Below are positions 1-64,000 of a stretch of DNA of 64,000 nucleotides, in pieces. Below the pieces are notes generated by a model. It made no database searches. It had not been told where the DNA came from and saw only the letters and a list, made by a program, of their open reading frames with translations. The stretch comes from Fodinibius salipaludis (GTDB lineage Bacteria; Bacteroidota; Rhodothermia; Balneolales; Balneolaceae). Within the stretch, counting starts at the first letter, position 1. Each line of letters begins with the position of its first letter. The stretch covers positions 124,001-188,000 of the forward strand of contig NZ_NSKE01000005.1 in the NCBI RefSeq assembly GCF_002287075.1, in the 5' to 3' direction. The position numbers and the translations under genes were made by a program.

Positions 1-365
1 TGTGCTATGGCATTCATCACCTTTTTAATGTGGTTACAAATGCTAAAAACAAAGCTGATGCTGTTCTTATCCGTGCTATTCAACCTCTTGATGGCAAAAA
101 AGAGATGTTGCAGCGTCGCAACAAAGAGAACATTAATCCTGCACTAACCGCAGGTCCCGGGCGGTTAACCCAGGCGCTGGGCATCACCACCGGTTTTGAT
201 GGCACACCACTTATTGCAAATTCGATCTGGATAGAAGATCGGCAGATTGATTTTGGTTCTTCCCTGGTAGCAAATAAACGGGTAGGAGTCGATTACGCCG
301 GAAAAGATGCAAAGCTCCCGTGGCGTTTTTATCCCCAAGAAAGTAAATGGGTGAGCCAGAAATAG
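1..365 (+). CDS. DNA-3-methyladenine glycosylase (AAG/MPG family), C-terminal part
   Basis: This is the 3' part of a base-excision repair gene; the 5' part lies left of the window, and codons are read from base 3. The visible start reads CYGIHHLFNVVT, matching the YGM-type strand of the alkyladenine glycosylase family, followed by VLIRAIQPLDG, which matches the family's conserved RALEPLEG-like segment. GPGRLTQALGI near the middle is also typical (GPGKLCKALGI-like). Enzymes of this family excise 3-methyladenine, hypoxanthine and related bases. The catalytic Glu should lie upstream and cannot be checked here. The gene ends just before a bidirectional terminator shared with the facing gene. Confidence 0.88.
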   Translation, partial: CYGIHHLFNVVTNAKNKADAVLIRAIQPLDGKKEMLQRRNKENINPALTAGPGRLTQALGITTGFDGTPLIANSIWIEDRQIDFGSSLVANKRVGVDYAGKDAKLPWRFYPQESKWVSQK

Positions 366-367
366 AA

Positions 368-398
368 AAAGCCTGTTTCGCTAAACGAAACAGGCTTT
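368..398. terminator. Bidirectional intrinsic terminator between convergent genes
   Basis: A perfect 13-bp stem (AAAGCCTGTTTCG / CGAAACAGGCTTT) encloses a 5-nt loop. The AAA/TTT ends give a U-rich tail on either strand. It lies between the glycosylase gene and the facing DUF4168 gene and could end both transcripts. Confidence 0.8.
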
Positions 399-423
399 CA
401 AAATGGAATATCAAAAAAGAGCG

Positions 424-912
424 TTAGTTCTGTCCGTTTTGCTGCTGCTGTTCTTGTGTAATTTTCTGATAGCGCTTAACTACCTCTGGATTTGATTGCA
501 ATGCCTTTACAATAGCTTGAAATCGCTGTGGCTGAAGTCCATTATTCTCCATTGCGTTCATAATTTCTTTTTGCTGAACCTTCATCAATTTCGGCTGGAT
601 TTCATCCACTGTTTTCTGCTCTTGCTCTGAAACATCCGCAGAATCAGTTTGAGGATTCCTTTGTTTCATCATAATCTCTTGAAACCGCTCAGGATCCATC
701 TCCTTATCAGCTAATAAGGAGACAATCTCGGCATCAATTTTTTCATTTACTTCACTGGTAACAGCGGCAAACTTTTTCAGCTCTTCATCACTGATACTGT
801 CTGGCTGTGTTTGCTGCATCTTCTGTTGCATGGGATTGCCTTGTGCTAAGACCGAACCGGCCATTAACAGAAAACCAAGTACAAAAGCCGCGGATTGTTT
901 AAAAAACTTCAT
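424..912 (-). CDS. DUF4168 domain-containing secreted protein
   Basis: 162 residues. A signal peptide (MKFFKQSAAFVLGFLLMAGSVLAQ) predicts export to the periplasm. The mature protein is helical, acidic and Gln-rich, with the ISDEELKKFAAV segment typical of DUF4168 near residue 40. Two similar short helical units, MDPERFQEIM and LQPQRFQAIV, suggest an internal duplication. No enzymatic motif is visible and the function is unknown; proteins of this family are small exported bacterial proteins. The gene is alone on its transcript, with a 219-bp AT-rich region upstream. The family call is from recognised sequence features. Confidence 0.75.
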   Translation of the reverse strand: MKFFKQSAAFVLGFLLMAGSVLAQGNPMQQKMQQTQPDSISDEELKKFAAVTSEVNEKIDAEIVSLLADKEMDPERFQEIMMKQRNPQTDSADVSEQEQKTVDEIQPKLMKVQQKEIMNAMENNGLQPQRFQAIVKALQSNPEVVKRYQKITQEQQQQNGQN

Positions 913-1131
913 AAAATATTGAGTAATTTAAAATTAAATAGATCTTACTTTAAAAATAAGCCCTGTAAACATAGAGATAATTTACTCCGATATAAAATAG
1001 CTTTGTCAAGCTGTTTTAGGGCTTTTGTGATTTGAGGTGGGCTAACGAATGCTTTTACAAAAAATTATACTCCACTTTCAGTATCGTTGAATAACATTTC
1101 TTTTCGGAATATGCATCTTCATGAATACTTT

Positions 1132-2460
1132 TTATTCGGAGATGACCAAAGGATTTTGTGATAACGTACCGAGAAATATGACTGCGATGGTAACCACCAA
1201 CAGTGCTGCCCCAAAATAGTTGTGGGTTACAACCTCCCAGGGAGAAATAGCAAAGGTACCACTAAGTAACAGAGCTTGGTTGCCATAGGGTAGAAAGCCT
1301 TGAGCTATACAGGCGAACGTATCCAGTACAGTAGCACTTCGTTTGGGAGAAATATCGTGCTTTCGGGCCAAGTCTCGACTCAGGTCACCGGTCACAACAA
1401 TAGAAACCACGTTGTTGGCGATACAGTAATCGGTGATAAAAACAAGCACGCCAATCGCAAACTGCTGAGCAAAATTTCCGGTTCTGGATACTTTTTCTGC
1501 CAATCGATTGATGTGATCCGATATCCACTGCAGACCTCCCTGCTGTTTAATAAATTCTCCCAATGACCCCACAAACATCGCCAGTATAAAAATACCCTGC
1601 ATATCAGCAAATCCCCCGGCAATATCGGTACCAAGTGCCGAAATTTCATAGCCGGTAAAAAAGACCCCCTGCAAAGCTGCCATCACAATTCCTAAAAGAA
1701 GCACAAGAAAAACATTCATCCCGCTTACAGCCAGTACCAAGATTGCCAAATACGGTAGTGTTGCCGCCCAGCTAAAAGCTTCGGGCGTAATCGGGGCCGA
1801 GTCGGTAGCTAAAAAGCCAAACACAAGTGTAGTGATAATAAAAGCCGGGAGAGCAAACTTCATGTTTTCCCAGAACTTTTCTTTCATCCCCACCACCTGA
1901 GTACGGGTCGACGCGATGGTGGTATCAGAAATAATGGAGAGATTATCTCCAAACATGGCACCACCCAATAGCGCACCTGCAATGAGTGGTTCGCCGGTTC
2001 CGGTTTGCTCTGCAAATCCCAAAGCAATAGGAGCCAAAGCAGCTATAGTACCTACCGATGTGCCCATCGCCAAAGAAATGAGTGCCGCAATAACAAATAG
2101 TCCCGGCAATATATATCCCGGTGGTACCAACAACAGTCCCGCATTCACTACCGCATCTACACCACCGGTAGCCGTCGCCACACTGGAGAATGCTCCGGCC
2201 AGTAAAAAGATAAAACACATCGTGATAATATTGTCATTACCGGCGCCTTTAATCAGCACCGCGATAGAATCAGCCAGTGATTTAGGATTTAATATAACAG
2301 CCAAAATAAGTGCCGGAATGATAGCAACCTGTCCCGGCAACTGCTGAAAGGGATGGTCAACACCAAAAAATTGCAGTGTTAACCCGGTACCCAAAAAGAG
2401 ACTAATAAAAAGCAGAATTGGAAGTAGCGAACGCTTGGCCGCACGATGATTTGTAATCAT
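1132..2460 (-). CDS. NhaC-family Na+/H+ antiporter
   Basis: 442 residues, almost entirely hydrophobic, with about ten to twelve membrane segments. The central segment GGAMFGDNLSIISDTTIAST (around residues 165-185) is characteristic of the NhaC/ion-transporter superfamily, as is the Gly/Ser-rich AMGTSVGTIAALAPIA region. The expected role is Na+ (or Li+) extrusion for protons at the inner membrane. It follows the copper ATPase by 75 bp on the same strand, so it may be read from the metal operon, but its substrate has no obvious link with copper. Substrate assignment is from the family only. Confidence 0.85.
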   Translation of the reverse strand: MITNHRAAKRSLLPILLFISLFLGTGLTLQFFGVDHPFQQLPGQVAIIPALILAVILNPKSLADSIAVLIKGAGNDNIITMCFIFLLAGAFSSVATATGGVDAVVNAGLLLVPPGYILPGLFVIAALISLAMGTSVGTIAALAPIALGFAEQTGTGEPLIAGALLGGAMFGDNLSIISDTTIASTRTQVVGMKEKFWENMKFALPAFIITTLVFGFLATDSAPITPEAFSWAATLPYLAILVLAVSGMNVFLVLLLGIVMAALQGVFFTGYEISALGTDIAGGFADMQGIFILAMFVGSLGEFIKQQGGLQWISDHINRLAEKVSRTGNFAQQFAIGVLVFITDYCIANNVVSIVVTGDLSRDLARKHDISPKRSATVLDTFACIAQGFLPYGNQALLLSGTFAISPWEVVTHNYFGAALLVVTIAVIFLGTLSQNPLVISE

Positions 2461-2535
2461 GGTATTCAGAATGCTATACCGGAATTAAAGCAAATTATTA
2501 TTGCCAATAATCTGTGTTTTTCCAGTAGAATGCAA

Positions 2536-4545
2536 TTATTCAATGCTGAGGAACCGGGCGTTAATTGCCACAATTACGGTACTTAACGACATCAGCACCG
2601 CTCCAACAGCCGGACTCAGCACAATGCCATAGCTTACCAGTACTCCCGCTGCCAAAGGAATGGCAAAAGCGTTATATCCGGTTGCCCAAAACAAATTTTG
2701 GATCATCTTTCGGTAGGTGGATTTGGCCAATTGGATCACAGCGGCCACGTCATTCGGATTGCTGTCAGTTAAAATAATATCGGCTGTTTCCACGGCAACA
2801 TCGGAGCCCGCCCCAATGGCAATACCCACGTCGGCCTGAGCCAGAGCAGGAGCATCATTTACCCCATCACCGGTCATCGCTACTTTAAGTCCGCGCTGCT
2901 GCACTTCTTTAATTTTATCAGCTTTTTCCTCAGGAAGTACTTCGGCAAAAAATTCTTCGAGTCCCAGCTCCTCCGCTACAAAAGCCGCGGTTTGTTCATT
3001 ATCACCCGTCAGCATCATGCAGCGAATACCCATATTATTTAACTTTTGAATGGCTTCGTACGAACTTTCTCTTATCTGATCACCGAGCGCAATAGCTCCC
3101 ACCAGCACATCATCAACAATCACAAACACTACCGTTTTTCCTTCCGTGGATAGCTTCTCATACCGCTTCCGAGGCAGCTCCATGTTTTGTTCTTCCACAT
3201 ATCCGGGACTTACGACATATATCTGCTTTCCATTTACTATTCCTTTGATCCCCTTGCCGGTAATCGAATCAAAACTCTGCACCTCATAGGTTGTATCGGT
3301 AGCTTCGAGGATCCCCTCCGCCAACGGATGCTCGGAATTTTGCTCCACGGATGCTGCCAGTTTTAGTAGTTCATCCTCATCATATGAGTCGGTGAACGTC
3401 AGCACATCGGTTACCCCAAATTGCCCTTCTGTGAGTGTACCGGTTTTATCAAAAATAATGGCGTCCACCGCCCGGGCCTGTTCAAAAGCAGTTCGATTAC
3501 GAATAAGGAAACCGTTCTGGGCAGCCAGTGACGTGGAAACGGCCACCACCAGCGGCACGGCCAATCCCAATGCATGCGGACACGTAATCACCATTACAGT
3601 AACGGTACGTTCCAGTGCAAAAATAAAGCTTTGGGACGAAAAGTACGTCCACCCAAAAAACGTCAACGCTCCGGCTCCCAATGCTATTAATGTAAGCCAA
3701 AAGGCCGCGCGGTTAGCCAAGTCCTGGGTACGCGATTTACTTTCCTGCGCCTGCTTAACCAGCTCAATCACTTGCGATAGAAAAGAATCATCACCTGTCT
3801 TATTTACTTCAATTTTTAACGACCCTTTTCCATTCACCGATCCACCAATAACTTCATCTCCCTCCTCTTTAGATACCGGCTTTGATTCGCCCGTCATCAG
3901 TGATTCGTTAACTGAAGAGTTTCCCTCTATAACAGTTCCATCAGCCGGCACTTTTTCGCCAGGCTTTATGAGTACACGATCTCCCACTTCCAATTCCTCG
4001 AGGGGAATATCTTCTGTATCTCCATCTTCCGTAACGCGATGAGCTTCACCGGGCATCAGCTTCGCCAACTCTTCGAGGGCACGAGAAGCACTCATCACCG
4101 AACGCATCTCAATCCAGTGGCCTACCAGCATAATATCCACCAACGTGGCCAGCTCCCAGAAAAAGACTTCACCCTCGACACCAAACACTACCACCGTGCT
4201 GTACACATAAGCTACCGTAATAGCCAGCCCAATCAGCGTCATCATGCCGGGCTCTTTTTTGCTCAGCTCATCATATAACCCCTTCAGGAAAGGCCATCCG
4301 CCGTAGAAAAAAACAAAGGATGACAGTACAAATGAGATATACAGATCGCCCTCAAATTGCAGGCTATCTCCAAGCCCCAAAAATCCCTGAATCATGTGAG
4401 ACAGTACTAAGATCGGTACCGTAACAATCAGCGAAATCCAGAACCGCCGTTTAAAATCCTCTGCCATAGCGGCATGATGTCCCTGGTGATTTTCATGTCC
4501 ATTTTGAACTTCATGATGTTCGTGCTCCTCGTGCTGATGTTCCAT
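2536..4545 (-). CDS. copB: Copper-translocating P-type ATPase, CPH (CopB/P1B-3) type
   Basis: 669 residues. A His-rich N-terminus (residues 1-24, ten His) replaces the usual CxxC metal-binding domains. Motifs in order: TGES in the actuator domain near 218, the intramembrane metal site CPH at 322-324, the phosphorylation site DKTGT at 366-370, an EHPLAEG His-Pro motif in the nucleotide domain, and TGDGVNDAPAL near the hinge. CPH rather than CPC marks the P1B-3 group, linked to Cu2+/Cu+/Ag+ export from the cytoplasm. Eight membrane segments are expected. Its place beside a CusABC set supports copper or silver resistance. The symbol follows the CPH subgroup; some databases may label it CopA. Confidence 0.9.
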   Translation of the reverse strand: MEHQHEEHEHHEVQNGHENHQGHHAAMAEDFKRRFWISLIVTVPILVLSHMIQGFLGLGDSLQFEGDLYISFVLSSFVFFYGGWPFLKGLYDELSKKEPGMMTLIGLAITVAYVYSTVVVFGVEGEVFFWELATLVDIMLVGHWIEMRSVMSASRALEELAKLMPGEAHRVTEDGDTEDIPLEELEVGDRVLIKPGEKVPADGTVIEGNSSVNESLMTGESKPVSKEEGDEVIGGSVNGKGSLKIEVNKTGDDSFLSQVIELVKQAQESKSRTQDLANRAAFWLTLIALGAGALTFFGWTYFSSQSFIFALERTVTVMVITCPHALGLAVPLVVAVSTSLAAQNGFLIRNRTAFEQARAVDAIIFDKTGTLTEGQFGVTDVLTFTDSYDEDELLKLAASVEQNSEHPLAEGILEATDTTYEVQSFDSITGKGIKGIVNGKQIYVVSPGYVEEQNMELPRKRYEKLSTEGKTVVFVIVDDVLVGAIALGDQIRESSYEAIQKLNNMGIRCMMLTGDNEQTAAFVAEELGLEEFFAEVLPEEKADKIKEVQQRGLKVAMTGDGVNDAPALAQADVGIAIGAGSDVAVETADIILTDSNPNDVAAVIQLAKSTYRKMIQNLFWATGYNAFAIPLAAGVLVSYGIVLSPAVGAVLMSLSTVIVAINARFLSIE

Positions 4546-4623
4546 AGCTCAAAAAGTTAAATTAAAATTAGGTAGTGTTCAGTAATTTAAACTATTCTAC
4601 ACCTCTGATTCATCGATATCAGA

Positions 4624-5109
4624 TTAGTAATCAACATGTTCCTTTTGCACACCGCAACTGGGCATCTTTTCTCCCATATACGGATTGATAATTTCTTCAT
4701 TCCGGCTCAGCCAGTGGGCACCATCGTTATTATTGGCCATCGGGCAGTACTGTAAGTGCAGTTCTTCACCTCCTTCATAATCCTGATTTTCAACCGCTTT
4801 TGCCAAATGTTTCGAAATATCAGCGAATGCCGACCGGAAATCATCAATATTATCAGCACTTTGGGCATTACCGAGCGCCTCCAGCATCTGTCCATGATGC
4901 TCGGCATGCATTTCTGCGTGATCTTCGTGGCTTTTCATCTCCTCATTATTTTTAGCTTCTTCGGACAAATTTTTGAGGTGTTCCCGCGCTTCGGACTCAT
5001 CATCCTCGGTCAGCGCATCTTTGACTTCCATATAGTGTTCCAACATCTCGAAAAGGTGATCGTTATGCTGATGTTTCTGTCCATAGGCGGTCACAGTTGT
5101 TATCAGCAA
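4624..5109 (-). CDS. DUF3347-type metal-resistance protein, 5' end apparently frameshifted
   Basis: 161 residues from a TTG codon in the readable frame. The first half is helical, acidic and His/Met-rich (HEDHAEMHAEHHGQM); the C-terminus holds YCPMANNNDGAHWLS and a CG pair. The same C-terminal module ends the neighbouring CusB, so the two are paralogous DUF3347 proteins, probably periplasmic copper binders. The start is odd. An ATG at 5144 would give MYYLKTILLTFF, a good beginning for a signal peptide, but it is out of phase by one base; the shift is needed at a run of seven T (complement of 5108-5114). Eight T would restore a complete signal peptide. This could be a sequencing error or a real mutation. 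Confidence 0.7.
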   Translation of the reverse strand: MLITTVTAYGQKHQHNDHLFEMLEHYMEVKDALTEDDESEAREHLKNLSEEAKNNEEMKSHEDHAEMHAEHHGQMLEALGNAQSADNIDDFRSAFADISKHLAKAVENQDYEGGEELHLQYCPMANNNDGAHWLSRNEEIINPYMGEKMPSCGVQKEHVDY

Positions 5110-5176
5110 AAAAAGGTAAGTAAAATAGTTTTTAGGTAATACATAGTTCTTTGCGTTAGTTTATTCTTAATGATTT

Positions 5177-7009
5177 CTAAAATTCAATTTCTTCAATAGT
5201 TTCTCCGCAGCCGAGCATATCCTCACCCTGATAGGGATTTCGGATTTCTTCCTCCTCGCTTAGCCAATAGGCACCGTCATTATCATTGGCCATCGGACAA
5301 TATTGGTAGTACAGCACGCCATCCACACCAAATTCGCGCACGCTTTCTATGAGAGATTCGGAAAGCGGAAAGAACGCCTCCCGCTGATCATCAATATCTT
5401 GGGCTTCGACGATATTTTCCGACTCTCCGTTCAAGGTTTCCTTCAGTTCCATCCAACGATTGTGCTGTTCTTGATCAAGAAGCGTCATATCCATATTCTC
5501 CAACTCCTCGAGTAGATTTTGGGCAGATTTAGATGCCAATTCCGCATCGTCTTCAACCAGCGCATTCTTCAGCTCCAGATACACTTCGATGGCTGATTTC
5601 AGCTGATCGCGAAATTCTTGAGGTGCTTCCGATTCTGCCCCGCTAATTTCTGATCTCATATCAGTGTGCTCGCTATAATCTCCTTTATCGGATGACTCTT
5701 CGCCCATACTTCCGTGATCATGTCCACCGGTATTGGCACCAGTACCGGGCTCAGGATTCATCATGCTAAGCTTATCAGCCAGTTGTGCCGCACTGTCGAT
5801 CATAAAGTTACCGTGCACAACCACCCGTTCGCCTTCTTCCAATCCTTCTTTTATGATGTAGAAGTTGCCCACCCGCTGACCAAGCAGTACCTGACGTGCA
5901 CTGAAAGAGGTCCGCTCGCTATTGGAATTCTCTACGTATACCAACGACCGTTCACCAGTCCACATCACCGCCGAGGCAGGTACTTGTAATTGGGCTTTAC
6001 CACCAGCAACCGATGAGGAAACGGTACCTTTGGCCAGCATATTGGGTTTTAGGTCGCCATTTGCATTTTCGGCCTCGGCCCGAACTGTGGCCGTGCGAAG
6101 CCGGTCTTCCAGTATGGGATCGATGTAGGTGATTTGTCCGCTGTACGTTTCACCGGGATGCGAGCGCACGGTAAACGATACGGAGTCACCTTCGGCCAGA
6201 CCACTGAGATCGTTTTCATAGGCTTCGAATTCTACCCAGACCGAAGAAAGATCGGCAACCTCAAATATGGGCTCAGCAAAATGAATATGATCCCCCACCG
6301 AGACATGTCGCGTGGTCACATATCCGCTGCGATGTGAATGAATATCAAAATTACGCCGAGGTTCACCATCCTCGATAATATTGTCAATGACAGTTTCCGA
6401 GATCTCCCAGTTAATCAACTTTTGCCGAGCAGCACGATACAGACGGGGATTGGACTCGCGTCTTTCGTAGGCTTCCAGCAATTCTTTCTGGGCAGATACC
6501 AGCTCCGGCGCATAGACCGAAGCAATGGGGTCACCCTGCTCCACGTGGGCCCCGGTAAAATCAAGATAGAGTTTCTCGATTCGACCGGGGAAATGGGCCG
6601 GTATAACTGCGGTACGTCGCTCATCCACTGTTACTTTGCCTGGCATGCGCGATTCTTTTATAGCCGGTTCGGACCTGACTTCGGTAGTCTGTACTTCTGC
6701 CAATTTCATGGCGGTGGCAGTCATCGTTAAGGCGTATGGATCTTCTTCGGAATCATTTTCATCCACGTTATCAACTGGAATAAGTTCCATTCCGCAAATG
6801 GGACAGTTTCCCGGCTCATCCTCTCGAACATTCGGATGCATGCTGCAGGTATAAACAATATTGCCCTCTTCATCGGTATGCTGTTCCTGCACATGCTCGT
6901 TAATATCGGATGGTTCTCCGGATCCGCTAAAAAACAGCCAACCAATAAAAATTCCACCAACCAGTATAGCTATATAGGTGCTTAGAGTTCGCTTATTCAT
7001 CGTTTTCAT
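5177..7009 (-). CDS. cusB: CusB-type RND efflux adaptor with heavy-metal-binding and DUF3347 domains
   Basis: 610 residues. An N-terminal membrane anchor (residues 12-28) precedes a YTCSMHPNV...CPICGMEL module (around 53-80), the heavy-metal-binding domain fused to many Bacteroidota CusB proteins. The central part (about 95-420) has the membrane-fusion layout: beta-barrel, lipoyl and helical hairpin regions. A Met/His-rich linker leads to a C-terminal DUF3347 domain ending in YCPMANDNDGAYWLS and GCG. The protein should link the inner-membrane CusA pump to the TolC-type channel and may hand copper over. Its start overlaps the tolC-like stop by 17 bp; the second ATG, three codons on, is an equally good start. 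Confidence 0.9.
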   Translation of the reverse strand: MKTMNKRTLSTYIAILVGGIFIGWLFFSGSGEPSDINEHVQEQHTDEEGNIVYTCSMHPNVREDEPGNCPICGMELIPVDNVDENDSEEDPYALTMTATAMKLAEVQTTEVRSEPAIKESRMPGKVTVDERRTAVIPAHFPGRIEKLYLDFTGAHVEQGDPIASVYAPELVSAQKELLEAYERRESNPRLYRAARQKLINWEISETVIDNIIEDGEPRRNFDIHSHRSGYVTTRHVSVGDHIHFAEPIFEVADLSSVWVEFEAYENDLSGLAEGDSVSFTVRSHPGETYSGQITYIDPILEDRLRTATVRAEAENANGDLKPNMLAKGTVSSSVAGGKAQLQVPASAVMWTGERSLVYVENSNSERTSFSARQVLLGQRVGNFYIIKEGLEEGERVVVHGNFMIDSAAQLADKLSMMNPEPGTGANTGGHDHGSMGEESSDKGDYSEHTDMRSEISGAESEAPQEFRDQLKSAIEVYLELKNALVEDDAELASKSAQNLLEELENMDMTLLDQEQHNRWMELKETLNGESENIVEAQDIDDQREAFFPLSESLIESVREFGVDGVLYYQYCPMANDNDGAYWLSEEEEIRNPYQGEDMLGCGETIEEIEF

Positions 7010-8327
7010 TTGTTAATTCATTTTCGTTCAAATTGTGGGTACCGGTCAGCATTTCGATGCGTGCGACAGCTGTATTTTGCCGGCCAATAGCTTCGGCCTG
7101 ACCCTCCTGGTAGTTCAACAGTCGGCGCTGCAGCCTCAGAATTTCTTCGAAATCAGTATCGGCGCTGGCGTAATCTTCGGTAAGCACATCGATTGCCTGA
7201 CGAGTACGTTCGATCTGTTGATCAGTATAATTTTTCAGATCCCGCTCGGCATTTTTGTAATCCCTAAGGCTTTCTTCGAACCGGGTTTGCAGCTTGTTTT
7301 TACGGGATACCTGCTGATGTTGCACCGACCGACTTTGTAGTTCAGCCTGCGTTTTTTGTGCCCGATATTTACCGCGATAAAGCGGAATCTTAACGGTGGC
7401 CCGCACCATCATCGCATCTCGTCCACTGTCAACAATGTCCATATCACTTTGACCAGTTAGGATATAGTCCATACCCAGCCCGAACTTGGGCCGCCCGTCC
7501 AGTTTAGCTACTCGTATGGCTTCTCTCGAAGCCTGTTGTTGTGCCTCAAGCTGATCCAATTGGGGATTATTTTCGAATACCATTGCCTTTAATGCTTCTT
7601 TGCTATTCGGCAGCGGTTCTGCCGAAACAGTCATGCGGTCAGACATATCTACCGAATCAGTATTTAATAATTCTGCAAAATTTTGCTTCAGCACTTCATG
7701 ATCCTCTAATAGATTTTCCAGCTTAACGCGGGCATCATCTAACTCAATTTGAGCCTGGAGTACATCGGCCTGACCGGTATTACCATCCTCATAATTTTGT
7801 ATCGCAAGCTCTTCCAGCGTCTCGAGAATGTTGATGTGTTCCTCTACAATAGTGATACGCCGCTGCATCACAAACAGATCGTACCAAATAGACTTTATTT
7901 CGTAAAAAAGTTTATTGGCTTGCTGTTGGAATATCCGAAATTTGGCATCCGACTCACTGCTTCTTACTGCCTTTCGGGCGCCCAGCGTTCCAAACCAGGG
8001 AAACGTCTGTCCGACTGAAAATCGCGCATTTTGCGGACCCAGCCGTGTTTCGATCGGACTAATAAAGTAGCCAAAGCTGACTTCCGGATCGGGCAATGCT
8101 CCGGCCTGCCGGATGCTCTCCATTGAAGCCAGGTAATCATTATAAGCTGATCGGAGCTCCGGATTTTCCTCAACCGCCAAACTCAAGTAGTCTTCAAGTT
8201 GGAGATCGGTATTTGGCTGGGATGCATCCTGTGACTTAACTACATACGGTACTGTTAAAATAAGCAGCACAATGATGCAAACCCGCGCATTCAAACATCG
8301 TAAAAAAGTATTTTCTATATTCATCAT
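6993..8327 (-). CDS. cusC: TolC-family outer-membrane efflux protein (CusC-like)
   Basis: 444 residues. A signal sequence (about residues 12-32) is followed by two repeats of long heptad-like helices with LEDYLSLAVEENPELRSAY at the start, the usual opening of outer-membrane efflux (OEP) domains. The family forms trimeric channels across the outer membrane and periplasm. The start codon overlaps the last base of the cusA stop (TAATG), and the end overlaps cusB, so translation is probably coupled. Metal specificity is inferred from the neighbours. Confidence 0.87.
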   Translation of the reverse strand: MMNIENTFLRCLNARVCIIVLLILTVPYVVKSQDASQPNTDLQLEDYLSLAVEENPELRSAYNDYLASMESIRQAGALPDPEVSFGYFISPIETRLGPQNARFSVGQTFPWFGTLGARKAVRSSESDAKFRIFQQQANKLFYEIKSIWYDLFVMQRRITIVEEHINILETLEELAIQNYEDGNTGQADVLQAQIELDDARVKLENLLEDHEVLKQNFAELLNTDSVDMSDRMTVSAEPLPNSKEALKAMVFENNPQLDQLEAQQQASREAIRVAKLDGRPKFGLGMDYILTGQSDMDIVDSGRDAMMVRATVKIPLYRGKYRAQKTQAELQSRSVQHQQVSRKNKLQTRFEESLRDYKNAERDLKNYTDQQIERTRQAIDVLTEDYASADTDFEEILRLQRRLLNYQEGQAEAIGRQNTAVARIEMLTGTHNLNENELTNENDE

Positions 8328-11300
8328 TAGTTAGTTGATAATTTTTGTTGGTGCCATGTACCGGTTCGCCGTTTAAGCTGCCATTCTTTGTAGATGGCGT
8401 AGAGCACCGGAACTACAAACAAGGTTACGACCTGCAGCAACATGCCCCCCACGCTGGGAATAGCCATCGGAATCATAATTTCGGCTCCGCGTCCGGTAGA
8501 CGTCAACACAGGAATAAGCGCCAGAATCGTGGTGGCCGTGGTCATGAGTGTAGGACGAATTCGGCGCTGTCCCGCCCGTATTACCGTGGCACGAATTTGC
8601 TGTAAAGTAGTCGGTCTATTGCGTTCAAAAAGCTGGTCGAGATAGGTCGCCATCACCACGGCCCCGTCGGCGGCAATTCCGAACAGGGCAATGAATCCTA
8701 CCCACACGGCAATACTCAGATTCACCGTACCCATCTGGAACAGCTCGCGCATCGATTGACCAAATAGATCGAAATTCATAAACCAAGGCTGTCCATAGAG
8801 CCAGATAAGTAAAAACCCACCCGCCCAGGCTACAAAGATACTGCTGAAAATCATGCCGGTGGTAGGAACCGACTGAAACTGGAAATACATAATGAGAAAA
8901 ATCACCAGTAAGGCTATCGGCAGGATAATAGAAAGCCGTTCTTCGGCCCGCACCTGGTTCTCATAACTGCCGGCAAATTCATAGCTGATGCCTTGGGGAA
9001 CATCCAAATTACCTTCATCGATTTGCTGCTGCAGATGTTGCTGGGCATTCTCGACCACCTCTACCTCGGCAAATCCGTCCTGCTTATCAAAAATGACGTA
9101 TCCCACTAAAAATGTATCCTCAGCTTTAATCATTTGCGGTCCCTGCCGATAAGTGATCTCCGCCAATTGTCCCAGTGGAATCTGTGCCCCATCTGAAGTA
9201 GGCACAAGCATATTTTCCAGATCTTCGGGACTGTCGCGAAGTTCCCGAGCATAACGCACCCGAACGCTGTACCGCTCCCGATCTTCTACTGTTTGAGTTA
9301 ACGAAATACCGCCAAGCGCCACTTCGATATACCGTTGAACTTCCTGCATTGGGATACCGTAACGAGCCAGCTCCTCGCGGTCAATATTGAGTTCAAGGTA
9401 GGGCTTGCCGACAATGCGGTCGGCAAAGACCGACGAAGGCTGCACCCCTTCCACATTAGGGAGATGTTCTTCAAGCTTCAGCCCGAATTCTTCGATATTC
9501 TTCAAATTTTGCCCCTTCACCTTAATGCCCATCGGAGCCCGCATGCCCGACTGCAACATAATCTGGCGCGTTTCGATGGGCTGGAGTTTGGGTGCAGAAG
9601 TGAGTCCCGGCATCCGCGAAGCATCTACAATTTCTTCCCAAATATCATCCGGACTCTGAATCTCATCACGCCACTGCCGGTAGTATTGTCCATCCGAATC
9701 CGGGATGAGTTCACCATTATTATCACGAACAAATTCTCCGTCCTCATCCACCCGATAGCGCACGCGATGACCGTCATCATCTGTTTTATATTCTGACTTA
9801 TAGGTGATCAGATTTTCGAACATGGAAGTTGGAGCCGGATCAAGAGCGGTTTCAGCACGTCCCAACTTACCCACCACATTTTCTACTTCAGGAATAGAGC
9901 TTACACGTTTGTCGATTTTCTGCATATACTCCTCGGATTGTTCTACGCCCACATGCTGCATGGTAGTAGGCATCAGCAGAAAAGAGCCCTCATCCAATGG
10001 AGGCATAAACTCTTCGCCAAGTCCCGGGAAAGCCTCTTCGGCGCCGGTCCATAAACGAGTGGATTCAATATCCACGCCGATGGTATCAAAGCCACGGGCG
10101 ACGAATCCAAAAACGGATGAAAATCCGAGCCAAATGACCACACTAAGAACCATTAGTGCGGAGGGAACCGACAAAAACAGCGCTTTATGATCCAGGAACC
10201 AATCAAGAATAAGGCTGTAATATTTTATGACCAGATAGAATGAACCAAGCACCAAAACCAGCAATAGCGCCACAAAAAGCAGGTTCCAGAAAAGCGCTGT
10301 AGCAGGACCCAAAGGCAACCAATAGCGCGCCAGCAGATACGTCACAATGCCAACTATTAAGCTATTATTGATCAGCGACTGATATTGAGTATAGGGATGA
10401 TCGACCAGCAGCGGAAGCCCGTTAATCAGCCCGAAGCCGAGCAGTGCCAGTCCGCCCCAGACAGGTCCCGTAAAAAGTACGATCGTTCCCACGGCCACCA
10501 GCAATCCATTCCACCCGAGTTTAATCCAGCGACGGCGTATGTTGATGGAAAACAGCCAATGGGCAAAAGGCGGAATCAGGGTGAGGGCGATGATAAGCGA
10601 AGCCACCAGCGCGAAGGTTTTGGTATAGGCCAGCGGACGAAAGAGTTTGCCTTCGGCGGCAATCATGGTGAAAACCGGTAGAAAACTAACGATAGTAGTG
10701 GCGATGGCTGTCAAAACGGCGGAAGCTACTTCGCTGGTAGCACGGAAAATGATTTCGAGCAGGGGTTCATTCCTGTTGGATTCCTCAATATGTCGAAGCA
10801 TGTTCTCCGAGAGGATGACCCCCACATCCACAATGGTACCAATGGCAATGGCGATACCCGACAGGGCAACAATATTGGCATCCACCCCGACGATCTTCAT
10901 GGCAATAAAGGTCATCAGCACCGCCAGCGGAAGCATCCCGGAGATGAGCACAGAATTACGCAGGTTCATCAGCATAACGACCACAACAATAATAGTGATC
11001 AGAATTTCGAGGTTGAGCGCTTCCTCGAGGGTACCGATTGTTTCCTGGATGAGTTCGGATCGATCGTAAAAGGGTACAATTTCAACTTGTGACTCAGTGC
11101 CGTCCTCCAGCGTTTTAGAAGGGAGCCCGGATGAAAGCTCAGCTATTTTTTCCTTAACGTTATTGAGTACTTTCATAGGGTTTTCGCCGTCGCGGGCTAC
11201 CACTACGCCGCCCACTGCTTCGGCTCCCCCCTTGTCGAGAATACCGCGCCGTAGAGCCGGGCCCATGCTTACTTTAGCAATATCTCCAATACGAATGGGG

Positions 11301-12115
11301 ACGTTATCATTAGTTGCGATAACCGCCTCTTCCAGATCAGCAATCTCCTGCACATAGCCAAGTCCCCGCACAAAGTACTCTACGTTATTGAGCTCCATGG
11401 TACGAGCTCCCACCTCGGCATTACTGTTCTGTACCGCACGGTACACCTGGTTCATATTCACATTATAAACCTGCATGGCCTGCGGATCGACATCTACCTG
11501 ATACTCTTTGACGTACCCACCAATAGAAGCTACCTCTGCTACCCCATTGGCCGAAGAAAGTCCGTATCCAACATAAAAATCCTGCAACGTTCGCAGCTCC
11601 TGCAGATCCCATCCCCCCGCAGGATTCCCGTCGCTATCACGTCCTTCGAGGGTATACCAGAAAATTTGTCCCAGTGCAGTAGCATCAGGACCAAGCGCAG
11701 GCTGGACATCTCGGGGAAGCGTTCCGGCCGGTAGCGAGTTTAATTTCTCGAGGATACGCGATCGACTCCAATAGAACTCTATATCCTCCTCAAAAATGAC
11801 GTAGATACTCGACATGCCGAGGATGGAACTGCTGCGCACCGATTTTACCCCCGGCACATTCAGCAGTTGGGTAGTGAGCGGATAGGTAATCTGATCCTCC
11901 ACATCTTCGGGCGATCGTCCGGGCCACTCGGTGTATACAATCTGCTGATTTTCTCCCAGATCAGGGATGGCATCAACAGCTACGGGATCTTGGGGCAGCC
12001 AGTCGATTTCCCAGCCGAAAGGTGCAGTGGCCATGCCCCAAGCCGTAAAACCGACCAACATGAGTACGGCTATGAGCTTATTTTCAAGAAAAAAACGTAT
12101 TATTTTGTCGAGCAT
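8327..12115 (-). CDS. cusA: CusA/CzcA-type heavy-metal RND efflux pump
   Basis: 1262 residues, compared with about 1050 for E. coli CusA. Typical family segments are the N-terminal WPGRSPEDVEDQITYPL, the GIAIAIGTIVDVGVILSENM membrane region and DEGSFLLMPTTM in the porter domain. Extra length comes from two places: several added hydrophobic segments in the middle (about residues 535-650) and an Asp-rich periplasmic insertion around residues 770-800. A Met-containing stretch GMRAPMGIKV sits where HME pumps bind Cu/Ag. It should use the proton gradient to export metal through the adaptor and TolC partner. Subfamily and the Cu/Ag preference are inferred from motifs and the copper genes around it. 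Confidence 0.9.
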   Translation of the reverse strand: MLDKIIRFFLENKLIAVLMLVGFTAWGMATAPFGWEIDWLPQDPVAVDAIPDLGENQQIVYTEWPGRSPEDVEDQITYPLTTQLLNVPGVKSVRSSSILGMSSIYVIFEEDIEFYWSRSRILEKLNSLPAGTLPRDVQPALGPDATALGQIFWYTLEGRDSDGNPAGGWDLQELRTLQDFYVGYGLSSANGVAEVASIGGYVKEYQVDVDPQAMQVYNVNMNQVYRAVQNSNAEVGARTMELNNVEYFVRGLGYVQEIADLEEAVIATNDNVPIRIGDIAKVSMGPALRRGILDKGGAEAVGGVVVARDGENPMKVLNNVKEKIAELSSGLPSKTLEDGTESQVEIVPFYDRSELIQETIGTLEEALNLEILITIIVVVVMLMNLRNSVLISGMLPLAVLMTFIAMKIVGVDANIVALSGIAIAIGTIVDVGVILSENMLRHIEESNRNEPLLEIIFRATSEVASAVLTAIATTIVSFLPVFTMIAAEGKLFRPLAYTKTFALVASLIIALTLIPPFAHWLFSINIRRRWIKLGWNGLLVAVGTIVLFTGPVWGGLALLGFGLINGLPLLVDHPYTQYQSLINNSLIVGIVTYLLARYWLPLGPATALFWNLLFVALLLVLVLGSFYLVIKYYSLILDWFLDHKALFLSVPSALMVLSVVIWLGFSSVFGFVARGFDTIGVDIESTRLWTGAEEAFPGLGEEFMPPLDEGSFLLMPTTMQHVGVEQSEEYMQKIDKRVSSIPEVENVVGKLGRAETALDPAPTSMFENLITYKSEYKTDDDGHRVRYRVDEDGEFVRDNNGELIPDSDGQYYRQWRDEIQSPDDIWEEIVDASRMPGLTSAPKLQPIETRQIMLQSGMRAPMGIKVKGQNLKNIEEFGLKLEEHLPNVEGVQPSSVFADRIVGKPYLELNIDREELARYGIPMQEVQRYIEVALGGISLTQTVEDRERYSVRVRYARELRDSPEDLENMLVPTSDGAQIPLGQLAEITYRQGPQMIKAEDTFLVGYVIFDKQDGFAEVEVVENAQQHLQQQIDEGNLDVPQGISYEFAGSYENQVRAEERLSIILPIALLVIFLIMYFQFQSVPTTGMIFSSIFVAWAGGFLLIWLYGQPWFMNFDLFGQSMRELFQMGTVNLSIAVWVGFIALFGIAADGAVVMATYLDQLFERNRPTTLQQIRATVIRAGQRRIRPTLMTTATTILALIPVLTSTGRGAEIMIPMAIPSVGGMLLQVVTLFVVPVLYAIYKEWQLKRRTGTWHQQKLSTN

Positions 12116-12251
12116 TGGTTAGTCCTGAGTATTGAGTCATGAGTATTAGGACGAAAGAAATGCAGTACGAAATATGGAATAGATATAATTGTCCTGTATG
12201 CATCTCATATGGTTGAGCCTCAATTTGAGGCTGCAAGGAAAGGACTAACCG

Positions 12252-12665
12252 CTAATTCAGAAAAACACTGTTCAGCAGGAAAAGAGGCGGGGTATCAAAT
12301 GTTGATGCAGATTTATCACTAAACAGATCAGGCCGATCATTTTGTTCAGGTACAATTTCAATTGCATCAGCAATCGGTACAGCAACAACATGTTTTGAAA
12401 GCTGTATAACGGCAGAAATATCAGATTGGCTGCTTTGCACCGTTTGTTCACAAATTGACAATATCATACAGTCATCAGTAACTTCCGACTTATTGTGATG
12501 ATCCATCTCAGAATCCTCACAACAACCGTACATGCCCTGAACTTCGGTATCTATATCGCAATGCAAGCTAATTGCTGCCGCACCGGCAGGACCTATCAGG
12601 TTGACTGAAAATAGCAGCAGCGTAAAAATTACCGCAATCTGATATGTCTTTGTGAGTGCTTTCAA
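12252..12665 (-). CDS. Small secreted Cys/His protein of the copper cluster (HYC_CC_PP-like)
   Basis: 137 residues. The signal peptide ends near AGAAA; the mature part has LHC, then GCCEDS, MDHH, two more Cys (DDC, SIC) and a C-terminal TPPLF. This order resembles the HYC_CC_PP family of small Bacteroidota proteins often next to CusAB genes. It is the first gene of the metal island and lies 136 bp before cusA on the same strand. A periplasmic copper-binding or sensing role is plausible but not shown. The family label is tentative because HYC is only HC here. Confidence 0.55.
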   Translation of the reverse strand: MKALTKTYQIAVIFTLLLFSVNLIGPAGAAAISLHCDIDTEVQGMYGCCEDSEMDHHNKSEVTDDCMILSICEQTVQSSQSDISAVIQLSKHVVAVPIADAIEIVPEQNDRPDLFSDKSASTFDTPPLFLLNSVFLN

Positions 12666-12847
12666 TCGGTATAGTTTATACTTATAAAATCGAAATAAAT
12701 ATAGGCAATTTATTTATTATAGTTCAATTAGTTATATATTTTTTGATACCCAGTTGGCATAAACCATTCTGGCATTGCTGAAACTCCATTTTCCATTACG
12801 TGTTTTTTGACACTCAATTCATATATTATTCAACCCTTTAACTTCGC
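12666..12847. promoter_or_regulatory. Divergent promoter region of the copper island and btuF-like gene
   Basis: A 182-bp AT-rich stretch separates the first gene of the metal island from the plus-strand substrate-binding protein gene. Both transcripts must start here or upstream. I see no clear operator palindrome, no riboswitch and no confident -7/-33 boxes. Confidence 0.4.
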
Positions 12848-13792
12848 ATGCGCATAGTTTCCCTGTTACCCAGTACTACCGAAATCGTCGCGACACTCGG
12901 TAAAGTCGATCAGCTTGTCGGCCGGTCACACGAATGCAATTACCCTGATGGAATTGATGAGCTCCCCTCCTGCACCGAACCAAAATTCAATCCCGATGGC
13001 AGCAGTTATGAAATCGATCAGCGTGTAAAGGCACTTTTGCAGGAAGGACTTTCGGTATATCGAGTGGATGAAGAAGAGTTAACAACCTTGAATCCGGATA
13101 TCATCTTGACACAAGATCACTGCGAGGTTTGTGCGGCTTCGTTTGATGAGGTTCAAGAAGCCGTAAAGTCAACACTGGGAGCAAATGTCAAAGTTATTTC
13201 AGTCTCTCCCACTGATTTGTCCAGCTGGGTGCAATCGATCAGAACCATCGCGGGGGCTATTGATGCCGAAAAGGCTGCCGAGGCACTTACACAACACATG
13301 AAATCGAAATTGCAGGACATCCAGCAAAAAACAAGTGAGCTCACTCCACCCAAAGTACTTTCCATAGAATGGATGGATCCGCTTATGACGGCCGGCAATT
13401 GGATCCCCGAACTGGTGCAAATTGCGGGCGGTATTCCGATTGCGGCTGAAGCTGGGACTCATTCTCCGCAGATATCGTGGGATAAAGTACAACGACTAAA
13501 TCCCGATATTATCACGATCATCCCCTGCGGCTATTCTATTGAGCAGACCCTTTCAGAAATTTCGACACTCACGTCTCGCAATGGATGGAAACAGCTCCGC
13601 GCCGTAAAAAACAAGCAGGTTTTCATTGCTGACGGCGATCACTATTTCAATCGTCCGGGGCCTCGTCTTGTAGATTCGGCCCGTATTTTGGCAGAGATTA
13701 TACACCCATCACTATTCCGAGACGAAAGACATCCCGAATGGATTAATCTTGCTACGCACCAGTTTCACCAAACGATAAATTCATTAGGATGA
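12848..13792 (+). CDS. BtuF-like cobalamin/iron-siderophore substrate-binding protein
   Basis: 314 residues. MRIVSLLPSTTEIVATLG opens a periplasmic-binding (TroA/BtuF) fold; LNPDIILTQDHCEVCA and LNPDIITIIPCGYSIEQT are the two lobes' conserved LNPDxI motifs. No signal peptide is visible, as in many lone cobalamin-binding proteins annotated in Bacteroidota, so it may act in the cytoplasm or have another role. No BtuC/BtuD permease genes are adjacent. It overlaps the next gene by four bases (ATGA), implying co-translation with an SDR enzyme. Confidence 0.75.
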   Translation: MRIVSLLPSTTEIVATLGKVDQLVGRSHECNYPDGIDELPSCTEPKFNPDGSSYEIDQRVKALLQEGLSVYRVDEEELTTLNPDIILTQDHCEVCAASFDEVQEAVKSTLGANVKVISVSPTDLSSWVQSIRTIAGAIDAEKAAEALTQHMKSKLQDIQQKTSELTPPKVLSIEWMDPLMTAGNWIPELVQIAGGIPIAAEAGTHSPQISWDKVQRLNPDIITIIPCGYSIEQTLSEISTLTSRNGWKQLRAVKNKQVFIADGDHYFNRPGPRLVDSARILAEIIHPSLFRDERHPEWINLATHQFHQTINSLG

Positions 13793-14514
13793 AGAAAAAA
13801 ATAGCTATCATCGGAGCTACCTCCGGCATCGGCCGAGCACTGGCGATAGAAATGCACAACCGGGGATATACGGTTGGTGCAACGGGTCGCCGGCTTGAAC
13901 GGCTGCAGGAGCTGAAGCAACAACTCGATACCCGAATCCATACGCAATTTATGGATGTGGCGGAGCTTGATGATGCCATTGACCAGCTCAATCAGCTTAA
14001 AAAAGAGATGGGCGGACTCGATATCATTGTGCTCAATGCCGGCGTTTCGAACTACCAAAAAGAGTCGGTGGGACGGCAAGCTGATCTGCACGTTATTGAT
14101 GTCAACATTCGGGGTTTTGCCAACCTGGCAAGCTATAGCTTTAATCTTTTTGAAGAACAGGGACACGGTCACATTGTGGGCATCTCATCAGTAGCTTCAC
14201 TGTTTGGCTGGGGATTAAACATCCCCTACAATGCATCCAAGGCATTCGTAAATACCTACTTGCAGGGATATCGGCAAAAGGCCAATCACTCCGATGCAGA
14301 TATTTCTGTATCAACTATTTTGCCCGGCTTTGTAGAGTCCGAAATGATCAAGGGTAAAAAAGACCTGTTCTGGGTACAAGAAACAGAAAAAGCGGCCCAA
14401 CAAATCGGTAATGCCATCGAAAGCAAAAAGAATGAAGCTTATATCACCAAACGATGGCGACTTGTGGGATGGTTTGTAAAAATGATTCCCAACTGGATGT
14501 GGAACCGAATGTAA
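13789..14514 (+). CDS. Short-chain dehydrogenase/reductase (SDR)
   Basis: 241 residues. Classical SDR motifs: GATSGIG for NAD(P) binding (residues 9-15), NAG (LNAGVS) near 84, the catalytic Ser in GISSVAS, and YNASK with the catalytic Tyr and Lys near 147-151. The fold and motifs are complete, so the enzyme should be active, but the substrate cannot be told. The start overlaps the preceding gene by four bases. The C-terminal amphipathic tail (WFVKMIPNWMWNRM) may touch the membrane. Confidence 0.87.
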   Translation: MKKKIAIIGATSGIGRALAIEMHNRGYTVGATGRRLERLQELKQQLDTRIHTQFMDVAELDDAIDQLNQLKKEMGGLDIIVLNAGVSNYQKESVGRQADLHVIDVNIRGFANLASYSFNLFEEQGHGHIVGISSVASLFGWGLNIPYNASKAFVNTYLQGYRQKANHSDADISVSTILPGFVESEMIKGKKDLFWVQETEKAAQQIGNAIESKKNEAYITKRWRLVGWFVKMIPNWMWNRM

Positions 14515-14537
14515 ATTTTAAACTATTCTTAGAAAAA

Positions 14538-15002
14538 GTGTCACATATTAGCGCAGGAATACTACTTTTTAACCGTAAACCCAGCTTAGAAATATTACTG
14601 GCGCATCCCGGCGGGCCTTATTGGTGGGACAAAGAGGAAGGAGCCTGGTCGATTCCCAAGGGAGAAGTCGAAAAAAATAAAGACCTGCTCGATGCAGCAA
14701 AACGAGAATTCAAGAAACAGCTTAACTTTATTCCCGAAGGAGATTTCATCAACTTGGAATCGGTAAAACAAACAGGTGGCGAAACAGTCCATTGCTGGGC
14801 CGTAGAATATCAAATCCCCGATGACTTTATTTTTGCCCCCAATGAATTTAAAATGGAGTGGCCGCCCAACTCTGGAAAATCAGAAGTCTTTCCCGATATT
14901 GATCGGATCGAATACTTTGGACCATTCGAAGCGCGCAAGAAAATAAATCCTGCCCAGCGCAAATTTATAACCCGCATTATTGATCACTGTAGTCGTAATT
15001 AA
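14538..15002 (+). CDS. Nudix-fold protein with degenerate Nudix box
   Basis: 154 residues from a GTG start 23 bases after the SDR stop. This start was chosen because SHISAGILLF is the usual first strand of the family; a longer reading would run inside the SDR gene. The Nudix box is recognisable (PKGEVEK, then KREFKKQLNF), but of the consensus GX5EX7REUXEEXGU the E at position 48 is Lys, the metal-binding EE pair is Lys60-Gln61 and the Gly is Asn63; only Gly42 and Arg56-Glu57 remain. Related proteins with intact boxes hydrolyse nucleoside diphosphate derivatives. This one may be inactive or act as a binding protein. Confidence 0.75.
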   Translation: MSHISAGILLFNRKPSLEILLAHPGGPYWWDKEEGAWSIPKGEVEKNKDLLDAAKREFKKQLNFIPEGDFINLESVKQTGGETVHCWAVEYQIPDDFIFAPNEFKMEWPPNSGKSEVFPDIDRIEYFGPFEARKKINPAQRKFITRIIDHCSRN

Positions 15003-15116
15003 TAGCTATATCCTTTTGCAATTCTCTTTTAACAGAACGTTTCATTCTTCTTTATAGTTATAAAAACAGCTATTCACAGATATCAACAATTAACCATTTA
15101 AACTGAAGAGATTACT

Positions 15117-15716
15117 ATGGAAGGAAAAAAATTATTAATGCTTGTGGGAGATTTTGGAGAAGATTATGAAATCATGGTGCCTTTTCAGGCATTGCAGATG
15201 GTGGGTCATACCGTACATGCCGTTTGTCCCGGCAAAGAGAAAGGTGACACGGTGAAAACGGCGATCCACGATTTTGAAGGGGATCAAACGTATACCGAAA
15301 AACCCGGTCATAACTTTGGACTTAATGCTACTTTCAACAAGGTTGATCCGGCTGATTATGACGCACTTGTTGTTGCCGGTGGGCGCGCCCCAGAATACCT
15401 TCGTCGCGAAGACGGAGTATTAGATATGGTTCGCCACTTTTTTGAGGAGGATAAACCCGTTGCAGCTATTTGTCACGGACTCCAGATTTTATCCGCAGCC
15501 GACGTAATAAACGGTAAAACCTTAACGGCCTATCCTGCATGTGGACCCGAGATGGAAGCTGCCGGTGCCGATTACAAGGATGTAGAAGCAACGGAAGTTG
15601 TTGTTGATGGTAAGCTTGTTACGTCCCCCGCTTGGCCTGGACACCCAAAGTGGTTGAGCGCTTTTCTGGATGTTCTTGGCACTAAAATAACTCACCAAGA
15701 AAAAGCAACAGCCTAA
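15117..15716 (+). CDS. DJ-1/PfpI family protein
   Basis: 199 residues in a single class I glutamine amidotransferase-like domain. The nucleophile elbow AICHG carries the expected Cys (near residue 120), and [15 protein letters not shown] forms the preceding strand. Members include deglycases, proteases and chaperones such as PfpI/YhbO; here the exact activity is not clear. No signal peptide, so cytoplasmic. Expressed alone, ending in a strong terminator. Confidence 0.85.
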
Positions 15717-15740
15717 CACGTACTTTTTTTAGCAATAAAA

Positions 15741-15769
15741 AAAGCGAGGAGTTTATAGCTCCTCGCTTT
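15741..15769. terminator. Bidirectional intrinsic terminator
   Basis: An 11-bp perfect stem (AAAGCGAGGAG / CTCCTCGCTTT) with a 7-nt loop, A-rich before and T-rich after. It separates the convergent DJ-1 and fasciclin genes. Confidence 0.85.
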
Positions 15770-15793
15770 AATATTAGTTAACCGATTAAGTCA

Positions 15794-16330
15794 TTAATAA
15801 TCGGACTCCATATCTTCTTTTTCCTCATTATCAGATGGCATAACTACTGCATCAATAATGTGAACTACACCATTTGATGCTTCAACATCTGCCTTCACTA
15901 CTTTGGCACCATTTATCATCGCTCCGTCAGACAACGAAACCTTTATTTTATTCCCTTGAACGGTTTCTACCATTTGCCCGTCCTTAAGATCGGAAGCCAT
16001 AATTTTCCCGGAAACTACATGGTATGTTAAAATACTCTGCAGCTGCCCTTTGTTTTCTTTTTTCAACAGCATATCCAGCGTACCATCCGGCAAATTATTA
16101 AATGCCTGATTGGTAGGTGCAAAAACCGTGAAAGGGCCTTCCCCATTCAGCGTTTCAACTAAATCAGCTGATTTTACAGCAGTCACTAAAGTAGATAACT
16201 GGTCGGTATCCTGCGCAATTGATACAATTTTATTATGGTGATCAACCTTTTGCTCGGTTGCGGAATTTTGCGTAAACGCCATTAACACAACGGCTACCAG
16301 CATTAACGCTAAAGTTCTTGAAAGCTTCAT
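15794..16330 (-). CDS. Fasciclin (FAS1) domain secreted protein, copy 1
   Basis: 178 residues: a signal peptide (residues 1-20) then one FAS1 domain. Diagnostic segments are GPFTVFAPTNQAFNNLP (H1-like motif) and the later LTYHVVSG and NGVVHIIDAVVMP. FAS1 proteins are cell-surface adhesion modules. The C-terminus is acidic. It is a paralogue of the next minus-strand gene upstream, and the two probably arose by tandem duplication. Confidence 0.88.
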   Translation of the reverse strand: MKLSRTLALMLVAVVLMAFTQNSATEQKVDHHNKIVSIAQDTDQLSTLVTAVKSADLVETLNGEGPFTVFAPTNQAFNNLPDGTLDMLLKKENKGQLQSILTYHVVSGKIMASDLKDGQMVETVQGNKIKVSLSDGAMINGAKVVKADVEASNGVVHIIDAVVMPSDNEEKEDMESDY

Positions 16331-16339
16331 ATTTACCTT

Positions 16340-16470
16340 CTATTTTTATTTAGGATTGTGAGTTGCAAAACATTCTTATTCAATGTTTTGCATTGTGATC
16401 GATTAACGCTATTGGATTGATCACCATTCACTGGGGCCGGAGATTTCTTAGATTTCTCCGGCCTTTTTAT
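16340..16470 (+). ncRNA. Candidate small structured RNA between the fasciclin genes
   Basis: Three hairpins stand in a row: TGCAAAACATT / AATGTTTTGCA (11 bp, 16364-16392), an imperfect GTGATCGAT / ATTGATCAC pair (about 16396-16423), and GGCCGGAGA / TCTCCGGCC (16435-16463) directly followed by five T. The T-run is on the plus strand, although both neighbouring genes run on minus. It could be a short plus-strand RNA with its own terminator, or structured leader/trailer RNA of the fasciclin transcripts. No promoter was recognised. Confidence 0.3.
16435..16470 (+). terminator. Plus-oriented intrinsic terminator
   Basis: A 9-bp GC-rich stem (GGCCGGAGA / TCTCCGGCC) followed by TTTTTATTT on the plus strand. 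On the minus strand the stem is followed by CCAGTGAATGG, so it is not a good terminator for the fasciclin gene. No plus-strand coding gene ends here. Confidence 0.55.
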
Positions 16471-16537
16471 TTCTTCTGACAAAAGGCATTATTTGGGGAT
16501 GCGAATATATTTCTATCCTTCCTTTTAGGAAAAATTG

Positions 16538-17083
16538 TTAATTTTTCGCTCCCAGTACTTCCATATCTGCAGGCATAACAACACCATCTATGAGATGGAT
16601 CACACCATTTGATGCCATAATATCTGCTTCGGTCACAATCGCATTGTTAACCATAACTTTATTCATCGCTCCAGCCTCATCCCCCATGTATTCACCTGCT
16701 GAGCTTTGAGTCGTGAGTTTTAGTTGAGTTCCTTCTAACGTCTCAATCATGGTTTCTTCCCCAATATCGCCTGCATGAATTTTCCCAGCAAAGACATGAT
16801 ATTTGAGAATCTTGATAAGCTCTTCTTTATTCTCGGCTTTCAGCAGATCCTCAAGTTTACCTTCAGGTAAATTTTCAAATGCCTTGTTCGTAGGAGCGAA
16901 AACCGTATAAGGTCCTTCACTCGTAAAGACGTCAACTAAATCAGCTGCTTCTAAAGCAGTTAATAACGTTGAAAGATTTTCTTTCTCAGCTACTTTATCT
17001 GATATAGTTTTTTCAGGATTTAAAGTAAATGCTAACATCATAAGTGATATTACCAGTAACAGTACAATTTTTAAAGCTTTCAT
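16538..17083 (-). CDS. Fasciclin (FAS1) domain secreted protein, copy 2
   Basis: 181 residues with a signal peptide (MKALKIVLLLVISLMMLAFT) and one FAS1 domain: GPYTVFAPTNKAFENLPEG, LKYHVFAGKI and NGVIHLIDGVVMP. Clearly related to the neighbouring 178-residue protein across the whole domain; it probably has the same surface or adhesion role. The 207-bp gap between the two carries the hairpin stack, so they may be transcribed separately. Confidence 0.88.
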   Translation of the reverse strand: MKALKIVLLLVISLMMLAFTLNPEKTISDKVAEKENLSTLLTALEAADLVDVFTSEGPYTVFAPTNKAFENLPEGKLEDLLKAENKEELIKILKYHVFAGKIHAGDIGEETMIETLEGTQLKLTTQSSAGEYMGDEAGAMNKVMVNNAIVTEADIMASNGVIHLIDGVVMPADMEVLGAKN

Positions 17084-17505
17084 AATGTTTAACCATTCGT
17101 TGATTATTTTTATTCATTCCATTGTAAGCTGTTCAAATATCCAGTAGACAATGGTTATTATATCATTTAACCACCGGTTAATTGCACAATTCCTGTATTA
17201 CATTACAAACCGTATTTTTACTGTCAGTCTCAAAGGAGATTCCATTACAAAGTTCTCCACCTAATCCTTGCATCAATTATCAATGTTCTAAACAGATTAT
17301 TTCTGTTTGGATACCCTCTCGTAATAGTCGCAAATTATTTCAATAATTTAACTACCTTCGCTGCTTTCTCTTATTCTTGCATTCATATTTGCAATTACTA
17401 TACAACAAAACAGCTCTATCATTCGATATTAATGCAAAAGCATTGTATAATGGTGGAGTATTTAGGAAATAGCATTTAAAATATTGGCTGCAAAAATTTA
17501 AAGGA
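17084..17505. other. Intergenic region without a gene
   Basis: 422 bp of AT-rich sequence between divergent genes. It must hold the promoters of the fasciclin gene (minus) and of the sorbosone dehydrogenase-like operon (plus). An AAAGGA stretch sits just before the plus-strand ATG and may be a ribosome-binding site. I see no repeat, RNA gene or convincing operator. Confidence 0.5.
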
Positions 17506-18648
17506 ATGGTCAATAGACTTATACGAGTTGCCCGTCACAGTCTCCTTCTGTTTATTACCGCTTTTTTCTGGGGATGCACTTCCACACCTCCCAGCACAGA
17601 CAATATTCTCGAAAAACTTGAGCTTCCGAAGGGATTTTCAGTTCAAGTTTTCGCGGAAAACGTACCGAATGCCCGTCAACTTGCTATGGGAACAAACGGC
17701 ACCATTTATGCCGGTAGCCGTGAAGCAGGAAATGTATATGCCATTGTAGATAAGGACAAAAATTATAAGGCTGATCGTGTTTACACTATTGCCGAAGATT
17801 TAAACATGCCAAGCGGGATAGCCTATCGAAACGGTGCGCTTTATGTGGCTGCTGTCAGTACCATCTACCGCTTTGATGATATTGAAGAGAACCTGCAAAA
17901 TCCGTCCGCCCCTGATATAGTTACTGACAACTATCCTACTGACGGACATCACGGATGGAAATTTATTGACTTTGGACCCGATGGCAAACTATACGTGCCT
18001 GTAGGCGCTCCCTGCAATATTTGTAACCCGGATGATGACATTTATGCCAGTATCACTCGTATAAACCCGAATGGAACCGATCGGGAAATTATTGCTGAAG
18101 GCGTTCGAAATTCGGTAGGCTTCGACTGGCATCCCAAAACGGACGACCTCTGGTTCACTGATAACGGCCGTGACTGGCTGGGTGATAATCGTCCCCCCTG
18201 CGAGCTAAATCATCTATCAGAAAAAGGACAGCATTTCGGCTATCCCTACAAGCACGGTCACAATATTTGGGATCCCGAATTTGGTGAGAAGGGAAAGTCG
18301 ATGGATCGTGAATTCAGAGATCCGGCCCAGGCTTTGGATCCTCATGTAGCACCTCTGGGGATGACTTTTTACACCGGAGACATGTTTCCGGAAGCATATC
18401 ATAACCAAATTTTAATTGCAGAACACGGAAGTTGGAACAGAACGGAAAAAATCGGGTATCGTATAACAAGGGTTACTCTTAAAGACGGTGAAACCACTTC
18501 GTATGAACCGTTCATTACAGGTTGGCTTCAGGATAATGAATCGGTATGGGGACGACCCGTCGATTTGTTACAACTGCCGGATGGATCAGTACTTATCTCT
18601 GACGACCACAGCGGCGTTATTTATCGCATTAGTTATCAAAACGGTTAA
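17506..18648 (+). CDS. Sorbosone dehydrogenase-like beta-propeller lipoprotein
   Basis: 380 residues. A lipobox (FFWGC) near residue 23 gives an N-terminal lipoprotein. The rest is a six-bladed propeller of the PQQ glucose/sorbosone dehydrogenase type: GFSVQVFAENVPNARQLAMG, PTDGHHGWKFIDFGPDGKLYV, GVRNSVGFDWHP and DLWFTDNGRDWLGDN. The family oxidises sugars or aldehydes in the periplasm with PQQ, but members often lack shown activity. No haem c motif is present. First of a three-gene operon with DoxX and an alcohol dehydrogenase. Confidence 0.82.
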   Translation: MVNRLIRVARHSLLLFITAFFWGCTSTPPSTDNILEKLELPKGFSVQVFAENVPNARQLAMGTNGTIYAGSREAGNVYAIVDKDKNYKADRVYTIAEDLNMPSGIAYRNGALYVAAVSTIYRFDDIEENLQNPSAPDIVTDNYPTDGHHGWKFIDFGPDGKLYVPVGAPCNICNPDDDIYASITRINPNGTDREIIAEGVRNSVGFDWHPKTDDLWFTDNGRDWLGDNRPPCELNHLSEKGQHFGYPYKHGHNIWDPEFGEKGKSMDREFRDPAQALDPHVAPLGMTFYTGDMFPEAYHNQILIAEHGSWNRTEKIGYRITRVTLKDGETTSYEPFITGWLQDNESVWGRPVDLLQLPDGSVLISDDHSGVIYRISYQNG

Positions 18649-18662
18649 ATAAATATTATCAA

Positions 18663-19097
18663 ATGTCACCACTTCGAAAACGAGGTATCTATCGTAATGT
18701 TGGACTTTTAATCATTCGAATTGGACTGGGTATCATGTTTATTCTACATGGCTATCCCAAGATGTTTGGCGGTCCTGATACCTGGGTCCAAGTGGGATCG
18801 GCTATGCAGTTTCTTGGAATCGATTTTGCACCCATGTTTTTTGGTTTTATGGCCGGAGTCACCGAATTTTTTGGAGGCATATTTCTATTATTCGGTCTGT
18901 TTTTTACACCCAGTGTAATATTCCTTTTTATCGTGATGCTGGTAGCTACCATTCAGCACATTGGGGCCGGCGATGGATTCACAGCCTATTCTCACAGCAT
19001 TGAAATTGCTATCGTTATGACCGGATTATTATTTATAGGTCCCGGTAAATTCAGCTTGGACCGTAAACTCCAGAAAAGAAACAATCGGCGTTACTAA
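18663..19097 (+). CDS. DoxX family membrane protein
   Basis: 144 residues with four predicted membrane helices. The start RNVGLLIIRIGLGIMFILHGYPKMFGGPDTW is the usual DoxX opening, followed by FFGGIFLLFG and the final GPGKFSLD. DoxX proteins include a quinol-oxidase subunit and catalase-associated membrane proteins; the role here is uncertain. It starts 14 bp after the dehydrogenase and ends 14 bp before the next gene, so it is in the operon and could pass electrons or assist the propeller enzyme. Confidence 0.85.
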   Translation: MSPLRKRGIYRNVGLLIIRIGLGIMFILHGYPKMFGGPDTWVQVGSAMQFLGIDFAPMFFGFMAGVTEFFGGIFLLFGLFFTPSVIFLFIVMLVATIQHIGAGDGFTAYSHSIEIAIVMTGLLFIGPGKFSLDRKLQKRNNRRY

Positions 19098-19111
19098 AAG
19101 TATTTTTCCTT

Positions 19112-20104
19112 ATGAAAACGATGGTTTTACATACTGCTGGAGAACCTCTGGAACTCCGGGATATTCCAATGCCCAATCCTGATAAAAACCAGCTACTGTT
19201 AAAAGTACAAACCTGCGGTGTTTGCCGAACCGATCTTCACATTATTGACGGTGAACTGGAAGATCCCAACTTGCCGCTTGTATTGGGACATCAAATAGTA
19301 GGTACAGTAGAAGAAGTGGGTGAACATGTATCAGGATTTAAAGCAGGTGAGAAAGTGGGAGTCCCATGGCTGGGCTACACCTGCGGTGAATGTGAGTTCT
19401 GTCAAAATAATCGAGAGAATCTCTGCGACAACGCCAGATTCACCGGCTACGATATCGATGGCGGCTTTGCCGAATATTCCGTAGCTGATGCCCGATTTTG
19501 TTTTCCCATTCCCGAAAACTATCCGGAAGAACAAGCTGCACCCCTGCTCTGCGCGGGTCTCATCGGCTATCGATCGTTACGTAAAACCAACAATGCTAAG
19601 CGGTTAGGTTTTTATGGATTTGGTTCAGCTGCCCATATCCTCACCCAGGTTGCCCTTCATCAAAATAAAGAAGTATACGCTTTTACCCGTCCGGGTGATA
19701 AAAAAGGACAACAGTTTGCCAAAAATTTAGGAGCAACATGGGCCGGCGGATCTGAGACCCTGCCACCCCAAAAGTTGGATGCCGCTATCATTTTTGCCCC
19801 CGTTGGACCGCTTGTACCACAAGCGCTTAAATCCATTAAAAAAGGCGGGAAAGTCGTCTGTGCGGGCATCCACATGAGTGACATTCCGGGCTTTCCCTAT
19901 AACGACCTTTGGCAAGAGCGATCCATCGAGTCGGTAGCCAATCTAACTCGTCGCGATGGCACAAAGTTCATGCAGCTGGCTCCTGAAGTCCCCATTGAAT
20001 CTCAAGTTACGACCTATCCCCTTACTGAGGCCAACCAAGCACTCGATGATTTACGAGCCGGTAACTTTGACGGATCAGCTGTATTAACTGTTGGCAAAGG
20101 GTAA
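19112..20104 (+). CDS. Zinc-dependent alcohol dehydrogenase family protein
   Basis: 330 residues of the medium-chain dehydrogenase family. CGVCRTDLH and LVLGHQIVG give the catalytic-zinc ligands; CGECEFCQNNRENLC holds the four-Cys structural zinc site. The nucleotide site is a short FYGFGSAA, a variant of GxGxxG. The AdhA-like layout suggests an alcohol/aldehyde dehydrogenase with NAD(P). Third gene in the operon with the sorbosone dehydrogenase-like protein, so the set may handle sugars or alcohols. Confidence 0.87.
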   Translation: MKTMVLHTAGEPLELRDIPMPNPDKNQLLLKVQTCGVCRTDLHIIDGELEDPNLPLVLGHQIVGTVEEVGEHVSGFKAGEKVGVPWLGYTCGECEFCQNNRENLCDNARFTGYDIDGGFAEYSVADARFCFPIPENYPEEQAAPLLCAGLIGYRSLRKTNNAKRLGFYGFGSAAHILTQVALHQNKEVYAFTRPGDKKGQQFAKNLGATWAGGSETLPPQKLDAAIIFAPVGPLVPQALKSIKKGGKVVCAGIHMSDIPGFPYNDLWQERSIESVANLTRRDGTKFMQLAPEVPIESQVTTYPLTEANQALDDLRAGNFDGSAVLTVGKG

Positions 20105-20124
20105 CTTTAGTCACACAGATAAGT

Positions 20125-20156
20125 TATGACATAAAGTGCGATTATTAGTATCTTTG
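20125..20156 (+). promoter_or_regulatory. Candidate Bacteroidota-type promoter of the dehydrogenase gene
   Basis: TATCTTTG at 20149-20156 fits the -7 box TAnnTTTG exactly, with a TATG near 20125-20128 as a weak -33 box, 20 bp apart. It lies 57 bp before the ATG of the isocitrate/isopropylmalate dehydrogenase gene. Confidence 0.4.
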
Positions 20157-20212
20157 CGGGCTATATATAGCAGACAAAAATAATTCGAGTTCTTCTAAAC
20201 ACATTTATTCTC

Positions 20213-21217
20213 ATGCACGATATTGTTTTAATTCCCGGCGACGGCATTGGCCCCGAAATTACAAAATCAGTAACAACCATTTTAGATGCTGCCGGTGCGG
20301 ACATCAACTGGATTAAATGTACCGCCGGACTTACAGCACAGGAAGAACTCGGCAATCCCCTGCCCGATGAAACTCTTGATGCTATTAAAAAGTATCGACT
20401 TGCGCTTAAAGGACCTCTAACAACCCCCATCGGAGCTGGATTCCGCTCGGTAAATGTTGCTATGCGCAAAAAATTTGAACTCCACAGCAATATTCGTCCG
20501 GCAAAGACACTTCCCCATATCGAAAGCCGGTTTGATAATGTGGACTTAGTAATGTTTCGCGAGAATACCGAAGGGCTTTACATCGGCAAAGAACAGTGGG
20601 TTAAAGAGAACAGTCACGCCGAAAGCATCGCTGTTGTTACCCGCGAGGCCAGCGAGAAAGTAATCCGCTCTGCTTTTGAATACGCCAAGAAGAAGAACCG
20701 AAAGAAAGTAACGCTTATACACAAAGCAAATATTCTCAAATTCACTTGTGGTCTTTTCATGGAAGTGGGCGAAGAAATTGCAAAGGATTATCCTGAAATT
20801 GAGTATGAAGATCTGATCGTCGACAACATGGCTATGCAGATGGTTTTGCAGCCGGAACAGTTCGATGTAATCGTAACAACGAACCTTTTTGGGGATATCC
20901 TCTCTGATTTGGCTTCTGGATTGGTGGGCGGACTCGGCTTAACAGGTGCTGCCAATGTTGGTGATGATGCCGCTATGTTCGAGGCTGTTCACGGATCTGC
21001 TCCCGATATTGCTGGCCAAAATGTAGCAAATCCCATCGCTTTTCTACTTTCAGCATTAATGATGCTTGAACACATTGACGAAAACGATTTAGCTGATCGC
21101 ATTCGCCAAGCCGTTTATCTAACACTTGAAGATAAATCCGTTTGCACTCCCGATATTGGCGGGAGCGGCTCAACGACTGCTTTTACCGAAGCTGTCGTTA
21201 AAAATCTAAATAAGTAA
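20213..21217 (+). CDS. Isocitrate/isopropylmalate dehydrogenase family protein
   Basis: 334 residues. LIPGDGIGPEI opens the fold; MFRENTEGLYIG carries the substrate-site region; the metal-binding Asp lie in TNLFGDILSDLASGLVGGLG; HGSAPDIAGQNVANP is the NAD-binding loop. RENTEGLY rather than the IPMDH-type RELTGGIYFG favours NAD-isocitrate (or homoisocitrate) dehydrogenase over 3-isopropylmalate dehydrogenase, since isopropylmalate enzymes usually have an LTGG segment. Leucine genes are not adjacent. It likely oxidises isocitrate in the TCA cycle. Confidence 0.85.
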   Translation: MHDIVLIPGDGIGPEITKSVTTILDAAGADINWIKCTAGLTAQEELGNPLPDETLDAIKKYRLALKGPLTTPIGAGFRSVNVAMRKKFELHSNIRPAKTLPHIESRFDNVDLVMFRENTEGLYIGKEQWVKENSHAESIAVVTREASEKVIRSAFEYAKKKNRKKVTLIHKANILKFTCGLFMEVGEEIAKDYPEIEYEDLIVDNMAMQMVLQPEQFDVIVTTNLFGDILSDLASGLVGGLGLTGAANVGDDAAMFEAVHGSAPDIAGQNVANPIAFLLSALMMLEHIDENDLADRIRQAVYLTLEDKSVCTPDIGGSGSTTAFTEAVVKNLNK

Positions 21218-21229
21218 TATTTCTGCCAT

Positions 21230-21718
21230 TTAATTTAGCTCAATAAAAGCGACATCCATTGTATCGGTATCTAATAGAGCAATAGACGACTCCCCGTCAA
21301 AACCGTGGGCCGTACCGGGGTTTACTGCTAACGTATTGCCGACAAATTCGACCTTCTTCTCATGGGTATGTCCGGATACCACCACATCATATTTACCGGC
21401 CTGTTCTAATGCTTCCGTAATGGGCATATCTGTTCCGTGATACAGAGCAATGGTTTTTTGGTCAGCCGTCACTTCACCAAAGCTTCCTAAATGCGTTGCT
21501 CCTATTTCGCTAAATTTTTGCAAGATCAAATAATGGTCTCCATCATTATTACCAAAAACACCCTTCAGGGTTAATCCTTCAAAAGGTGGAATAGTGAAGG
21601 GACTACAAAAATCACCGGCATGCAAAACAAGTTCAACATTACGTTCCTTAAATATTTTAACTGCTTTTTGAATATGGCGCACATGATCATGGGAATCCGC
21701 GATAAGTCCAATTAACAT
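21230..21718 (-). CDS. YfcE/MJ0936-type metallophosphoesterase
   Basis: 162 residues with the calcineurin-like metal motifs in order: IADSHD (Asp, His), HAGDFC, GNNDGD, GHTHEKK and a final NPGTA. All usual metal ligands are present, so it should be a two-metal phosphodiesterase, as YfcE or MJ0936. Substrate unknown. It faces the preceding dehydrogenase gene with only 12 bp between stops and is divergent from the DUF4412 gene. Confidence 0.88.
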   Translation of the reverse strand: MLIGLIADSHDHVRHIQKAVKIFKERNVELVLHAGDFCSPFTIPPFEGLTLKGVFGNNDGDHYLILQKFSEIGATHLGSFGEVTADQKTIALYHGTDMPITEALEQAGKYDVVVSGHTHEKKVEFVGNTLAVNPGTAHGFDGESSIALLDTDTMDVAFIELN

Positions 21719-21874
21719 AGTTTTTACTTTATTTCTTGAGTTTTATAGATATTTTAAGATTCAATAAAGAGATTGCTAACTCTCTACATCCAACTAATTT
21801 TATTGGCTTTACAGAAAAGTAATTTCTATAATTATCATACTTTTGACTCAACTTTAAACAGAGACGTTACCATT

Positions 21875-22540
21875 ATGAGAAAATTATCACAATTTGTACT
21901 AACATTATCAATTATCTGCTTTATTGGTGTTCCAACCTCTACTACTGCCCAAGATTTTGAGGGTGTTATTCATTTCGAAATGGCTGACTTAGCCAAACAG
22001 GGGATGGGAGAAATGCCATACATGGTTAAAGGAAATAAAGGGCGCATGGAAGTAAGTCACAGGGGACAAAAAAGCGTTATGCTTATGCTTCCTGAGCAAT
22101 CAAAAATGGTCATTCTTATTGAACAGATGAACGGATATATAGAAATGGATACAAGCCAAGAGGGAGAAAGCACCGATAACATCGATGATGCTGACCTCAA
22201 TAATACCGGCGAAACAAAAACAATTGCCGGTAGAACGTGTGAGGTATGGAAAATGAAGTCAGAAGATGGCATCTTTGAAACTTGCATGGCCAAAGGGATG
22301 GGGACATTTATGATGCCACAAAATCAGATGCAAAAGCGAGAGGCACCGGCCTGGGTTCAAAAGTTTTCAGAAGAAGGTGCGATGCCCCTTGAAATTGTTG
22401 AAATCAAAAATGGAAATCGCACTGTTCAGATGAAAGCCACAAAGATTGAAGAAAAATCACTTTCTGATGATCTTTTTGAAATACCGGAAGGATATCGGGA
22501 TATGAGTGGTATGATGAAAGGCATGCAAAATGGGAATTAG
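21875..22540 (+). CDS. DUF4412 domain-containing exported protein
   Basis: 221 residues from the ATG chosen because it starts a clear signal peptide (MRKLSQFVLTLSIICFIG, cleaved near TTAQ); earlier in-frame codons give a non-signal tail. The mature part fits DUF4412: FEGVIHFEM, MPYMVKGNKGRMEV and a later region describing a beta-rich fold with a Cys pair (RTCEVWKM, FETCMAKG). Met-rich C-terminus. Periplasmic and of unknown function. Confidence 0.78.
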   Translation: MRKLSQFVLTLSIICFIGVPTSTTAQDFEGVIHFEMADLAKQGMGEMPYMVKGNKGRMEVSHRGQKSVMLMLPEQSKMVILIEQMNGYIEMDTSQEGESTDNIDDADLNNTGETKTIAGRTCEVWKMKSEDGIFETCMAKGMGTFMMPQNQMQKREAPAWVQKFSEEGAMPLEIVEIKNGNRTVQMKATKIEEKSLSDDLFEIPEGYRDMSGMMKGMQNGN

Positions 22541-22568
22541 ATCCCAAAGAATTTAGCCCATTTTTACT

Positions 22569-22603
22569 AAAGCGACACCTTGGTTAGAGGTGTCGCTTTT
22601 TTA
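22569..22603. terminator. Bidirectional intrinsic terminator
   Basis: Stem AGCGACACCT / AGGTGTCGCT (10 bp, 7-nt loop) extended by AA/TT pairs and followed by a T-run, between the convergent DUF4412 and TPR genes. Confidence 0.83.
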
Positions 22604-22607
22604 TTTG

Positions 22608-23768
22608 CTAATTGATCTCTGCAAGTAACTCTTCTGCTTGCTGACGATATTCTTTTTCGGCTTCCGCTTCTACCACCTTTTTTAGTATATTCTGCGCCTC
22701 ATCTATATTCCCCTCTTTGGATAGCAATTTCCCCGCCAGATAGCCCGAAACAACATAGAAAGAGCGGTTTTTTGTATCCGGCAGCTGCTCACCCAATGTA
22801 AATGCTCTGGTATAACAATCAATAGCCTCGTCGGTGCGTCCTCTTTTATCCATAATACGGCCCTTCCATGTAAGTAACTCTTCTTGCACCACCTTGAAAT
22901 CCGGAAGGTCTTTCTTCTTCCATCTTTGTAAATTACTGTCAATAAATTCCAACGCTTCATCAAACCGGGACTGTTTATAATAGCTCTTTACCAAAATCCG
23001 AATATAATAGCTGTTATTAGGATATTGCTTGTAGAGTTTTTCGAAATTACGAACCGCTACTCCATAGTTCTTCTCATAGTTGTAATGAATATTTCCCAGG
23101 AAATAAATGGCTTCGGCCCTTGCAAAAACTGCATTTTTTGATGCTTCCTCTATAGCTTCCAGTCCTTCTTGTTTATCACCATCGGACAGTGCCCAGCTAA
23201 CCGTTTTTACTACGGGATATTCATTGGGAATGTAATCCAGATAATAGAGTTTTAGTCCCTCAGCAAGTTTTAGATCATTAAGTTCAGGCTGAACACCTAA
23301 AAGGACATTATAAGCTTCTATCGCTTTACGCCCATAATTAATGCTGGTAATCCATTTTTCGCGATTCGCGTATTGGCGTGCCATATAGCCATTACTTATC
23401 GCTCGAATTAACAGTCCGTCTACATGTTTGGGCTGGCGGTGTAACAACTTGCCCGCTCGATAATCAGTCTTTTGCATCATCTCAAAAAAATGCTCGTCAT
23501 GCGAACGGTCGTGAAGATCTGTCAACACGGTCCACCACAATTGCATACCCTCAAAAAGGGTCCACAGGGGATGCTCGGGATGTCTATCTTTCCATACAGC
23601 CAGCCTCTCTTCAGCACCCTCGAAATTCAGGTTATATACCGAATCAACTGCAGCTTTGGCATCTGTTCTAAAATCTGGGTTATTAATAAGTTCGGGAACT
23701 TGGGCACGTACAGGCTGAGTAATAATTAAAACGAAGAGTAGAAGAAATAAATAGCGAATAATCTTCAC
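22608..23768 (-). CDS. Tetratricopeptide-repeat exported protein
   Basis: 386 residues, with a signal peptide (residues 1-22, ending PVRAQ). About six helix-pair repeats follow; the clearest TPR-like units are AEAIYFLGNIHYNYEKNYG, NNSYYIRILVKSYYKQSRFD and TDEAIDCYTRAFTLGEQLP. Such repeats bind other proteins; no enzymatic motif is present. It lies 33 bp after the hydrolase gene on the same strand and is probably co-transcribed with it. Periplasmic scaffold is the simplest reading. Confidence 0.75.
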   Translation of the reverse strand: MKIIRYLFLLLFVLIITQPVRAQVPELINNPDFRTDAKAAVDSVYNLNFEGAEERLAVWKDRHPEHPLWTLFEGMQLWWTVLTDLHDRSHDEHFFEMMQKTDYRAGKLLHRQPKHVDGLLIRAISNGYMARQYANREKWITSINYGRKAIEAYNVLLGVQPELNDLKLAEGLKLYYLDYIPNEYPVVKTVSWALSDGDKQEGLEAIEEASKNAVFARAEAIYFLGNIHYNYEKNYGVAVRNFEKLYKQYPNNSYYIRILVKSYYKQSRFDEALEFIDSNLQRWKKKDLPDFKVVQEELLTWKGRIMDKRGRTDEAIDCYTRAFTLGEQLPDTKNRSFYVVSGYLAGKLLSKEGNIDEAQNILKKVVEAEAEKEYRQQAEELLAEIN

Positions 23769-23801
23769 CTTTTTTATTGTAATAACTGATCCAAGCCTAA
23801 C

Positions 23802-24677
23802 TTATTTTAGATGTGATTGAAACCACTCCTGAGTCGCATTGACAACCTCGGCAAATGGTTCAGGAAACTTATCGGCTTCAAATGGATGCGCTGTATTAAA
23901 GGTATGACCGGAGTCTGGAATCAGCTTTATTTCTTTATCCTGAGCATTACAATGTTCATACAACTTTTCCGCCTCGCTATAGGATACTGCCTCATCACCT
24001 TTAGAGTGAACAAAAAGGGCTGGCAGTTCCAATTCCTGAACACGTTTTACAGCCATCAGGTGATCGGCGTTTTCAATAGCATCTTTGTAGACTACCTCTT
24101 TAACCGGCATTATTTGACCGGTTCGTCCATTTTTAATTTCAGTGACGCCCTTTTCTTCCCAATCATTAATCATCTCATCACTCCAACGGGCATTGTAATC
24201 GGCTACTGCCGACCACGTGACCAAACACTTTATTTCGGGATACTCTGCTGATGCGGCCACCGCAGTATGTCCCCCGCGTGAGTGACCCAAGACACCAATG
24301 CTGCTCGCATCCAAAGAAATATCTTGTCCCGTAATATCATTGTCTTTCAACGCCTTGATAACGGTTCCAACATCCTCCAAATCCTGGCTTAGGGTTTCCC
24401 GGGCAAACAGATCAAGTTGATCAAATTCAGTCATACTTTCACCTACTCCATTCAGTGAAAAGTTCATCGCCAAAACCGCAAATCCGGCTTTACTAAGTTC
24501 ACGACAGGCATCCGGAAAGGCTCCCCAGTCTTTAAACCCTTTGAATCCATGCAGAAATAATATTACCGGCAAGTTATCCTCCCCCCTGTTCTCCGGATAA
24601 TATAAATGGTAATAGATGGGAAGATTTTCGGCAGATGGTACTGAATCAGAAATCTTTTTGACTTCAATATCCTTCAT
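23802..24677 (-). CDS. Alpha/beta-hydrolase (dienelactone hydrolase-like)
   Basis: 291 residues. Nucleophile elbow GHSRGGH (Ser near residue 135), acid in FVHSKGDEAVS and His in PDSGHTFNTAH complete a catalytic triad; LFLHGFKGFKDWGAFPDAC provides the oxyanion-hole loop. It resembles dienelactone-hydrolase and acyl-CoA esterase families without deciding between them. No signal peptide is seen, so it is cytoplasmic. Likely in an operon with the TPR gene. Confidence 0.82.
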   Translation of the reverse strand: MKDIEVKKISDSVPSAENLPIYYHLYYPENRGEDNLPVILFLHGFKGFKDWGAFPDACRELSKAGFAVLAMNFSLNGVGESMTEFDQLDLFARETLSQDLEDVGTVIKALKDNDITGQDISLDASSIGVLGHSRGGHTAVAASAEYPEIKCLVTWSAVADYNARWSDEMINDWEEKGVTEIKNGRTGQIMPVKEVVYKDAIENADHLMAVKRVQELELPALFVHSKGDEAVSYSEAEKLYEHCNAQDKEIKLIPDSGHTFNTAHPFEADKFPEPFAEVVNATQEWFQSHLK

Positions 24678-24778
24678 GAATATAAATAAGGCTCTGTTCT
24701 TTATGCTTGTTTATGATTTAATGGAATATTGTTCCGCAGCAGAGCAACGGAACGAGATAAAAAACATCCTATATGCGC

Positions 24779-24807
24779 ATCATGCTAAATTTATTTTAGG
24801 ATGACAC
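24779..24807. repeat. Degenerate intergenic palindromic repeat (TCATGCTAAA...TTTTAGGATGACA)
   Basis: A short hairpin in the gap after the hydrolase gene whose ends, TCATGCTAAA and TTTTAGGATGACA, match the arms of the better-conserved repeats near 45141, 50039 and 56287 with substitutions. Possibly a decayed copy. Confidence 0.35.
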
Positions 24808-24835
24808 AATTAGGATAATTTCAAGATCTTAGATC

Positions 24836-25642
24836 CTAATCAAAATCAAGGGGACCGAGTTTTACCAACTTACGCAAACCATTAATCTCGCTTTTCTTAA
24901 GGTAGCGCCAGCGACCCATTTTTACATCGCGGAGCGTAAGCCCTGCATATTCAACTCGTTTAAGCTTTGTGACTTCTGTACCGAAATACTCAACCATCCG
25001 GCGTACGAGACGATTTCGTCCTTCAAAAATGGAAAGTACAAAACCATTAGGCGTTCGCGCAAGGTTATGCGCCTGTGCCGTCCCGTCTTCAAGCTCAATA
25101 CCTTCGGACAGCTTCTGAAGCTCATCATCTTTCAGACCGCGCTCGGTTTCAACTTCGTACGTTTTTCGAACCTCATAACTGGGATGCATAAGTCGGTTCG
25201 CCAAATCGCCATCGTTGGTTAAAATCAACAATCCCATGGTATGGCGATCAAGGCGGCCCACGGGATAAACCCGCTTGCCCGTCGCATTCTCAATCTTATC
25301 CATTACCGTATCGCGGTTGCGGGGATCATCAGTTGTGGTAATTGTATCCTTTGGCTTATTCAGCAGGATATACACAAACTTTTCGAGGCTCAAAACCTGT
25401 CCCTCGACCTCAACCTTATCCGTTCGCTGCACCTTTACCCCCATCTGGGTTACTACCTCATCATTCACTTTCACCTTGCCGGCTGCAATATAGTCATCCG
25501 CCTTACGCCGGGAGGTAAACCCACAGTGGGCAATGTATTTATTCAGACGAATCTCTTCGTCTTCATCATAATTCTGGTCAACCTGGTGGTTAGGCTCTTC
25601 AATTTTTCCGCGTTTACTCCTCTTCTTTCTTCGTCGACTCAT
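24836..25642 (-). CDS. RluB-type 23S rRNA pseudouridine synthase
   Basis: 268 residues: a basic N-terminal tail (MSRRRKKRSKRGK), an S4 RNA-binding domain (LNKYIAHCGFTSRRKADDYI) and the RsuA/RluB catalytic domain with the Asp in PVGRLDRHTMGLLILTNDGDL. GRLDRxTxGLLL is diagnostic for the RluB/RsuA/RluE/RluF group. The start overlaps the scpB end by 29 bp, the usual ScpB-RluB pairing. It modifies ribosomal RNA; RluB (position 2605 in E. coli) is favoured over RsuA by context. Confidence 0.88.
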   Translation of the reverse strand: MSRRRKKRSKRGKIEEPNHQVDQNYDEDEEIRLNKYIAHCGFTSRRKADDYIAAGKVKVNDEVVTQMGVKVQRTDKVEVEGQVLSLEKFVYILLNKPKDTITTTDDPRNRDTVMDKIENATGKRVYPVGRLDRHTMGLLILTNDGDLANRLMHPSYEVRKTYEVETERGLKDDELQKLSEGIELEDGTAQAHNLARTPNGFVLSIFEGRNRLVRRMVEYFGTEVTKLKRVEYAGLTLRDVKMGRWRYLKKSEINGLRKLVKLGPLDFD

Positions 25643-26477
25643 CTTCTAAATTTTCTTGGATACTATCCGATTCATTTTCCAATTCCTTACTTGTCTCGTC
25701 GTCTTCATCATTTTCTTCCTCGTCATCGAGCTGCAACACATCCGCCGTATATTCATCTAAGTCTGGCACTTCCTCCTCATCAATTTTTTCGACCGCCTCA
25801 ATAAGCGACATCGCCGTTTCCGTTGCGTCCTTATCCTCCGCGGTTTCCTGCAGCTCTTTGAGCTCCAGCTGACGATCAAACAAAAACTGGCGATGCTCGG
25901 CCATGTCATCATCTTTAAGGATCTCCTCAATTTCGCGCGGCTTCGGCAGCTCATCAATAGAGTTAATGCCAAAATGCTTTAAGAAATGTTTGGTTGTGCG
26001 ATACAGGAGAGGCTTCCCGGGAGCATCCAACCGACCCGAAACCTCAATAAGTACTTTCTCCAACAGCTGGCGCAACATATAACCGGAATCCACGCCCCGA
26101 ATATCATCCACTTCGGGCTTGGTAATCGGCTGCTTGTACGCTACAATGGCAAGGGTCTCAATAGCCGATTGCGACAATTTTCGGTAGGCACTTTCGTGCT
26201 GAAAAATACTGAGCCAGGGCTCAAAACGCTTTTTCGTTGAAAACGTATATCCCCCCGCTACATGCTCAATATTGAATGCCAGTCCATTTTCTTCGTACCG
26301 CTGATTCAATTTCTCTACAAAAGGTTCTATAGCATTAATTTCCAATCCCAGGTTCTCCTCACCTTTTGCGATAATCTCACAAATCTTCTCTTCTGAAATC
26401 GGCTCCGGACTGGCAAAAATAAGCGCTTCAATTACTGAGGACAGGCGCGTACCGTCAACAAACTGATAGTCTTGCAT
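25614..26477 (-). CDS. scpB: SMC-ScpAB chromosome condensation subunit ScpB
   Basis: 287 residues. The N-terminal winged helices contain LSSVIEALIFASPEPIS and LSQSAIETLAIVAYKQPITKPEVDDIRGVDSGYMLRQLLEK, which are the ScpB signatures. The C-terminal 100 residues form an acidic, low-complexity tail absent from many ScpB proteins. ScpB works with ScpA and SMC in chromosome segregation. ScpA is not adjacent. The gene overlaps the pseudouridine synthase start. Confidence 0.9.
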   Translation of the reverse strand: MQDYQFVDGTRLSSVIEALIFASPEPISEEKICEIIAKGEENLGLEINAIEPFVEKLNQRYEENGLAFNIEHVAGGYTFSTKKRFEPWLSIFQHESAYRKLSQSAIETLAIVAYKQPITKPEVDDIRGVDSGYMLRQLLEKVLIEVSGRLDAPGKPLLYRTTKHFLKHFGINSIDELPKPREIEEILKDDDMAEHRQFLFDRQLELKELQETAEDKDATETAMSLIEAVEKIDEEEVPDLDEYTADVLQLDDEEENDEDDETSKELENESDSIQENLEDESTKKEEE

Positions 26478-26551
26478 AACTGTTCCCGTTGTAGGAATAA
26501 TTCTTCTTTAGATTACGGCTGAATTCACAAGGGCATAAAATAACAAATTTT

Positions 26552-27514
26552 TTACCCTTCATTCTCTTTAATGATAAAAAAGCCGTCGTTACCCTGTTGC
26601 TGATACAGGGGCATCAAAATATAGCCGTCCGTTTGTGCGATAATTTTCCCCTCATTATCATTGGCCAGCCACTCTCCTTTTTTAATAGGCTGAAAGTTTG
26701 AATAGCCCGGACGCATCGCAAAACCGTCGCCCGGCTCAATGATGTGCTGATATACCAGTTCGGTCTCCACCGGCAAATGCCGGGTGTGAGCTTTCAAATG
26801 GCGTTCATACTCCTTTATTTTTTCCACATACTGTTTTTCGATAGCTCCCACTGCGTGTAGTAAAAGCAAAAGCGAAGCTGTAATATTATATTCTGTCAGC
26901 TCATTTTCATGCTGTCCGCCCTCCAATCCAAATGAGATAAATCCCTGATTTTGGTAATAGCCCAGCGCCGTACCGCGGAGTGATTTCTCAATTCCAAAAA
27001 CCATGGGTACATACAAGTTGGATAACAGTTCGCGTTGACGGGGATCAGAACTCGTAATACTGAACATACTACCCTCAGCAGAAAACGTATGAACATCCGC
27101 CAATACAACCGGCTCATCGTCGCGCTCCTCAATATCATCAAGTATAGGGAGCAACTGCTTCATCTGCCTACGCTCATTCGATTTAATACGAGCTTCCGGC
27201 GTATCTCGAATCTTTTCAATTATGGAGGGAAACCACAGACGATTCATATCTTCATCAAGATAACGGACATTATGCTCAAGCGCCGGCAAATTAGCACGGA
27301 GAATAATTAGTCGCCCATTAATTTGCGGACGAATACCATCGAGCATATCAAATATATTCTGGGCCGCCTCAACTCCGGCAAACTCATTACCATGCAAACC
27401 GGTTACCAATACTACGGTCGGCCCACCGGGATCACCTTCAATGGTTCCTAAAATCCGATCGCCTTCTTTTCTTGTCGCGATATTAGTTTTCCTCGGATTC
27501 CTCATTCTCCTCAT
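26552..27514 (-). CDS. Succinylglutamate desuccinylase/aspartoacylase family protein
   Basis: 320 residues. GLHGNEFAG (His and Glu of the zinc site, residues 40-48), an RxNLPAL region and DVHTFS (third zinc ligand) show an M14-like AstE/ASPA fold; FGLEGGQHEN is the catalytic-Glu area. These enzymes cleave N-acyl amino acids. Its start overlaps the preceding GCS2-CBS gene by 32 bp, so the two are tightly linked. A second Met three codons on is also a possible start. Confidence 0.85.
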   Translation of the reverse strand: MRRMRNPRKTNIATRKEGDRILGTIEGDPGGPTVVLVTGLHGNEFAGVEAAQNIFDMLDGIRPQINGRLIILRANLPALEHNVRYLDEDMNRLWFPSIIEKIRDTPEARIKSNERRQMKQLLPILDDIEERDDEPVVLADVHTFSAEGSMFSITSSDPRQRELLSNLYVPMVFGIEKSLRGTALGYYQNQGFISFGLEGGQHENELTEYNITASLLLLLHAVGAIEKQYVEKIKEYERHLKAHTRHLPVETELVYQHIIEPGDGFAMRPGYSNFQPIKKGEWLANDNEGKIIAQTDGYILMPLYQQQGNDGFFIIKENEG

Positions 27515-29441
27515 TATTCAAATGTAATACTTTCAACAATCTGCGTGCTATTCTCATATAATTATGCTCGGTAATAATTCCAACCAGCCGGTTATTCTTT
27601 ACTACGGGAAGACATCCTATTTCCTGGCTATTCATAATTTCCATGGCTTCCATAATAGAGGCCTCCGGATGAATAGTAATGGGATTTTCAATCATGATAT
27701 CCTCAACCGTCTCCACGACACCTTCATCATGATTTACCGACTTGGAATAGGCATTAAAAACCATCCGCATTGTCACCAGCCCAACAAGGTGTTTCTTATC
27801 ATCCTCTACCGGAACATACCGTATACGGCGCCAATCTATCAAGTTTGCCGTAAACTCTACCAGGTCATCTTTCTGTACCGTAAAAAGGTCTGTCGTCATA
27901 AACTCTTCGACGATTAAGCTCGAAGGCTTCCAGTGCTCAAGATCCTCCATGCGGGCACGTCCCCATTTATGTACCGGTTCACCTTTTTTCTGATTCTTGA
28001 TCATCGCCGTTGTTATCGCCGCCAGCGTCTGCTCTTTAGATCCATGCTCCTTCATCAGCGACGCATAATTATTTAGCATCCAATACGATGGTGTTTGTCC
28101 CGCCGTCACTCGCTGCTCAATAATATCCAGGTATTCTGTAATATCGCTGTCATCAATCTTCGCTTCCCGGAGTCCCTCCTTGGCAATCGGCAGCAGTTCT
28201 TCGGTAATAAGATCCACTGCATTAATCCGCTGATCATCGAACCACCGCAACTTCGTATCGAGTCCCATCTTAGAAACCGCCACAAAATTCATTCGGGCAT
28301 CATCAAAATCCATCTCTTCAGATATATTGGGATAATAATCCTCCATCTTATTCATCAACCCCAGCCAAAAGGCAGAATTAGCCACCTCGTCCGTAACCGT
28401 CGGGCCAGCGGGACAAACCCTGTTCTCGATACGCAGATGTGCCTTCCCATCAGTAATGCCGTAACAGGGACGATTCCAACGATAGACCGTTCCATTATGG
28501 ACCTGCAAAGCTCGCAAATCGGGTGGTGTGCCTTCATCCAATAGCTTTTCCACATCTTCGGTAACTTCCGAACTCAGCATTACCCGGTAACGGGCAGTAT
28601 CTTCTTGGAAAATCTCGAGAATGCTCTCATCTACCCACTTATTACCAAACGTTACACGCGGACTACTTTCTCGCAGATGATCCCCCACCGTTCGCGTATC
28701 TACTGATTGTTGGAAAAGAGCAATGCGGGTTTCATTCCACAATCGCTTCCCAAACAGAATGGGGGAACCTACCGTTGACGCCAGAACCGGGGCTGTTACC
28801 AGCTGAGCAATATTATACTTGGGCACAAATTCCTCGGGTCCTACCTGCAGATGCACCTGAAATCCAGTATTACACGCCTCTAACAGCGGGGAATCAAATT
28901 TCATTAACAGCTCATCCATACCCTGAATACGCAGATCATAATCACCACCACGCAGCTTATTGATGGCCTGCGTAAGCGCCCTATAACGCTGCAAAGGAGT
29001 CTGGTTTTTCAGATCGATATCAACCTTGCGAATTGTTGGCAAAATGCCTGTCAATACGATCTCCCCTCCGAGCTCTTCCGTCGCAGCTCGAACTTTATCG
29101 ACCTGCTTTTGGAGATTCTGCTCCATTTTCGAAAGACAATCCCCATTGAATTCAAGGGGCTCCATATTTATTTCGAGATTGAATTTTGCATACTCTGTAG
29201 TAAAGTTGCCATTTTCAGTTTCCTGCAACTTTTCGAGCACCTCCATATTGCGTGGCCATGCCTTTGCCTGTTGGTCAACAAGACAAAGTTCTTGCTCAGC
29301 TCCAATCCGGATGGGGTCGGTTTCAAACCAATCGCCTTCATTAAGCATTCGGTCCAGCGCTCGAAGGTCTTTTAACACATACTTCATAAAGCGCTGTACT
29401 TCTTCCTGACTGTCGGCCAATTTTACCCTGGATTCACCCAT
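27483..29441 (-). CDS. GCS2-like glutamate-cysteine ligase domain fused to a CBS pair
   Basis: 652 residues. Residues about 30-500 carry carboxylate-amine ligase (GCS2) features: IGAEQELCLVD, YAKFNLEINMEP, GFQVHLQV, and RIENRVCPAGPTVTDEVAN. Residues about 515-640 are two CBS motifs, e.g. IMIENPITIHPEASIMEAMEIM and CLPVVKNNRLVGIITEHN, which often bind adenosyl ligands. The ligase part should join a glutamate-like carboxylate to an amine using ATP; the exact substrate is not known. Paired with an aspartoacylase-like gene. Confidence 0.78.
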   Translation of the reverse strand: MGESRVKLADSQEEVQRFMKYVLKDLRALDRMLNEGDWFETDPIRIGAEQELCLVDQQAKAWPRNMEVLEKLQETENGNFTTEYAKFNLEINMEPLEFNGDCLSKMEQNLQKQVDKVRAATEELGGEIVLTGILPTIRKVDIDLKNQTPLQRYRALTQAINKLRGGDYDLRIQGMDELLMKFDSPLLEACNTGFQVHLQVGPEEFVPKYNIAQLVTAPVLASTVGSPILFGKRLWNETRIALFQQSVDTRTVGDHLRESSPRVTFGNKWVDESILEIFQEDTARYRVMLSSEVTEDVEKLLDEGTPPDLRALQVHNGTVYRWNRPCYGITDGKAHLRIENRVCPAGPTVTDEVANSAFWLGLMNKMEDYYPNISEEMDFDDARMNFVAVSKMGLDTKLRWFDDQRINAVDLITEELLPIAKEGLREAKIDDSDITEYLDIIEQRVTAGQTPSYWMLNNYASLMKEHGSKEQTLAAITTAMIKNQKKGEPVHKWGRARMEDLEHWKPSSLIVEEFMTTDLFTVQKDDLVEFTANLIDWRRIRYVPVEDDKKHLVGLVTMRMVFNAYSKSVNHDEGVVETVEDIMIENPITIHPEASIMEAMEIMNSQEIGCLPVVKNNRLVGIITEHNYMRIARRLLKVLHLNNEENEESEEN

Positions 29442-29703
29442 AGGCTCCTCATTATTGATTGTTAAGGTAACTTTCCGCTGTAATAATCGAATTTATTGTA
29501 CAGAATGCAAGCGTTCTTTATCCATACCCCCTAACATATTATAGAATCAAATAATTTAAAAAATTAGCCTTTATCTAACATCTATACTCATCATCGAACA
29601 GCTTTGAAGTTATATACTATGTCAACTTCTTGAATCCAACAAAAAAAGGATGACCGAACCCCATCGGCCACCCTTCTAACCTTATGAAAATCACTGTACT
29701 CAG
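29442..29703. other. Intergenic region with leader and terminator
   Basis: 262 bp containing the upstream region of the GCS2-CBS gene and, at its left end, the terminator of the lipoprotein transcript. No coding capacity or repeat was seen. Confidence 0.4.
29639..29674 (-). terminator. Intrinsic terminator of the InlB/GLUG lipoprotein gene
   Basis: On the minus strand, GGGTGGCCGA pairs with TCGGTCATCC (two G-U pairs) and is followed by seven T. It lies just after the stop of the 595-residue lipoprotein gene. Confidence 0.7.
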
Positions 29704-31491
29704 TTACTCCCAAAACAGAGCCGGATAATCGCCATCAACCTCCTGCCATATGCTAACAAAATCAAATTCAGACATATTAGTTTTAGCATTGCTACCGGTC
29801 ATCTCTGAGGTAGTCAAACCATAATTATACGAACTAAGACTGGTGCTACCTCCTGCCCCCTCAGTTTGCCCGGTACTCTCGGTATCCCAGTAACAGTTTT
29901 GCAGAACACTGTCAGTTTCGTAATAGGTGCCTATCAGTCCCCCTATTTTTGTATTACCTGTTGTTGAAGGGGTCACCTTTCCGGAGGCATAAGAATAAGT
30001 TATACGGATATCTGAACTATTACTTCCAACCAATCCTCCAACACGGTCCTTACCGGTCACATCTCCCTTGGCATAAGATTTCTTCACATGACCGATATAG
30101 GAATCGTTATTATTAGTCATTCTACCTACCAGGCCACCAACATTATATATCCCAGATACACTGCCCATAGCGTAACTATATTCGATACTACCCCAGCTGA
30201 GTCCAACAAGTCCGCCAACATAATCCTCAATAGAAGTTACCGTAACATCGGCGAAAGAGCTTTCAATGCTTCCATAGTTATCGCCAACCAAGCCACCACA
30301 TCTCCTGTCTGTACAATGGACCTTACCCGTTGCCGATGAATTAGATACTTTTCCATTCTGATTAACCATACCAGCTAATGCCCCGGTTCCTCGGCCACTT
30401 CCAGTTATATCTACATTTTCAAGTTTTATATTTCTTACCTCAACGCCATCACCTACGCTGACAAACAATCCTACCTTATCACCACGATCAATGGTTAAAT
30501 CCGATATTGTATATCCCTGTCCATCATACACACCGCCAGATAAATATAGTGGCTCGAAGCCCTTTCCAAGATTCCAATTTTCCGTTTCTGAAGCGTCGAT
30601 ATTATTTATCTGCAAAAAATGAAGATTGGAATCATATGACATGCTGTTTATTTTTTGCAGATCCTCAACTGTCGAAATTTTATAAGGATTTGATTCTGTC
30701 CCATTACCCCCGGAAAAATGATTCTCAAATACAGCCGTTATGGTCTTTGCTGTATCCACCGTTACAGTAACAAGAGTATCCGTCCCGGTGATATCTCCCT
30801 GCCATTCCACAAATGACCACCCTTGAGCGGGATTAGCTTCCAATTCAACCGTCGAATTGTATAAAAACTCCTGCTGATCGGGATTCAATACCACCGTCCC
30901 TTCTCCACTCGCTGTAACGTTTAGGACGAAAGATTTCTTCTCAAATACAGCCGTCACTTCTTTAGCACTTTCCACGGTAAGCTGAACCGGATTCTCTGTA
31001 CCTGTTACATCACCGGTCCATTCTACAAACCGATATCCCTTTGCCGGATCAGCTGTTAATTCCACCACAGTACCGTGTTCATACTCCTTGAACTGCTGTT
31101 CTACAATCTTTTCGTTAACGGTTCCCTGTCCTTCGGTATTAATCGTCAGCTCATAATTTCTCACTTCAAAATTAGCTGCTATCGTATAATCTTGATCAAC
31201 CGTAAGCGAATGGGGATTATCTGAACTGCTTATATCACCCGTCCACCCTGCAAAAACATAGCCCTCGTTTGCCTGAGCCTGCAGGTCGATCTGCTCTCCT
31301 TCTTCGTACGTATTTTGTCCCGATGGTGATACTGTTCCTCCGTCAGACGGGTTAATGGACAGGTCTACATCATAGATCGCCGCTTCTGTACTGGCAGCGC
31401 CCTTCTCCGGATCAGGGCCAGTGCTATTGCCCCCGCATGACATAAAAATGAGTGAGATAGAAATGATGAATATTGGTAACAATCGTTTCAT
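29704..31491 (-). CDS. Surface lipoprotein with InlB-like B-repeats and GLUG repeats
   Basis: 595 residues. Lipobox LIFMSC near residue 19. Three divergent InlB B-repeat modules follow (about residues 40-250), each with a Y/FxGWxGD-type core such as YVFAGWTGDISS, YRFVEWTGDVTG and WSFVEWQGDITG. The C-terminal half contains several GLUG motifs, e.g. GGLVGDNYGSIESSF, VGGLVGLSWGSIEYSY and VGGLVGSNSSDI. Such proteins are exposed at the cell surface and bind ligands or other cells; none of these parts is catalytic. It is transcribed alone and ends in a terminator. Confidence 0.82.
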   Translation of the reverse strand: MKRLLPIFIISISLIFMSCGGNSTGPDPEKGAASTEAAIYDVDLSINPSDGGTVSPSGQNTYEEGEQIDLQAQANEGYVFAGWTGDISSSDNPHSLTVDQDYTIAANFEVRNYELTINTEGQGTVNEKIVEQQFKEYEHGTVVELTADPAKGYRFVEWTGDVTGTENPVQLTVESAKEVTAVFEKKSFVLNVTASGEGTVVLNPDQQEFLYNSTVELEANPAQGWSFVEWQGDITGTDTLVTVTVDTAKTITAVFENHFSGGNGTESNPYKISTVEDLQKINSMSYDSNLHFLQINNIDASETENWNLGKGFEPLYLSGGVYDGQGYTISDLTIDRGDKVGLFVSVGDGVEVRNIKLENVDITGSGRGTGALAGMVNQNGKVSNSSATGKVHCTDRRCGGLVGDNYGSIESSFADVTVTSIEDYVGGLVGLSWGSIEYSYAMGSVSGIYNVGGLVGRMTNNNDSYIGHVKKSYAKGDVTGKDRVGGLVGSNSSDIRITYSYASGKVTPSTTGNTKIGGLIGTYYETDSVLQNCYWDTESTGQTEGAGGSTSLSSYNYGLTTSEMTGSNAKTNMSEFDFVSIWQEVDGDYPALFWE

Positions 31492-31668
31492 AACAAGAAG
31501 TGGTTTATATTAGGTTTTTTAGCATTTGCTCTCGAGGGATGCTTTACCTACTAAATTCAGGTCCCCCATTACCTAATACGTAAAACTAACCTAAAGATGG
31601 GTCATCTCTTTCCTAACTCAGATATCATGTCTCCAAAAGGCAAACGCAAAATACCCCGAGCAAAAAAT

Positions 31669-34104
31669 CTATTCCAAAGCATCCACGTTAACATTAATAC
31701 GAACTGAGCTGGCGCCTTTTGGTTTCCGATCATCAAACAGATCAAAGGTCCTGTCAAGCATTTGCTCAATAGCCGAGGCTCCATTGGAAGGATTTATTTT
31801 AATAAAGCTCTCCCACCGATAAAAATTCTGCATTTTGGCAATAGCCGCCGGTGACGGACCCAGCACCGAATCAAAACTGCCCAATACCTCAGTCAGGCAT
31901 TCTGTATACGTTTCAGCCACCCTACGAACGCGCCCTTCTTGTTCTCCCTTAAATACAAATCTGATAATGCGTGAATAGGGTGGATACTGCAGCATTTTAC
32001 GGTAGGCCAACTCCTGACGAGCAAACGACTTGTAATCGTGTTCTTTCGCTTTTTGTATTGCGGGATGATCGGACTGCCAGGTCTGAAAAAACACCTTACC
32101 CTCTTTATCAGCCCTCCCTGAACGTCCGGCCACCTGGCTCAACAGCTGATACATTCGCTCTCCCGAACGGAATGAAGGAAAAGCGAGCTCCGTATCAGCA
32201 TCAATTACTCCCACAACTGTCACATCAGGAAAATCCAATCCCTTCCCCACAATTTGAGTACCAACCAGTATATCTGCCTCTTTTCGTCCGAATGCCTTTA
32301 GAATTTTTGAGTGTGCATTCTTGCCTGAAGTCGTATCAAAGTCCATACGCAACGTTTCTGCATCGGGAAAGAGCTCAGCTATTTGCTCCTCCAACTGCTG
32401 GGTTCCACTTCCTCGGGATTCTACCGTATTTTTTCCACATTTCTTGCACCGTCGGGGCTGACGTTCGGAATAACCACAGTAGTGACATCTTAGCTGTTTT
32501 TTTGATTTATGGAACGTCAAACTCACCGAGCAATTCGGACATTCAGGTATTTCACCACAGGTTGCACACTGCAGGTATGAAGCAAAGCCTCTTCTGTTAT
32601 ATAATAGGATGGCTTGTTCATCTCTTTCAACTGCCTCCTTAATTGCTTCAAAAAGGGGAATAGCAATTGGTCCTTTCATGGCAGACTGATATTGTTTGAG
32701 ATCAAGCAAAGTCACATCCGGTAACTTTGCTTCAAAAGGACGCTTTTTAAGCTCCAGGTATTCGCTTTTCCCTTTTTTGGTGCCATAGAGAGAAACCATA
32801 CTTGGCGTTGCTGATCCCATAACTACCGGTACATCATTGATATGAGCTCGCATGATCGCTACATCCCGTCCGTTATAGCGTGGGGCCGGGTCTTCCTGTT
32901 TATACGACATATCGTGTTCCTCATCCACTACAATAAGCCCTAAATTCTGAACCGGAGCAAAAACGGCAGACCGCGCTCCTATAGCGATTCGCTTTTCCCC
33001 CTTTTGCAGCGCACGCCACGCATCATACCGCTCCCGATCAGTAAGTCTGCTGTGCAATACGGCAATATCATCCCCGAATATCAGGTGGAATCGCTTTACT
33101 ATTTGCGGGGTCAAACCAATTTCAGGGACGAGAACCAACCCTCCCTTTCCTTGTTCCAAGACTTTTTTTAAAGCATGAATATACACTTCCGTTTTTCCAC
33201 TGCCCGTTATGCCATACAGCAAATAGCTGCCAAACGATTCTTTATTAATCGATTTCTTAATCTCTTTAAAAGCAGCCTGCTGTCCTTCATTCAACGTATT
33301 AAGCTGGCTGGGATCGTACTCCAACTTTATACTTAAATTGGTGGTCTCTACCTCATCATATGTGAGTAAGCCTTCTTCAGCAATTCGATTGAGCGTATAG
33401 TATTCCAACATCTCAAAGTCTGTCAGCTCTTTTTGAAACTCCGGCAGCTCTAAGTCAAGTAATACTTTTAATGCTCGGACCCATTTATAATTCTTACCCA
33501 CTTCTTCATGCTCCTCGACAATTCTCTTAGCCTTCTTTCTGCTCTCCTTTCCCTTCCATTGCCATAATTTATCTGTACTGGGATCCATCTTCATGGCCGG
33601 CTGTTCCCACACCTCCAACACTTTCTGACCCACCAGCTTATCTAAGATTTTATCGCCCCATCTTTTTTGGGCTTCGGCTAACAAATAGGATTCGCTCTGT
33701 TGTATTTCTTTCCTGATTTCAGCCTCATCATCATTAAGAAAATTAGGTAATTCACTTTCTCTTGCCTTCAAATATTTCTGGGCATAAAAATTTAATCCCA
33801 CCGGCAACGCCGCCTGTATAACCTCACCCCATCCACAGTAATAAAAGTGGTGAATCCATTCTGTTAGCTTTAATAACTCTTCAGAAATAATGGGCTTTTC
33901 ATCAAGCACTTGCTGCACCGGACGAGTATTAAATTCGGGGCTTTCATCATGAATATTAACAACAACCCCGATTTTTTTATGCTTTTGCAGGGGTACCCAT
34001 ACCCGTTTACCTACTTCAATATCTTCTTTAAACTCGTCAGGCAAGCTATAGGTAAACTGCCTACGGACAGCAGTAGGAAATACAATATCTGTGTATAAAG
34101 ACAA
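31669..34104 (-). CDS. priA: Primosomal replication helicase PriA
   Basis: 811 residues. N-terminal 3'-DNA-binding region, Walker A GITGSGKTEVY, DEEH box (LIVVDEEHD), and the PriA zinc region CATCGEIPECPNCS...CHYCGY...CKKCGKN with eight Cys. The helicase C-terminal GTQIVGKGLDFPDVTVVG and SQVAGRSGRADKEG motifs are present. PriA restarts stalled replication forks. The length is similar to family members and all motifs are intact. Confidence 0.96.
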   Translation of the reverse strand: MSLYTDIVFPTAVRRQFTYSLPDEFKEDIEVGKRVWVPLQKHKKIGVVVNIHDESPEFNTRPVQQVLDEKPIISEELLKLTEWIHHFYYCGWGEVIQAALPVGLNFYAQKYLKARESELPNFLNDDEAEIRKEIQQSESYLLAEAQKRWGDKILDKLVGQKVLEVWEQPAMKMDPSTDKLWQWKGKESRKKAKRIVEEHEEVGKNYKWVRALKVLLDLELPEFQKELTDFEMLEYYTLNRIAEEGLLTYDEVETTNLSIKLEYDPSQLNTLNEGQQAAFKEIKKSINKESFGSYLLYGITGSGKTEVYIHALKKVLEQGKGGLVLVPEIGLTPQIVKRFHLIFGDDIAVLHSRLTDRERYDAWRALQKGEKRIAIGARSAVFAPVQNLGLIVVDEEHDMSYKQEDPAPRYNGRDVAIMRAHINDVPVVMGSATPSMVSLYGTKKGKSEYLELKKRPFEAKLPDVTLLDLKQYQSAMKGPIAIPLFEAIKEAVERDEQAILLYNRRGFASYLQCATCGEIPECPNCSVSLTFHKSKKQLRCHYCGYSERQPRRCKKCGKNTVESRGSGTQQLEEQIAELFPDAETLRMDFDTTSGKNAHSKILKAFGRKEADILVGTQIVGKGLDFPDVTVVGVIDADTELAFPSFRSGERMYQLLSQVAGRSGRADKEGKVFFQTWQSDHPAIQKAKEHDYKSFARQELAYRKMLQYPPYSRIIRFVFKGEQEGRVRRVAETYTECLTEVLGSFDSVLGPSPAAIAKMQNFYRWESFIKINPSNGASAIEQMLDRTFDLFDDRKPKGASSVRINVNVDALE

Positions 34105-34448
34105 GCCTTTGAATTAACTGTTATTATTAGTTATAAACTGCAGCAAAGCATATTCATTCTGTGGCTGTGAGTCAATAGAAAATATTTTGTGACTAGTGAA
34201 GTAATTTTCCGTTATACAAATTACAACAAGTTGGTACAGCTCTTCTTCATATTAAAGAAGTCAGATTTTTAAGAAAGGTACTGAGAATCCTGTTTGATTA
34301 TATTCTGCATAGAACAGGATCATATTTAATGAGAATTACTAATCTATAATTAGCAATAGTCAATATGACAACAAGAAAAATTTTAAATAAAAAAGGTTCC
34401 TTCCGGTAAGGGAAGGAACCTTAAATACTATCAAATTAATCGTTTGGC
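34105..34448. other. Intergenic region without a gene
   Basis: 344 bp between the SusD-like gene and priA, AT-rich. Its left end holds the terminator of the SusCD operon; the right side is the priA leader. I see no further RNA or repeat. Confidence 0.5.
34393..34422 (-). terminator. Intrinsic terminator of the SusCD operon
   Basis: Perfect 12-bp stem AAGGTTCCTTCC / GGAAGGAACCTT with a 6-nt loop; on the minus strand it is followed by a T-rich run, just downstream of the SusD-like gene's stop. Confidence 0.85.
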
Positions 34449-36104
34449 TTAATAAAGTGGATCCCACCAGAAGCTTGCAGTGTTGTCATCATCACCACTT
34501 AGCAGATCAACACCATTATCATAAGACTCAGTATTTACACCTGCTTCTGTACTTGGATAAATGTAACGTCGTGGGATGATACCACCATTAGTTGCCGAAG
34601 GTGCAGGAACGAGGCCGGGATAACCTTTGATATCATAACCTTCACCACTCGTGCCCCAAGACATTTTCTCTGAAGTCCTGCGCCACTCTGCCCAAGCATC
34701 AAAACCATTGGGAAATAGGGCGACCCATTTCTCTTCAGCGATAACCTGTTCATAGCCACCAGGAGCCACATTTGGATCATTTGCATCAGCTATACGATCC
34801 GTAGCAAAATTCGAACCATCGGCTTGCAACGCTCCTGAATCAAAATCAGGATTGGGTGTCTGTACTGATGCATCGTTTTCATTATATGGATCATACCGTC
34901 CGTCAAACGTTGCATACGACATCATGATACCTTCACGAAGCATCTGATCCACGTTTTCTGAGGTCCAGCCCATATTAGCAGCTTCAGCCCTATTCAAATA
35001 CGTATAAGCAGCAGTCATATAAGGCAGATCTCCCTCAGCGGTCCAAATTGTTTGGTTATTGATGTTGATACCATCACCACCGCCGGGTGTACCATATGGA
35101 CCACCAACACCAGTACCAGAGGTATCATCCGAAAGGATTTTTATGCGCTCATCCATGGATTTCAATCCATCACCATTAAAGGAGTAAACAATCGCTGAAT
35201 CTTGCGGAGTTTTTGCCTGTAAGGCATCTGTAAATCCTTCAGAAAGGTGATAGTCTGCACCACGACTTTCTGTAAATGGGTTAATCTGTCCAGGAGAGTT
35301 TTCATAGTTATACCATGCCTCTTCTGACAATTCATCAATCACTCCGGCACTGTGGTTAAGCGCCTCATTAAATTGTGTGGCTGCATAACCACTTGCACTC
35401 GGATATTTTTCCGAAAGCTGTAGTGACATCTGAAGAATCAGTGAATTTGCAAATTTTTGCCAATTCTCCATATCCCCACCATAAAGCACATCACCGGTAG
35501 GTCCAGCAGCACCAGGAATAATATTATCACGCGCACTTTGTACACGTGAAATCATATTTTTATAGATGGTCTCCTGATCGGTATATGCCGGTGCCTTGTT
35601 ATTTTCAGCATTCAAGGCTTCACCGATCTCACCATCCGCACTCTTATATGGTGCCGGCCCCCAAGTATCTGTAATCCGTTTAAAGACCACAGCACTAAAT
35701 ATATTGGCAACCGCTGCTTGATTTTCCGCTTTACCAAACGCTTCTACATCAGGATCACCGGCTGCATCTGCAGTTGTACCATAAACTTGATCCAAGTTAC
35801 TCAGCACGCCGGAATAATACGCCGTCCATGGATATGGATTTTGCCCATACCGCATTTCTGTCGTATAAGTATCTTGTGTCTGGTATTGTACATACAATGT
35901 AGGGTTAAGTTGATAACTACGACCAGCAAGTCCAAAATACTGGTTCATAGCATTGGCCATCAAGGCTTCTGGATTTGCTTCTTGAGGCGCATCATCATCT
36001 TCGTTAATATCGCCAAAATCGACGCTATCGCAAGAAGTAATGCTAACCGCAAGAATACATATAAACGCTGTTAGAATACTATATCTCTTCATAGTTAATA
36101 TCAT
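34449..36104 (-). CDS. SusD/RagB-family outer-membrane lipoprotein
   Basis: 551 residues from the ATG adjoining the SusC stop; the ATG four codons on (MKRYSILTAFICILAVSITSC) gives a cleaner signal with lipobox and may be the true start. The fold matches the SusD-like_2 group: PTLYVQYQTQDTYTTEM, NPYPWTAYYSGVLSNLDQVY and ITDTWGPAPY. SusD proteins bind glycans or peptides at the cell surface and hand them to the paired SusC channel, the next gene upstream. The ligand cannot be told; no glycosidase or protease genes lie beside the pair. Confidence 0.88.
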   Translation of the reverse strand: MILTMKRYSILTAFICILAVSITSCDSVDFGDINEDDDAPQEANPEALMANAMNQYFGLAGRSYQLNPTLYVQYQTQDTYTTEMRYGQNPYPWTAYYSGVLSNLDQVYGTTADAAGDPDVEAFGKAENQAAVANIFSAVVFKRITDTWGPAPYKSADGEIGEALNAENNKAPAYTDQETIYKNMISRVQSARDNIIPGAAGPTGDVLYGGDMENWQKFANSLILQMSLQLSEKYPSASGYAATQFNEALNHSAGVIDELSEEAWYNYENSPGQINPFTESRGADYHLSEGFTDALQAKTPQDSAIVYSFNGDGLKSMDERIKILSDDTSGTGVGGPYGTPGGGDGININNQTIWTAEGDLPYMTAAYTYLNRAEAANMGWTSENVDQMLREGIMMSYATFDGRYDPYNENDASVQTPNPDFDSGALQADGSNFATDRIADANDPNVAPGGYEQVIAEEKWVALFPNGFDAWAEWRRTSEKMSWGTSGEGYDIKGYPGLVPAPSATNGGIIPRRYIYPSTEAGVNTESYDNGVDLLSGDDDNTASFWWDPLY

Positions 36105-39100
36105 TTAAAAAGTTACTTTTACATTAAAGCCATAGCTTCTGGTACCCGGCAACTGTCCGTTTTCACCGTATGTTTCGGCCAGCTCAGACGGATCCCAGTT
36201 ATGTGTATTGTTATCAGCTACAGCAATCATCCAAAGATTGCGTCCTACAACTCCAATAGTAGCGGAGTTAATAAAATTACCAGTCCACTGTTTAGGCAAC
36301 GTATAATTAATTGCCAACTCACGCAGTTTTACGAAATCTGCATCATTAATAAATGGCTCAGCAATCGTATTCGCCTGGAATTGAGAGAAGTAGGAATAGG
36401 CGCCAACATAGGTATCAACACTATTTCCTTGTTGATCAACACCTGTTACGTGCACGCCTCCACCTTCAGACGGATAATCACGAATTTTACCTCCGCGATC
36501 ATTGGTTCCAGCGGTTTCTTCTGTCAGGCCAGAATAACCTCCCCACTGTTCTGTAAGAGAGAAAAACTTACCGCCTTTCTGGTAGTCAATACTTGCTGAT
36601 AATTGCAGACCTTTATAAGATACGGTGTTAATGATTCCACCCGTCCAGTCTGGCAATACGCTACCGAAGTACTTATTCTGTTCTACTACATACAGCCCGT
36701 CATCATTCAAGATGGGTTGACCCTCGTCATTTCTTGCAATACCAGGTCCTCTTAACTGACCCCATTCTTCCCCTAAACGATGAGTTAGTGAGATATAACC
36801 AAAGGCAGAATTGGATCCAAGCTCATAAGAACTTACACCTTCAGGCAATGCAGTTACAATCGTCTCGTTCATTGCCCAATTAACCGTTGCATCCCACCTT
36901 AGATCTTGATTCTGAACGGGAGTAGCTCTGAACGAAACTTCCACACCTTCACGCTCAGAAGCTCCAGCATTTGTCAATAGCCCTGTATAACCGGTACCAG
37001 ATGACATTGAAGCCGTTACAATCTCATTTTCACGTTTTTCATTGTAGTATGTTAGATCTAATCCAAAGACATTGTCATAGAACTCAAGATCAGCTCCAAC
37101 TTCGAAAGAAGAGTTTAACGCCGGCTCAATACCTTCATCTACAAGCGTAGAACTGGTAGAAAGCAGCGTTTTGGGTTGCCCGGTAACAGCATGACGATAG
37201 GGTATTTGCCGTACATTATATGTTTGGTTAATAAGCTCTGCTCCTACATCATTACCAACCTGAGCATAACCTGCACGCACCTTACCATACGTTAGGATAT
37301 CATTATCCATAAACTCGGTAAATACGAAGGAAAGACCTACAGATGGATATCCATAGCCATTATTACCTTCTGGCAGTGCTGAGCTATAATCCTGACGGTA
37401 TGTAGCATCAAGGAATAGGTAATCCTGGTAACCAATCGTGGCTTTACCAAAGAAACTCAGCACCTGTTTATCCCAATTATCTTCAACTGGAATAACCTCC
37501 TCACGAGAGTTTGCAAAATTATATAGGTCAGGAACATTCAAACCACCATAGGTAATGTTGGTTTGTCCCATATCAGCCTGAAACATTTTATACTGCTCAA
37601 TACGCATCTGAGCCCCGGCAAAACCATTCACACTAAAGTCTCCATAATCGGCATCGTACTTTAAACGTGAACTAAAATTGTGTTCATTTATCTCATCACT
37701 AAGTTCGCCGAAGCTGTTTACCCAGTAATTGTAAAAGCTACCGGTTTGATCAGCTGATTTCGTTAAGCTGTAGGGCATTTCAAAACGACGGTTGTAACTT
37801 TCACTGGTAGAACTAGCATTACCAACCAGTTCAATGTTTTCCGTTAACTGGTAAGAAAGATCAACATTCATCAACAGGTTATCGGTATCTCTTTTGATGT
37901 CATATCGATCCATCCAGGTATAAGGATTATACCAGAATGCCGGCTTTTTGTAACCGCCACCAAATCCCATATATCCCGGGCCCCAGGCATTCCAAGACGC
38001 ATGATAACCTTCAGGGGTTTCTAAATCTTTCAACTCCTGCATTTTGTCCATTTCAAGGTTTCGGGCAAACCAAGAGTTGAATGAACCTGAAGTCTGGTTT
38101 CCATATCCGTCATCCCGAACATCACCAATCACACCTTGGGTAGAATAGTTTACTTTCACCCCAACATTAAAATCGTCCGTAACATCGTAACTAAAGTTAC
38201 CGCCCAACTGTTTCTTATCCAGTGACGAAGACGGAATAATACCATTTTGTGCTAAATTGGTAAAGGTGAGACGGGTGTTTGAACGCTCAGTATTATAATT
38301 CACAGCAATACTGCTTTTATTGGTAACACCCGTATCATAAAAGTTCTTAATATTATTTGGCGAAGCATCCCATGGTTGCGTTTCGCCATAATAGGGACTG
38401 TCGGGATACCAACTATACCAAGGAGCATAAGGCTCTCCATCAAATTCAGGTCCCCAACTCTCATCGGCGTAGCCATATGCGATATAACGTTCTCCATCAA
38501 GTTCATCTAAATAACTTGGATAGGGCGCACCAAATGGACTTGTTCCACCAGCTTCAATGGTTGCAAAGCCTCCACTTGTTGAAGGATCACCATCAGAAGC
38601 ATAATATCCCTTACCATACTGGTTCTGGAAATTTGGAAGATATGCTACACGGTCGAAGGTAGTGGAACTATTAATTTCAACACTTGCTCCTGTTCCGCTA
38701 CCACTTTTGCTGGTAAGAATGACAACACCATTCTCACCACGCTGACCATATAGTGCTGTAGCGTTAGGTCCTTTCAGAACGCTAACTTCCTGCACATTAT
38801 TCATATCGATAATGTTTGGATTCTCAATGGGCACCCCATCAAGTACGTACAATGGTTCAGCCAACTCATTAGTGAGAGAAATTGCTCCACGAATACGAAT
38901 GTCACCAAAGCTACCAAGTTTGGATCCGGCCTGTCCGACAATTTGTACACCAGAAACCTTACCGGCTAAACTTGTTTTCACATTCGAATTCTGTGAAATA
39001 TTCAATTCCTCATCACCAACTTCTTGAGTAGAAAAGGAAACCTGGCGTTGGCTTACCTCTTCCCCCAAAGCAGTAACAACGACTTCATCCAACCGCATCT

Positions 39101-39410
39101 GTGACGATGCTAACTGAATATCGAGTGTAACCGTTGACTGGTCAACCGTGACCTCTTGCTCAAAGGTGTTATACCCAACGAAGCTGGCGCGTACGGTATA
39201 CGTACCGTATTCGACCCCTTCAATTGTAAACTCTCCCTGTGCGTTGGTAGCAGCTCCTCGCTGCAACTCAACCACATAGACGTTTACACTGGGTAATGTT
39301 TCACCCGAACTTTCGTCGGTTACTGTACCTGTTATTGTCCCGGACTGCGCAAAGGCAGTGGCGGAAAATATCAGGCATAACGTAAATAGAGATAGTAGTT
39401 TTTTTACCAT
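36105..39410 (-). CDS. SusC/RagA-family TonB-linked outer-membrane receptor
   Basis: 1101 residues. Signal peptide (ends FAQ near 22), an N-terminal carboxypeptidase-D-like regulatory domain (GTITGTVTDESSGETLPSVNV), a plug with EPLYVLDGVPIENPNIIDMNN and EVSVLKGPNATALYGQRGENGV, then a beta-barrel ending in NYTLPKQW...YGFNVKVTF. The C-terminal aromatic Phe fits an outer-membrane barrel. It imports a ligand held by the downstream SusD-like protein, with TonB energy. Three GxxNAT/ENG plug features match SusC, not classic siderophore receptors. Confidence 0.93.
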   Translation of the reverse strand: MVKKLLSLFTLCLIFSATAFAQSGTITGTVTDESSGETLPSVNVYVVELQRGAATNAQGEFTIEGVEYGTYTVRASFVGYNTFEQEVTVDQSTVTLDIQLASSQMRLDEVVVTALGEEVSQRQVSFSTQEVGDEELNISQNSNVKTSLAGKVSGVQIVGQAGSKLGSFGDIRIRGAISLTNELAEPLYVLDGVPIENPNIIDMNNVQEVSVLKGPNATALYGQRGENGVVILTSKSGSGTGASVEINSSTTFDRVAYLPNFQNQYGKGYYASDGDPSTSGGFATIEAGGTSPFGAPYPSYLDELDGERYIAYGYADESWGPEFDGEPYAPWYSWYPDSPYYGETQPWDASPNNIKNFYDTGVTNKSSIAVNYNTERSNTRLTFTNLAQNGIIPSSSLDKKQLGGNFSYDVTDDFNVGVKVNYSTQGVIGDVRDDGYGNQTSGSFNSWFARNLEMDKMQELKDLETPEGYHASWNAWGPGYMGFGGGYKKPAFWYNPYTWMDRYDIKRDTDNLLMNVDLSYQLTENIELVGNASSTSESYNRRFEMPYSLTKSADQTGSFYNYWVNSFGELSDEINEHNFSSRLKYDADYGDFSVNGFAGAQMRIEQYKMFQADMGQTNITYGGLNVPDLYNFANSREEVIPVEDNWDKQVLSFFGKATIGYQDYLFLDATYRQDYSSALPEGNNGYGYPSVGLSFVFTEFMDNDILTYGKVRAGYAQVGNDVGAELINQTYNVRQIPYRHAVTGQPKTLLSTSSTLVDEGIEPALNSSFEVGADLEFYDNVFGLDLTYYNEKRENEIVTASMSSGTGYTGLLTNAGASEREGVEVSFRATPVQNQDLRWDATVNWAMNETIVTALPEGVSSYELGSNSAFGYISLTHRLGEEWGQLRGPGIARNDEGQPILNDDGLYVVEQNKYFGSVLPDWTGGIINTVSYKGLQLSASIDYQKGGKFFSLTEQWGGYSGLTEETAGTNDRGGKIRDYPSEGGGVHVTGVDQQGNSVDTYVGAYSYFSQFQANTIAEPFINDADFVKLRELAINYTLPKQWTGNFINSATIGVVGRNLWMIAVADNNTHNWDPSELAETYGENGQLPGTRSYGFNVKVTF

Positions 39411-39873
39411 AGCCCTGATTTGTTTTTAATTATGATTAGATTAAATTCAAGAGAGTGCTAAGTAATTTGGCTTAACACTTTCTTAATGGTTTTTTAACCA
39501 TATCTTTATATATGTAAAATCGTGCAAAGAAGAAAAAATAATATTGGCCACTCTTTGTCCTCTTATTTACATCAAAATTCCAACCAGATAACCCTATTTA
39601 ACTGCTATACAACAAAATAAACCGTTTCAACAGTGTTACTTCTGATCATAAGCCGTTTAACAAATAAATAATTGTTTATAAAAAAGAACTTTAAATAGGT
39701 TTATTTCAACAAACCGTTGAGTGTCGATTTTCAAAGTTTAAAGCTAATTGAAGCAACTTTCTAACTAAACTCGATAAAAAAATCCGATCCCTTCCCTTCA
39801 GAAAGTTATCTGGTTTTTTAATAAAAAAAACGTCACAAGATCATTTCAACCCATAATTAACATACTTTATCCT
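39411..39873. other. Intergenic region upstream of susC
   Basis: 463 bp, strongly AT-rich. It contains ATGGTT/AACCAT (39486-39501) and AGTGCTAAG/CTTAACACT (39454-39479) as inverted repeats 45-90 bp before the susC start, candidates for regulatory or leader structures. The remainder shows no gene, terminator or recognisable operator. Confidence 0.4.
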
Positions 39874-40341
39874 TTATTTATCATCATTTGCAGCCTTTGT
39901 AATAATTTCAATCACACCAGATCCGCCCTGACCTCCATATTGCGAAGCTTCTGATTCAGGAAGTAGACGAACCGACTTTATCTCTCCTTCTGAAAACATG
40001 TCCCTAACATTGGGATAATCACGCCCTACCTTTTGTCCATCAACGACAAATAAAGGCTCTCGCTGATTACTATCTTTCAAGCCAGGATCTCCTTTCTGTG
40101 AAGAAGAAACTCCGCGACTCACTCCTGAAATTCCTCGAGGGCGCAATACAACCTTTGCATAATCACCGCTGCCATTTATTTGAACCCCATTAATACGACG
40201 AAGATGATCTTCTAATATCATATTTTCGGTTCCATCGGTACCAGCTGTACTTCTTTGGCTCGTACTACTTGTTGCACATCCGGCCATCATTAAAAGTAAT
40301 GATACGATGATTAATTTTATCCCTTTGTTTACAATTTCCAT
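39874..40341 (-). CDS. Lipoprotein made of a lone TonB-receptor plug domain
   Basis: 155 residues. Lipobox MMAGC near residue 22. The rest resembles only the plug of a TonB-dependent receptor: LRRINGVQINGSGDYAKVVLRPRG, EPLFVVDGQKVG and the ESEASQYGGQGGSGVIEIITKA ending that matches the SusC motif IYGxxGxxGVIxITTK. There is no barrel downstream in frame; a clear stop follows. It lies upstream of SusC on the same strand. Such plug-only proteins exist in Bacteroidota but their role is not settled. Confidence 0.75.
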   Translation of the reverse strand: MEIVNKGIKLIIVSLLLMMAGCATSSTSQRSTAGTDGTENMILEDHLRRINGVQINGSGDYAKVVLRPRGISGVSRGVSSSQKGDPGLKDSNQREPLFVVDGQKVGRDYPNVRDMFSEGEIKSVRLLPESEASQYGGQGGSGVIEIITKAANDDK

Positions 40342-40515
40342 AACAATATTCTTTTGGTTTCTGTTTACTTGTTAAAAATAGTACAAACTAATCGTCAACA
40401 AGTAAAGACGGCTCATCAGATTCTTTTTATGTCCCTCAAACCCCCTTTGATTTATTGTTTAACTTTTTTTGCTATTCATTTCCTCCAGATAAAAATCTGC
40501 CATTCTGTTCATCCA

Positions 40516-42057
40516 TTACCCCAGCCAACCCTCCCGATCCAAGCTGCGATACTGAATGGCTTCAGCAATATGGTTAGATCGGATATTTTCTGATTGCTCG
40601 AGATCTGCAATCGTTCTGGATACTTTTAGGATACGATCGTACGCACGGGCTGATAACCCCAATGAAGTAATCGCTTTTTTCAACATCTGCTTGCCGGCAT
40701 CATCGAGTGTACATATTTTGCGCGACATCTTGGTATTCATCTGCGCATTACAATATACATCCTCTATCCCCATAAATCGTTTCGTTTGCACTTCGCGTGC
40801 TCGAATAACCCTTTTTCTGATTTCATTCGACGGCTCTCCTTTTGCTTTACTTGAAAGCTCATCATAACTCACTTTTTGTACTTCTATATGCAGATCGATG
40901 CGATCGAGCATGGGGCCACTTATTTTACTCAAATAGCGCTGCATTTGTGCAGGAGAAGCTCCTCCCGGATCTGCAGGGTCGTACCAATCACCGGTTGGGG
41001 ACGGATTCATTGAAGCAACTAACATAATTCTGCTGGGATAGCTTACGCTCATACGCGCACGCGATATACTAACAGATCCATCTTCGAGCGGTTGTCGCAT
41101 AACCTCCAGGGCACTTCGTTTAAATTCAGGCAGCTCATCCAAAAACAAAACCCCGTTATGTGCCATGGAAATTTCTCCCGGCATGGGGATGCTCCCGCCC
41201 CCAACCAAAGCAACATCCGAAACCGTATGGTGTGGGGAACGGAACGGTCGCTTTGTAACCAAGGCTTCCCCCGTTGGTAACAAGCCCGCTACAGAATGAA
41301 TTTTCGTTGTTTCTAAAGCTTCATCAAGTGTTAATGGAGGCAATATCGTAGGCAGTCGCCGTGCCATCATCGTCTTCCCCGATCCGGGAGGGCCCACCAT
41401 AATAACATTATGTCCACCGGCGGCAGAAACCTCTAAGGCGCGCTTAACATTTTCCTGCCCTCGCACATCACTAAAATCCAATATTTCTTGCTCTCCATTT
41501 CGCCTGAACATCTTTTTTACATCTACATTCAGAGGCTGATATGAATCCATATCATGAAGCCAGCCCATCACCTCTGTTAAATGTTCAAATGCATACACGT
41601 TTATACCATCGACAACAGCAGCTTCGGGACCATTTTCAGCAGGAACCACCATATTTATTAACCCTTTATCCCGAGCCTGTACCGCCATTGGTAATACACC
41701 GTTTACGGGACGTAGTTTACCGTCAAGCGCTAATTCACCCAATATCAGCGTCTCTTCAAGCTTATCGGTTTTAATTTGTCCTGATACATTCAACAATGTT
41801 ACCGCAATAGGCAGATCAAAAGCACTTCCCTCCTTGGGCAGATCGGCCGGAGCCAAATTAACTGTAATGCGTCCTTTGGGAAACTCGGCATTTGAATTCT
41901 TTAGTGCGGCCTCAATACGATCGCTTGATTCGCTTACGGCCCGATCCGGCAATCCCACTAAAAAATACTTGGGTACGCCGGTAGACATATTTGTTTCTAC
42001 TTCAATGAGGCGGGCATCAACTCCAATGGTAGAAGCGCAGTAAACACGTGATAACAT
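40516..42057 (-). CDS. YifB/ComM Mg-chelatase-like AAA ATPase
   Basis: 513 residues. N-terminal ChlI-like domain (LIEVETNMSTGVPKYFLVGL), Walker A GPPGSGKTMMARRLPTILPPL, Walker B FLDELPEF, and the arginine-finger region SKISGPMLDRIDLHIE. The C-terminal domain contains AIQYRSLDR. YifB/ComM are thought to be ring helicases for branch migration during natural transformation. Head of a transcript with the plug lipoprotein 174 bp downstream. Confidence 0.92.
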   Translation of the reverse strand: MLSRVYCASTIGVDARLIEVETNMSTGVPKYFLVGLPDRAVSESSDRIEAALKNSNAEFPKGRITVNLAPADLPKEGSAFDLPIAVTLLNVSGQIKTDKLEETLILGELALDGKLRPVNGVLPMAVQARDKGLINMVVPAENGPEAAVVDGINVYAFEHLTEVMGWLHDMDSYQPLNVDVKKMFRRNGEQEILDFSDVRGQENVKRALEVSAAGGHNVIMVGPPGSGKTMMARRLPTILPPLTLDEALETTKIHSVAGLLPTGEALVTKRPFRSPHHTVSDVALVGGGSIPMPGEISMAHNGVLFLDELPEFKRSALEVMRQPLEDGSVSISRARMSVSYPSRIMLVASMNPSPTGDWYDPADPGGASPAQMQRYLSKISGPMLDRIDLHIEVQKVSYDELSSKAKGEPSNEIRKRVIRAREVQTKRFMGIEDVYCNAQMNTKMSRKICTLDDAGKQMLKKAITSLGLSARAYDRILKVSRTIADLEQSENIRSNHIAEAIQYRSLDREGWLG

Positions 42058-42183
42058 AATATCTCCTGATGAATCATTTACAATTATTTAACGTAGTAAG
42101 ACCATGTAACAAAAGATTCCTTACAAAAGGAGTTTATTTTTTTTAGAAAAATAGCACCGAATACTAAGAGGAAAACTTACATT

Positions 42184-42609
42184 ATGAATACTTCAAACTC
42201 TCGCAAAACATTTACGGAAGAAATCCAAGGCACCATTTCTGAGATTATCAATCAAGTCAAAAAATTAATCAAGGAAGGAAATGCTCGACGAGTAATTATT
42301 AAAAACTCGAAAGACAAAGTCTTATTCCAATCTCAACTTACTGTTGGCGTAGGCGGAGCAGCTGTTTTGACAAGTATTGCTCCTGTTGTTTCGGCCATTG
42401 GAATGTTTGCCCTGTTTATGAACGACGTCAAAATTATTGTCGAACGCTATCCCGAGGACGAAACCGAGGAAACAAAAGATGAGTATGAGGTAGAAGCCGA
42501 GTTTATCGAAATCCGGGATGAGGAAGAGACTAATACTTCTGACAAAAAAGGAGAATCCAAATCAGAAGAAAAGACTGATAAAACGGTAGGAAAAGATGGA
42601 GAAACGTGA
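42184..42609 (+). CDS. DUF4342 domain-containing protein
   Basis: 141 residues. The N-terminal 30 residues form a UBA-like helix pair; VIIKNSKDKVLFQSQLTVGVGGAAVLTSIAPVVSAIGMFALFMNDVKIIV carries the DUF4342 hydrophobic core (about 45-85). The C-terminal 50 residues are highly charged (Glu/Lys/Asp). Function unknown. Divergent from yifB and followed by an IR/trxB region. Confidence 0.75.
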   Translation: MNTSNSRKTFTEEIQGTISEIINQVKKLIKEGNARRVIIKNSKDKVLFQSQLTVGVGGAAVLTSIAPVVSAIGMFALFMNDVKIIVERYPEDETEETKDEYEVEAEFIEIRDEEETNTSDKKGESKSEEKTDKTVGKDGET

Positions 42610-42735
42610 GACGGCAGAGGGCAAACGCAAAGCTCTTTCCGATAAATGCCAGCTAATCTGAGTAACATACCAAGTGATATTTCCGCCCCTTAGAAATAAA
42701 AAGGACGTTTGCCGTCTCACTCCCAGCGTCTGCCG
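42606..42735. repeat. Small inverted/direct repeat cluster (GTGAGACGGCA-type)
   Basis: GTGAGACGGCAGAGGGCAAACG begins at 42606 and its near reverse complement CGTTTGCCGTCTCAC lies at 42706-42720; a third, similar CGTCTGCCG occurs at 42728-42736, touching the trxB stop. These could be traces of a short mobile element or a hairpin at the end of DUF4342. Confidence 0.3.
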
Positions 42736-42738
42736 TTA

Positions 42739-43719
42739 TCACTTCCAGTGCTCTTCGGCTACGGCTTCTTGGGAAACTTCCATTTCAGCCAAATAGCTTT
42801 CCGCATCAAGAGCAGCCTTACAGCCGGTACCCGCTGCCGTAACAGCCTGACGATAAACCGCGTCCATTGCATCACCGGAGGCAAAAATACCCGGCATATC
42901 CGTTTTCGTTGACTGCCCTTTTGTTTTAATATATCCGACATCATCCATTTCTAACACACCCTTAAACAGATCGGTATTCGGCTTGTGGCCAATCGCAATA
43001 AAGACCCCTTTTACATCATCAAGTGTGGTAATTTCCCGGGTCTCATTATTGATAACTTTTACACCGTCAACGGCATCTTCGCCCAACACTTCCTCGAGCT
43101 CTGTATCCCACATGAACTCAATTTTTTTATCGTTAAATGCACGCTGCTGCATGGTCTTTGACGCACGCAATTCCTGACGTCGATGCAACACCGTAACTTT
43201 GCTGGCAAATTTAGTTAAGAATGTCGCTTCTTCCATGGCCGTATCGCCACCACCTACAACAATTACATGCTGATCTCGGAAAAAAGCCCCATCGCAAGTG
43301 GCACAGGCCGAAACTCCTTTTCCTCGCATTTTTTGCTCGCTGTCAAGCCCCAACCATTTCGCAGAAGCACCAGTAGATATAATAATCGACTTTGCTTTTA
43401 TATCCACCTCTTCATCGATGGTAATCTTATATGGACGCTCATCAAACTCAATATTAGTGACCATTCCATAGCGTGTATCTGCACCAAAACGTTGGGCCTG
43501 TTCGCGAAAATCCTGCATCATTTGGGGTCCCATCACACCCTCAGGGTATCCGGGATAATTCTCTACATCGGTTGTTTGCATTAATTGCCCGCCGGGCTCG
43601 GGTCCTTCAAACACAATGGGATTCAAGTCAGCCCGTGCCGCATACAGCGCAGCCGTTAATCCTGCGGGACCACTTCCTACGATAACAACATCAAATGTTT
43701 TTCCTGCAATATCTTCCAT
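42739..43719 (-). CDS. trxB: Thioredoxin-disulfide reductase
   Basis: 326 residues. FAD-binding GSGPAGLTAALYAARA at residues 15-30, the redox pair CATCDG (residues about 138-143), NADPH-binding GGGDTAMEEA and the C-terminal GIFASGDAMD motif. The dimeric flavoenzyme uses NADPH to reduce thioredoxin. Upstream, TATTTTTG (complement of 43764-43771) fits the -7 consensus. It is divergent from the transhydrogenase genes that make NADPH. Confidence 0.95.
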   Translation of the reverse strand: MEDIAGKTFDVVIVGSGPAGLTAALYAARADLNPIVFEGPEPGGQLMQTTDVENYPGYPEGVMGPQMMQDFREQAQRFGADTRYGMVTNIEFDERPYKITIDEEVDIKAKSIIISTGASAKWLGLDSEQKMRGKGVSACATCDGAFFRDQHVIVVGGGDTAMEEATFLTKFASKVTVLHRRQELRASKTMQQRAFNDKKIEFMWDTELEEVLGEDAVDGVKVINNETREITTLDDVKGVFIAIGHKPNTDLFKGVLEMDDVGYIKTKGQSTKTDMPGIFASGDAMDAVYRQAVTAAGTGCKAALDAESYLAEMEVSQEAVAEEHWK

Positions 43720-44006
43720 GAGTAACTTTACCTGTTTTCGCTTAATAATTTCATGTTAAAGTACAAAAATAAGAGGTGAGAATTGAGTCGATATTTCCTA
43801 TACCGCTTATAGTATTCATCAATTAAAAATCCTACTCACCTCACTTCGATGACTTAATCCATCTAAATCTTACCCCACAAGTTTGTCAACCCTTAACGAA
43901 GCCCAATATAAATCCTTTCCTGCTTTGTTATCAGAAAAATCACATTTGCAATACTGTGACTTTTCAATAAGTTGTGCTTTAACCTTAAATTTTTCTGTTA
44001 CCTATT
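43720..44006. promoter_or_regulatory. Divergent region between trxB and transhydrogenase genes
   Basis: 287 bp with both promoters. TATTTTTG on the minus strand (43764-43771) is a likely -7 box for trxB. An 8-bp inverted repeat, GAGGTGAG (43773-43780) and CTCACCTC (43835-43842), brackets the middle and could be an operator. No gene. Confidence 0.35.
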
Positions 44007-45131
44007 GTGATTATAGCTATTCCAAAAGAAACGGCGGAGCGAGAGAACCGGGTGGCCCTTATCCCAGATACCATCTCAAAGCTTGTTGAAAATGGCCACA
44101 ATGTCTGGGTTGAATCTGATACCGGCAAAGCTTCCAGTTATTTAGATGAAACCTATCAATCAGCGGGCGCTGAAATTATCACCGATCGCACCAAGCTTTT
44201 CGCTGATTCCGATATCCTTATCAGTATCCAAACACCGCCGGAAGAAGATCTTGCAAAAATGAAACCCGAAAGCATACTGATCTGCTTTCTGTGGGCGCTT
44301 CAAAACGAAGAAACGGTTTCTTTTTTACAAGAAAAGAAAATTACGGCACTGGGAATGGACGCCATTCCTCGCATTTCGCGCGCCCAGAGTATGGATGCAC
44401 TTTCTTCGATGAGCTCTATTGCCGGATACAAATCAGCCCTTATTGCAGCTAACGAACTGGATCGCTATATGCCCATGATGATGACGGCAGCGGGGACGGT
44501 GGCTCCGGCAAAAGTATTGGTATTAGGAGCAGGAGTTGCAGGCCTACAGGCTATCGCAACCGCCAAACGATTGGGCGCTAAAGTAGAAGCTTTTGATATT
44601 CGTCCTGCCGTTAAAGAACAAGTTGAAAGTCTGGGTGCTACCTTTGTGGAGGTTCCTGATCTTGATGAAGAATCCGAAACCGAGGGCGGCTATGCCAAAG
44701 AACTGGCGGAAGATGAGCAGGAGCGCCAGCGACAGGTTATTCATGAGCACGCTCAACAATCGGATATCATCATTACTACCGCGCTCATCCCCGGGAAACC
44801 CGCTCCGCTTTTGATAACAAAAGAGATGGTTGAAGATATGCACGCCGGGGCGGTTATTGTAGATCTGGCTGCCGAACAAGGGGGGAACTGCGAACTTACC
44901 GATCCCGGCGAAACGGCCATAAAAAATGACGTGAAAGTTATCGGCCCGTTGAATATTCCCAGCCAGCTGGCCTATCATGCAAGCCAATTATATTCGAAAA
45001 ATATGCTGTCGTTGCTGAACCATCTGATTCAAGACGGAAAAGCAGAATTCGATTTTGAGGATGAAATTACGCTAAATACAACTATAACACATCAGGGCGA
45101 AATCATCAGCCCCATGCTAAAGGATAATTAG
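44007..45131 (+). CDS. pntAA: NAD(P) transhydrogenase subunit alpha part 1 (NAD-binding)
   Basis: 374 residues, GTG start. IAIPKETAERENRVALIPDTI opens the domain I fold; VLVLGAGVAGLQAIATAKRLGA is the NAD-binding fingerprint, preceded by the alanine-dehydrogenase-like RISRAQSMDALSSMSSIAGY. The protein is the soluble NAD(H)-binding part of the proton-translocating transhydrogenase. Domain II is encoded separately by the next gene, as in Rhodospirillum-type three-gene enzymes. Confidence 0.93.
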   Translation: MIIAIPKETAERENRVALIPDTISKLVENGHNVWVESDTGKASSYLDETYQSAGAEIITDRTKLFADSDILISIQTPPEEDLAKMKPESILICFLWALQNEETVSFLQEKKITALGMDAIPRISRAQSMDALSSMSSIAGYKSALIAANELDRYMPMMMTAAGTVAPAKVLVLGAGVAGLQAIATAKRLGAKVEAFDIRPAVKEQVESLGATFVEVPDLDEESETEGGYAKELAEDEQERQRQVIHEHAQQSDIIITTALIPGKPAPLLITKEMVEDMHAGAVIVDLAAEQGGNCELTDPGETAIKNDVKVIGPLNIPSQLAYHASQLYSKNMLSLLNHLIQDGKAEFDFEDEITLNTTITHQGEIISPMLKDN

Positions 45132-45140
45132 AAGAAACCC

Positions 45141-45216
45141 ATGTCATGCTGAATTCATTTCAGCATCTACAGTTACCAAGTTTAGTACAGATCCTGAAAC
45201 AAGTTCAGGATGACAT
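45141..45216. repeat. Intergenic palindromic repeat, copy A
   Basis: Left arm TGTCATGCTGAATTCATTTC and right arm ending AAGTTCAGGATGACAT are near inverted copies across 20 bp; each arm also folds on itself (CTGAA...TTCAG). It lies between the two alpha-subunit genes of the transhydrogenase. Same family as 50039, 56287 and the weaker 55358 and 24779. Confidence 0.75.
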
Positions 45217-45241
45217 AAGATCTTAAAAAAATTAGTAATCT

Positions 45242-45535
45242 ATGTCTGGACTCATTTTTAATTTATTTATCTTCGTACTGGCCTCATTTATCGGCTTTGA
45301 ACTTATCTCGAAGGTTCCTCCAACACTACATACTCCACTGATGTCGGGTGCTAACGCCATTTCGGGCATTACCATTTTGGGTGCGCTCATTGTTGCAGGA
45401 CAGGTGGATCACCAAATTGCCCAGTATATCGGGTTTGTTGCCATCGTTTTTGCAACCATCAACGTAGTGGGCGGATTTATGGTAACCGACCGTATGCTGG
45501 AAATGTTCAAGAAAAAAGATAAGAACAATGAGTGA
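45242..45535 (+). CDS. pntAB: NAD(P) transhydrogenase subunit alpha part 2 (membrane)
   Basis: 97 residues with three membrane helices. LIFNLFIFVLASFIGFELISKVPPTLHTPLMSGANAISGI is typical for the PntAB family, including the VPxTLHTPLMSGxNAIxG motif. It forms part of the proton channel. It starts 110 bp after pntAA (gap occupied by repeat copy A) and overlaps pntB by eight bases. Confidence 0.93.
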   Translation: MSGLIFNLFIFVLASFIGFELISKVPPTLHTPLMSGANAISGITILGALIVAGQVDHQIAQYIGFVAIVFATINVVGGFMVTDRMLEMFKKKDKNNE

Positions 45536-46946
45536 TTTTCTACCTCCATCAATCCAAGCAATCTTACCTGACCTCATCCAGCTTGTCTACCTGGTAGCTA
45601 CCGGTATTTTCATTGTTGGAATTAAACGACTCGGCTCTCCCGCAACTGCACGATCAGGAAATCAACTGGCAGCACTGGGTATGTTTATTGGTGTTGTCGT
45701 CACCTTATTCGATCAACAAATTATTACCTATGAGTACATTATAGCTGGTATTGTATTTGGAGCCGCAATCGGCGCCTATGCAGCGAAAAAAGTTGAAATG
45801 ACAGCTATGCCCGAGATGGTTGCTATCTTTAACGGGTTCGGCGGCGGCGCATCAGCAGTAGTTGCCTGGGGCGAATTTACCCGATTCGAAGCTTCCGCCA
45901 TTGCTACGCAAGACTTGGTGACAATCGGACTCAGTATCCTTATCGGTTCTATTACATTTACCGGCAGTTTTATTGCCTTTGGGAAACTTAAGGGATTCAT
46001 CAGTGGAAATCCGATTACCTTTCCAGGACATAATATTTTTAACGGATTGTTAACTGTCGGCACGCTGGGACTCGTTGGCTGGCTCACCTATGATCCCACA
46101 AGTCAACTAATCTTTTGGCTCCTATTTGGGATTGCACTCCTGCTCGGAATCTTGACGGTCATTCCCATTGGCGGGGCCGATATGCCGGTCGTCATTTCAC
46201 TATTGAACTCCTACTCCGGAATTGCTGCCTCGATGGCCGGATTTGTAATCAACAACAATCTGCTCATTATCAGCGGTGCGCTGGTAGGAGCAGCGGGACT
46301 CATCCTCACAAATATTATGTGTAAAGCGATGAATCGTTCCCTCGGCAATGTGCTCTTTGGCGCTTTTGGGGGAGACGGTGGTTCCGGGGCCGGACCGGCC
46401 GCAGACACTGATAAAACAGTCCGAGAAACGACCCCCGATGACGTAGCTCTGCAATGCGCCTATTCTGACCGCGTGGTTGTTGTTCCCGGATACGGATTGG
46501 CGGTTGCCCAAGCACAACACGTACTCAAAGAAGTTGTCGACAAGCTTGAAAAACGTGGCGTTGAAGTTAAATACGGTATTCATCCCGTTGCGGGACGTAT
46601 GCCTGGACACATGAATGTGCTTTTGGCCGAGGCCGATGTGCCTTACGATCAGCTTTATGACATGGAGCAGATCAATCCGGAATTTAAATCGACAGATGTG
46701 GTGTTGGTCATTGGGGCAAATGACGTGGTAAATCCTGTAGCCAAAACGGAACCCGGCAGTCCCATTTACGGTATGCCGATCATGAATGTGGATGAGGCAG
46801 AACGAACGATTGTTTTTAAGCGGAGCCTGAGTCCCGGTTTTGCCGGTATTGATAATCCGCTTTTTTATAAAGAATCCAACCAAATGTTCTTCGGTGATGC
46901 CAAGAAAACCTTGCAATCCCTGGCAAAATCATTAGACGATGTCTAA
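45528..46946 (+). CDS. pntB: NAD(P) transhydrogenase subunit beta
   Basis: 472 residues. About nine membrane helices come first, with GGGASAVVAWGEF and the PIGGADMPVVISLLNSYSGIAASMAGF segment, then the NADP-binding domain III: VVVVPGYGLAVAQAQHVLKEV, HPVAGRMPGHMNVLLAEA, and VLVIGANDVVNPVA. The enzyme uses the proton gradient to make NADPH from NADH. Complete and in the same operon as the two alpha subunits. Confidence 0.95.
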   Translation: MSDFLPPSIQAILPDLIQLVYLVATGIFIVGIKRLGSPATARSGNQLAALGMFIGVVVTLFDQQIITYEYIIAGIVFGAAIGAYAAKKVEMTAMPEMVAIFNGFGGGASAVVAWGEFTRFEASAIATQDLVTIGLSILIGSITFTGSFIAFGKLKGFISGNPITFPGHNIFNGLLTVGTLGLVGWLTYDPTSQLIFWLLFGIALLLGILTVIPIGGADMPVVISLLNSYSGIAASMAGFVINNNLLIISGALVGAAGLILTNIMCKAMNRSLGNVLFGAFGGDGGSGAGPAADTDKTVRETTPDDVALQCAYSDRVVVVPGYGLAVAQAQHVLKEVVDKLEKRGVEVKYGIHPVAGRMPGHMNVLLAEADVPYDQLYDMEQINPEFKSTDVVLVIGANDVVNPVAKTEPGSPIYGMPIMNVDEAERTIVFKRSLSPGFAGIDNPLFYKESNQMFFGDAKKTLQSLAKSLDDV

Positions 46947-47385
46947 GAAAAGTATTTCACTGCTTGTACTATTAGCAGTTTTCGGTATTTGGATTACTGG
47001 ATGTAACCCGAACTATCAAATACCCCGCCATAACACCATTCCCGTTGATTCTCTTGAAACGTATTCAGTAGCCGAAGTTACTCCGAAACCAAAACCGGTG
47101 GGCGGCTACCAACATATGTTATCTAAAATGGAATATCCCCGGAAAGCCAGAGATTGAGGAATTAAAGGAAAAGTAGTTGTGAACTTTTTGGTTACCAAAG
47201 AAGGGGATGGAATTGGACACTATATTGAATCCTCACCCCATCCTATATTATCAAAAGAAGCTCTTCGTCTTATTAAAGAAACCAAATTTACCCAGGGTAA
47301 AATCAATTCCCAGCCTGTTAACACATGGTACAGCCTACCTTTTTATTTTAGAATGGCTTTAAAGTCCGAACTACAACGCCATTGA
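46939..47385 (+). pseudogene. TonB-like energy transducer interrupted by an in-frame TGA
   Basis: A lipoprotein-like start (WITGC, overlapping the pntB end by eight bases) leads into YPRKARD, the first part of a TonB C-terminal domain. A TGA at 47155-47157 follows; reading on in the same frame gives GIKGKVVVNFLVTKEGDGIG, then ILSKEALRLIKETKFTQG, and ends at LQRH. Typical intact proteins read YPxxARxAGIxGxVxVxFxV, so the TGA replaces a residue at the AR(x)AG step. One point mutation would restore it. A second, shorter product could start at GTG 47179. Confidence 0.65.
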
Positions 47386-47497
47386 CAGACATGGAATTGC
47401 GAAAAAGTAGATAGTTGATTGGTATAGATCATCCGACTCAGATCCTCCGCAAAACTACGAACAATAACCTCCCCACACTTCAACAGTAAAATATATA

Positions 47498-47531
47498 CCT
47501 GGTTGCCAAAACAAGATGCTCAGCAACCAGG
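47498..47531. terminator. Weak terminator-like hairpin between convergent genes
   Basis: CCTGGTTGC / GCAACCAGG (9 bp) with a long 16-nt loop lies between the TonB remnant and nrdA, which converge. The T-run is poor on both strands, so function as a terminator is unsure. Confidence 0.35.
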
Positions 47532-47560
47532 CTGATGATTATATCAGAAAACTATCTACA

Positions 47561-49996
47561 TTATTCACAGCTGGGGCAAATTTTCTGCAGCATCGGATCG
47601 GTGGGACACGAACCTGCATCAGCATTTAAGGCCTGATCAACAACTTCGTCTCCGAATTTTTCCCGTGCTCTGGCCTCCAGCTCTTCCCGATCACTGACCG
47701 ATTCCTGTTCCTCTTTTCCCGGTTTAGACGATGTCCCGTTTGAGGATTCACTGCCGGTATCGGAGGAAACCGCTCCGAACCCTTTACGGGAACCTCGTTT
47801 GTTGACCTCTTCGGTATATTTCTCGCCTTTTACCACTTTGTCGATAAAGCAGTAGTACGTGGATTTTAGTTTTTTCTCCCATGCATAGAGATAAAATTCC
47901 TCCATATCATCGCGCATACGCTCAGCAATATACAACGATTTAGAAACTGACTGATCGATAGACTCCTGAAACGCTGCAGCAATATCAATTTGTCGCTCCG
48001 GATGGATTTCATATGCGGTCTTATACAAATCTTTGTTGATCACACCATCCAATTCTTGAATCGGTTGCACCGAGCCATTATTCGCTTTTATTTTCTGAGC
48101 CATCTCGTCGCTCCAATGCCCTTTTTCTTCGAGATCCTCAATTAGCTGACGATTGATAACGATATGCTTTCCAGACAAGGTGTCCCGAGAGTACAGGTTA
48201 CTAAAATAACTATCGATGGATGAAGTCGTACCCGAAATAATAGAGATCGAAGCCGTAGGTGCAATGGCCAGCAGTACCGCATTACGCCGTGGTTTGTAAT
48301 CATAGGGACTACCTGCTTCTTTCATCTCTCGGTAATGCTCAAAAGCACCGCGCTCCTCGGCCAACTGTTGAGACGTACGATATGTCACTTTTCGCATAAA
48401 GGCACCAATTTTTCGGGCCAGGATAACAGCCTCTTCAGAATCATAGGGAATTCCTAAATCAACCAGTGCTTCGGCAAATCCCATGAGTCCGATACCCAGC
48501 GGACGCAAATCCATAGTATTCTTTTCGGCAGGCTCGGAGGGATAAAAGTTCTTATCAAGTACGTTATCGAGTCCGCGCGTCATCGTCTCCAACGTATCTT
48601 CAAACTTGTCCCAATCTATGTCACTTTCATCATCGGTTAGGTGTTTCGACAAGTTAACCGATGCCAGTGTGCACACCGCGGTAGAGTCAGAGTGATTGGG
48701 GATAGAAATCTCAGTGCAGAGATTCGAGCTATTAATTACGCTGTACTCCGGACATGGGTTATGACGGTTATGCTCGTCTTTGAAAATTAACCACGGATGA
48801 CCTGTTTTAGCCAATTTAAAGAGGTATTTTTTGAAGAAGTTTTTGCTATCGCGCTTGTCAAACTGTTTTAAACCTCCAGCCTCAGCCTGCTCAATACGCT
48901 TTTCATATTTTGCTCTAAAGTCGTCTCCTACAGCATCCACCAACTCGGGGCATTCTCCCGGATCAAAAAAGTACAGGGGTTCCCCTTCTTTGATACGACG
49001 CATCATTTCGTCGGGCATCCATAAGCTGGTATTCAGTGACGGCGTACGAAAATAGGCATTCCCGGTTGTCTCACGCAAATCCAGAAATCCATCGATATCA
49101 AGATGCCATGGCTGCATCGACATCACCTGCGAGCTGCGCCGACGTCCGCCCTGCTGAATAGAATTAACCAGCGTGTCAAAAATTTTGATGAACGGAATAG
49201 CACCTGATGAAGGAGCATTTAGCGATTTAATATTAGAACCTGTTGCCCGAATGCGGGTCACATCGGTACCTACGCCGCCGGCATATTTCGCCAAAAAGGC
49301 CGTTTCACGGGCTTTATCCATAATGGAATCCAGCGAATCATCAATAACACTTACGTAGCACGATGAATACTGAGCAGTAGTGGTACCAGAGTTAAATAAC
49401 GTGGGCGTAGAGTGTAAATATTCAAGTTTTGAAAGCTTGTTGTAAATCTTAATAACTTCCCCATTGGAATTTCCAATTCCCATAGCTACCCGCATAAAAA
49501 ACCATTGAGGCTTTTCAATAATTTGATCATCCCGATCTCGCATCAAGTAGCGATCTTTAAGTGTAGTCAACCCGAAATACCCAAGCAGCCCGTCGCGATC
49601 AAAATTCAGGCTATTAGCCAACAGCTCAAAATCAAACTCCTTAAGACTCTCATCCAGCAAATTTTCTTCGAATCCTCGGGCTAAATAATCCCGGAAATGA
49701 TCCAGTCGCCGGTTGATATCTTTGTCTATGATCTTCAATAGTTGCCGAGTGGCTAACGTATCGTAAACAGGATGCTTGGGGATAAGCTGCTCGATGGCTT
49801 TTAGCACAAGTTGATCAAGCTCCTCGGTGGCAACTCTTTTAGGTACTTTCAGATCAAGTTCTTTCATAATTTTGAAAACGATTTCGTAATCGTCTTCAAC
49901 CTCCAACCCTTGGATTATTTCGAAGATGGCATTAATAATTTTCTGGGTACGGAAAGGTTCTTCCGTTCCGTCGCGTTTTATGACTGTTCGTTTCAT
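47561..49996 (-). CDS. nrdA: Ribonucleoside-diphosphate reductase, large subunit
   Basis: 811 residues. An N-terminal ATP-cone (VIKRDGTEEPFRTQKIINAI, residues about 4-95) regulates activity. Active-site Cys lies in SSNLCTEISIPN; SCYVSVIDDSL, DLRPLGIGLMGFAEAL and NAVLLAIAPTASISIISGT are class I landmarks. STYYCFIDK holds a Tyr pair for radical transfer, and the C-terminal CPSC redox pair is at the extreme end. It follows nrdB on the same strand with repeat copy B between them. Confidence 0.95.
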   Translation of the reverse strand: MKRTVIKRDGTEEPFRTQKIINAIFEIIQGLEVEDDYEIVFKIMKELDLKVPKRVATEELDQLVLKAIEQLIPKHPVYDTLATRQLLKIIDKDINRRLDHFRDYLARGFEENLLDESLKEFDFELLANSLNFDRDGLLGYFGLTTLKDRYLMRDRDDQIIEKPQWFFMRVAMGIGNSNGEVIKIYNKLSKLEYLHSTPTLFNSGTTTAQYSSCYVSVIDDSLDSIMDKARETAFLAKYAGGVGTDVTRIRATGSNIKSLNAPSSGAIPFIKIFDTLVNSIQQGGRRRSSQVMSMQPWHLDIDGFLDLRETTGNAYFRTPSLNTSLWMPDEMMRRIKEGEPLYFFDPGECPELVDAVGDDFRAKYEKRIEQAEAGGLKQFDKRDSKNFFKKYLFKLAKTGHPWLIFKDEHNRHNPCPEYSVINSSNLCTEISIPNHSDSTAVCTLASVNLSKHLTDDESDIDWDKFEDTLETMTRGLDNVLDKNFYPSEPAEKNTMDLRPLGIGLMGFAEALVDLGIPYDSEEAVILARKIGAFMRKVTYRTSQQLAEERGAFEHYREMKEAGSPYDYKPRRNAVLLAIAPTASISIISGTTSSIDSYFSNLYSRDTLSGKHIVINRQLIEDLEEKGHWSDEMAQKIKANNGSVQPIQELDGVINKDLYKTAYEIHPERQIDIAAAFQESIDQSVSKSLYIAERMRDDMEEFYLYAWEKKLKSTYYCFIDKVVKGEKYTEEVNKRGSRKGFGAVSSDTGSESSNGTSSKPGKEEQESVSDREELEARAREKFGDEVVDQALNADAGSCPTDPMLQKICPSCE

Positions 49997-50038
49997 GGTA
50001 TTGATTGAGTTAGTTTATAAATCTGGAATTTAATCTCT

Positions 50039-50123
50039 ATGTCATCCAGAACTTGTTTCGGGATCTAATACATGAGATGCTGAAAACAAAGCCCGTCCCG
50101 ACACATCGGAGTTCAGCATGACA
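50039..50123. repeat. Intergenic palindromic repeat, copy B
   Basis: Left arm TGTCATCCAGAACTTGTTTC; right arm ends GTTCAGCATGACA and contains CCCGTCCCGACACATCGG, an extended arm with a nested hairpin (CCCGA/TCGGG type). It occupies most of the nrdB-nrdA gap. Its long arm matches copy C. Confidence 0.75.
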
Positions 50124-50132
50124 AAGAATGGT

Positions 50133-51119
50133 TTAGTAATTCGTATATTCGGTGGATGAGACTTCGAAGAAGTTGATTAACTTTTTGACGTCCTCTTTTT
50201 GCAGGAATCGAAGCGGATTTTCATTGATATGGAACTCCTGCTGAAAACCCAGCTCTTGCAGTCGCCGGTCGGTAATGTATTTGAGATAACGCTCCATTTC
50301 TCCCGATGAAATTCCCAGGATCGTCCGATCACCAAACTGATGCTTCACGTATTCAATTTCGAGTGATGTTCCTTCCAGAATTACATTGCGGATATCCTGC
50401 ACATATTCAGTATCCTCAACAATCTCCGGGTTTTCATCCAGCATAATGAGGATGGCCTCGATACCATTTTGCAGGTGTAATGACTCATCGATCAATACCA
50501 GCTCTACACCGGACACTACGTTTTTCATCTTGGCCATATCTTTAAGTGCAAAAAAGTGGGCAAAAGAGGAATAGAAGAAGATCCCTTCCAGTACAATATT
50601 ATTTAGCAAAATAGCCCGCAACACCTGTTTTTGTCCTTCAAGCGTTTCGGGATTAATTTTCCCATGACTAATCTTATCAATTTCATCGACGATAAGATCC
50701 TGTTTTTTACGCAAGATGGGATCATCAAATGCCACATCGTACATTTTCTCGCGATCCAGGCCAAACGATTGCAGCACAATTTCAAAGAAATCACTGTGGA
50801 TATTTTCCATAAAAAGCTGTGTGCTAAAACTCATCTTCGCATGCGGATCAGTTAGCAGCGGGAAAAATGAGTTGACCAGTACATTTTGTACCAGCAGCTC
50901 CGACGAGCAGAAATAGCCAACTGCTGTGTCAAATAATTCCTTTTCATCGTCAGTCAGAGAATGGTAGTCAAGAGCATCCTGCTGAATATTCAGCTCCTCA
51001 GGAAACCAAACCACTTTCTTTTGTTTTTCGTACAGTTCTTTAAAAATAGGATAAGATGGATCTTCACTGAGTTTAATATTATCTCGTACAGAAGTACGTC
51101 CGATTAATTTTGTCGACAT
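50133..51119 (-). CDS. nrdB: Ribonucleotide reductase small subunit, class Ic-like
   Basis: 328 residues. Metal ligands read Glu74, Glu105, His108, Glu178, Glu212, His215; the spacing 31-3-70-34-3 equals the class Ic Chlamydia enzyme. Position 112, four after the first His (MENIHSDFF), is Phe where class Ia has the radical Tyr, and the first ligand is Glu rather than Asp. These are the known class Ic marks, linked to a Mn/Fe cofactor without a Tyr radical. With NrdA it makes deoxyribonucleotides. The class is inferred from residues, not measured. It is 121 bp downstream of metE, same strand. Confidence 0.9.
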   Translation of the reverse strand: MSTKLIGRTSVRDNIKLSEDPSYPIFKELYEKQKKVVWFPEELNIQQDALDYHSLTDDEKELFDTAVGYFCSSELLVQNVLVNSFFPLLTDPHAKMSFSTQLFMENIHSDFFEIVLQSFGLDREKMYDVAFDDPILRKKQDLIVDEIDKISHGKINPETLEGQKQVLRAILLNNIVLEGIFFYSSFAHFFALKDMAKMKNVVSGVELVLIDESLHLQNGIEAILIMLDENPEIVEDTEYVQDIRNVILEGTSLEIEYVKHQFGDRTILGISSGEMERYLKYITDRRLQELGFQQEFHINENPLRFLQKEDVKKLINFFEVSSTEYTNY

Positions 51120-51240
51120 TGTATGTTTATTTAAAAATTGATAATCTAATTTCTATTAATTCAGTTAGGGTAAAGCAAAGAGGATTGGGAACTCAAGATT
51201 CTTAATTCTAAACCCCCAATCATTGAATGAGTCGCGTATT

Positions 51241-53580
51241 TTATGCCTCAACACTTTGTTTTTGTCGCATCTGCCGGGCCGCAGATACCATATTCTCAAG
51301 AGAAGGAACAGTTTCTTCCCAACCACGGGTCTTGAGTCCGCAATCCGGGTTTACCCAAAGCTGAGAAGCATCAAGTACATCAACGGCCTTTTCGAGCAGG
51401 CTCATCATTTCGCTGGTGGAAGGCACCCGCGGGGAGTGGATGTCATAAATCCCGGGGCCGATCTCGTTGGGATAATCAAACTCCACGAACGCTTCCAACA
51501 GTTCCATCTGTGATCGAGAGGTCTCCATTGAAATTACATCAGCATCCAGACGGGCAATGTGCTCAATGATATCATTGAACTCCGAATAGCACATGTGGGT
51601 GTGAATCTGGGTGCGATCCTTAACAACGGTTGAAGCCAGGCGGAAAGCATCGACAGCCCACTCAAGGTAGTGATTCCAGTTTTTACGGCGTAGCGGCAGA
51701 CCTTCTCTAAAAGCGGGTTCATCAATCTGAATCGCCTGTATACCCGCTTCCTCGAGATCTTTTACCTCATCACGAATAGCCAGGGCAATTTGTTTGGCAG
51801 TTTCCTCGCGGGATTGGTCATCACGGACAAAGGACCACTGCAGAATAGTTACAGGCCCGGTTAGCATCCCTTTCACCGGCTTATCGGTTTGTGATTGAGC
51901 ATACGAAGACCAGCGCACAGTTACCGGATCAGGTCGATGGACATCCCCGTAAATAACAGGAGGTTTCACACCGCGGGTACCGTAACTCTGTACCCAACCA
52001 TGCCGCGTAAAGGCAAAACCGGCAAAATGTTCGCCGAAGTATTCCACCATATCATTACGTTCAAACTCACCATGCACCAACAAGTCCAGTCCAATCTCTT
52101 CCTGTTGATGGATGAGCTTATCAATCGCTCCTTCTATCCGTCCTTCATACTCCTCCTTTGATAAGTTCCCTTTTCGGAATTCTGACCGCCATTTACGCAC
52201 TTCGGGAGTCTGAGGAAAAGAGCCGATGGTGGTAGTTGGGAACAGATCAGGCACATCGAGATGTTCCTCCTGTTCTGTCTTTCGCTCGTTGTACGGATGA
52301 TCCCGATGCAGCATCTCACCATCGAGCAATTGCATACGTTTTTGAACGTTCTTGTTGTGTACCAGTCCCGATTCTTCTTTGCCAGAAATATCGGCCTGAT
52401 GTTGTTCAAACAACTTTTCTTCCTCCTCACTCAACGAACTGCCGACAAACTTTTTTAGTAGCGTTAGCTCATCCAGTTTTTGTTTGGAAAAAGCCATCCA
52501 TCGTTTTATTTCAGGAGGCAGGGCAGTTTCATCAGTTTCTTGTTCTAAGTCAACAGGACAATGAAGCAATGAGCAAGAGGGCGCAACCATGATTTTATCA
52601 TTGCCAAGCTGTTCAGCCGCTTGTTGAATAAATTCGGCAGCTTTCTGTAAGTCTGTTTTCCAGATATTACGACCGTCAACAACACCCAGTGAGAGCGAAA
52701 TATCTTCATCAAGAGCATCAATCACAGTATCCATCTGGTCAGGAGCTTCCACAAGATCGATATGCAACCCATCAACTGGCAAGTCGCCGGCCAGCTCGAC
52801 ATTATCTTCCAAACCTTCAAAATAGGTGGTGAGCAAAAGCTTTAATTCTGATCGCTCCTCTGCCAGTGCCCGGTATGCCTTCTGAAAAGCACCCCTGGTA
52901 TCTTCATCAATATCCAGGGCCAGGAAAGGCTCCTCAATCTGCACCCATTCCACGCCCATATTTTGCAGTTTCGTCAAGATGTTTTGATACACAGGCAGTA
53001 GCTTGTCAAGCAGGTCCAGCCGGTGGAAGTCATCCGGGGCATCCTTCTCTTTACCCAGCAGCAAAAAGCTTACCGGTCCAATCAGTACGGGCTTCGTGAT
53101 AACCCCCACAGATTTTGCTTCTTCATACTCATCAAAAATTTTGGATGACAGGCACTGAAACTCTTGGTCCGGGGTAAATTCAGGGACAATATAGTGGTAG
53201 TTGGTGTTAAACCATTTGGTCATCTCCATGGCTGCAATATCGTGATCCTCATCTTGCAACCCCCGAGCCATTGCAAAATAAGTATCAATAGGATAGCTGT
53301 AGATCTTGTTATCCTCTTCTTCAAAAAGCTCTTCATAGCGTTCAGGAACGGCCCCTACCAGCATAGCTGTGTCGAGTACTTGGTCGTAAAGAGAAAAGTC
53401 GTTTGAGGGCACCATGTCGATGCCGGCATTTTTCTGAGTTGTCCAGTGCATCACTTTAAGAGCCGAGACAGATTCGTCCAGCTTTGTTTTGTCAATCTCT
53501 CCTTTCCAGTATTGCTCTACTACTTTTTTTAAATCTCTGTTGATACCTATCCGCGGGTATCCAAGATTATGCGTAATCAT
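51241..53580 (-). CDS. metE: Cobalamin-independent methionine synthase
   Basis: 779 residues from the ATG giving MITHNLGYPRIG, the normal MetE start; a longer reading would run into the riboswitch and was refused. GYPRIGINRDLKKVVEQYWKG begins the N-domain. The catalytic part has LFPTTTIGSFPQTPEVR, HGEFERNDMVEYFGEH, HTHMCYSEFND and VNPDCGLKTRGW with the zinc-binding His and Cys. It methylates homocysteine using methyltetrahydrofolate-triglutamate without B12. A cobalamin riboswitch precedes it, so expression should fall when B12 is available. Confidence 0.96.
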   Translation of the reverse strand: MITHNLGYPRIGINRDLKKVVEQYWKGEIDKTKLDESVSALKVMHWTTQKNAGIDMVPSNDFSLYDQVLDTAMLVGAVPERYEELFEEEDNKIYSYPIDTYFAMARGLQDEDHDIAAMEMTKWFNTNYHYIVPEFTPDQEFQCLSSKIFDEYEEAKSVGVITKPVLIGPVSFLLLGKEKDAPDDFHRLDLLDKLLPVYQNILTKLQNMGVEWVQIEEPFLALDIDEDTRGAFQKAYRALAEERSELKLLLTTYFEGLEDNVELAGDLPVDGLHIDLVEAPDQMDTVIDALDEDISLSLGVVDGRNIWKTDLQKAAEFIQQAAEQLGNDKIMVAPSCSLLHCPVDLEQETDETALPPEIKRWMAFSKQKLDELTLLKKFVGSSLSEEEEKLFEQHQADISGKEESGLVHNKNVQKRMQLLDGEMLHRDHPYNERKTEQEEHLDVPDLFPTTTIGSFPQTPEVRKWRSEFRKGNLSKEEYEGRIEGAIDKLIHQQEEIGLDLLVHGEFERNDMVEYFGEHFAGFAFTRHGWVQSYGTRGVKPPVIYGDVHRPDPVTVRWSSYAQSQTDKPVKGMLTGPVTILQWSFVRDDQSREETAKQIALAIRDEVKDLEEAGIQAIQIDEPAFREGLPLRRKNWNHYLEWAVDAFRLASTVVKDRTQIHTHMCYSEFNDIIEHIARLDADVISMETSRSQMELLEAFVEFDYPNEIGPGIYDIHSPRVPSTSEMMSLLEKAVDVLDASQLWVNPDCGLKTRGWEETVPSLENMVSAARQMRQKQSVEA

Positions 53581-53679
53581 AATGATCTGTTTTAGCTTTA
53601 AATTATGAGGAGGGGACGCTAAAACGTTGCAAAGACAGGAATAGAAAGTAATGGTGATATACAATAAATCGGGTATACG

Positions 53680-53900
53680 GCACCTGCCTTTCAACAACAC
53701 CTTAACTCCCGAAGGCCTCGTTTACTTGACTTAAAGGCAGGTCTCCTGACTTACCGATTATTTCTTTGCACCTTCCCGCCTCGTTTAGGGCTGAGACAGT
53801 GGCTTAGAACAAAGAATATTTCGAATTACAGTTGCGGGAACAGTTCCGGCCTTTCACCGGATTCCCTTTTCATCCCGATATAAATCGGGACACCTTTAAA
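53680..53900 (-). promoter_or_regulatory. Cobalamin riboswitch with competing downstream arm, upstream of metE
   Basis: Read on the minus strand: AAAGGTG (P1 5' side), hairpin CCCGATTTATATCGGG, GGTGAAAGGCC, CCCGCAACTGTAA, the GCCACTG element (complement of 53797-53803), GCGGGAAGG, and GTCAGGAGACCTGCC (complement of 53736-53750). These are the conserved B12 riboswitch elements in order. Downstream, AAAGGCAGGT (complement of 53682-53691) can pair perfectly with ACCTGCCTTT at the riboswitch 3' end, an alternative to P1 and a likely switch. The metE ATG is about 100 bp further on. Confidence 0.93.
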
Positions 53901-53991
53901 TCTATTTTTAATAAAACGCCTGCCAAGATCATTGTCAACGAATACTTTTCCACAAATCCATTAGGTTTTCCACAATTACCAGTGGCAGTAA

Positions 53992-55287
53992 TTATTTTGT
54001 TTCCTCATCCTGATCGTAATGTTGCATAGCCATCCAGAAAAAGATCGTCGCCAATACTCCACAGCAACTAAATACCAACATCAGGGCTTTTGCCGCGCCA
54101 TAATTGCCGGTAAAAATCGTATCCATAAGCCAGCCGGTAAGTGGAGGGCCAATACCAAAGCCTACCACGCTAATCACAAACAGATACAATCCACTGGCCA
54201 GTGCCCGCATGTTTGGCTTCACAAGATACTGTAAAATGGCTACCGATATTCCGTTATAGGATGATGATATCATATTCGCCAATCCAATTAATACCAAGGC
54301 GATCATCGCTGATTCCGCAAATAATCCAAAGTAATAAAGCGGCAAACAACCCAAAGCTGCAATGATTCCTGGTACAAAACGGTACGAAGGTGCTATTTTT
54401 TGAGCCAGCCAGTCGGCGGCTTTACCCGATGCCATCACGCTTAGTCCTGTTGCCATCATAAACCAACCGTATTGAGGGACCAATGAACCTGCGCCATGAA
54501 TATCGGTAAGAACAATCCCAATAAAACCTAAAATTGTATAGCCGGTAAAAGCCATAAAGGAAAACCCCAGGAAGTGATACCTCACCGTTTTTTTTCTGAT
54601 GATGTACCGTACCACTTCGCCAAAACTTTTCTCGGTGTCAAATCGTTGATTGTCGCTGGATTGCGTGATACCTCGCGGAAACTCCCTAATAACAAACCAC
54701 GCTACGGTGGCAATAAGCAGTCCCGGTGCTCCCACAGCCATCAGGGAGGTACGCCAATCATATGACTCGGCAATCCCACCTCCCACTAAGAATGAAACAC
54801 CAATCCCTATAAAAATTCCGGCAGCATAAATAGAAAAAACGGTCCCCCGCTGTTCGGGCTTAAAGTAATCCGACAACAGAGAATACACCGCCGGACTCAA
54901 AGCTGACTCACTGATCCCTACAAAAAACCGGGCGACGATCAGAAAGGTAAGAGAAGTTGCAAATCCACTAATAACAGTCATCAAGCTCCACACAACCAAC
55001 CCGGCAATAATCATCAGCTTTCGCGAATAGATATCAGCCAGCCGCCCCATCGGTATCCCACACAACGCATAAATAAAGGAAAAAGCAGTACCGTAGAGAA
55101 TACCTACCTGGAAGTTGCTGAGCGAAAGTTCGTCCTGAATCTGCGGAGCTAATACCGCAATAATTTGTCGATCAACAAAGCTGGATATATAGATGAGTGT
55201 TAACACCCCCAGCACTAACCACGCATAGGGACTCGAAACTAATTTTTTGGCCTTTTCTTTTGGTAGAGACATTCCGTTTGTTTTCAT
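53992..55287 (-). CDS. MFS transporter (Spinster-like)
   Basis: 431 residues with about twelve membrane segments. FVDRQIIAVLAPQIQDELSLSNFQVGIL and GIPMGRLADIYSRKLMIIAGLVVWS contain MFS loop 2-3 and helix 1 signatures; RFFVGISESALSPAVYSLLSDYFKPEQRG is the helix 4-5 motif of spinster-type carriers. The substrate is not predictable. It precedes the metE riboswitch on the same strand, but its transcript need not include metE because the riboswitch marks a separate start or attenuation point. Confidence 0.88.
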   Translation of the reverse strand: MKTNGMSLPKEKAKKLVSSPYAWLVLGVLTLIYISSFVDRQIIAVLAPQIQDELSLSNFQVGILYGTAFSFIYALCGIPMGRLADIYSRKLMIIAGLVVWSLMTVISGFATSLTFLIVARFFVGISESALSPAVYSLLSDYFKPEQRGTVFSIYAAGIFIGIGVSFLVGGGIAESYDWRTSLMAVGAPGLLIATVAWFVIREFPRGITQSSDNQRFDTEKSFGEVVRYIIRKKTVRYHFLGFSFMAFTGYTILGFIGIVLTDIHGAGSLVPQYGWFMMATGLSVMASGKAADWLAQKIAPSYRFVPGIIAALGCLPLYYFGLFAESAMIALVLIGLANMISSSYNGISVAILQYLVKPNMRALASGLYLFVISVVGFGIGPPLTGWLMDTIFTGNYGAAKALMLVFSCCGVLATIFFWMAMQHYDQDEETK

Positions 55288-55357
55288 TTATTTAGTGAAG
55301 CCAAAGGTAGGGGAAATTAGACGTTGAAATCTACCTTTGACAATAGTTTTTTACTGC

Positions 55358-55406
55358 AGACCCTGAACTTCCGTATGTTCGAGACACGCTAAGTTCAGGA
55401 TCACAC
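55358..55406. repeat. Degenerate intergenic palindromic repeat, copy D
   Basis: AGACCCTGAACTT and AAGTTCAGGATCACA form an inverted pair around a short centre and match the inner arms of copies A-C. Part of the arm set has been lost. Confidence 0.45.
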
Positions 55407-55570
55407 AAAAACACTATTAGAAGCCTTTGCAAAACCTATCTGATGGCTTATTTTGCCATCCGATGGGTACGATATAACTTTGTTAATTCATTCGATCGCA
55501 AATTCAGCGTCCGGATGAGGTAGTAATTCGAAACCTTCTATCAAGTATATCCGATAAACAATCATCACAA

Positions 55571-56278
55571 ATGGCGAAAACCAAGCAGTACGACGATCTC
55601 CCGAAACTTCCCGAAAAAACGGAGGAGCAAAAGGGGCATGCTAAAGAAATTCTGGATCAACTTTACAAACATTATCCGAATCCGCATTGTGCATTAGACT
55701 ACCGAAATCCGTTTGAACTTTTATGTGCTACAATTTTAAGTGCACAGTGTACTGATGTTCGCGTGAATAAGACAACACCGGATTTGTTTGAAGCTTATCC
55801 CACTCCCGAAGCCATGGCCGAGGCGCCTATCCAAGAATTGGAAGAGCTGGTTCGTTCCACCGGATTTTATCGCAACAAAGCCAAAGCGTTAAAGCAATCG
55901 GCACAGGCTATTGTTGAAAACCACGACGGAGAAGTCCCCCAGAATATGAACGACCTCCTGGAATTTTACGGTGTAGCTCGTAAAACGGCCAATGTTGTGC
56001 TTGGCAATGCCTTTAATATAAATAATGGGGTTGTTGTTGATACACACGTACGTCGATTTTCAAACCGTTATGGACTAACCGAGCACGAAAAAAACACGGA
56101 CAAAATCGAACGTGACCTGATGGCGCTCTTTCCGAGGGAACACTGGACCAATCTTTCGCATTTGATGATTCATCATGGACGAAATGCCTGTAAGGCTCGT
56201 ATTTCAGAACCGCCCGATCATCCGCTCTGTGAACAATACGGAATTAAGTGCGAATGCCGGGCGATGCGGGAAGAATAA
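55571..56278 (+). CDS. nth: Endonuclease III (Nth) with unusual Fe-S cysteine spacing
   Basis: 235 residues. Helix-hairpin-helix LLEFYGVARKTANVVLGNAF with the catalytic Lys, and VVVDTHVRRFSNRYGL with the Asp, identify Nth. The C-terminal cluster loop is odd: the usual C-x6-C-x2-C-x5-C is replaced by Cys spacing of about 12, 6 and 1 (ACKARIS...PLCEQYGIKCECR). Four Cys remain, so a cluster may form differently or be lost. The enzyme removes oxidised pyrimidines and nicks the DNA. Confidence 0.9.
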   Translation: MAKTKQYDDLPKLPEKTEEQKGHAKEILDQLYKHYPNPHCALDYRNPFELLCATILSAQCTDVRVNKTTPDLFEAYPTPEAMAEAPIQELEELVRSTGFYRNKAKALKQSAQAIVENHDGEVPQNMNDLLEFYGVARKTANVVLGNAFNINNGVVVDTHVRRFSNRYGLTEHEKNTDKIERDLMALFPREHWTNLSHLMIHHGRNACKARISEPPDHPLCEQYGIKCECRAMREE

Positions 56279-56286
56279 TAATTAAA

Positions 56287-56373
56287 ATGTCATGCTGAAT
56301 CCCGATGTGTCGGGATAGGCTTTGTTTCAGTATCTTCCAAAAATTTAGATCCTGAAATGAATTCAGGATGACA
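56287..56373. repeat. Intergenic palindromic repeat, copy C
   Basis: Left arm TGTCATGCTGAATCCCGATG continues TGTCGGGATAGGC (nested hairpin CCCGAtgtgTCGGG); right arm AGATCCTGAAATGAATTCAG ends in GATGACA. Between nth and the Memo-family gene. Long arm shared with copy B; short arm with copy A. Confidence 0.75.
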
Positions 56374-56396
56374 CAGTCTTCGAACAAATACCAACC

Positions 56397-57641
56397 ATGA
56401 GTGAGCAAAAGATCTTCGACTCAAAATCACAACCTATTCCTCCGTTGCGTCGGGATATACAGGTTATCCCCATGCAAGAAAACGGGAATGCACTCCTCTA
56501 TTTCCATGATCAGCGGGGATATGCCACGACTGATTTTGCTCTAAAACGTGAAGCCGGGCAATTACTTTCCATCCTTGACGGACAAAAAAGCATTAACGAT
56601 TTGGAATCTCATTTAGGAAAGGGTATCACCAAAGACGATCTGCTCCAATTCATTCAGCTATTGGATAAGAATCGGGTTTTGGCTTCCGATTATTTTGAGC
56701 AACATGCCAAAAGCATCGAGACAGAATATGAGGCATCAACGATTCATCAATCTGTAACGGCCGGTGCTTCCTACCCTGCTGATCCCAACGAACTAAAAGA
56801 ATATCTGGATGAGGCTTTTGCTAACCACCCTCAAGAAAACATTAACCCCGTAGACTCCGCCAAAGCCCTTTATGCCCCACATATCGATCCGCGTGTAGCG
56901 TTGGAGAGTTACGTAAAAGCGTTTGCTCCCATTCGGGATTTAAAGCCCAAACGCGTAATTATGCTGGCTACTTCGCATTATGCCGGCCTTTATCCCGATT
57001 TATATCAAAACGATCCTTTTATTCTGATCAATAAAGACTTTGAAATGCCATTAGGAACGATTCCCAGAGATCAGAAAGCTATAAAGGAATTACAACATGC
57101 CGAGGATGACATGGGGATCTCCTCTCATGATCGTGCTCACCGAATGGAGCACAGCCTTGAACTACATCTACTTTTTCTAAGCTATCTTTGGGATCACGAA
57201 TACGAAATCGTGCCTTTCGTTATCCGAGGACTCGACGACTTATACTATGTGGAAAATGGACATTTAGGTCAGAAACTTGATAGTTTTTCCACATTTCTGA
57301 ATAAAAATTACGGTGATGATAACGACACCTTATTCCTAATCAGCGGTGATTTAGCTCATATTGGCAAAAAATTTGGGGACGAAACTCCCGCTGCCACGAT
57401 GTTTGATGAGGTAGAATCCTTTGATAAACGCTTTTTAGAACATGGTGTTCAAAACGACCGGGCCGCAATGCTTAAACTCATGAAAGAGGATTATGATCCC
57501 TATCGGATATGCGGATTCCCACCGTTGTACACCTTCCTACAGGCAATGCCCAATGTACAGGGAGAAATTTTAAGCTACGATTTGTGGGATGAACGTGAGC
57601 GCGACAGCGCCGTGACTTTTGGCTCTATTCTATATCAATGA
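56397..57641 (+). CDS. Memo-family (AmmeMemoRadiSam system protein B) with PqqD-like N-terminal extension
   Basis: 414 residues. The Memo domain spans about 120-414: VTAGASYPADPNELKEYLDEA, ALYAPHIDPRVA (metal-like His), RVIMLATSHYAGL, HRMEHSLELHLLFLSYLW and LFLISGDLAHIGKKFG. The N-terminal 110 residues are extra and resemble a PqqD-like wing: LRRDIQVIPMQENGNALLYF, AGQLLSILDGQKSINDLESHL, LQFIQLLDKNRVL. AMMECR1 and radical-SAM partners are not beside the gene. Enzymatic function of this family is not known. Confidence 0.8.
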   Translation: MSEQKIFDSKSQPIPPLRRDIQVIPMQENGNALLYFHDQRGYATTDFALKREAGQLLSILDGQKSINDLESHLGKGITKDDLLQFIQLLDKNRVLASDYFEQHAKSIETEYEASTIHQSVTAGASYPADPNELKEYLDEAFANHPQENINPVDSAKALYAPHIDPRVALESYVKAFAPIRDLKPKRVIMLATSHYAGLYPDLYQNDPFILINKDFEMPLGTIPRDQKAIKELQHAEDDMGISSHDRAHRMEHSLELHLLFLSYLWDHEYEIVPFVIRGLDDLYYVENGHLGQKLDSFSTFLNKNYGDDNDTLFLISGDLAHIGKKFGDETPAATMFDEVESFDKRFLEHGVQNDRAAMLKLMKEDYDPYRICGFPPLYTFLQAMPNVQGEILSYDLWDERERDSAVTFGSILYQ

Positions 57642-57699
57642 AAAATTAAAAATAGCTGAATGTAAGATGGTCCTGCCTCATTTTATTGATTTTTAATTC

Positions 57700-58038
57700 C
57701 TAACTATCCAATATTTCCATCTTGTCGGCGAAGTAAGCGGTAAAGTCACGCATATCTTCGGCCATCCCTTCTTCTTCGGTAGCATTTTCCAGCGTATCGG
57801 CCATCGTCACCAACGTCTGATGAAAGAAGATTTTCATCTCATCTTTAGTCATCTCCTTCGTCCACAAATCCAGGCGCAAGGTATCCTGTTTTTTGGGATC
57901 CCACATCGATAAAAACATCGCCTTGCAGTTGGCAATACCCTCCCCCTCTTTATCGGTGGCATTCCAATCGATTTTTTCGGGGACGTTATTGTCGTCGAGC
58001 TCTACCGTAATACTTATTTCTTTCTTGTTATCAGACAT
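57700..58038 (-). CDS. gldC: Gliding motility protein GldC
   Basis: 112 residues. EISITVELDDNNVPEKIDWNATD, MFLSMWDPKKQDTLRLDLWTKEMTKDEMKIFFHQT and ADTLENAT match GldC over the full length. In Flavobacterium, GldC supports gliding motility, but it is also widespread in non-gliding members of the phylum. Here it stands alone, and no other gld genes are in the window. Confidence 0.9.
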   Translation of the reverse strand: MSDNKKEISITVELDDNNVPEKIDWNATDKEGEGIANCKAMFLSMWDPKKQDTLRLDLWTKEMTKDEMKIFFHQTLVTMADTLENATEEEGMAEDMRDFTAYFADKMEILDS

Positions 58039-58235
58039 AATATCAATTCATTTAAAATTTTGACATAAAAATATTCAAAACTTCTCAACTTTATAAAAAG
58101 AACATCAATGAATTTGACCTTTTTTATTCATCCATCACGCATATACTATTGAAGCATTTATGGTTTCATAATTTAGTATAACCAAGAAAATCTCTTCGAA
58201 AAATTTGGATTTTAAACTCAATAAAAACCTCTACT

Positions 58236-59225
58236 ATGAAGCTATTTAAATATTCTGGAAAACGTTTTTACAAATACAAATTACTGGCGACATTTTTATC
58301 CATAGCTTTTTTCTTCTTTGGATGTTCTCCCAGTGCACAACTGCTAAATGATCTACCCGTACACTCAGCAGAAATTAAAGTGCTGAATGAAAATAATGAA
58401 CCTGTAAAAGGTGCCCAGGTCGAAGCCTCGAATGGACGCAAATCCACTACTGACTCAACCGGTGTGGCTACGATACGATTTGGGAGCGTCGGTCTTTACA
58501 CCGTTAGTGTAATGGCAGAAAATTATATGCCTTCAAATTTTACGCTCACTATGCCATCCGACAACAATGAGACATTCACACGCCATCTGTCGCAACAGGT
58601 CAACTACACAGGGATAAGCGGTATGAACTTTGGCTCGGCCAATATGTATCCCATGATGTTTAGCTATCTCTTCAGCAGCTACGGTTATGGCCTTGAGTTA
58701 GACTCCTACGAAGAATCAGAAGTGACAGAATGGAAAATCACAACTGAAAGTGACGGACTCACCATGAAGAAAGCCTTCCTAAAAGAGTTGGATAGCGGCA
58801 AACAGTGGTGGCAAATTGCGCTCCTGGAAAAAGAATCCGAAGAGCCTCAATACATTGCCGAGATACTGTTTTCCGAAAACAGAAAATCCATTCTCCGATA
58901 CCGGGAGCAGCTGGGAGATGGAGAAATACAGGAAAAGCCGGTTTCCGAAGGGTGGTATAATCAACCTGCAGAACTCACGAAAGAATCCATTAAGGGTGCC
59001 CAGGAACAAACCAATGTATCTGTTGAAACACCAGCGGGAACATTTAACACAGACTTACTAAACTTTGGAGTTACCGGTGGGACCTCTCTTAAAATGTGGC
59101 GCGTGGGAGAAGATGTTCCGGGCGGTGTTGTTAAATACCAAACAACAAGAGAAGGAGAGGTTTTGTATGAGAGCGAACTGCATTCGTACGGGAGTGATGC
59201 AACATCTCTGCTTAACAGCTTTTAA
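58236..59225 (+). CDS. Lipoprotein with carboxypeptidase-regulatory-like domain
   Basis: 329 residues. Lipobox FFFGC near residue 30. Residues about 45-115 read like a CarboxypepD_reg-type sandwich: AEIKVLNENNEPVKGAQVEASNG, TTDSTGVATIRFGSVGLYTVSV. The remaining 200 residues (e.g. VETPAGTFNTDLLNFGVTGG) are not recognised by me; SMWRV-like and GGVVKYQT segments suggest a beta-rich domain. No catalytic motif. Function unknown, probably at the outer or inner membrane surface. Confidence 0.65.
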   Translation: MKLFKYSGKRFYKYKLLATFLSIAFFFFGCSPSAQLLNDLPVHSAEIKVLNENNEPVKGAQVEASNGRKSTTDSTGVATIRFGSVGLYTVSVMAENYMPSNFTLTMPSDNNETFTRHLSQQVNYTGISGMNFGSANMYPMMFSYLFSSYGYGLELDSYEESEVTEWKITTESDGLTMKKAFLKELDSGKQWWQIALLEKESEEPQYIAEILFSENRKSILRYREQLGDGEIQEKPVSEGWYNQPAELTKESIKGAQEQTNVSVETPAGTFNTDLLNFGVTGGTSLKMWRVGEDVPGGVVKYQTTREGEVLYESELHSYGSDATSLLNSF

Positions 59226-59238
59226 ATTAAAAATAAAA

Positions 59239-59268
59239 GGCCTCATTCATCTTGCGATGAATGAGGCC
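59239..59268 (-). terminator. Intrinsic terminator of ahcY
   Basis: Perfect 13-bp stem GGCCTCATTCATC / GATGAATGAGGCC with a 4-nt loop. On the minus strand it is followed by a T-rich run, matching the end of ahcY; the plus-strand lipoprotein gene may also use it. Confidence 0.8.
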
Positions 59269-59296
59269 AAAATTAGTTACAAACTGCTATCAAAAA

Positions 59297-60610
59297 TTAA
59301 TAGCGATAATGATCAGGCTTGTATGGTCCCTCTTTGGGAACATCAATATATTCAGCCTGCTCTTCAGATAGCTCTTCAAGCTCCACTCCTATTTTCTTGA
59401 GGTGCAGACGAGCCACTTTTTCATCCAGCTCTTTTGGCAATACACTAACGTCCATATCAAAATCCTCGGGACGATTCCATAGTGCAATCTGTGCCAGCGT
59501 CTGGTTGGTAAAGCTGTTTGACATCACAAAAGACGGATGCCCTGTTGCATTACCAAGGTTCATCAAGCGACCTTCGGAAAGAAGGATAATCTCTTTTCCA
59601 TTGTCATCGAGCTTAAACAGGTCAACTTGAGGCTTGATATTATCGCGCTCAGAATTTTCTTTGAGCCAAGAAACATCAATTTCATTATCAAAGTGACCAA
59701 TATTACCGACAATCGTCTTATCCTTCATATTCTTAAAATGACGCTCGGTAATAATATCTTTATTACCCGTTGCCGTAACTACGATATCTGCTTCTTTAAC
59801 GGCATCGTCCATCTTCATCACTTCGTAACCTTCCATTGCGGCTTGAAGTGCACAGATGGGATCAATTTCCGTAACGATGACACGAGCACCGGCTCCACGT
59901 AATGAAGCAGCAGAACCTTTACCAACGTCGCCGTATCCGGCCACAACCGCAACCTTTCCGGCCAGCATAATATCGGTAGCACGCTTAACCGCATCTACAC
60001 AAGACTCGCAGCAACCGTACTTATTATCAAACTTCGATTTCGTTACCGAATCATTAACGTTGATTGCAGGAGCACCGAGCGTTCCATTTTTCGACATTTG
60101 ATAGAGGCGATTCACACCGGTCGTGGTCTCCTCAGAAATTCCGTTGATGCCGTCAAGCAGCTCAGGATAATCTTCATGCACGAGCTTGGTCAAATCTCCG
60201 CCGTCATCAAGAATCATATTCAGCGGTTCTCCATCTTCAAAGAAGAGCGTCTGCTCAATAGCCCACCAAAACTCCTCTTCGTTCATTCCCTTCCAGGCAT
60301 ATACCGGAACACCTCGCTCTGCCATTGCAGCAGCGGCATGATCTTGGGTAGAAAAAATATTGCAGGAAGACCACTGTACATCAGCTCCCAGCTCAATCAG
60401 TGTTTCAATTAATACTGCAGTTTGTACCGTCATATGCAGGCAACCCGCAATACGTGCACCCTCCAACGGCTGTTCATCCGTATATTCCTCGCGGAGCGCC
60501 ATCAAACCGGGCATCTCTGCCTCGGCCAAACGTATCTCTTTTCGGCCAAACTCAGCCAGTCCAATGTCCTTAACTTTGTAAGGAAGTTTCTCTTTTACCT
60601 TCTGTGCCAT
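59297..60610 (-). CDS. ahcY: Adenosylhomocysteinase (SAH hydrolase)
   Basis: 437 residues. [27 protein letters not shown] starts the enzyme; [21 protein letters not shown] and [16 protein letters not shown] carry substrate residues; [40 protein letters not shown] is the NAD site. C-terminal [12 protein letters not shown] is the universal family tail. It splits S-adenosylhomocysteine into homocysteine and adenosine, feeding MetE/MetH. The 106-bp upstream gap has a hairpin at 60665-60684. Confidence 0.97.
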
Positions 60611-60661
60611 GAATTTTATTACTTAATTTCTGTTTTGTGAAAGTCTTTTAAAATACAACAT

Positions 60662-60687
60662 TTACCGTTGTTACTCAACAACGGCAA
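60662..60687 (-). terminator. Hairpin between the TlpA-like gene and ahcY
   Basis: CCGTTGTT / AACAACGG with a 4-nt loop, extended to about 12 bp on the minus strand by TTTG/TAAA with one G-U pair. It could end the TlpA-like transcript; the T-run is only modest. Confidence 0.4.
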
Positions 60688-60716
60688 ATAAAAATACATT
60701 CCTACGCAACCCTATA

Positions 60717-61265
60717 TTATTTATGCTCTTCAATGATCTTTTTTAGCTTCTTGTAATCTCCTTTTGGTCCTGATGTTCCCATCGATTTTTCTATGAAATT
60801 TCCTTCGGCATCAACATATACCTTAAAGGGGATGCCCTGCACGCCTAACTTTCGATGCAGATTGTTTGAATCCATGAGATACTCAAAGGTATAGTCATTC
60901 TTCCGGGCAAAAGCTTCGGCATCTTCCTGCGTATCCGTAAAGCCGGGTGTAACGGCCAACACTACAAAATCTTCGGGATACTCTTCCTGAACATCTTGCA
61001 TGGTAGGAAAGCTTGCCAGACACGGCTTACACCATGTCTCCCAAAAATCGATCAACACCACCTTTCCTTCAAAATCCGAAACGGATACCTCATTTCCATC
61101 AAAATCGGTAAACGTAGCCTGCTCTACATATTGAGCATCAGAATTATTACTCTGATCCGTTTCTACTGCAGCAGTTTCTTCCGTTTGTGATTTTTCTTCA
61201 CCATTACCACATGCTATAGAACCAACTGCTAATAACAAGATCAATAACCAAGAATATTTCTTCAT
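60717..61265 (-). CDS. TlpA/ResA-like thioredoxin-fold lipoprotein
   Basis: 182 residues from the ATG (MKKYSWLLILLLAVGSIAC) that starts a lipoprotein signal; an earlier in-frame start would put 23 unneeded residues before it. Lipobox GSIAC at about 18. The TlpA domain has FTDFDGNEVSVSDFEGKVVLIDFWETWCKPCLASFP, with the redox pair WCKPC, and LGVQGIPFKVYVDAEG with the cis-Pro. Likely a membrane-anchored disulfide reductase or cytochrome-maturation helper. Confidence 0.88.
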   Translation of the reverse strand: MKKYSWLLILLLAVGSIACGNGEEKSQTEETAAVETDQSNNSDAQYVEQATFTDFDGNEVSVSDFEGKVVLIDFWETWCKPCLASFPTMQDVQEEYPEDFVVLAVTPGFTDTQEDAEAFARKNDYTFEYLMDSNNLHRKLGVQGIPFKVYVDAEGNFIEKSMGTSGPKGDYKKLKKIIEEHK

Positions 61266-61545
61266 TTCATCAATATTAAATTTTTGGGATTTCAGAGCAA
61301 CTAAGATATAAAACAGCAAACACAAGATAAGCATTCATTTTTTATTCTTTTCAGCTCTACTCTCACAACTGTTTTATAGTCTTTCTTACCTCCTACCGGT
61401 GTTTTTCTTCTCGAATTCACCAGAAAAACATCTTCAAGCTAAGCCAAATAATAAAATTGAACTTGCTTCTTAAATTAGCTTTTCGAATTATGGAAAAGAT
61501 GCTTGTTAACATTAAGCACACATTCAACCTTTAATTCTATTTATC

Positions 61546-64000
61546 ATGATTAAAAAAAATACCAAGTACCTTCTGGGGGTCGTGTTTCTGCTTCTTTCAC
61601 AAAGTGCAGTAGCGCAATTTACCGTTGAAGGAACCGTAATAGATGCTCAAAGTGGACAAGCCCTTGTTGGTGTCAACATTTATGACCCAGGGTCTGAACA
61701 AGGAACAACAACAAATACTGAAGGATTTTTTTCGCTGGAAATACCAGCCCAGTCAGCAACCCTTCGTATTACCTATGTTGGATATAATCAAAAAAACGTT
61801 GAGGTTAGCGCCGATAACAATGAAATAACCATAGAATTACAGAAAAGCGTAGCAAACCTTGATGAGGTGGTTGTAACTGGCCTCGCCTCATCAGTACAGC
61901 GTGAAAACCTTGCTAACGCTGTAAGTTCAGTTGATTCTGAACAACTTACCGGAACCACTTCTTCACAAACGCTTAGCTCAAGTTTATACGGGAAAGTGGC
62001 AGGCGCGAATATTACCTCAAATACAGGTGCCCCTGGTGGAGGTATGTCGGTTAAACTACGTGGCGTTACCACCATCAATGGTTCCTCTGAGCCGCTGTAC
62101 ATTATTGACGGTATCTACCTAAATAATGATGCCATAGCAAACGGATCCAATGCGGTAACACAAGCAGCAGCTGGCGGTAGCTCTTCGAACCAAGACAATC
62201 CGGTAAATAGGGTGGCCGATCTGAATCCTGATGAAATTCAAAGTATTGAAGTGCTCAAAGGTGCTTCTGCAGCCGCTATTTACGGGCAACGAGCCTCAGG
62301 CGGTGTGGTTATTATTACAACCAAGAGAGGCAGTGGAGGGAAAGCACAATTTAGTGCCTCTCAATCTATTGGCCTTACAACTATCCAGAAAAAGCTGGGA
62401 CAACGTCAGTTTACAGAAGCAACTGCTGAATCAGCCTTTGGCCCTAAAGGAAAAGCGCTTTTTAATGAAGCCAAATCCAGCAATCGCTTTCTGGATTATG
62501 AAGAACTCATGTATGGTCAAGAAGGAGTACTTTCAAAAACCCAGATTAGCAGTAGCTTTGGAAATGAATCTACCTCCTTTTATGTAAGCGGCATGCTTCA
62601 AAATGATGAAGGCATCATCAAAACCACCGGATATGAAAAACAATCGATCCGGGCCAATGTAGACCACCAATTTACCGAGAAGTTCAATGTTTCCGTTTCC
62701 TCAAACTATATTCACTCTGAATCGCGAAGGGGGCTTACGGGGAATGACAATACCGGTACTACCTTTGGTGTTTCCATGGTAGCCACTCCGAATTTTATTG
62801 ATTTGCGACCTGAAAACGGTGTCTATCCTGCCCACCCATTCAATACCGCAAACCAGCTTCAGACAAGAGATCTATTTTCAAACTCTGAAAATGTCAATCG
62901 CGTATTAACATCTGTGAAAGCTGAATATGATATCTTCCAAAAAGATGGGAATTACCTGGCCCTCCAGTTCCAGGGTGGTGTTGACTTTTTTAGCCAAAAC
63001 AATAAGCTCATTTTTCCAAGCGATCTTCAGTTTGAGCGCATCAGTGCTCAACCCGGAACCCTTGTTGAAACCAATACCAACAACTTGAATACCAACACCT
63101 CATTAATGCTGATACACACCTTTAGCCTTTCCGAAAACGCGACACTAGTTTCACAAGGTGGATATACTTCATTTAACAACGACCAAAACACTATCTCTAC
63201 TGTTGGCAGAGGTATTTTGGGGACCCAAACCAATGTTGACCAAACAGTGAGCGTCAGTAATAACCAAACCAGGATCTACCAACGAGATCGTGGATTTTTC
63301 ATCCAGGAAGAGTTCAATTACAACGATACCTATATTACCACTGTAGGATTACGGGGTGATAAGTCAGATCGTAATGGAAATGTGAATGAAATATTTTATT
63401 ATCCCAAAGCATCGTTTGCTTGGAATATCTCGAATATGGATTTCTGGGAAGGCAATGGCCCAATCGATAATTTAAAACTTCGTACTGCATACGGACAAAC
63501 GGGTAATCTTTCTACCTTCGGTGCAAAGTTTACCTCACTGGGCCCGTCTAATATAGGTGGATCCGGAGGTATATTAATCACCAATACACGGGGAACCGAT
63601 GATATTCAACCCGAACGCCAGAAAGAGTTGGAAGCCGGTTTTGATATCAGCGCTTGGGGAGGAACAGCGAACTTAAGCGTTACCGTTTACCAGAAAAACA
63701 TTTCAGAACTGTTGCTGCAACGTGAACTAGAACCATCTACCGGCTTTAGTTTCGAAAGCTTTAACGGAGGTGGATTGCGCAACCGTGGTATTGAAGCCAG
63801 TCTGGACCTTACTCCTGTTCGCAATAACAATCTCAATTGGAATTCCACCTTTACCTTCTCTAAAAATGTTTCAGAGGTAACTGACCTCTCAGTTCCTGCC
63901 TTTGACGTGGGTGGATTCGGGACATCATTGGGTGTTTATCGCGTGGAAGAAGGGAAGTCGGCCACACAAATTGTTGGTCTTGATCCTGTAAAAGACAGCA
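61546..64000 (+). CDS. SusC/RagA-family TonB-linked receptor, 5' part
   Basis: 818 residues of a gene that continues past the window. Signal peptide (residues 1-24, ending AVAQ), CarboxypepD_reg-like domain (VEGTVIDAQSGQALVGVNIYD), plug with EPLYIIDGIYLNNDA, and IQSIEVLKGASAAAIYGQRASGGVVIITTKRG; then barrel strands. The start ATG follows an AT-rich leader. It is the second SusC of the window and is not close in sequence to the first. A SusD partner should follow downstream of the window. Confidence 0.92.
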   Translation, partial: MIKKNTKYLLGVVFLLLSQSAVAQFTVEGTVIDAQSGQALVGVNIYDPGSEQGTTTNTEGFFSLEIPAQSATLRITYVGYNQKNVEVSADNNEITIELQKSVANLDEVVVTGLASSVQRENLANAVSSVDSEQLTGTTSSQTLSSSLYGKVAGANITSNTGAPGGGMSVKLRGVTTINGSSEPLYIIDGIYLNNDAIANGSNAVTQAAAGGSSSNQDNPVNRVADLNPDEIQSIEVLKGASAAAIYGQRASGGVVIITTKRGSGGKAQFSASQSIGLTTIQKKLGQRQFTEATAESAFGPKGKALFNEAKSSNRFLDYEELMYGQEGVLSKTQISSSFGNESTSFYVSGMLQNDEGIIKTTGYEKQSIRANVDHQFTEKFNVSVSSNYIHSESRRGLTGNDNTGTTFGVSMVATPNFIDLRPENGVYPAHPFNTANQLQTRDLFSNSENVNRVLTSVKAEYDIFQKDGNYLALQFQGGVDFFSQNNKLIFPSDLQFERISAQPGTLVETNTNNLNTNTSLMLIHTFSLSENATLVSQGGYTSFNNDQNTISTVGRGILGTQTNVDQTVSVSNNQTRIYQRDRGFFIQEEFNYNDTYITTVGLRGDKSDRNGNVNEIFYYPKASFAWNISNMDFWEGNGPIDNLKLRTAYGQTGNLSTFGAKFTSLGPSNIGGSGGILITNTRGTDDIQPERQKELEAGFDISAWGGTANLSVTVYQKNISELLLQRELEPSTGFSFESFNGGGLRNRGIEASLDLTPVRNNNLNWNSTFTFSKNVSEVTDLSVPAFDVGGFGTSLGVYRVEEGKSATQIVGLDPVKDS

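Follow-up and report, generated by a model that had tools for sequence, protein, structure and literature searches.

The question raised by this locus is what kind of class I ribonucleotide reductase (RNR) is built around an R2 (radical-generating) subunit that has phenylalanine at the site of the radical tyrosine. The first-pass annotation of the window (the whole 64,000-nucleotide stretch of Fodinibius salipaludis DNA analysed) had reported class Ic marks in this protein and predicted a Mn/Fe cofactor instead of a Tyr radical. The R2 gene and the residues discussed below, placed by alignment except where other evidence is given, are as follows.

50133..51119, minus strand: nrdB, R2 subunit, 328 aa, without the radical tyrosine (ORF with ATG start; PF00268, 4e-62; fold nearest Chlamydia NrdB, Z 39.6)
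51006..51008, minus strand: Trp38 codon (E. coli W48, Chlamydia W51)
50898..50900, minus strand: Glu74 codon, metal ligand 1 (Asp in class Ia/Ib)
50805..50810, minus strand: codons of Met104 (second-sphere position 7; Glu in class Ic) and ligand Glu105
50796..50798, minus strand: ligand His108 codon
50784..50786, minus strand: Phe112 codon, at the radical-Tyr site (E. coli Y122)
50586..50588, minus strand: ligand Glu178 codon
50499..50501, minus strand: Leu207 codon, at the place of Chlamydia Tyr222
50475..50489, minus strand: codons of Asp211, ligand Glu212 and ligand His215 (D-E-S-L-H)
50136..50147, minus strand: codons 325-328 (Tyr-Thr-Asn-Tyr), the radical-transfer Tyr325 (Y356 equivalent) and three further residues (tail length 3 in 50/50 sequences)

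The six ligands had been placed correctly at Glu74, Glu105, His108, Glu178, Glu212 and His215, and they are invariant in 50 distinct relatives; likewise, Phe112 occupies the radical-Tyr position in all 50. Across this clade, in sequences down to 65% identity, Trp38, Glu74, Met104, Glu105, His108, Phe111, Phe112, Glu178, Tyr183, Leu207, Asp211, Glu212, His215 and Tyr325 never vary, and Tyr69 is also invariant in the alignment. Since the same pattern is found in Balneolota, Bacteroidota and Aquificota, it is not the product of chance or of sequencing error. The sequence alignment called for as a check places no Tyr at the radical position. A comparison of the invariant tyrosines as alternative radical sites gave no substitute specific to the clade; Tyr183, at the position of E. 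coli Tyr209, also occurs in class Ic R2s and in ordinary ones with a Tyr radical.

The ligand spacing, 31-3-70-34-3, is indeed identical to that of Chlamydia trachomatis (E89, E120, H123, E193, E227, H230), as had been noted, but it is not specific to class Ic. Relatives with Tyr and Asp at the two diagnostic positions (from a Pseudomonas plasmid, Teredinibacter and viral contigs) share it, therefore the spacing marks the wider NrdBz-like fold rather than class Ic or a particular cofactor.

In the published scheme, Phe/Glu marks class Ic, Tyr/Asp classes Ia and Ib, and Tyr/Glu class Id (PMC8463856), and the Tyr-less R2 proteins of class Ic are reported to form a tight cluster (PMC4390871). The window protein has the six ligands E,E,H,E,E,H and, where class Ic has Phe, Leu or Val at the radical site, Phe112 (50/50); however, the class Ic Glu at position 7 (Chlamydia Glu119) is Met104 and the equivalent of Tyr222 is Leu207, both in 50/50 sequences. 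According to Griese et al. 2014 (PMC4118035), the activation electron travels through Tyr222 and Trp51, and the former is a conserved residue of R2c proteins; the equivalent of Tyr222 is Tyr in all NrdBz-like rows compared, class Ic and Tyr-bearing alike. When set against the eight metal-site positions given for each RNRdb group (Harrison et al. 2019, PMC6370689), the clade pattern of E,E,H,E,E,H with Met and Asp fits no published R2 group: the Met position is Glu in NrdBzc, Cys or Ser in class Id and Asp in the phage 'If' group, and the groups that do have Met at position 7 all have Asp as first ligand. The Phe/Glu pair and the six ligands reported in the first-pass annotation thus hold; the two further class Ic positions differ, and the protein does not group with Chlamydia and Salinibacter, as described below. 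Rather than a standard member of class Ic, this R2 is part of a separate clade on a long stem, with members in Balneolaceae, Prolixibacteraceae and Hydrogenothermaceae.

The residue patterns of the other classes also differ from that of the window protein. Class Ia/Ib has Asp as ligand 1 and a radical Tyr, in place of which the window protein has Glu74 and Phe112, and class Id (NrdBi) keeps the Tyr with Cys or Ser at position 7, in place of which there are Phe112 and Met104. Class Ie is characterized by carboxylate loss (Val/Gln, Pro/Ser, Lys) and a DOPA radical on Tyr; here all six ligands are present and there is no such Tyr, which makes a metal-free class Ie enzyme very unlikely, as had been argued. 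Class O has an alpha subunit of ~412 aa without ATP-cone, the finger loop NVCLE and a beta subunit of ~240 aa, against an 811-aa alpha with ATP-cone, NLCTE and a 328-aa beta in the window.

Several known systems nevertheless resemble this one in part. The class Ic R2 of Chlamydia trachomatis (NrdBzc, R2c; PDB 1syy, 4m1i) has, in addition to the EEHEEH ligands, their spacing and the Phe at the radical site, a Phe between the metal sites (F182/F197), the Trp relay, the C-terminal pathway Tyr and an R1 with ATP-cone, although identity is ~28%, Met104 and Leu207 stand for Glu119 and Tyr222, and the clades are separate. The eukaryote-type class Ia R2 (NrdBe) shares the MENIHS motif, Met at position 7 and Leu at the Tyr222 place; unlike the window protein it has Asp as ligand 1, a radical Tyr, a shorter loop (58 vs 70 residues) and a separate clade. 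The ferritin-like subunit of the Cyano SP or class O phages (PMC6370689, PMC9531940) is also Tyr-less with Glu as ligand 1, ends almost at the pathway Tyr and has an eight-residue pattern outside every RNRdb group. Its beta of ~240 aa, its 412-aa alpha without ATP-cone, its second-sphere Asp and its NVCLE loop differ, however, and of the class O features compared the window protein has just the short tail and the Phe. Class Ic-like R2 proteins outside NrdAz, in NrdAq, are noted by Burnim and Ando 2022 (PMC9669993); these NrdAq/NrdAz 'class Ic-like' enzymes belong to Group 3 of the class I RNRs and, as here, carry a redox-inert residue in place of the R2 Tyr. The window clade may fall within NrdAq, for which a search of that paper's text turned up neither residues nor species.

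An AlphaFold2 model was built from 35 window and locus sequences (mean pLDDT 83.5, pTM 0.83; low confidence for the last 18 residues). Its best solved match is Chlamydia NrdB (Z 39.6, 1.9 A over 298 residues), followed by entry 6y2n, probably from Saccharopolyspora erythraea (38.2), E. coli R2 (~35), A. aeolicus R2 (34), class Id (31.9) and class Ib (31.8). Chlamydia NrdB is thus the top solved relative by fold (Z 39-40), and is among the top ones by profile. The modelled match supports an R2 fold and closeness to Chlamydia NrdB and says nothing on the metal.

The C-terminus differs from those of most R2 proteins. Class I R2s usually extend about ten residues past the pathway Tyr, and these residues bind R1, whereas phage class O proteins end one residue after it (PMC9531940). 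Chlamydia R2 has ~eight residues past this Tyr vs three in the window R2, and the other complete R2s compared have 8-25, with the exception of a second Tyr-less lineage in Aquificota (0, ending on the Tyr). The last 24 residues of the window R2 are 90% identical in 31 distant members, vs 67% for the whole protein. On this conservation, a short anchor ending in Tyr or Phe may replace the usual R1-binding tail.

The catalytic partner is encoded directly downstream, with the following features.

47561..49996, minus strand: nrdA, R1 (catalytic) subunit, 811 aa, with one N-terminal ATP-cone (PF02867, PF00317, PF03477; NLCTE, Y714-Y715, C213/C427/C442, C-terminal CPSCE)
48716..48718, minus strand: NrdA Cys427 codon (E. 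coli C439, thiyl radical site; alignment to E. coli NrdA)
47852..47857, minus strand: NrdA Tyr714-Tyr715 codons (E. coli Y730-Y731; alignment to E. coli NrdA)
47497..47532, minus strand: terminator-like hairpin directly 3' of nrdA (14-pair stem; consensus match only, the total number of such hairpins being no higher than in shuffled sequence)

The order is nrdB then nrdA on the same strand, with 136 bp between them, and a complete nrdA adjoins nrdB in the members examined. The finger loop NLCxE (NLCTE), the Tyr-Tyr dyad, the C-terminal Cys pair and the adjacent R2 are those of a class I RNR. The residues, their conservation, the clade, the complete R1 partner and the operon order are direct observations. 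A palindromic repeat (TGTCATGCTGAACT ... GATGACA) lies between the two genes at window 50040-50123 and recurs at 45142-45215, 56288-56373 and near 55392. Elsewhere in the clade, a class III nrdD is directly downstream of nrdBA in Sunxiuqinia (G415:C12:313835-317750) and Mariniphaga (G414:C67:87583-91485), NrdA is 1206-1232 aa long in several Hydrogenothermaceae (G496, G512, G516, G518, G495), and that of locus L274 has an intein-sized insert of ~430 aa after the position of window residue 216.

Searches of the window's genome found no second R2, no NrdD and no NrdI (the helper flavodoxin), and one weak, distant match to an NrdR box, which is no more than expected by chance. A class II NrdJ is present on another contig (G000:C1:269434-271632; 1214 aa, NPCSE finger loop), and nrdBA need therefore not be essential there; perhaps the two RNR systems serve different oxygen or B12 conditions. 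In three Hydrogenothermaceae assemblies (G412, G413, G482), which are perhaps incomplete, nrdBA is the only RNR found, with no other R2 or class II enzyme, and class III represented in a model search only by one sub-threshold fragment with stops. As the sole RNR in these assemblies, the Tyr-less R2 very probably works, and a dead enzyme in the clade is improbable.

A scan of 84,980 species found clade members of 80-96% identity in Balneolaceae and Prolixibacteraceae (Mariniphaga, Sunxiuqinia), including a 96%-identical R2 on a contig from the same genus (G003:C78), and of 65-70% identity in Hydrogenothermaceae of the Aquificota (Persephonella, Sulfurihydrogenibium). The clade is a further, well-populated Tyr-less R2 lineage, separate and widely shared, with many Hydrogenothermaceae among its carriers. 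It is found in many of the 136 Aquificota genomes searched, the R2s of other Aquificota having ~30% identity or less, and in 9 of the 12 genomes of the window's genus; its occurrence across the rest of the family is patchy, which suggests that horizontal transfer brought it into Balneolota. A viral origin was considered and rejected: viral contigs scanned with the window protein and two alignments gave no clade member, only general R2s of 26-31% identity, and phage and plasmid searches gave nothing above 60% identity, with best matches of ~34%. In the literature, no paper was found that joins ribonucleotide reductase with Persephonella marina, a non-exhaustive search on Balneola, Fodinibius and Gracilimonas found no mention of the enzyme, and no biochemical reports on any clade member were found. 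Two other groups of R2-like proteins were seen in these taxa. The second Tyr-less R2 of Aquificota (L225, L279, L280, L281, L240, in genomes G450, G447, G449, G451, G448) is distinct, with Glu as ligand 1, Phe at the radical site and Trp at the Tyr222 place; intact copies end on Tyr (..NFFEAKVDY), and in G450 no NrdA was found within ~6 kb. In the same family or order as the window, L010, L011, L013 and L014 encode R2-like proteins of ~443-514 aa with a ferritin-like domain containing EEAKH..FF and ~150-180 extra N-terminal residues, without the C-terminal pathway Tyr region.

The preferred reading is that nrdBA encodes a working aerobic class I RNR with a Tyr-radical-free R2 and a metal-centred oxidant, with Mn/Fe as cofactor; for this statement as a whole a probability of about 0.6 seems appropriate. 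That the oxidant is metal-centred, with no Tyr radical, as the Phe/Glu pair predicts, is highly likely. The reading is supported by the invariance of the ligands, Phe112, Trp38, Asp211 and Tyr325, by the Phe/Glu pair, by the complete NrdA, by its being the sole RNR in three assemblies, by the lack of an NrdI, by the high rank of Chlamydia NrdB in the fold and profile comparisons and by the isolated place of the clade in the R2 and R1 trees. We infer the identity of the metals, their oxidation states, the electron path and the docking as follows. The dinuclear site (E74, E105, H108, E178, E212, H215) would react with oxygen and store the oxidising equivalent beside Phe112. By analogy with Chlamydia, the metals would most likely be Mn at site 1 and Fe at site 2, active as Mn(IV)/Fe(III). 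The oxidant would then pass by way of R2 Trp38 and Tyr325 to NrdA Tyr715, Tyr714 and Cys427. Because the Chlamydia Tyr222 relay is absent, the activation electron probably enters by Trp38 alone, and the very short C-terminal tail would dock R2 to NrdA. The first-pass prediction of Mn/Fe and no Tyr radical is reasonable and in keeping with the published class Ic residue pair, but the first ligand by itself does not determine the metal of an R2 (PMC4118035), and Mn/Fe is therefore only the likeliest guess. Since two further R2c marks are missing and the clade groups separately, it is an extrapolation across a deep split. The break in the class Ic pattern at Met104 and Leu207 counts against the preferred reading, as do the perhaps incomplete state of the three assemblies, the NrdJ of the window's own genome and the long stem of the clade.

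The tree called for in the first-pass annotation shows how deep the split is. In the R2 tree the clade stands alone on a long stem (100/100), and this was repeated after long-branch rows were dropped and trait columns masked; in the R1 tree it again forms a clade of its own (100/100), apart from an NrdAz-like group that is itself supported (99/100). The best R2 and R1 trees both place it outside NrdBz. The concatenated R1 and R2 tree joins it weakly to NrdBz (68/65) and the three-way split stays; because the stem is long, the clade's place is uncertain. A grouping with the other Tyr-less lineage of Aquificota is compatible with the data (p 0.18). A single clade of all Tyr-less R2s is rejected (p 0.0011), as expected given that Tyr/Asp proteins nest among class Ic ones. 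It is possible that a Tyr-less state was ancestral to the clade and NrdBz, with Tyr regained in the Pseudomonas-type proteins.

These trees bear on the alternative that the protein is an ordinary class Ic R2, a diverged member of the Chlamydia/NrdBz line with the same Mn/Fe cofactor and relay. The Phe/Glu pair, the identical spacing and the position of Chlamydia NrdB, first by fold and among the top relatives by profile, agree with it, and joining the clade to the whole NrdBz-like group (p 0.19-0.30) or to its eight core members (p 0.21) is compatible with the data. However, grouping with Chlamydia and Salinibacter (AU p=0.011), or with the F/E class Ic members only (p 0.0026), is rejected, the equivalents of Tyr222 and Glu119 are absent in 50/50 sequences, and the R1 tree also places the clade outside the NrdAz-like rows (99/100). 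Ordinary class Ic membership is rather unlikely. A dimanganese metal-centred oxidant of the class Id kind, Mn2(IV,III), is a little less likely again. Glu as ligand 1 is common to class Id, no NrdI was found and Mn-only use would suit a Tyr-less site, but class Id keeps its Tyr, which is needed for activity in F. johnsoniae (PMC8463856), has Cys or Ser where the window R2 has Met at position 7, and is distant in the tree with a lower fold score.

A di-iron site with the radical on another residue, such as the invariant Tyr183 or Trp38, or with an Fe(III)Fe(IV) state, is improbable. Tyr183 and Tyr69 are both invariant and many thermophile habitats are iron-rich, which would suit it; against this, the occurrence of Tyr183 in ordinary Tyr-radical and class Ic proteins means that it is not a clade-specific replacement. 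The notion that the protein is an R2-like oxidase and not an RNR subunit can be given hardly any weight: such oxidases also have Glu as ligand 1 and no radical Tyr at the site, but here a complete nrdA is adjacent in the members examined, the radical path Trp38/Asp211/Tyr325 is conserved, the NCBIfam RNR beta model scores 208.6 bits vs 61.8 for R2lox, and Phe182 stands where R2lox has Ala.

What is new is that a separate and widely shared lineage of Tyr-less R2s departs from class Ic at two conserved positions and from the tail rule. The lineage keeps all six ligands yet alters two other positions thought to be important, and so provides a natural experiment on the residues that govern the choice of metal and on the need for the Tyr222 relay, while its three-residue tail challenges the rule that an R2 needs about ten residues past the pathway Tyr for R1 binding. 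Whether the clade amounts to a new biochemical subclass of class I RNR is more doubtful, and this is put forward tentatively. Such a subclass would have a Tyr-less R2 arisen separately from the Chlamydia line, its own second sphere (Glu ligand 1, Met104, Leu207), activation by Trp38 only, almost tail-less docking and a spread between thermophilic Aquificota and halophilic Balneolota/Bacteroidota. Heat stability is probable for the members from Aquificota and would be of use in structural and spectroscopic work. Elsewhere in the window, 5177-12115 contains a heavy-metal efflux operon with an AcrB/CusA-type transporter, an outer membrane factor and a CusB-like adaptor with HMBD and DUF3347.
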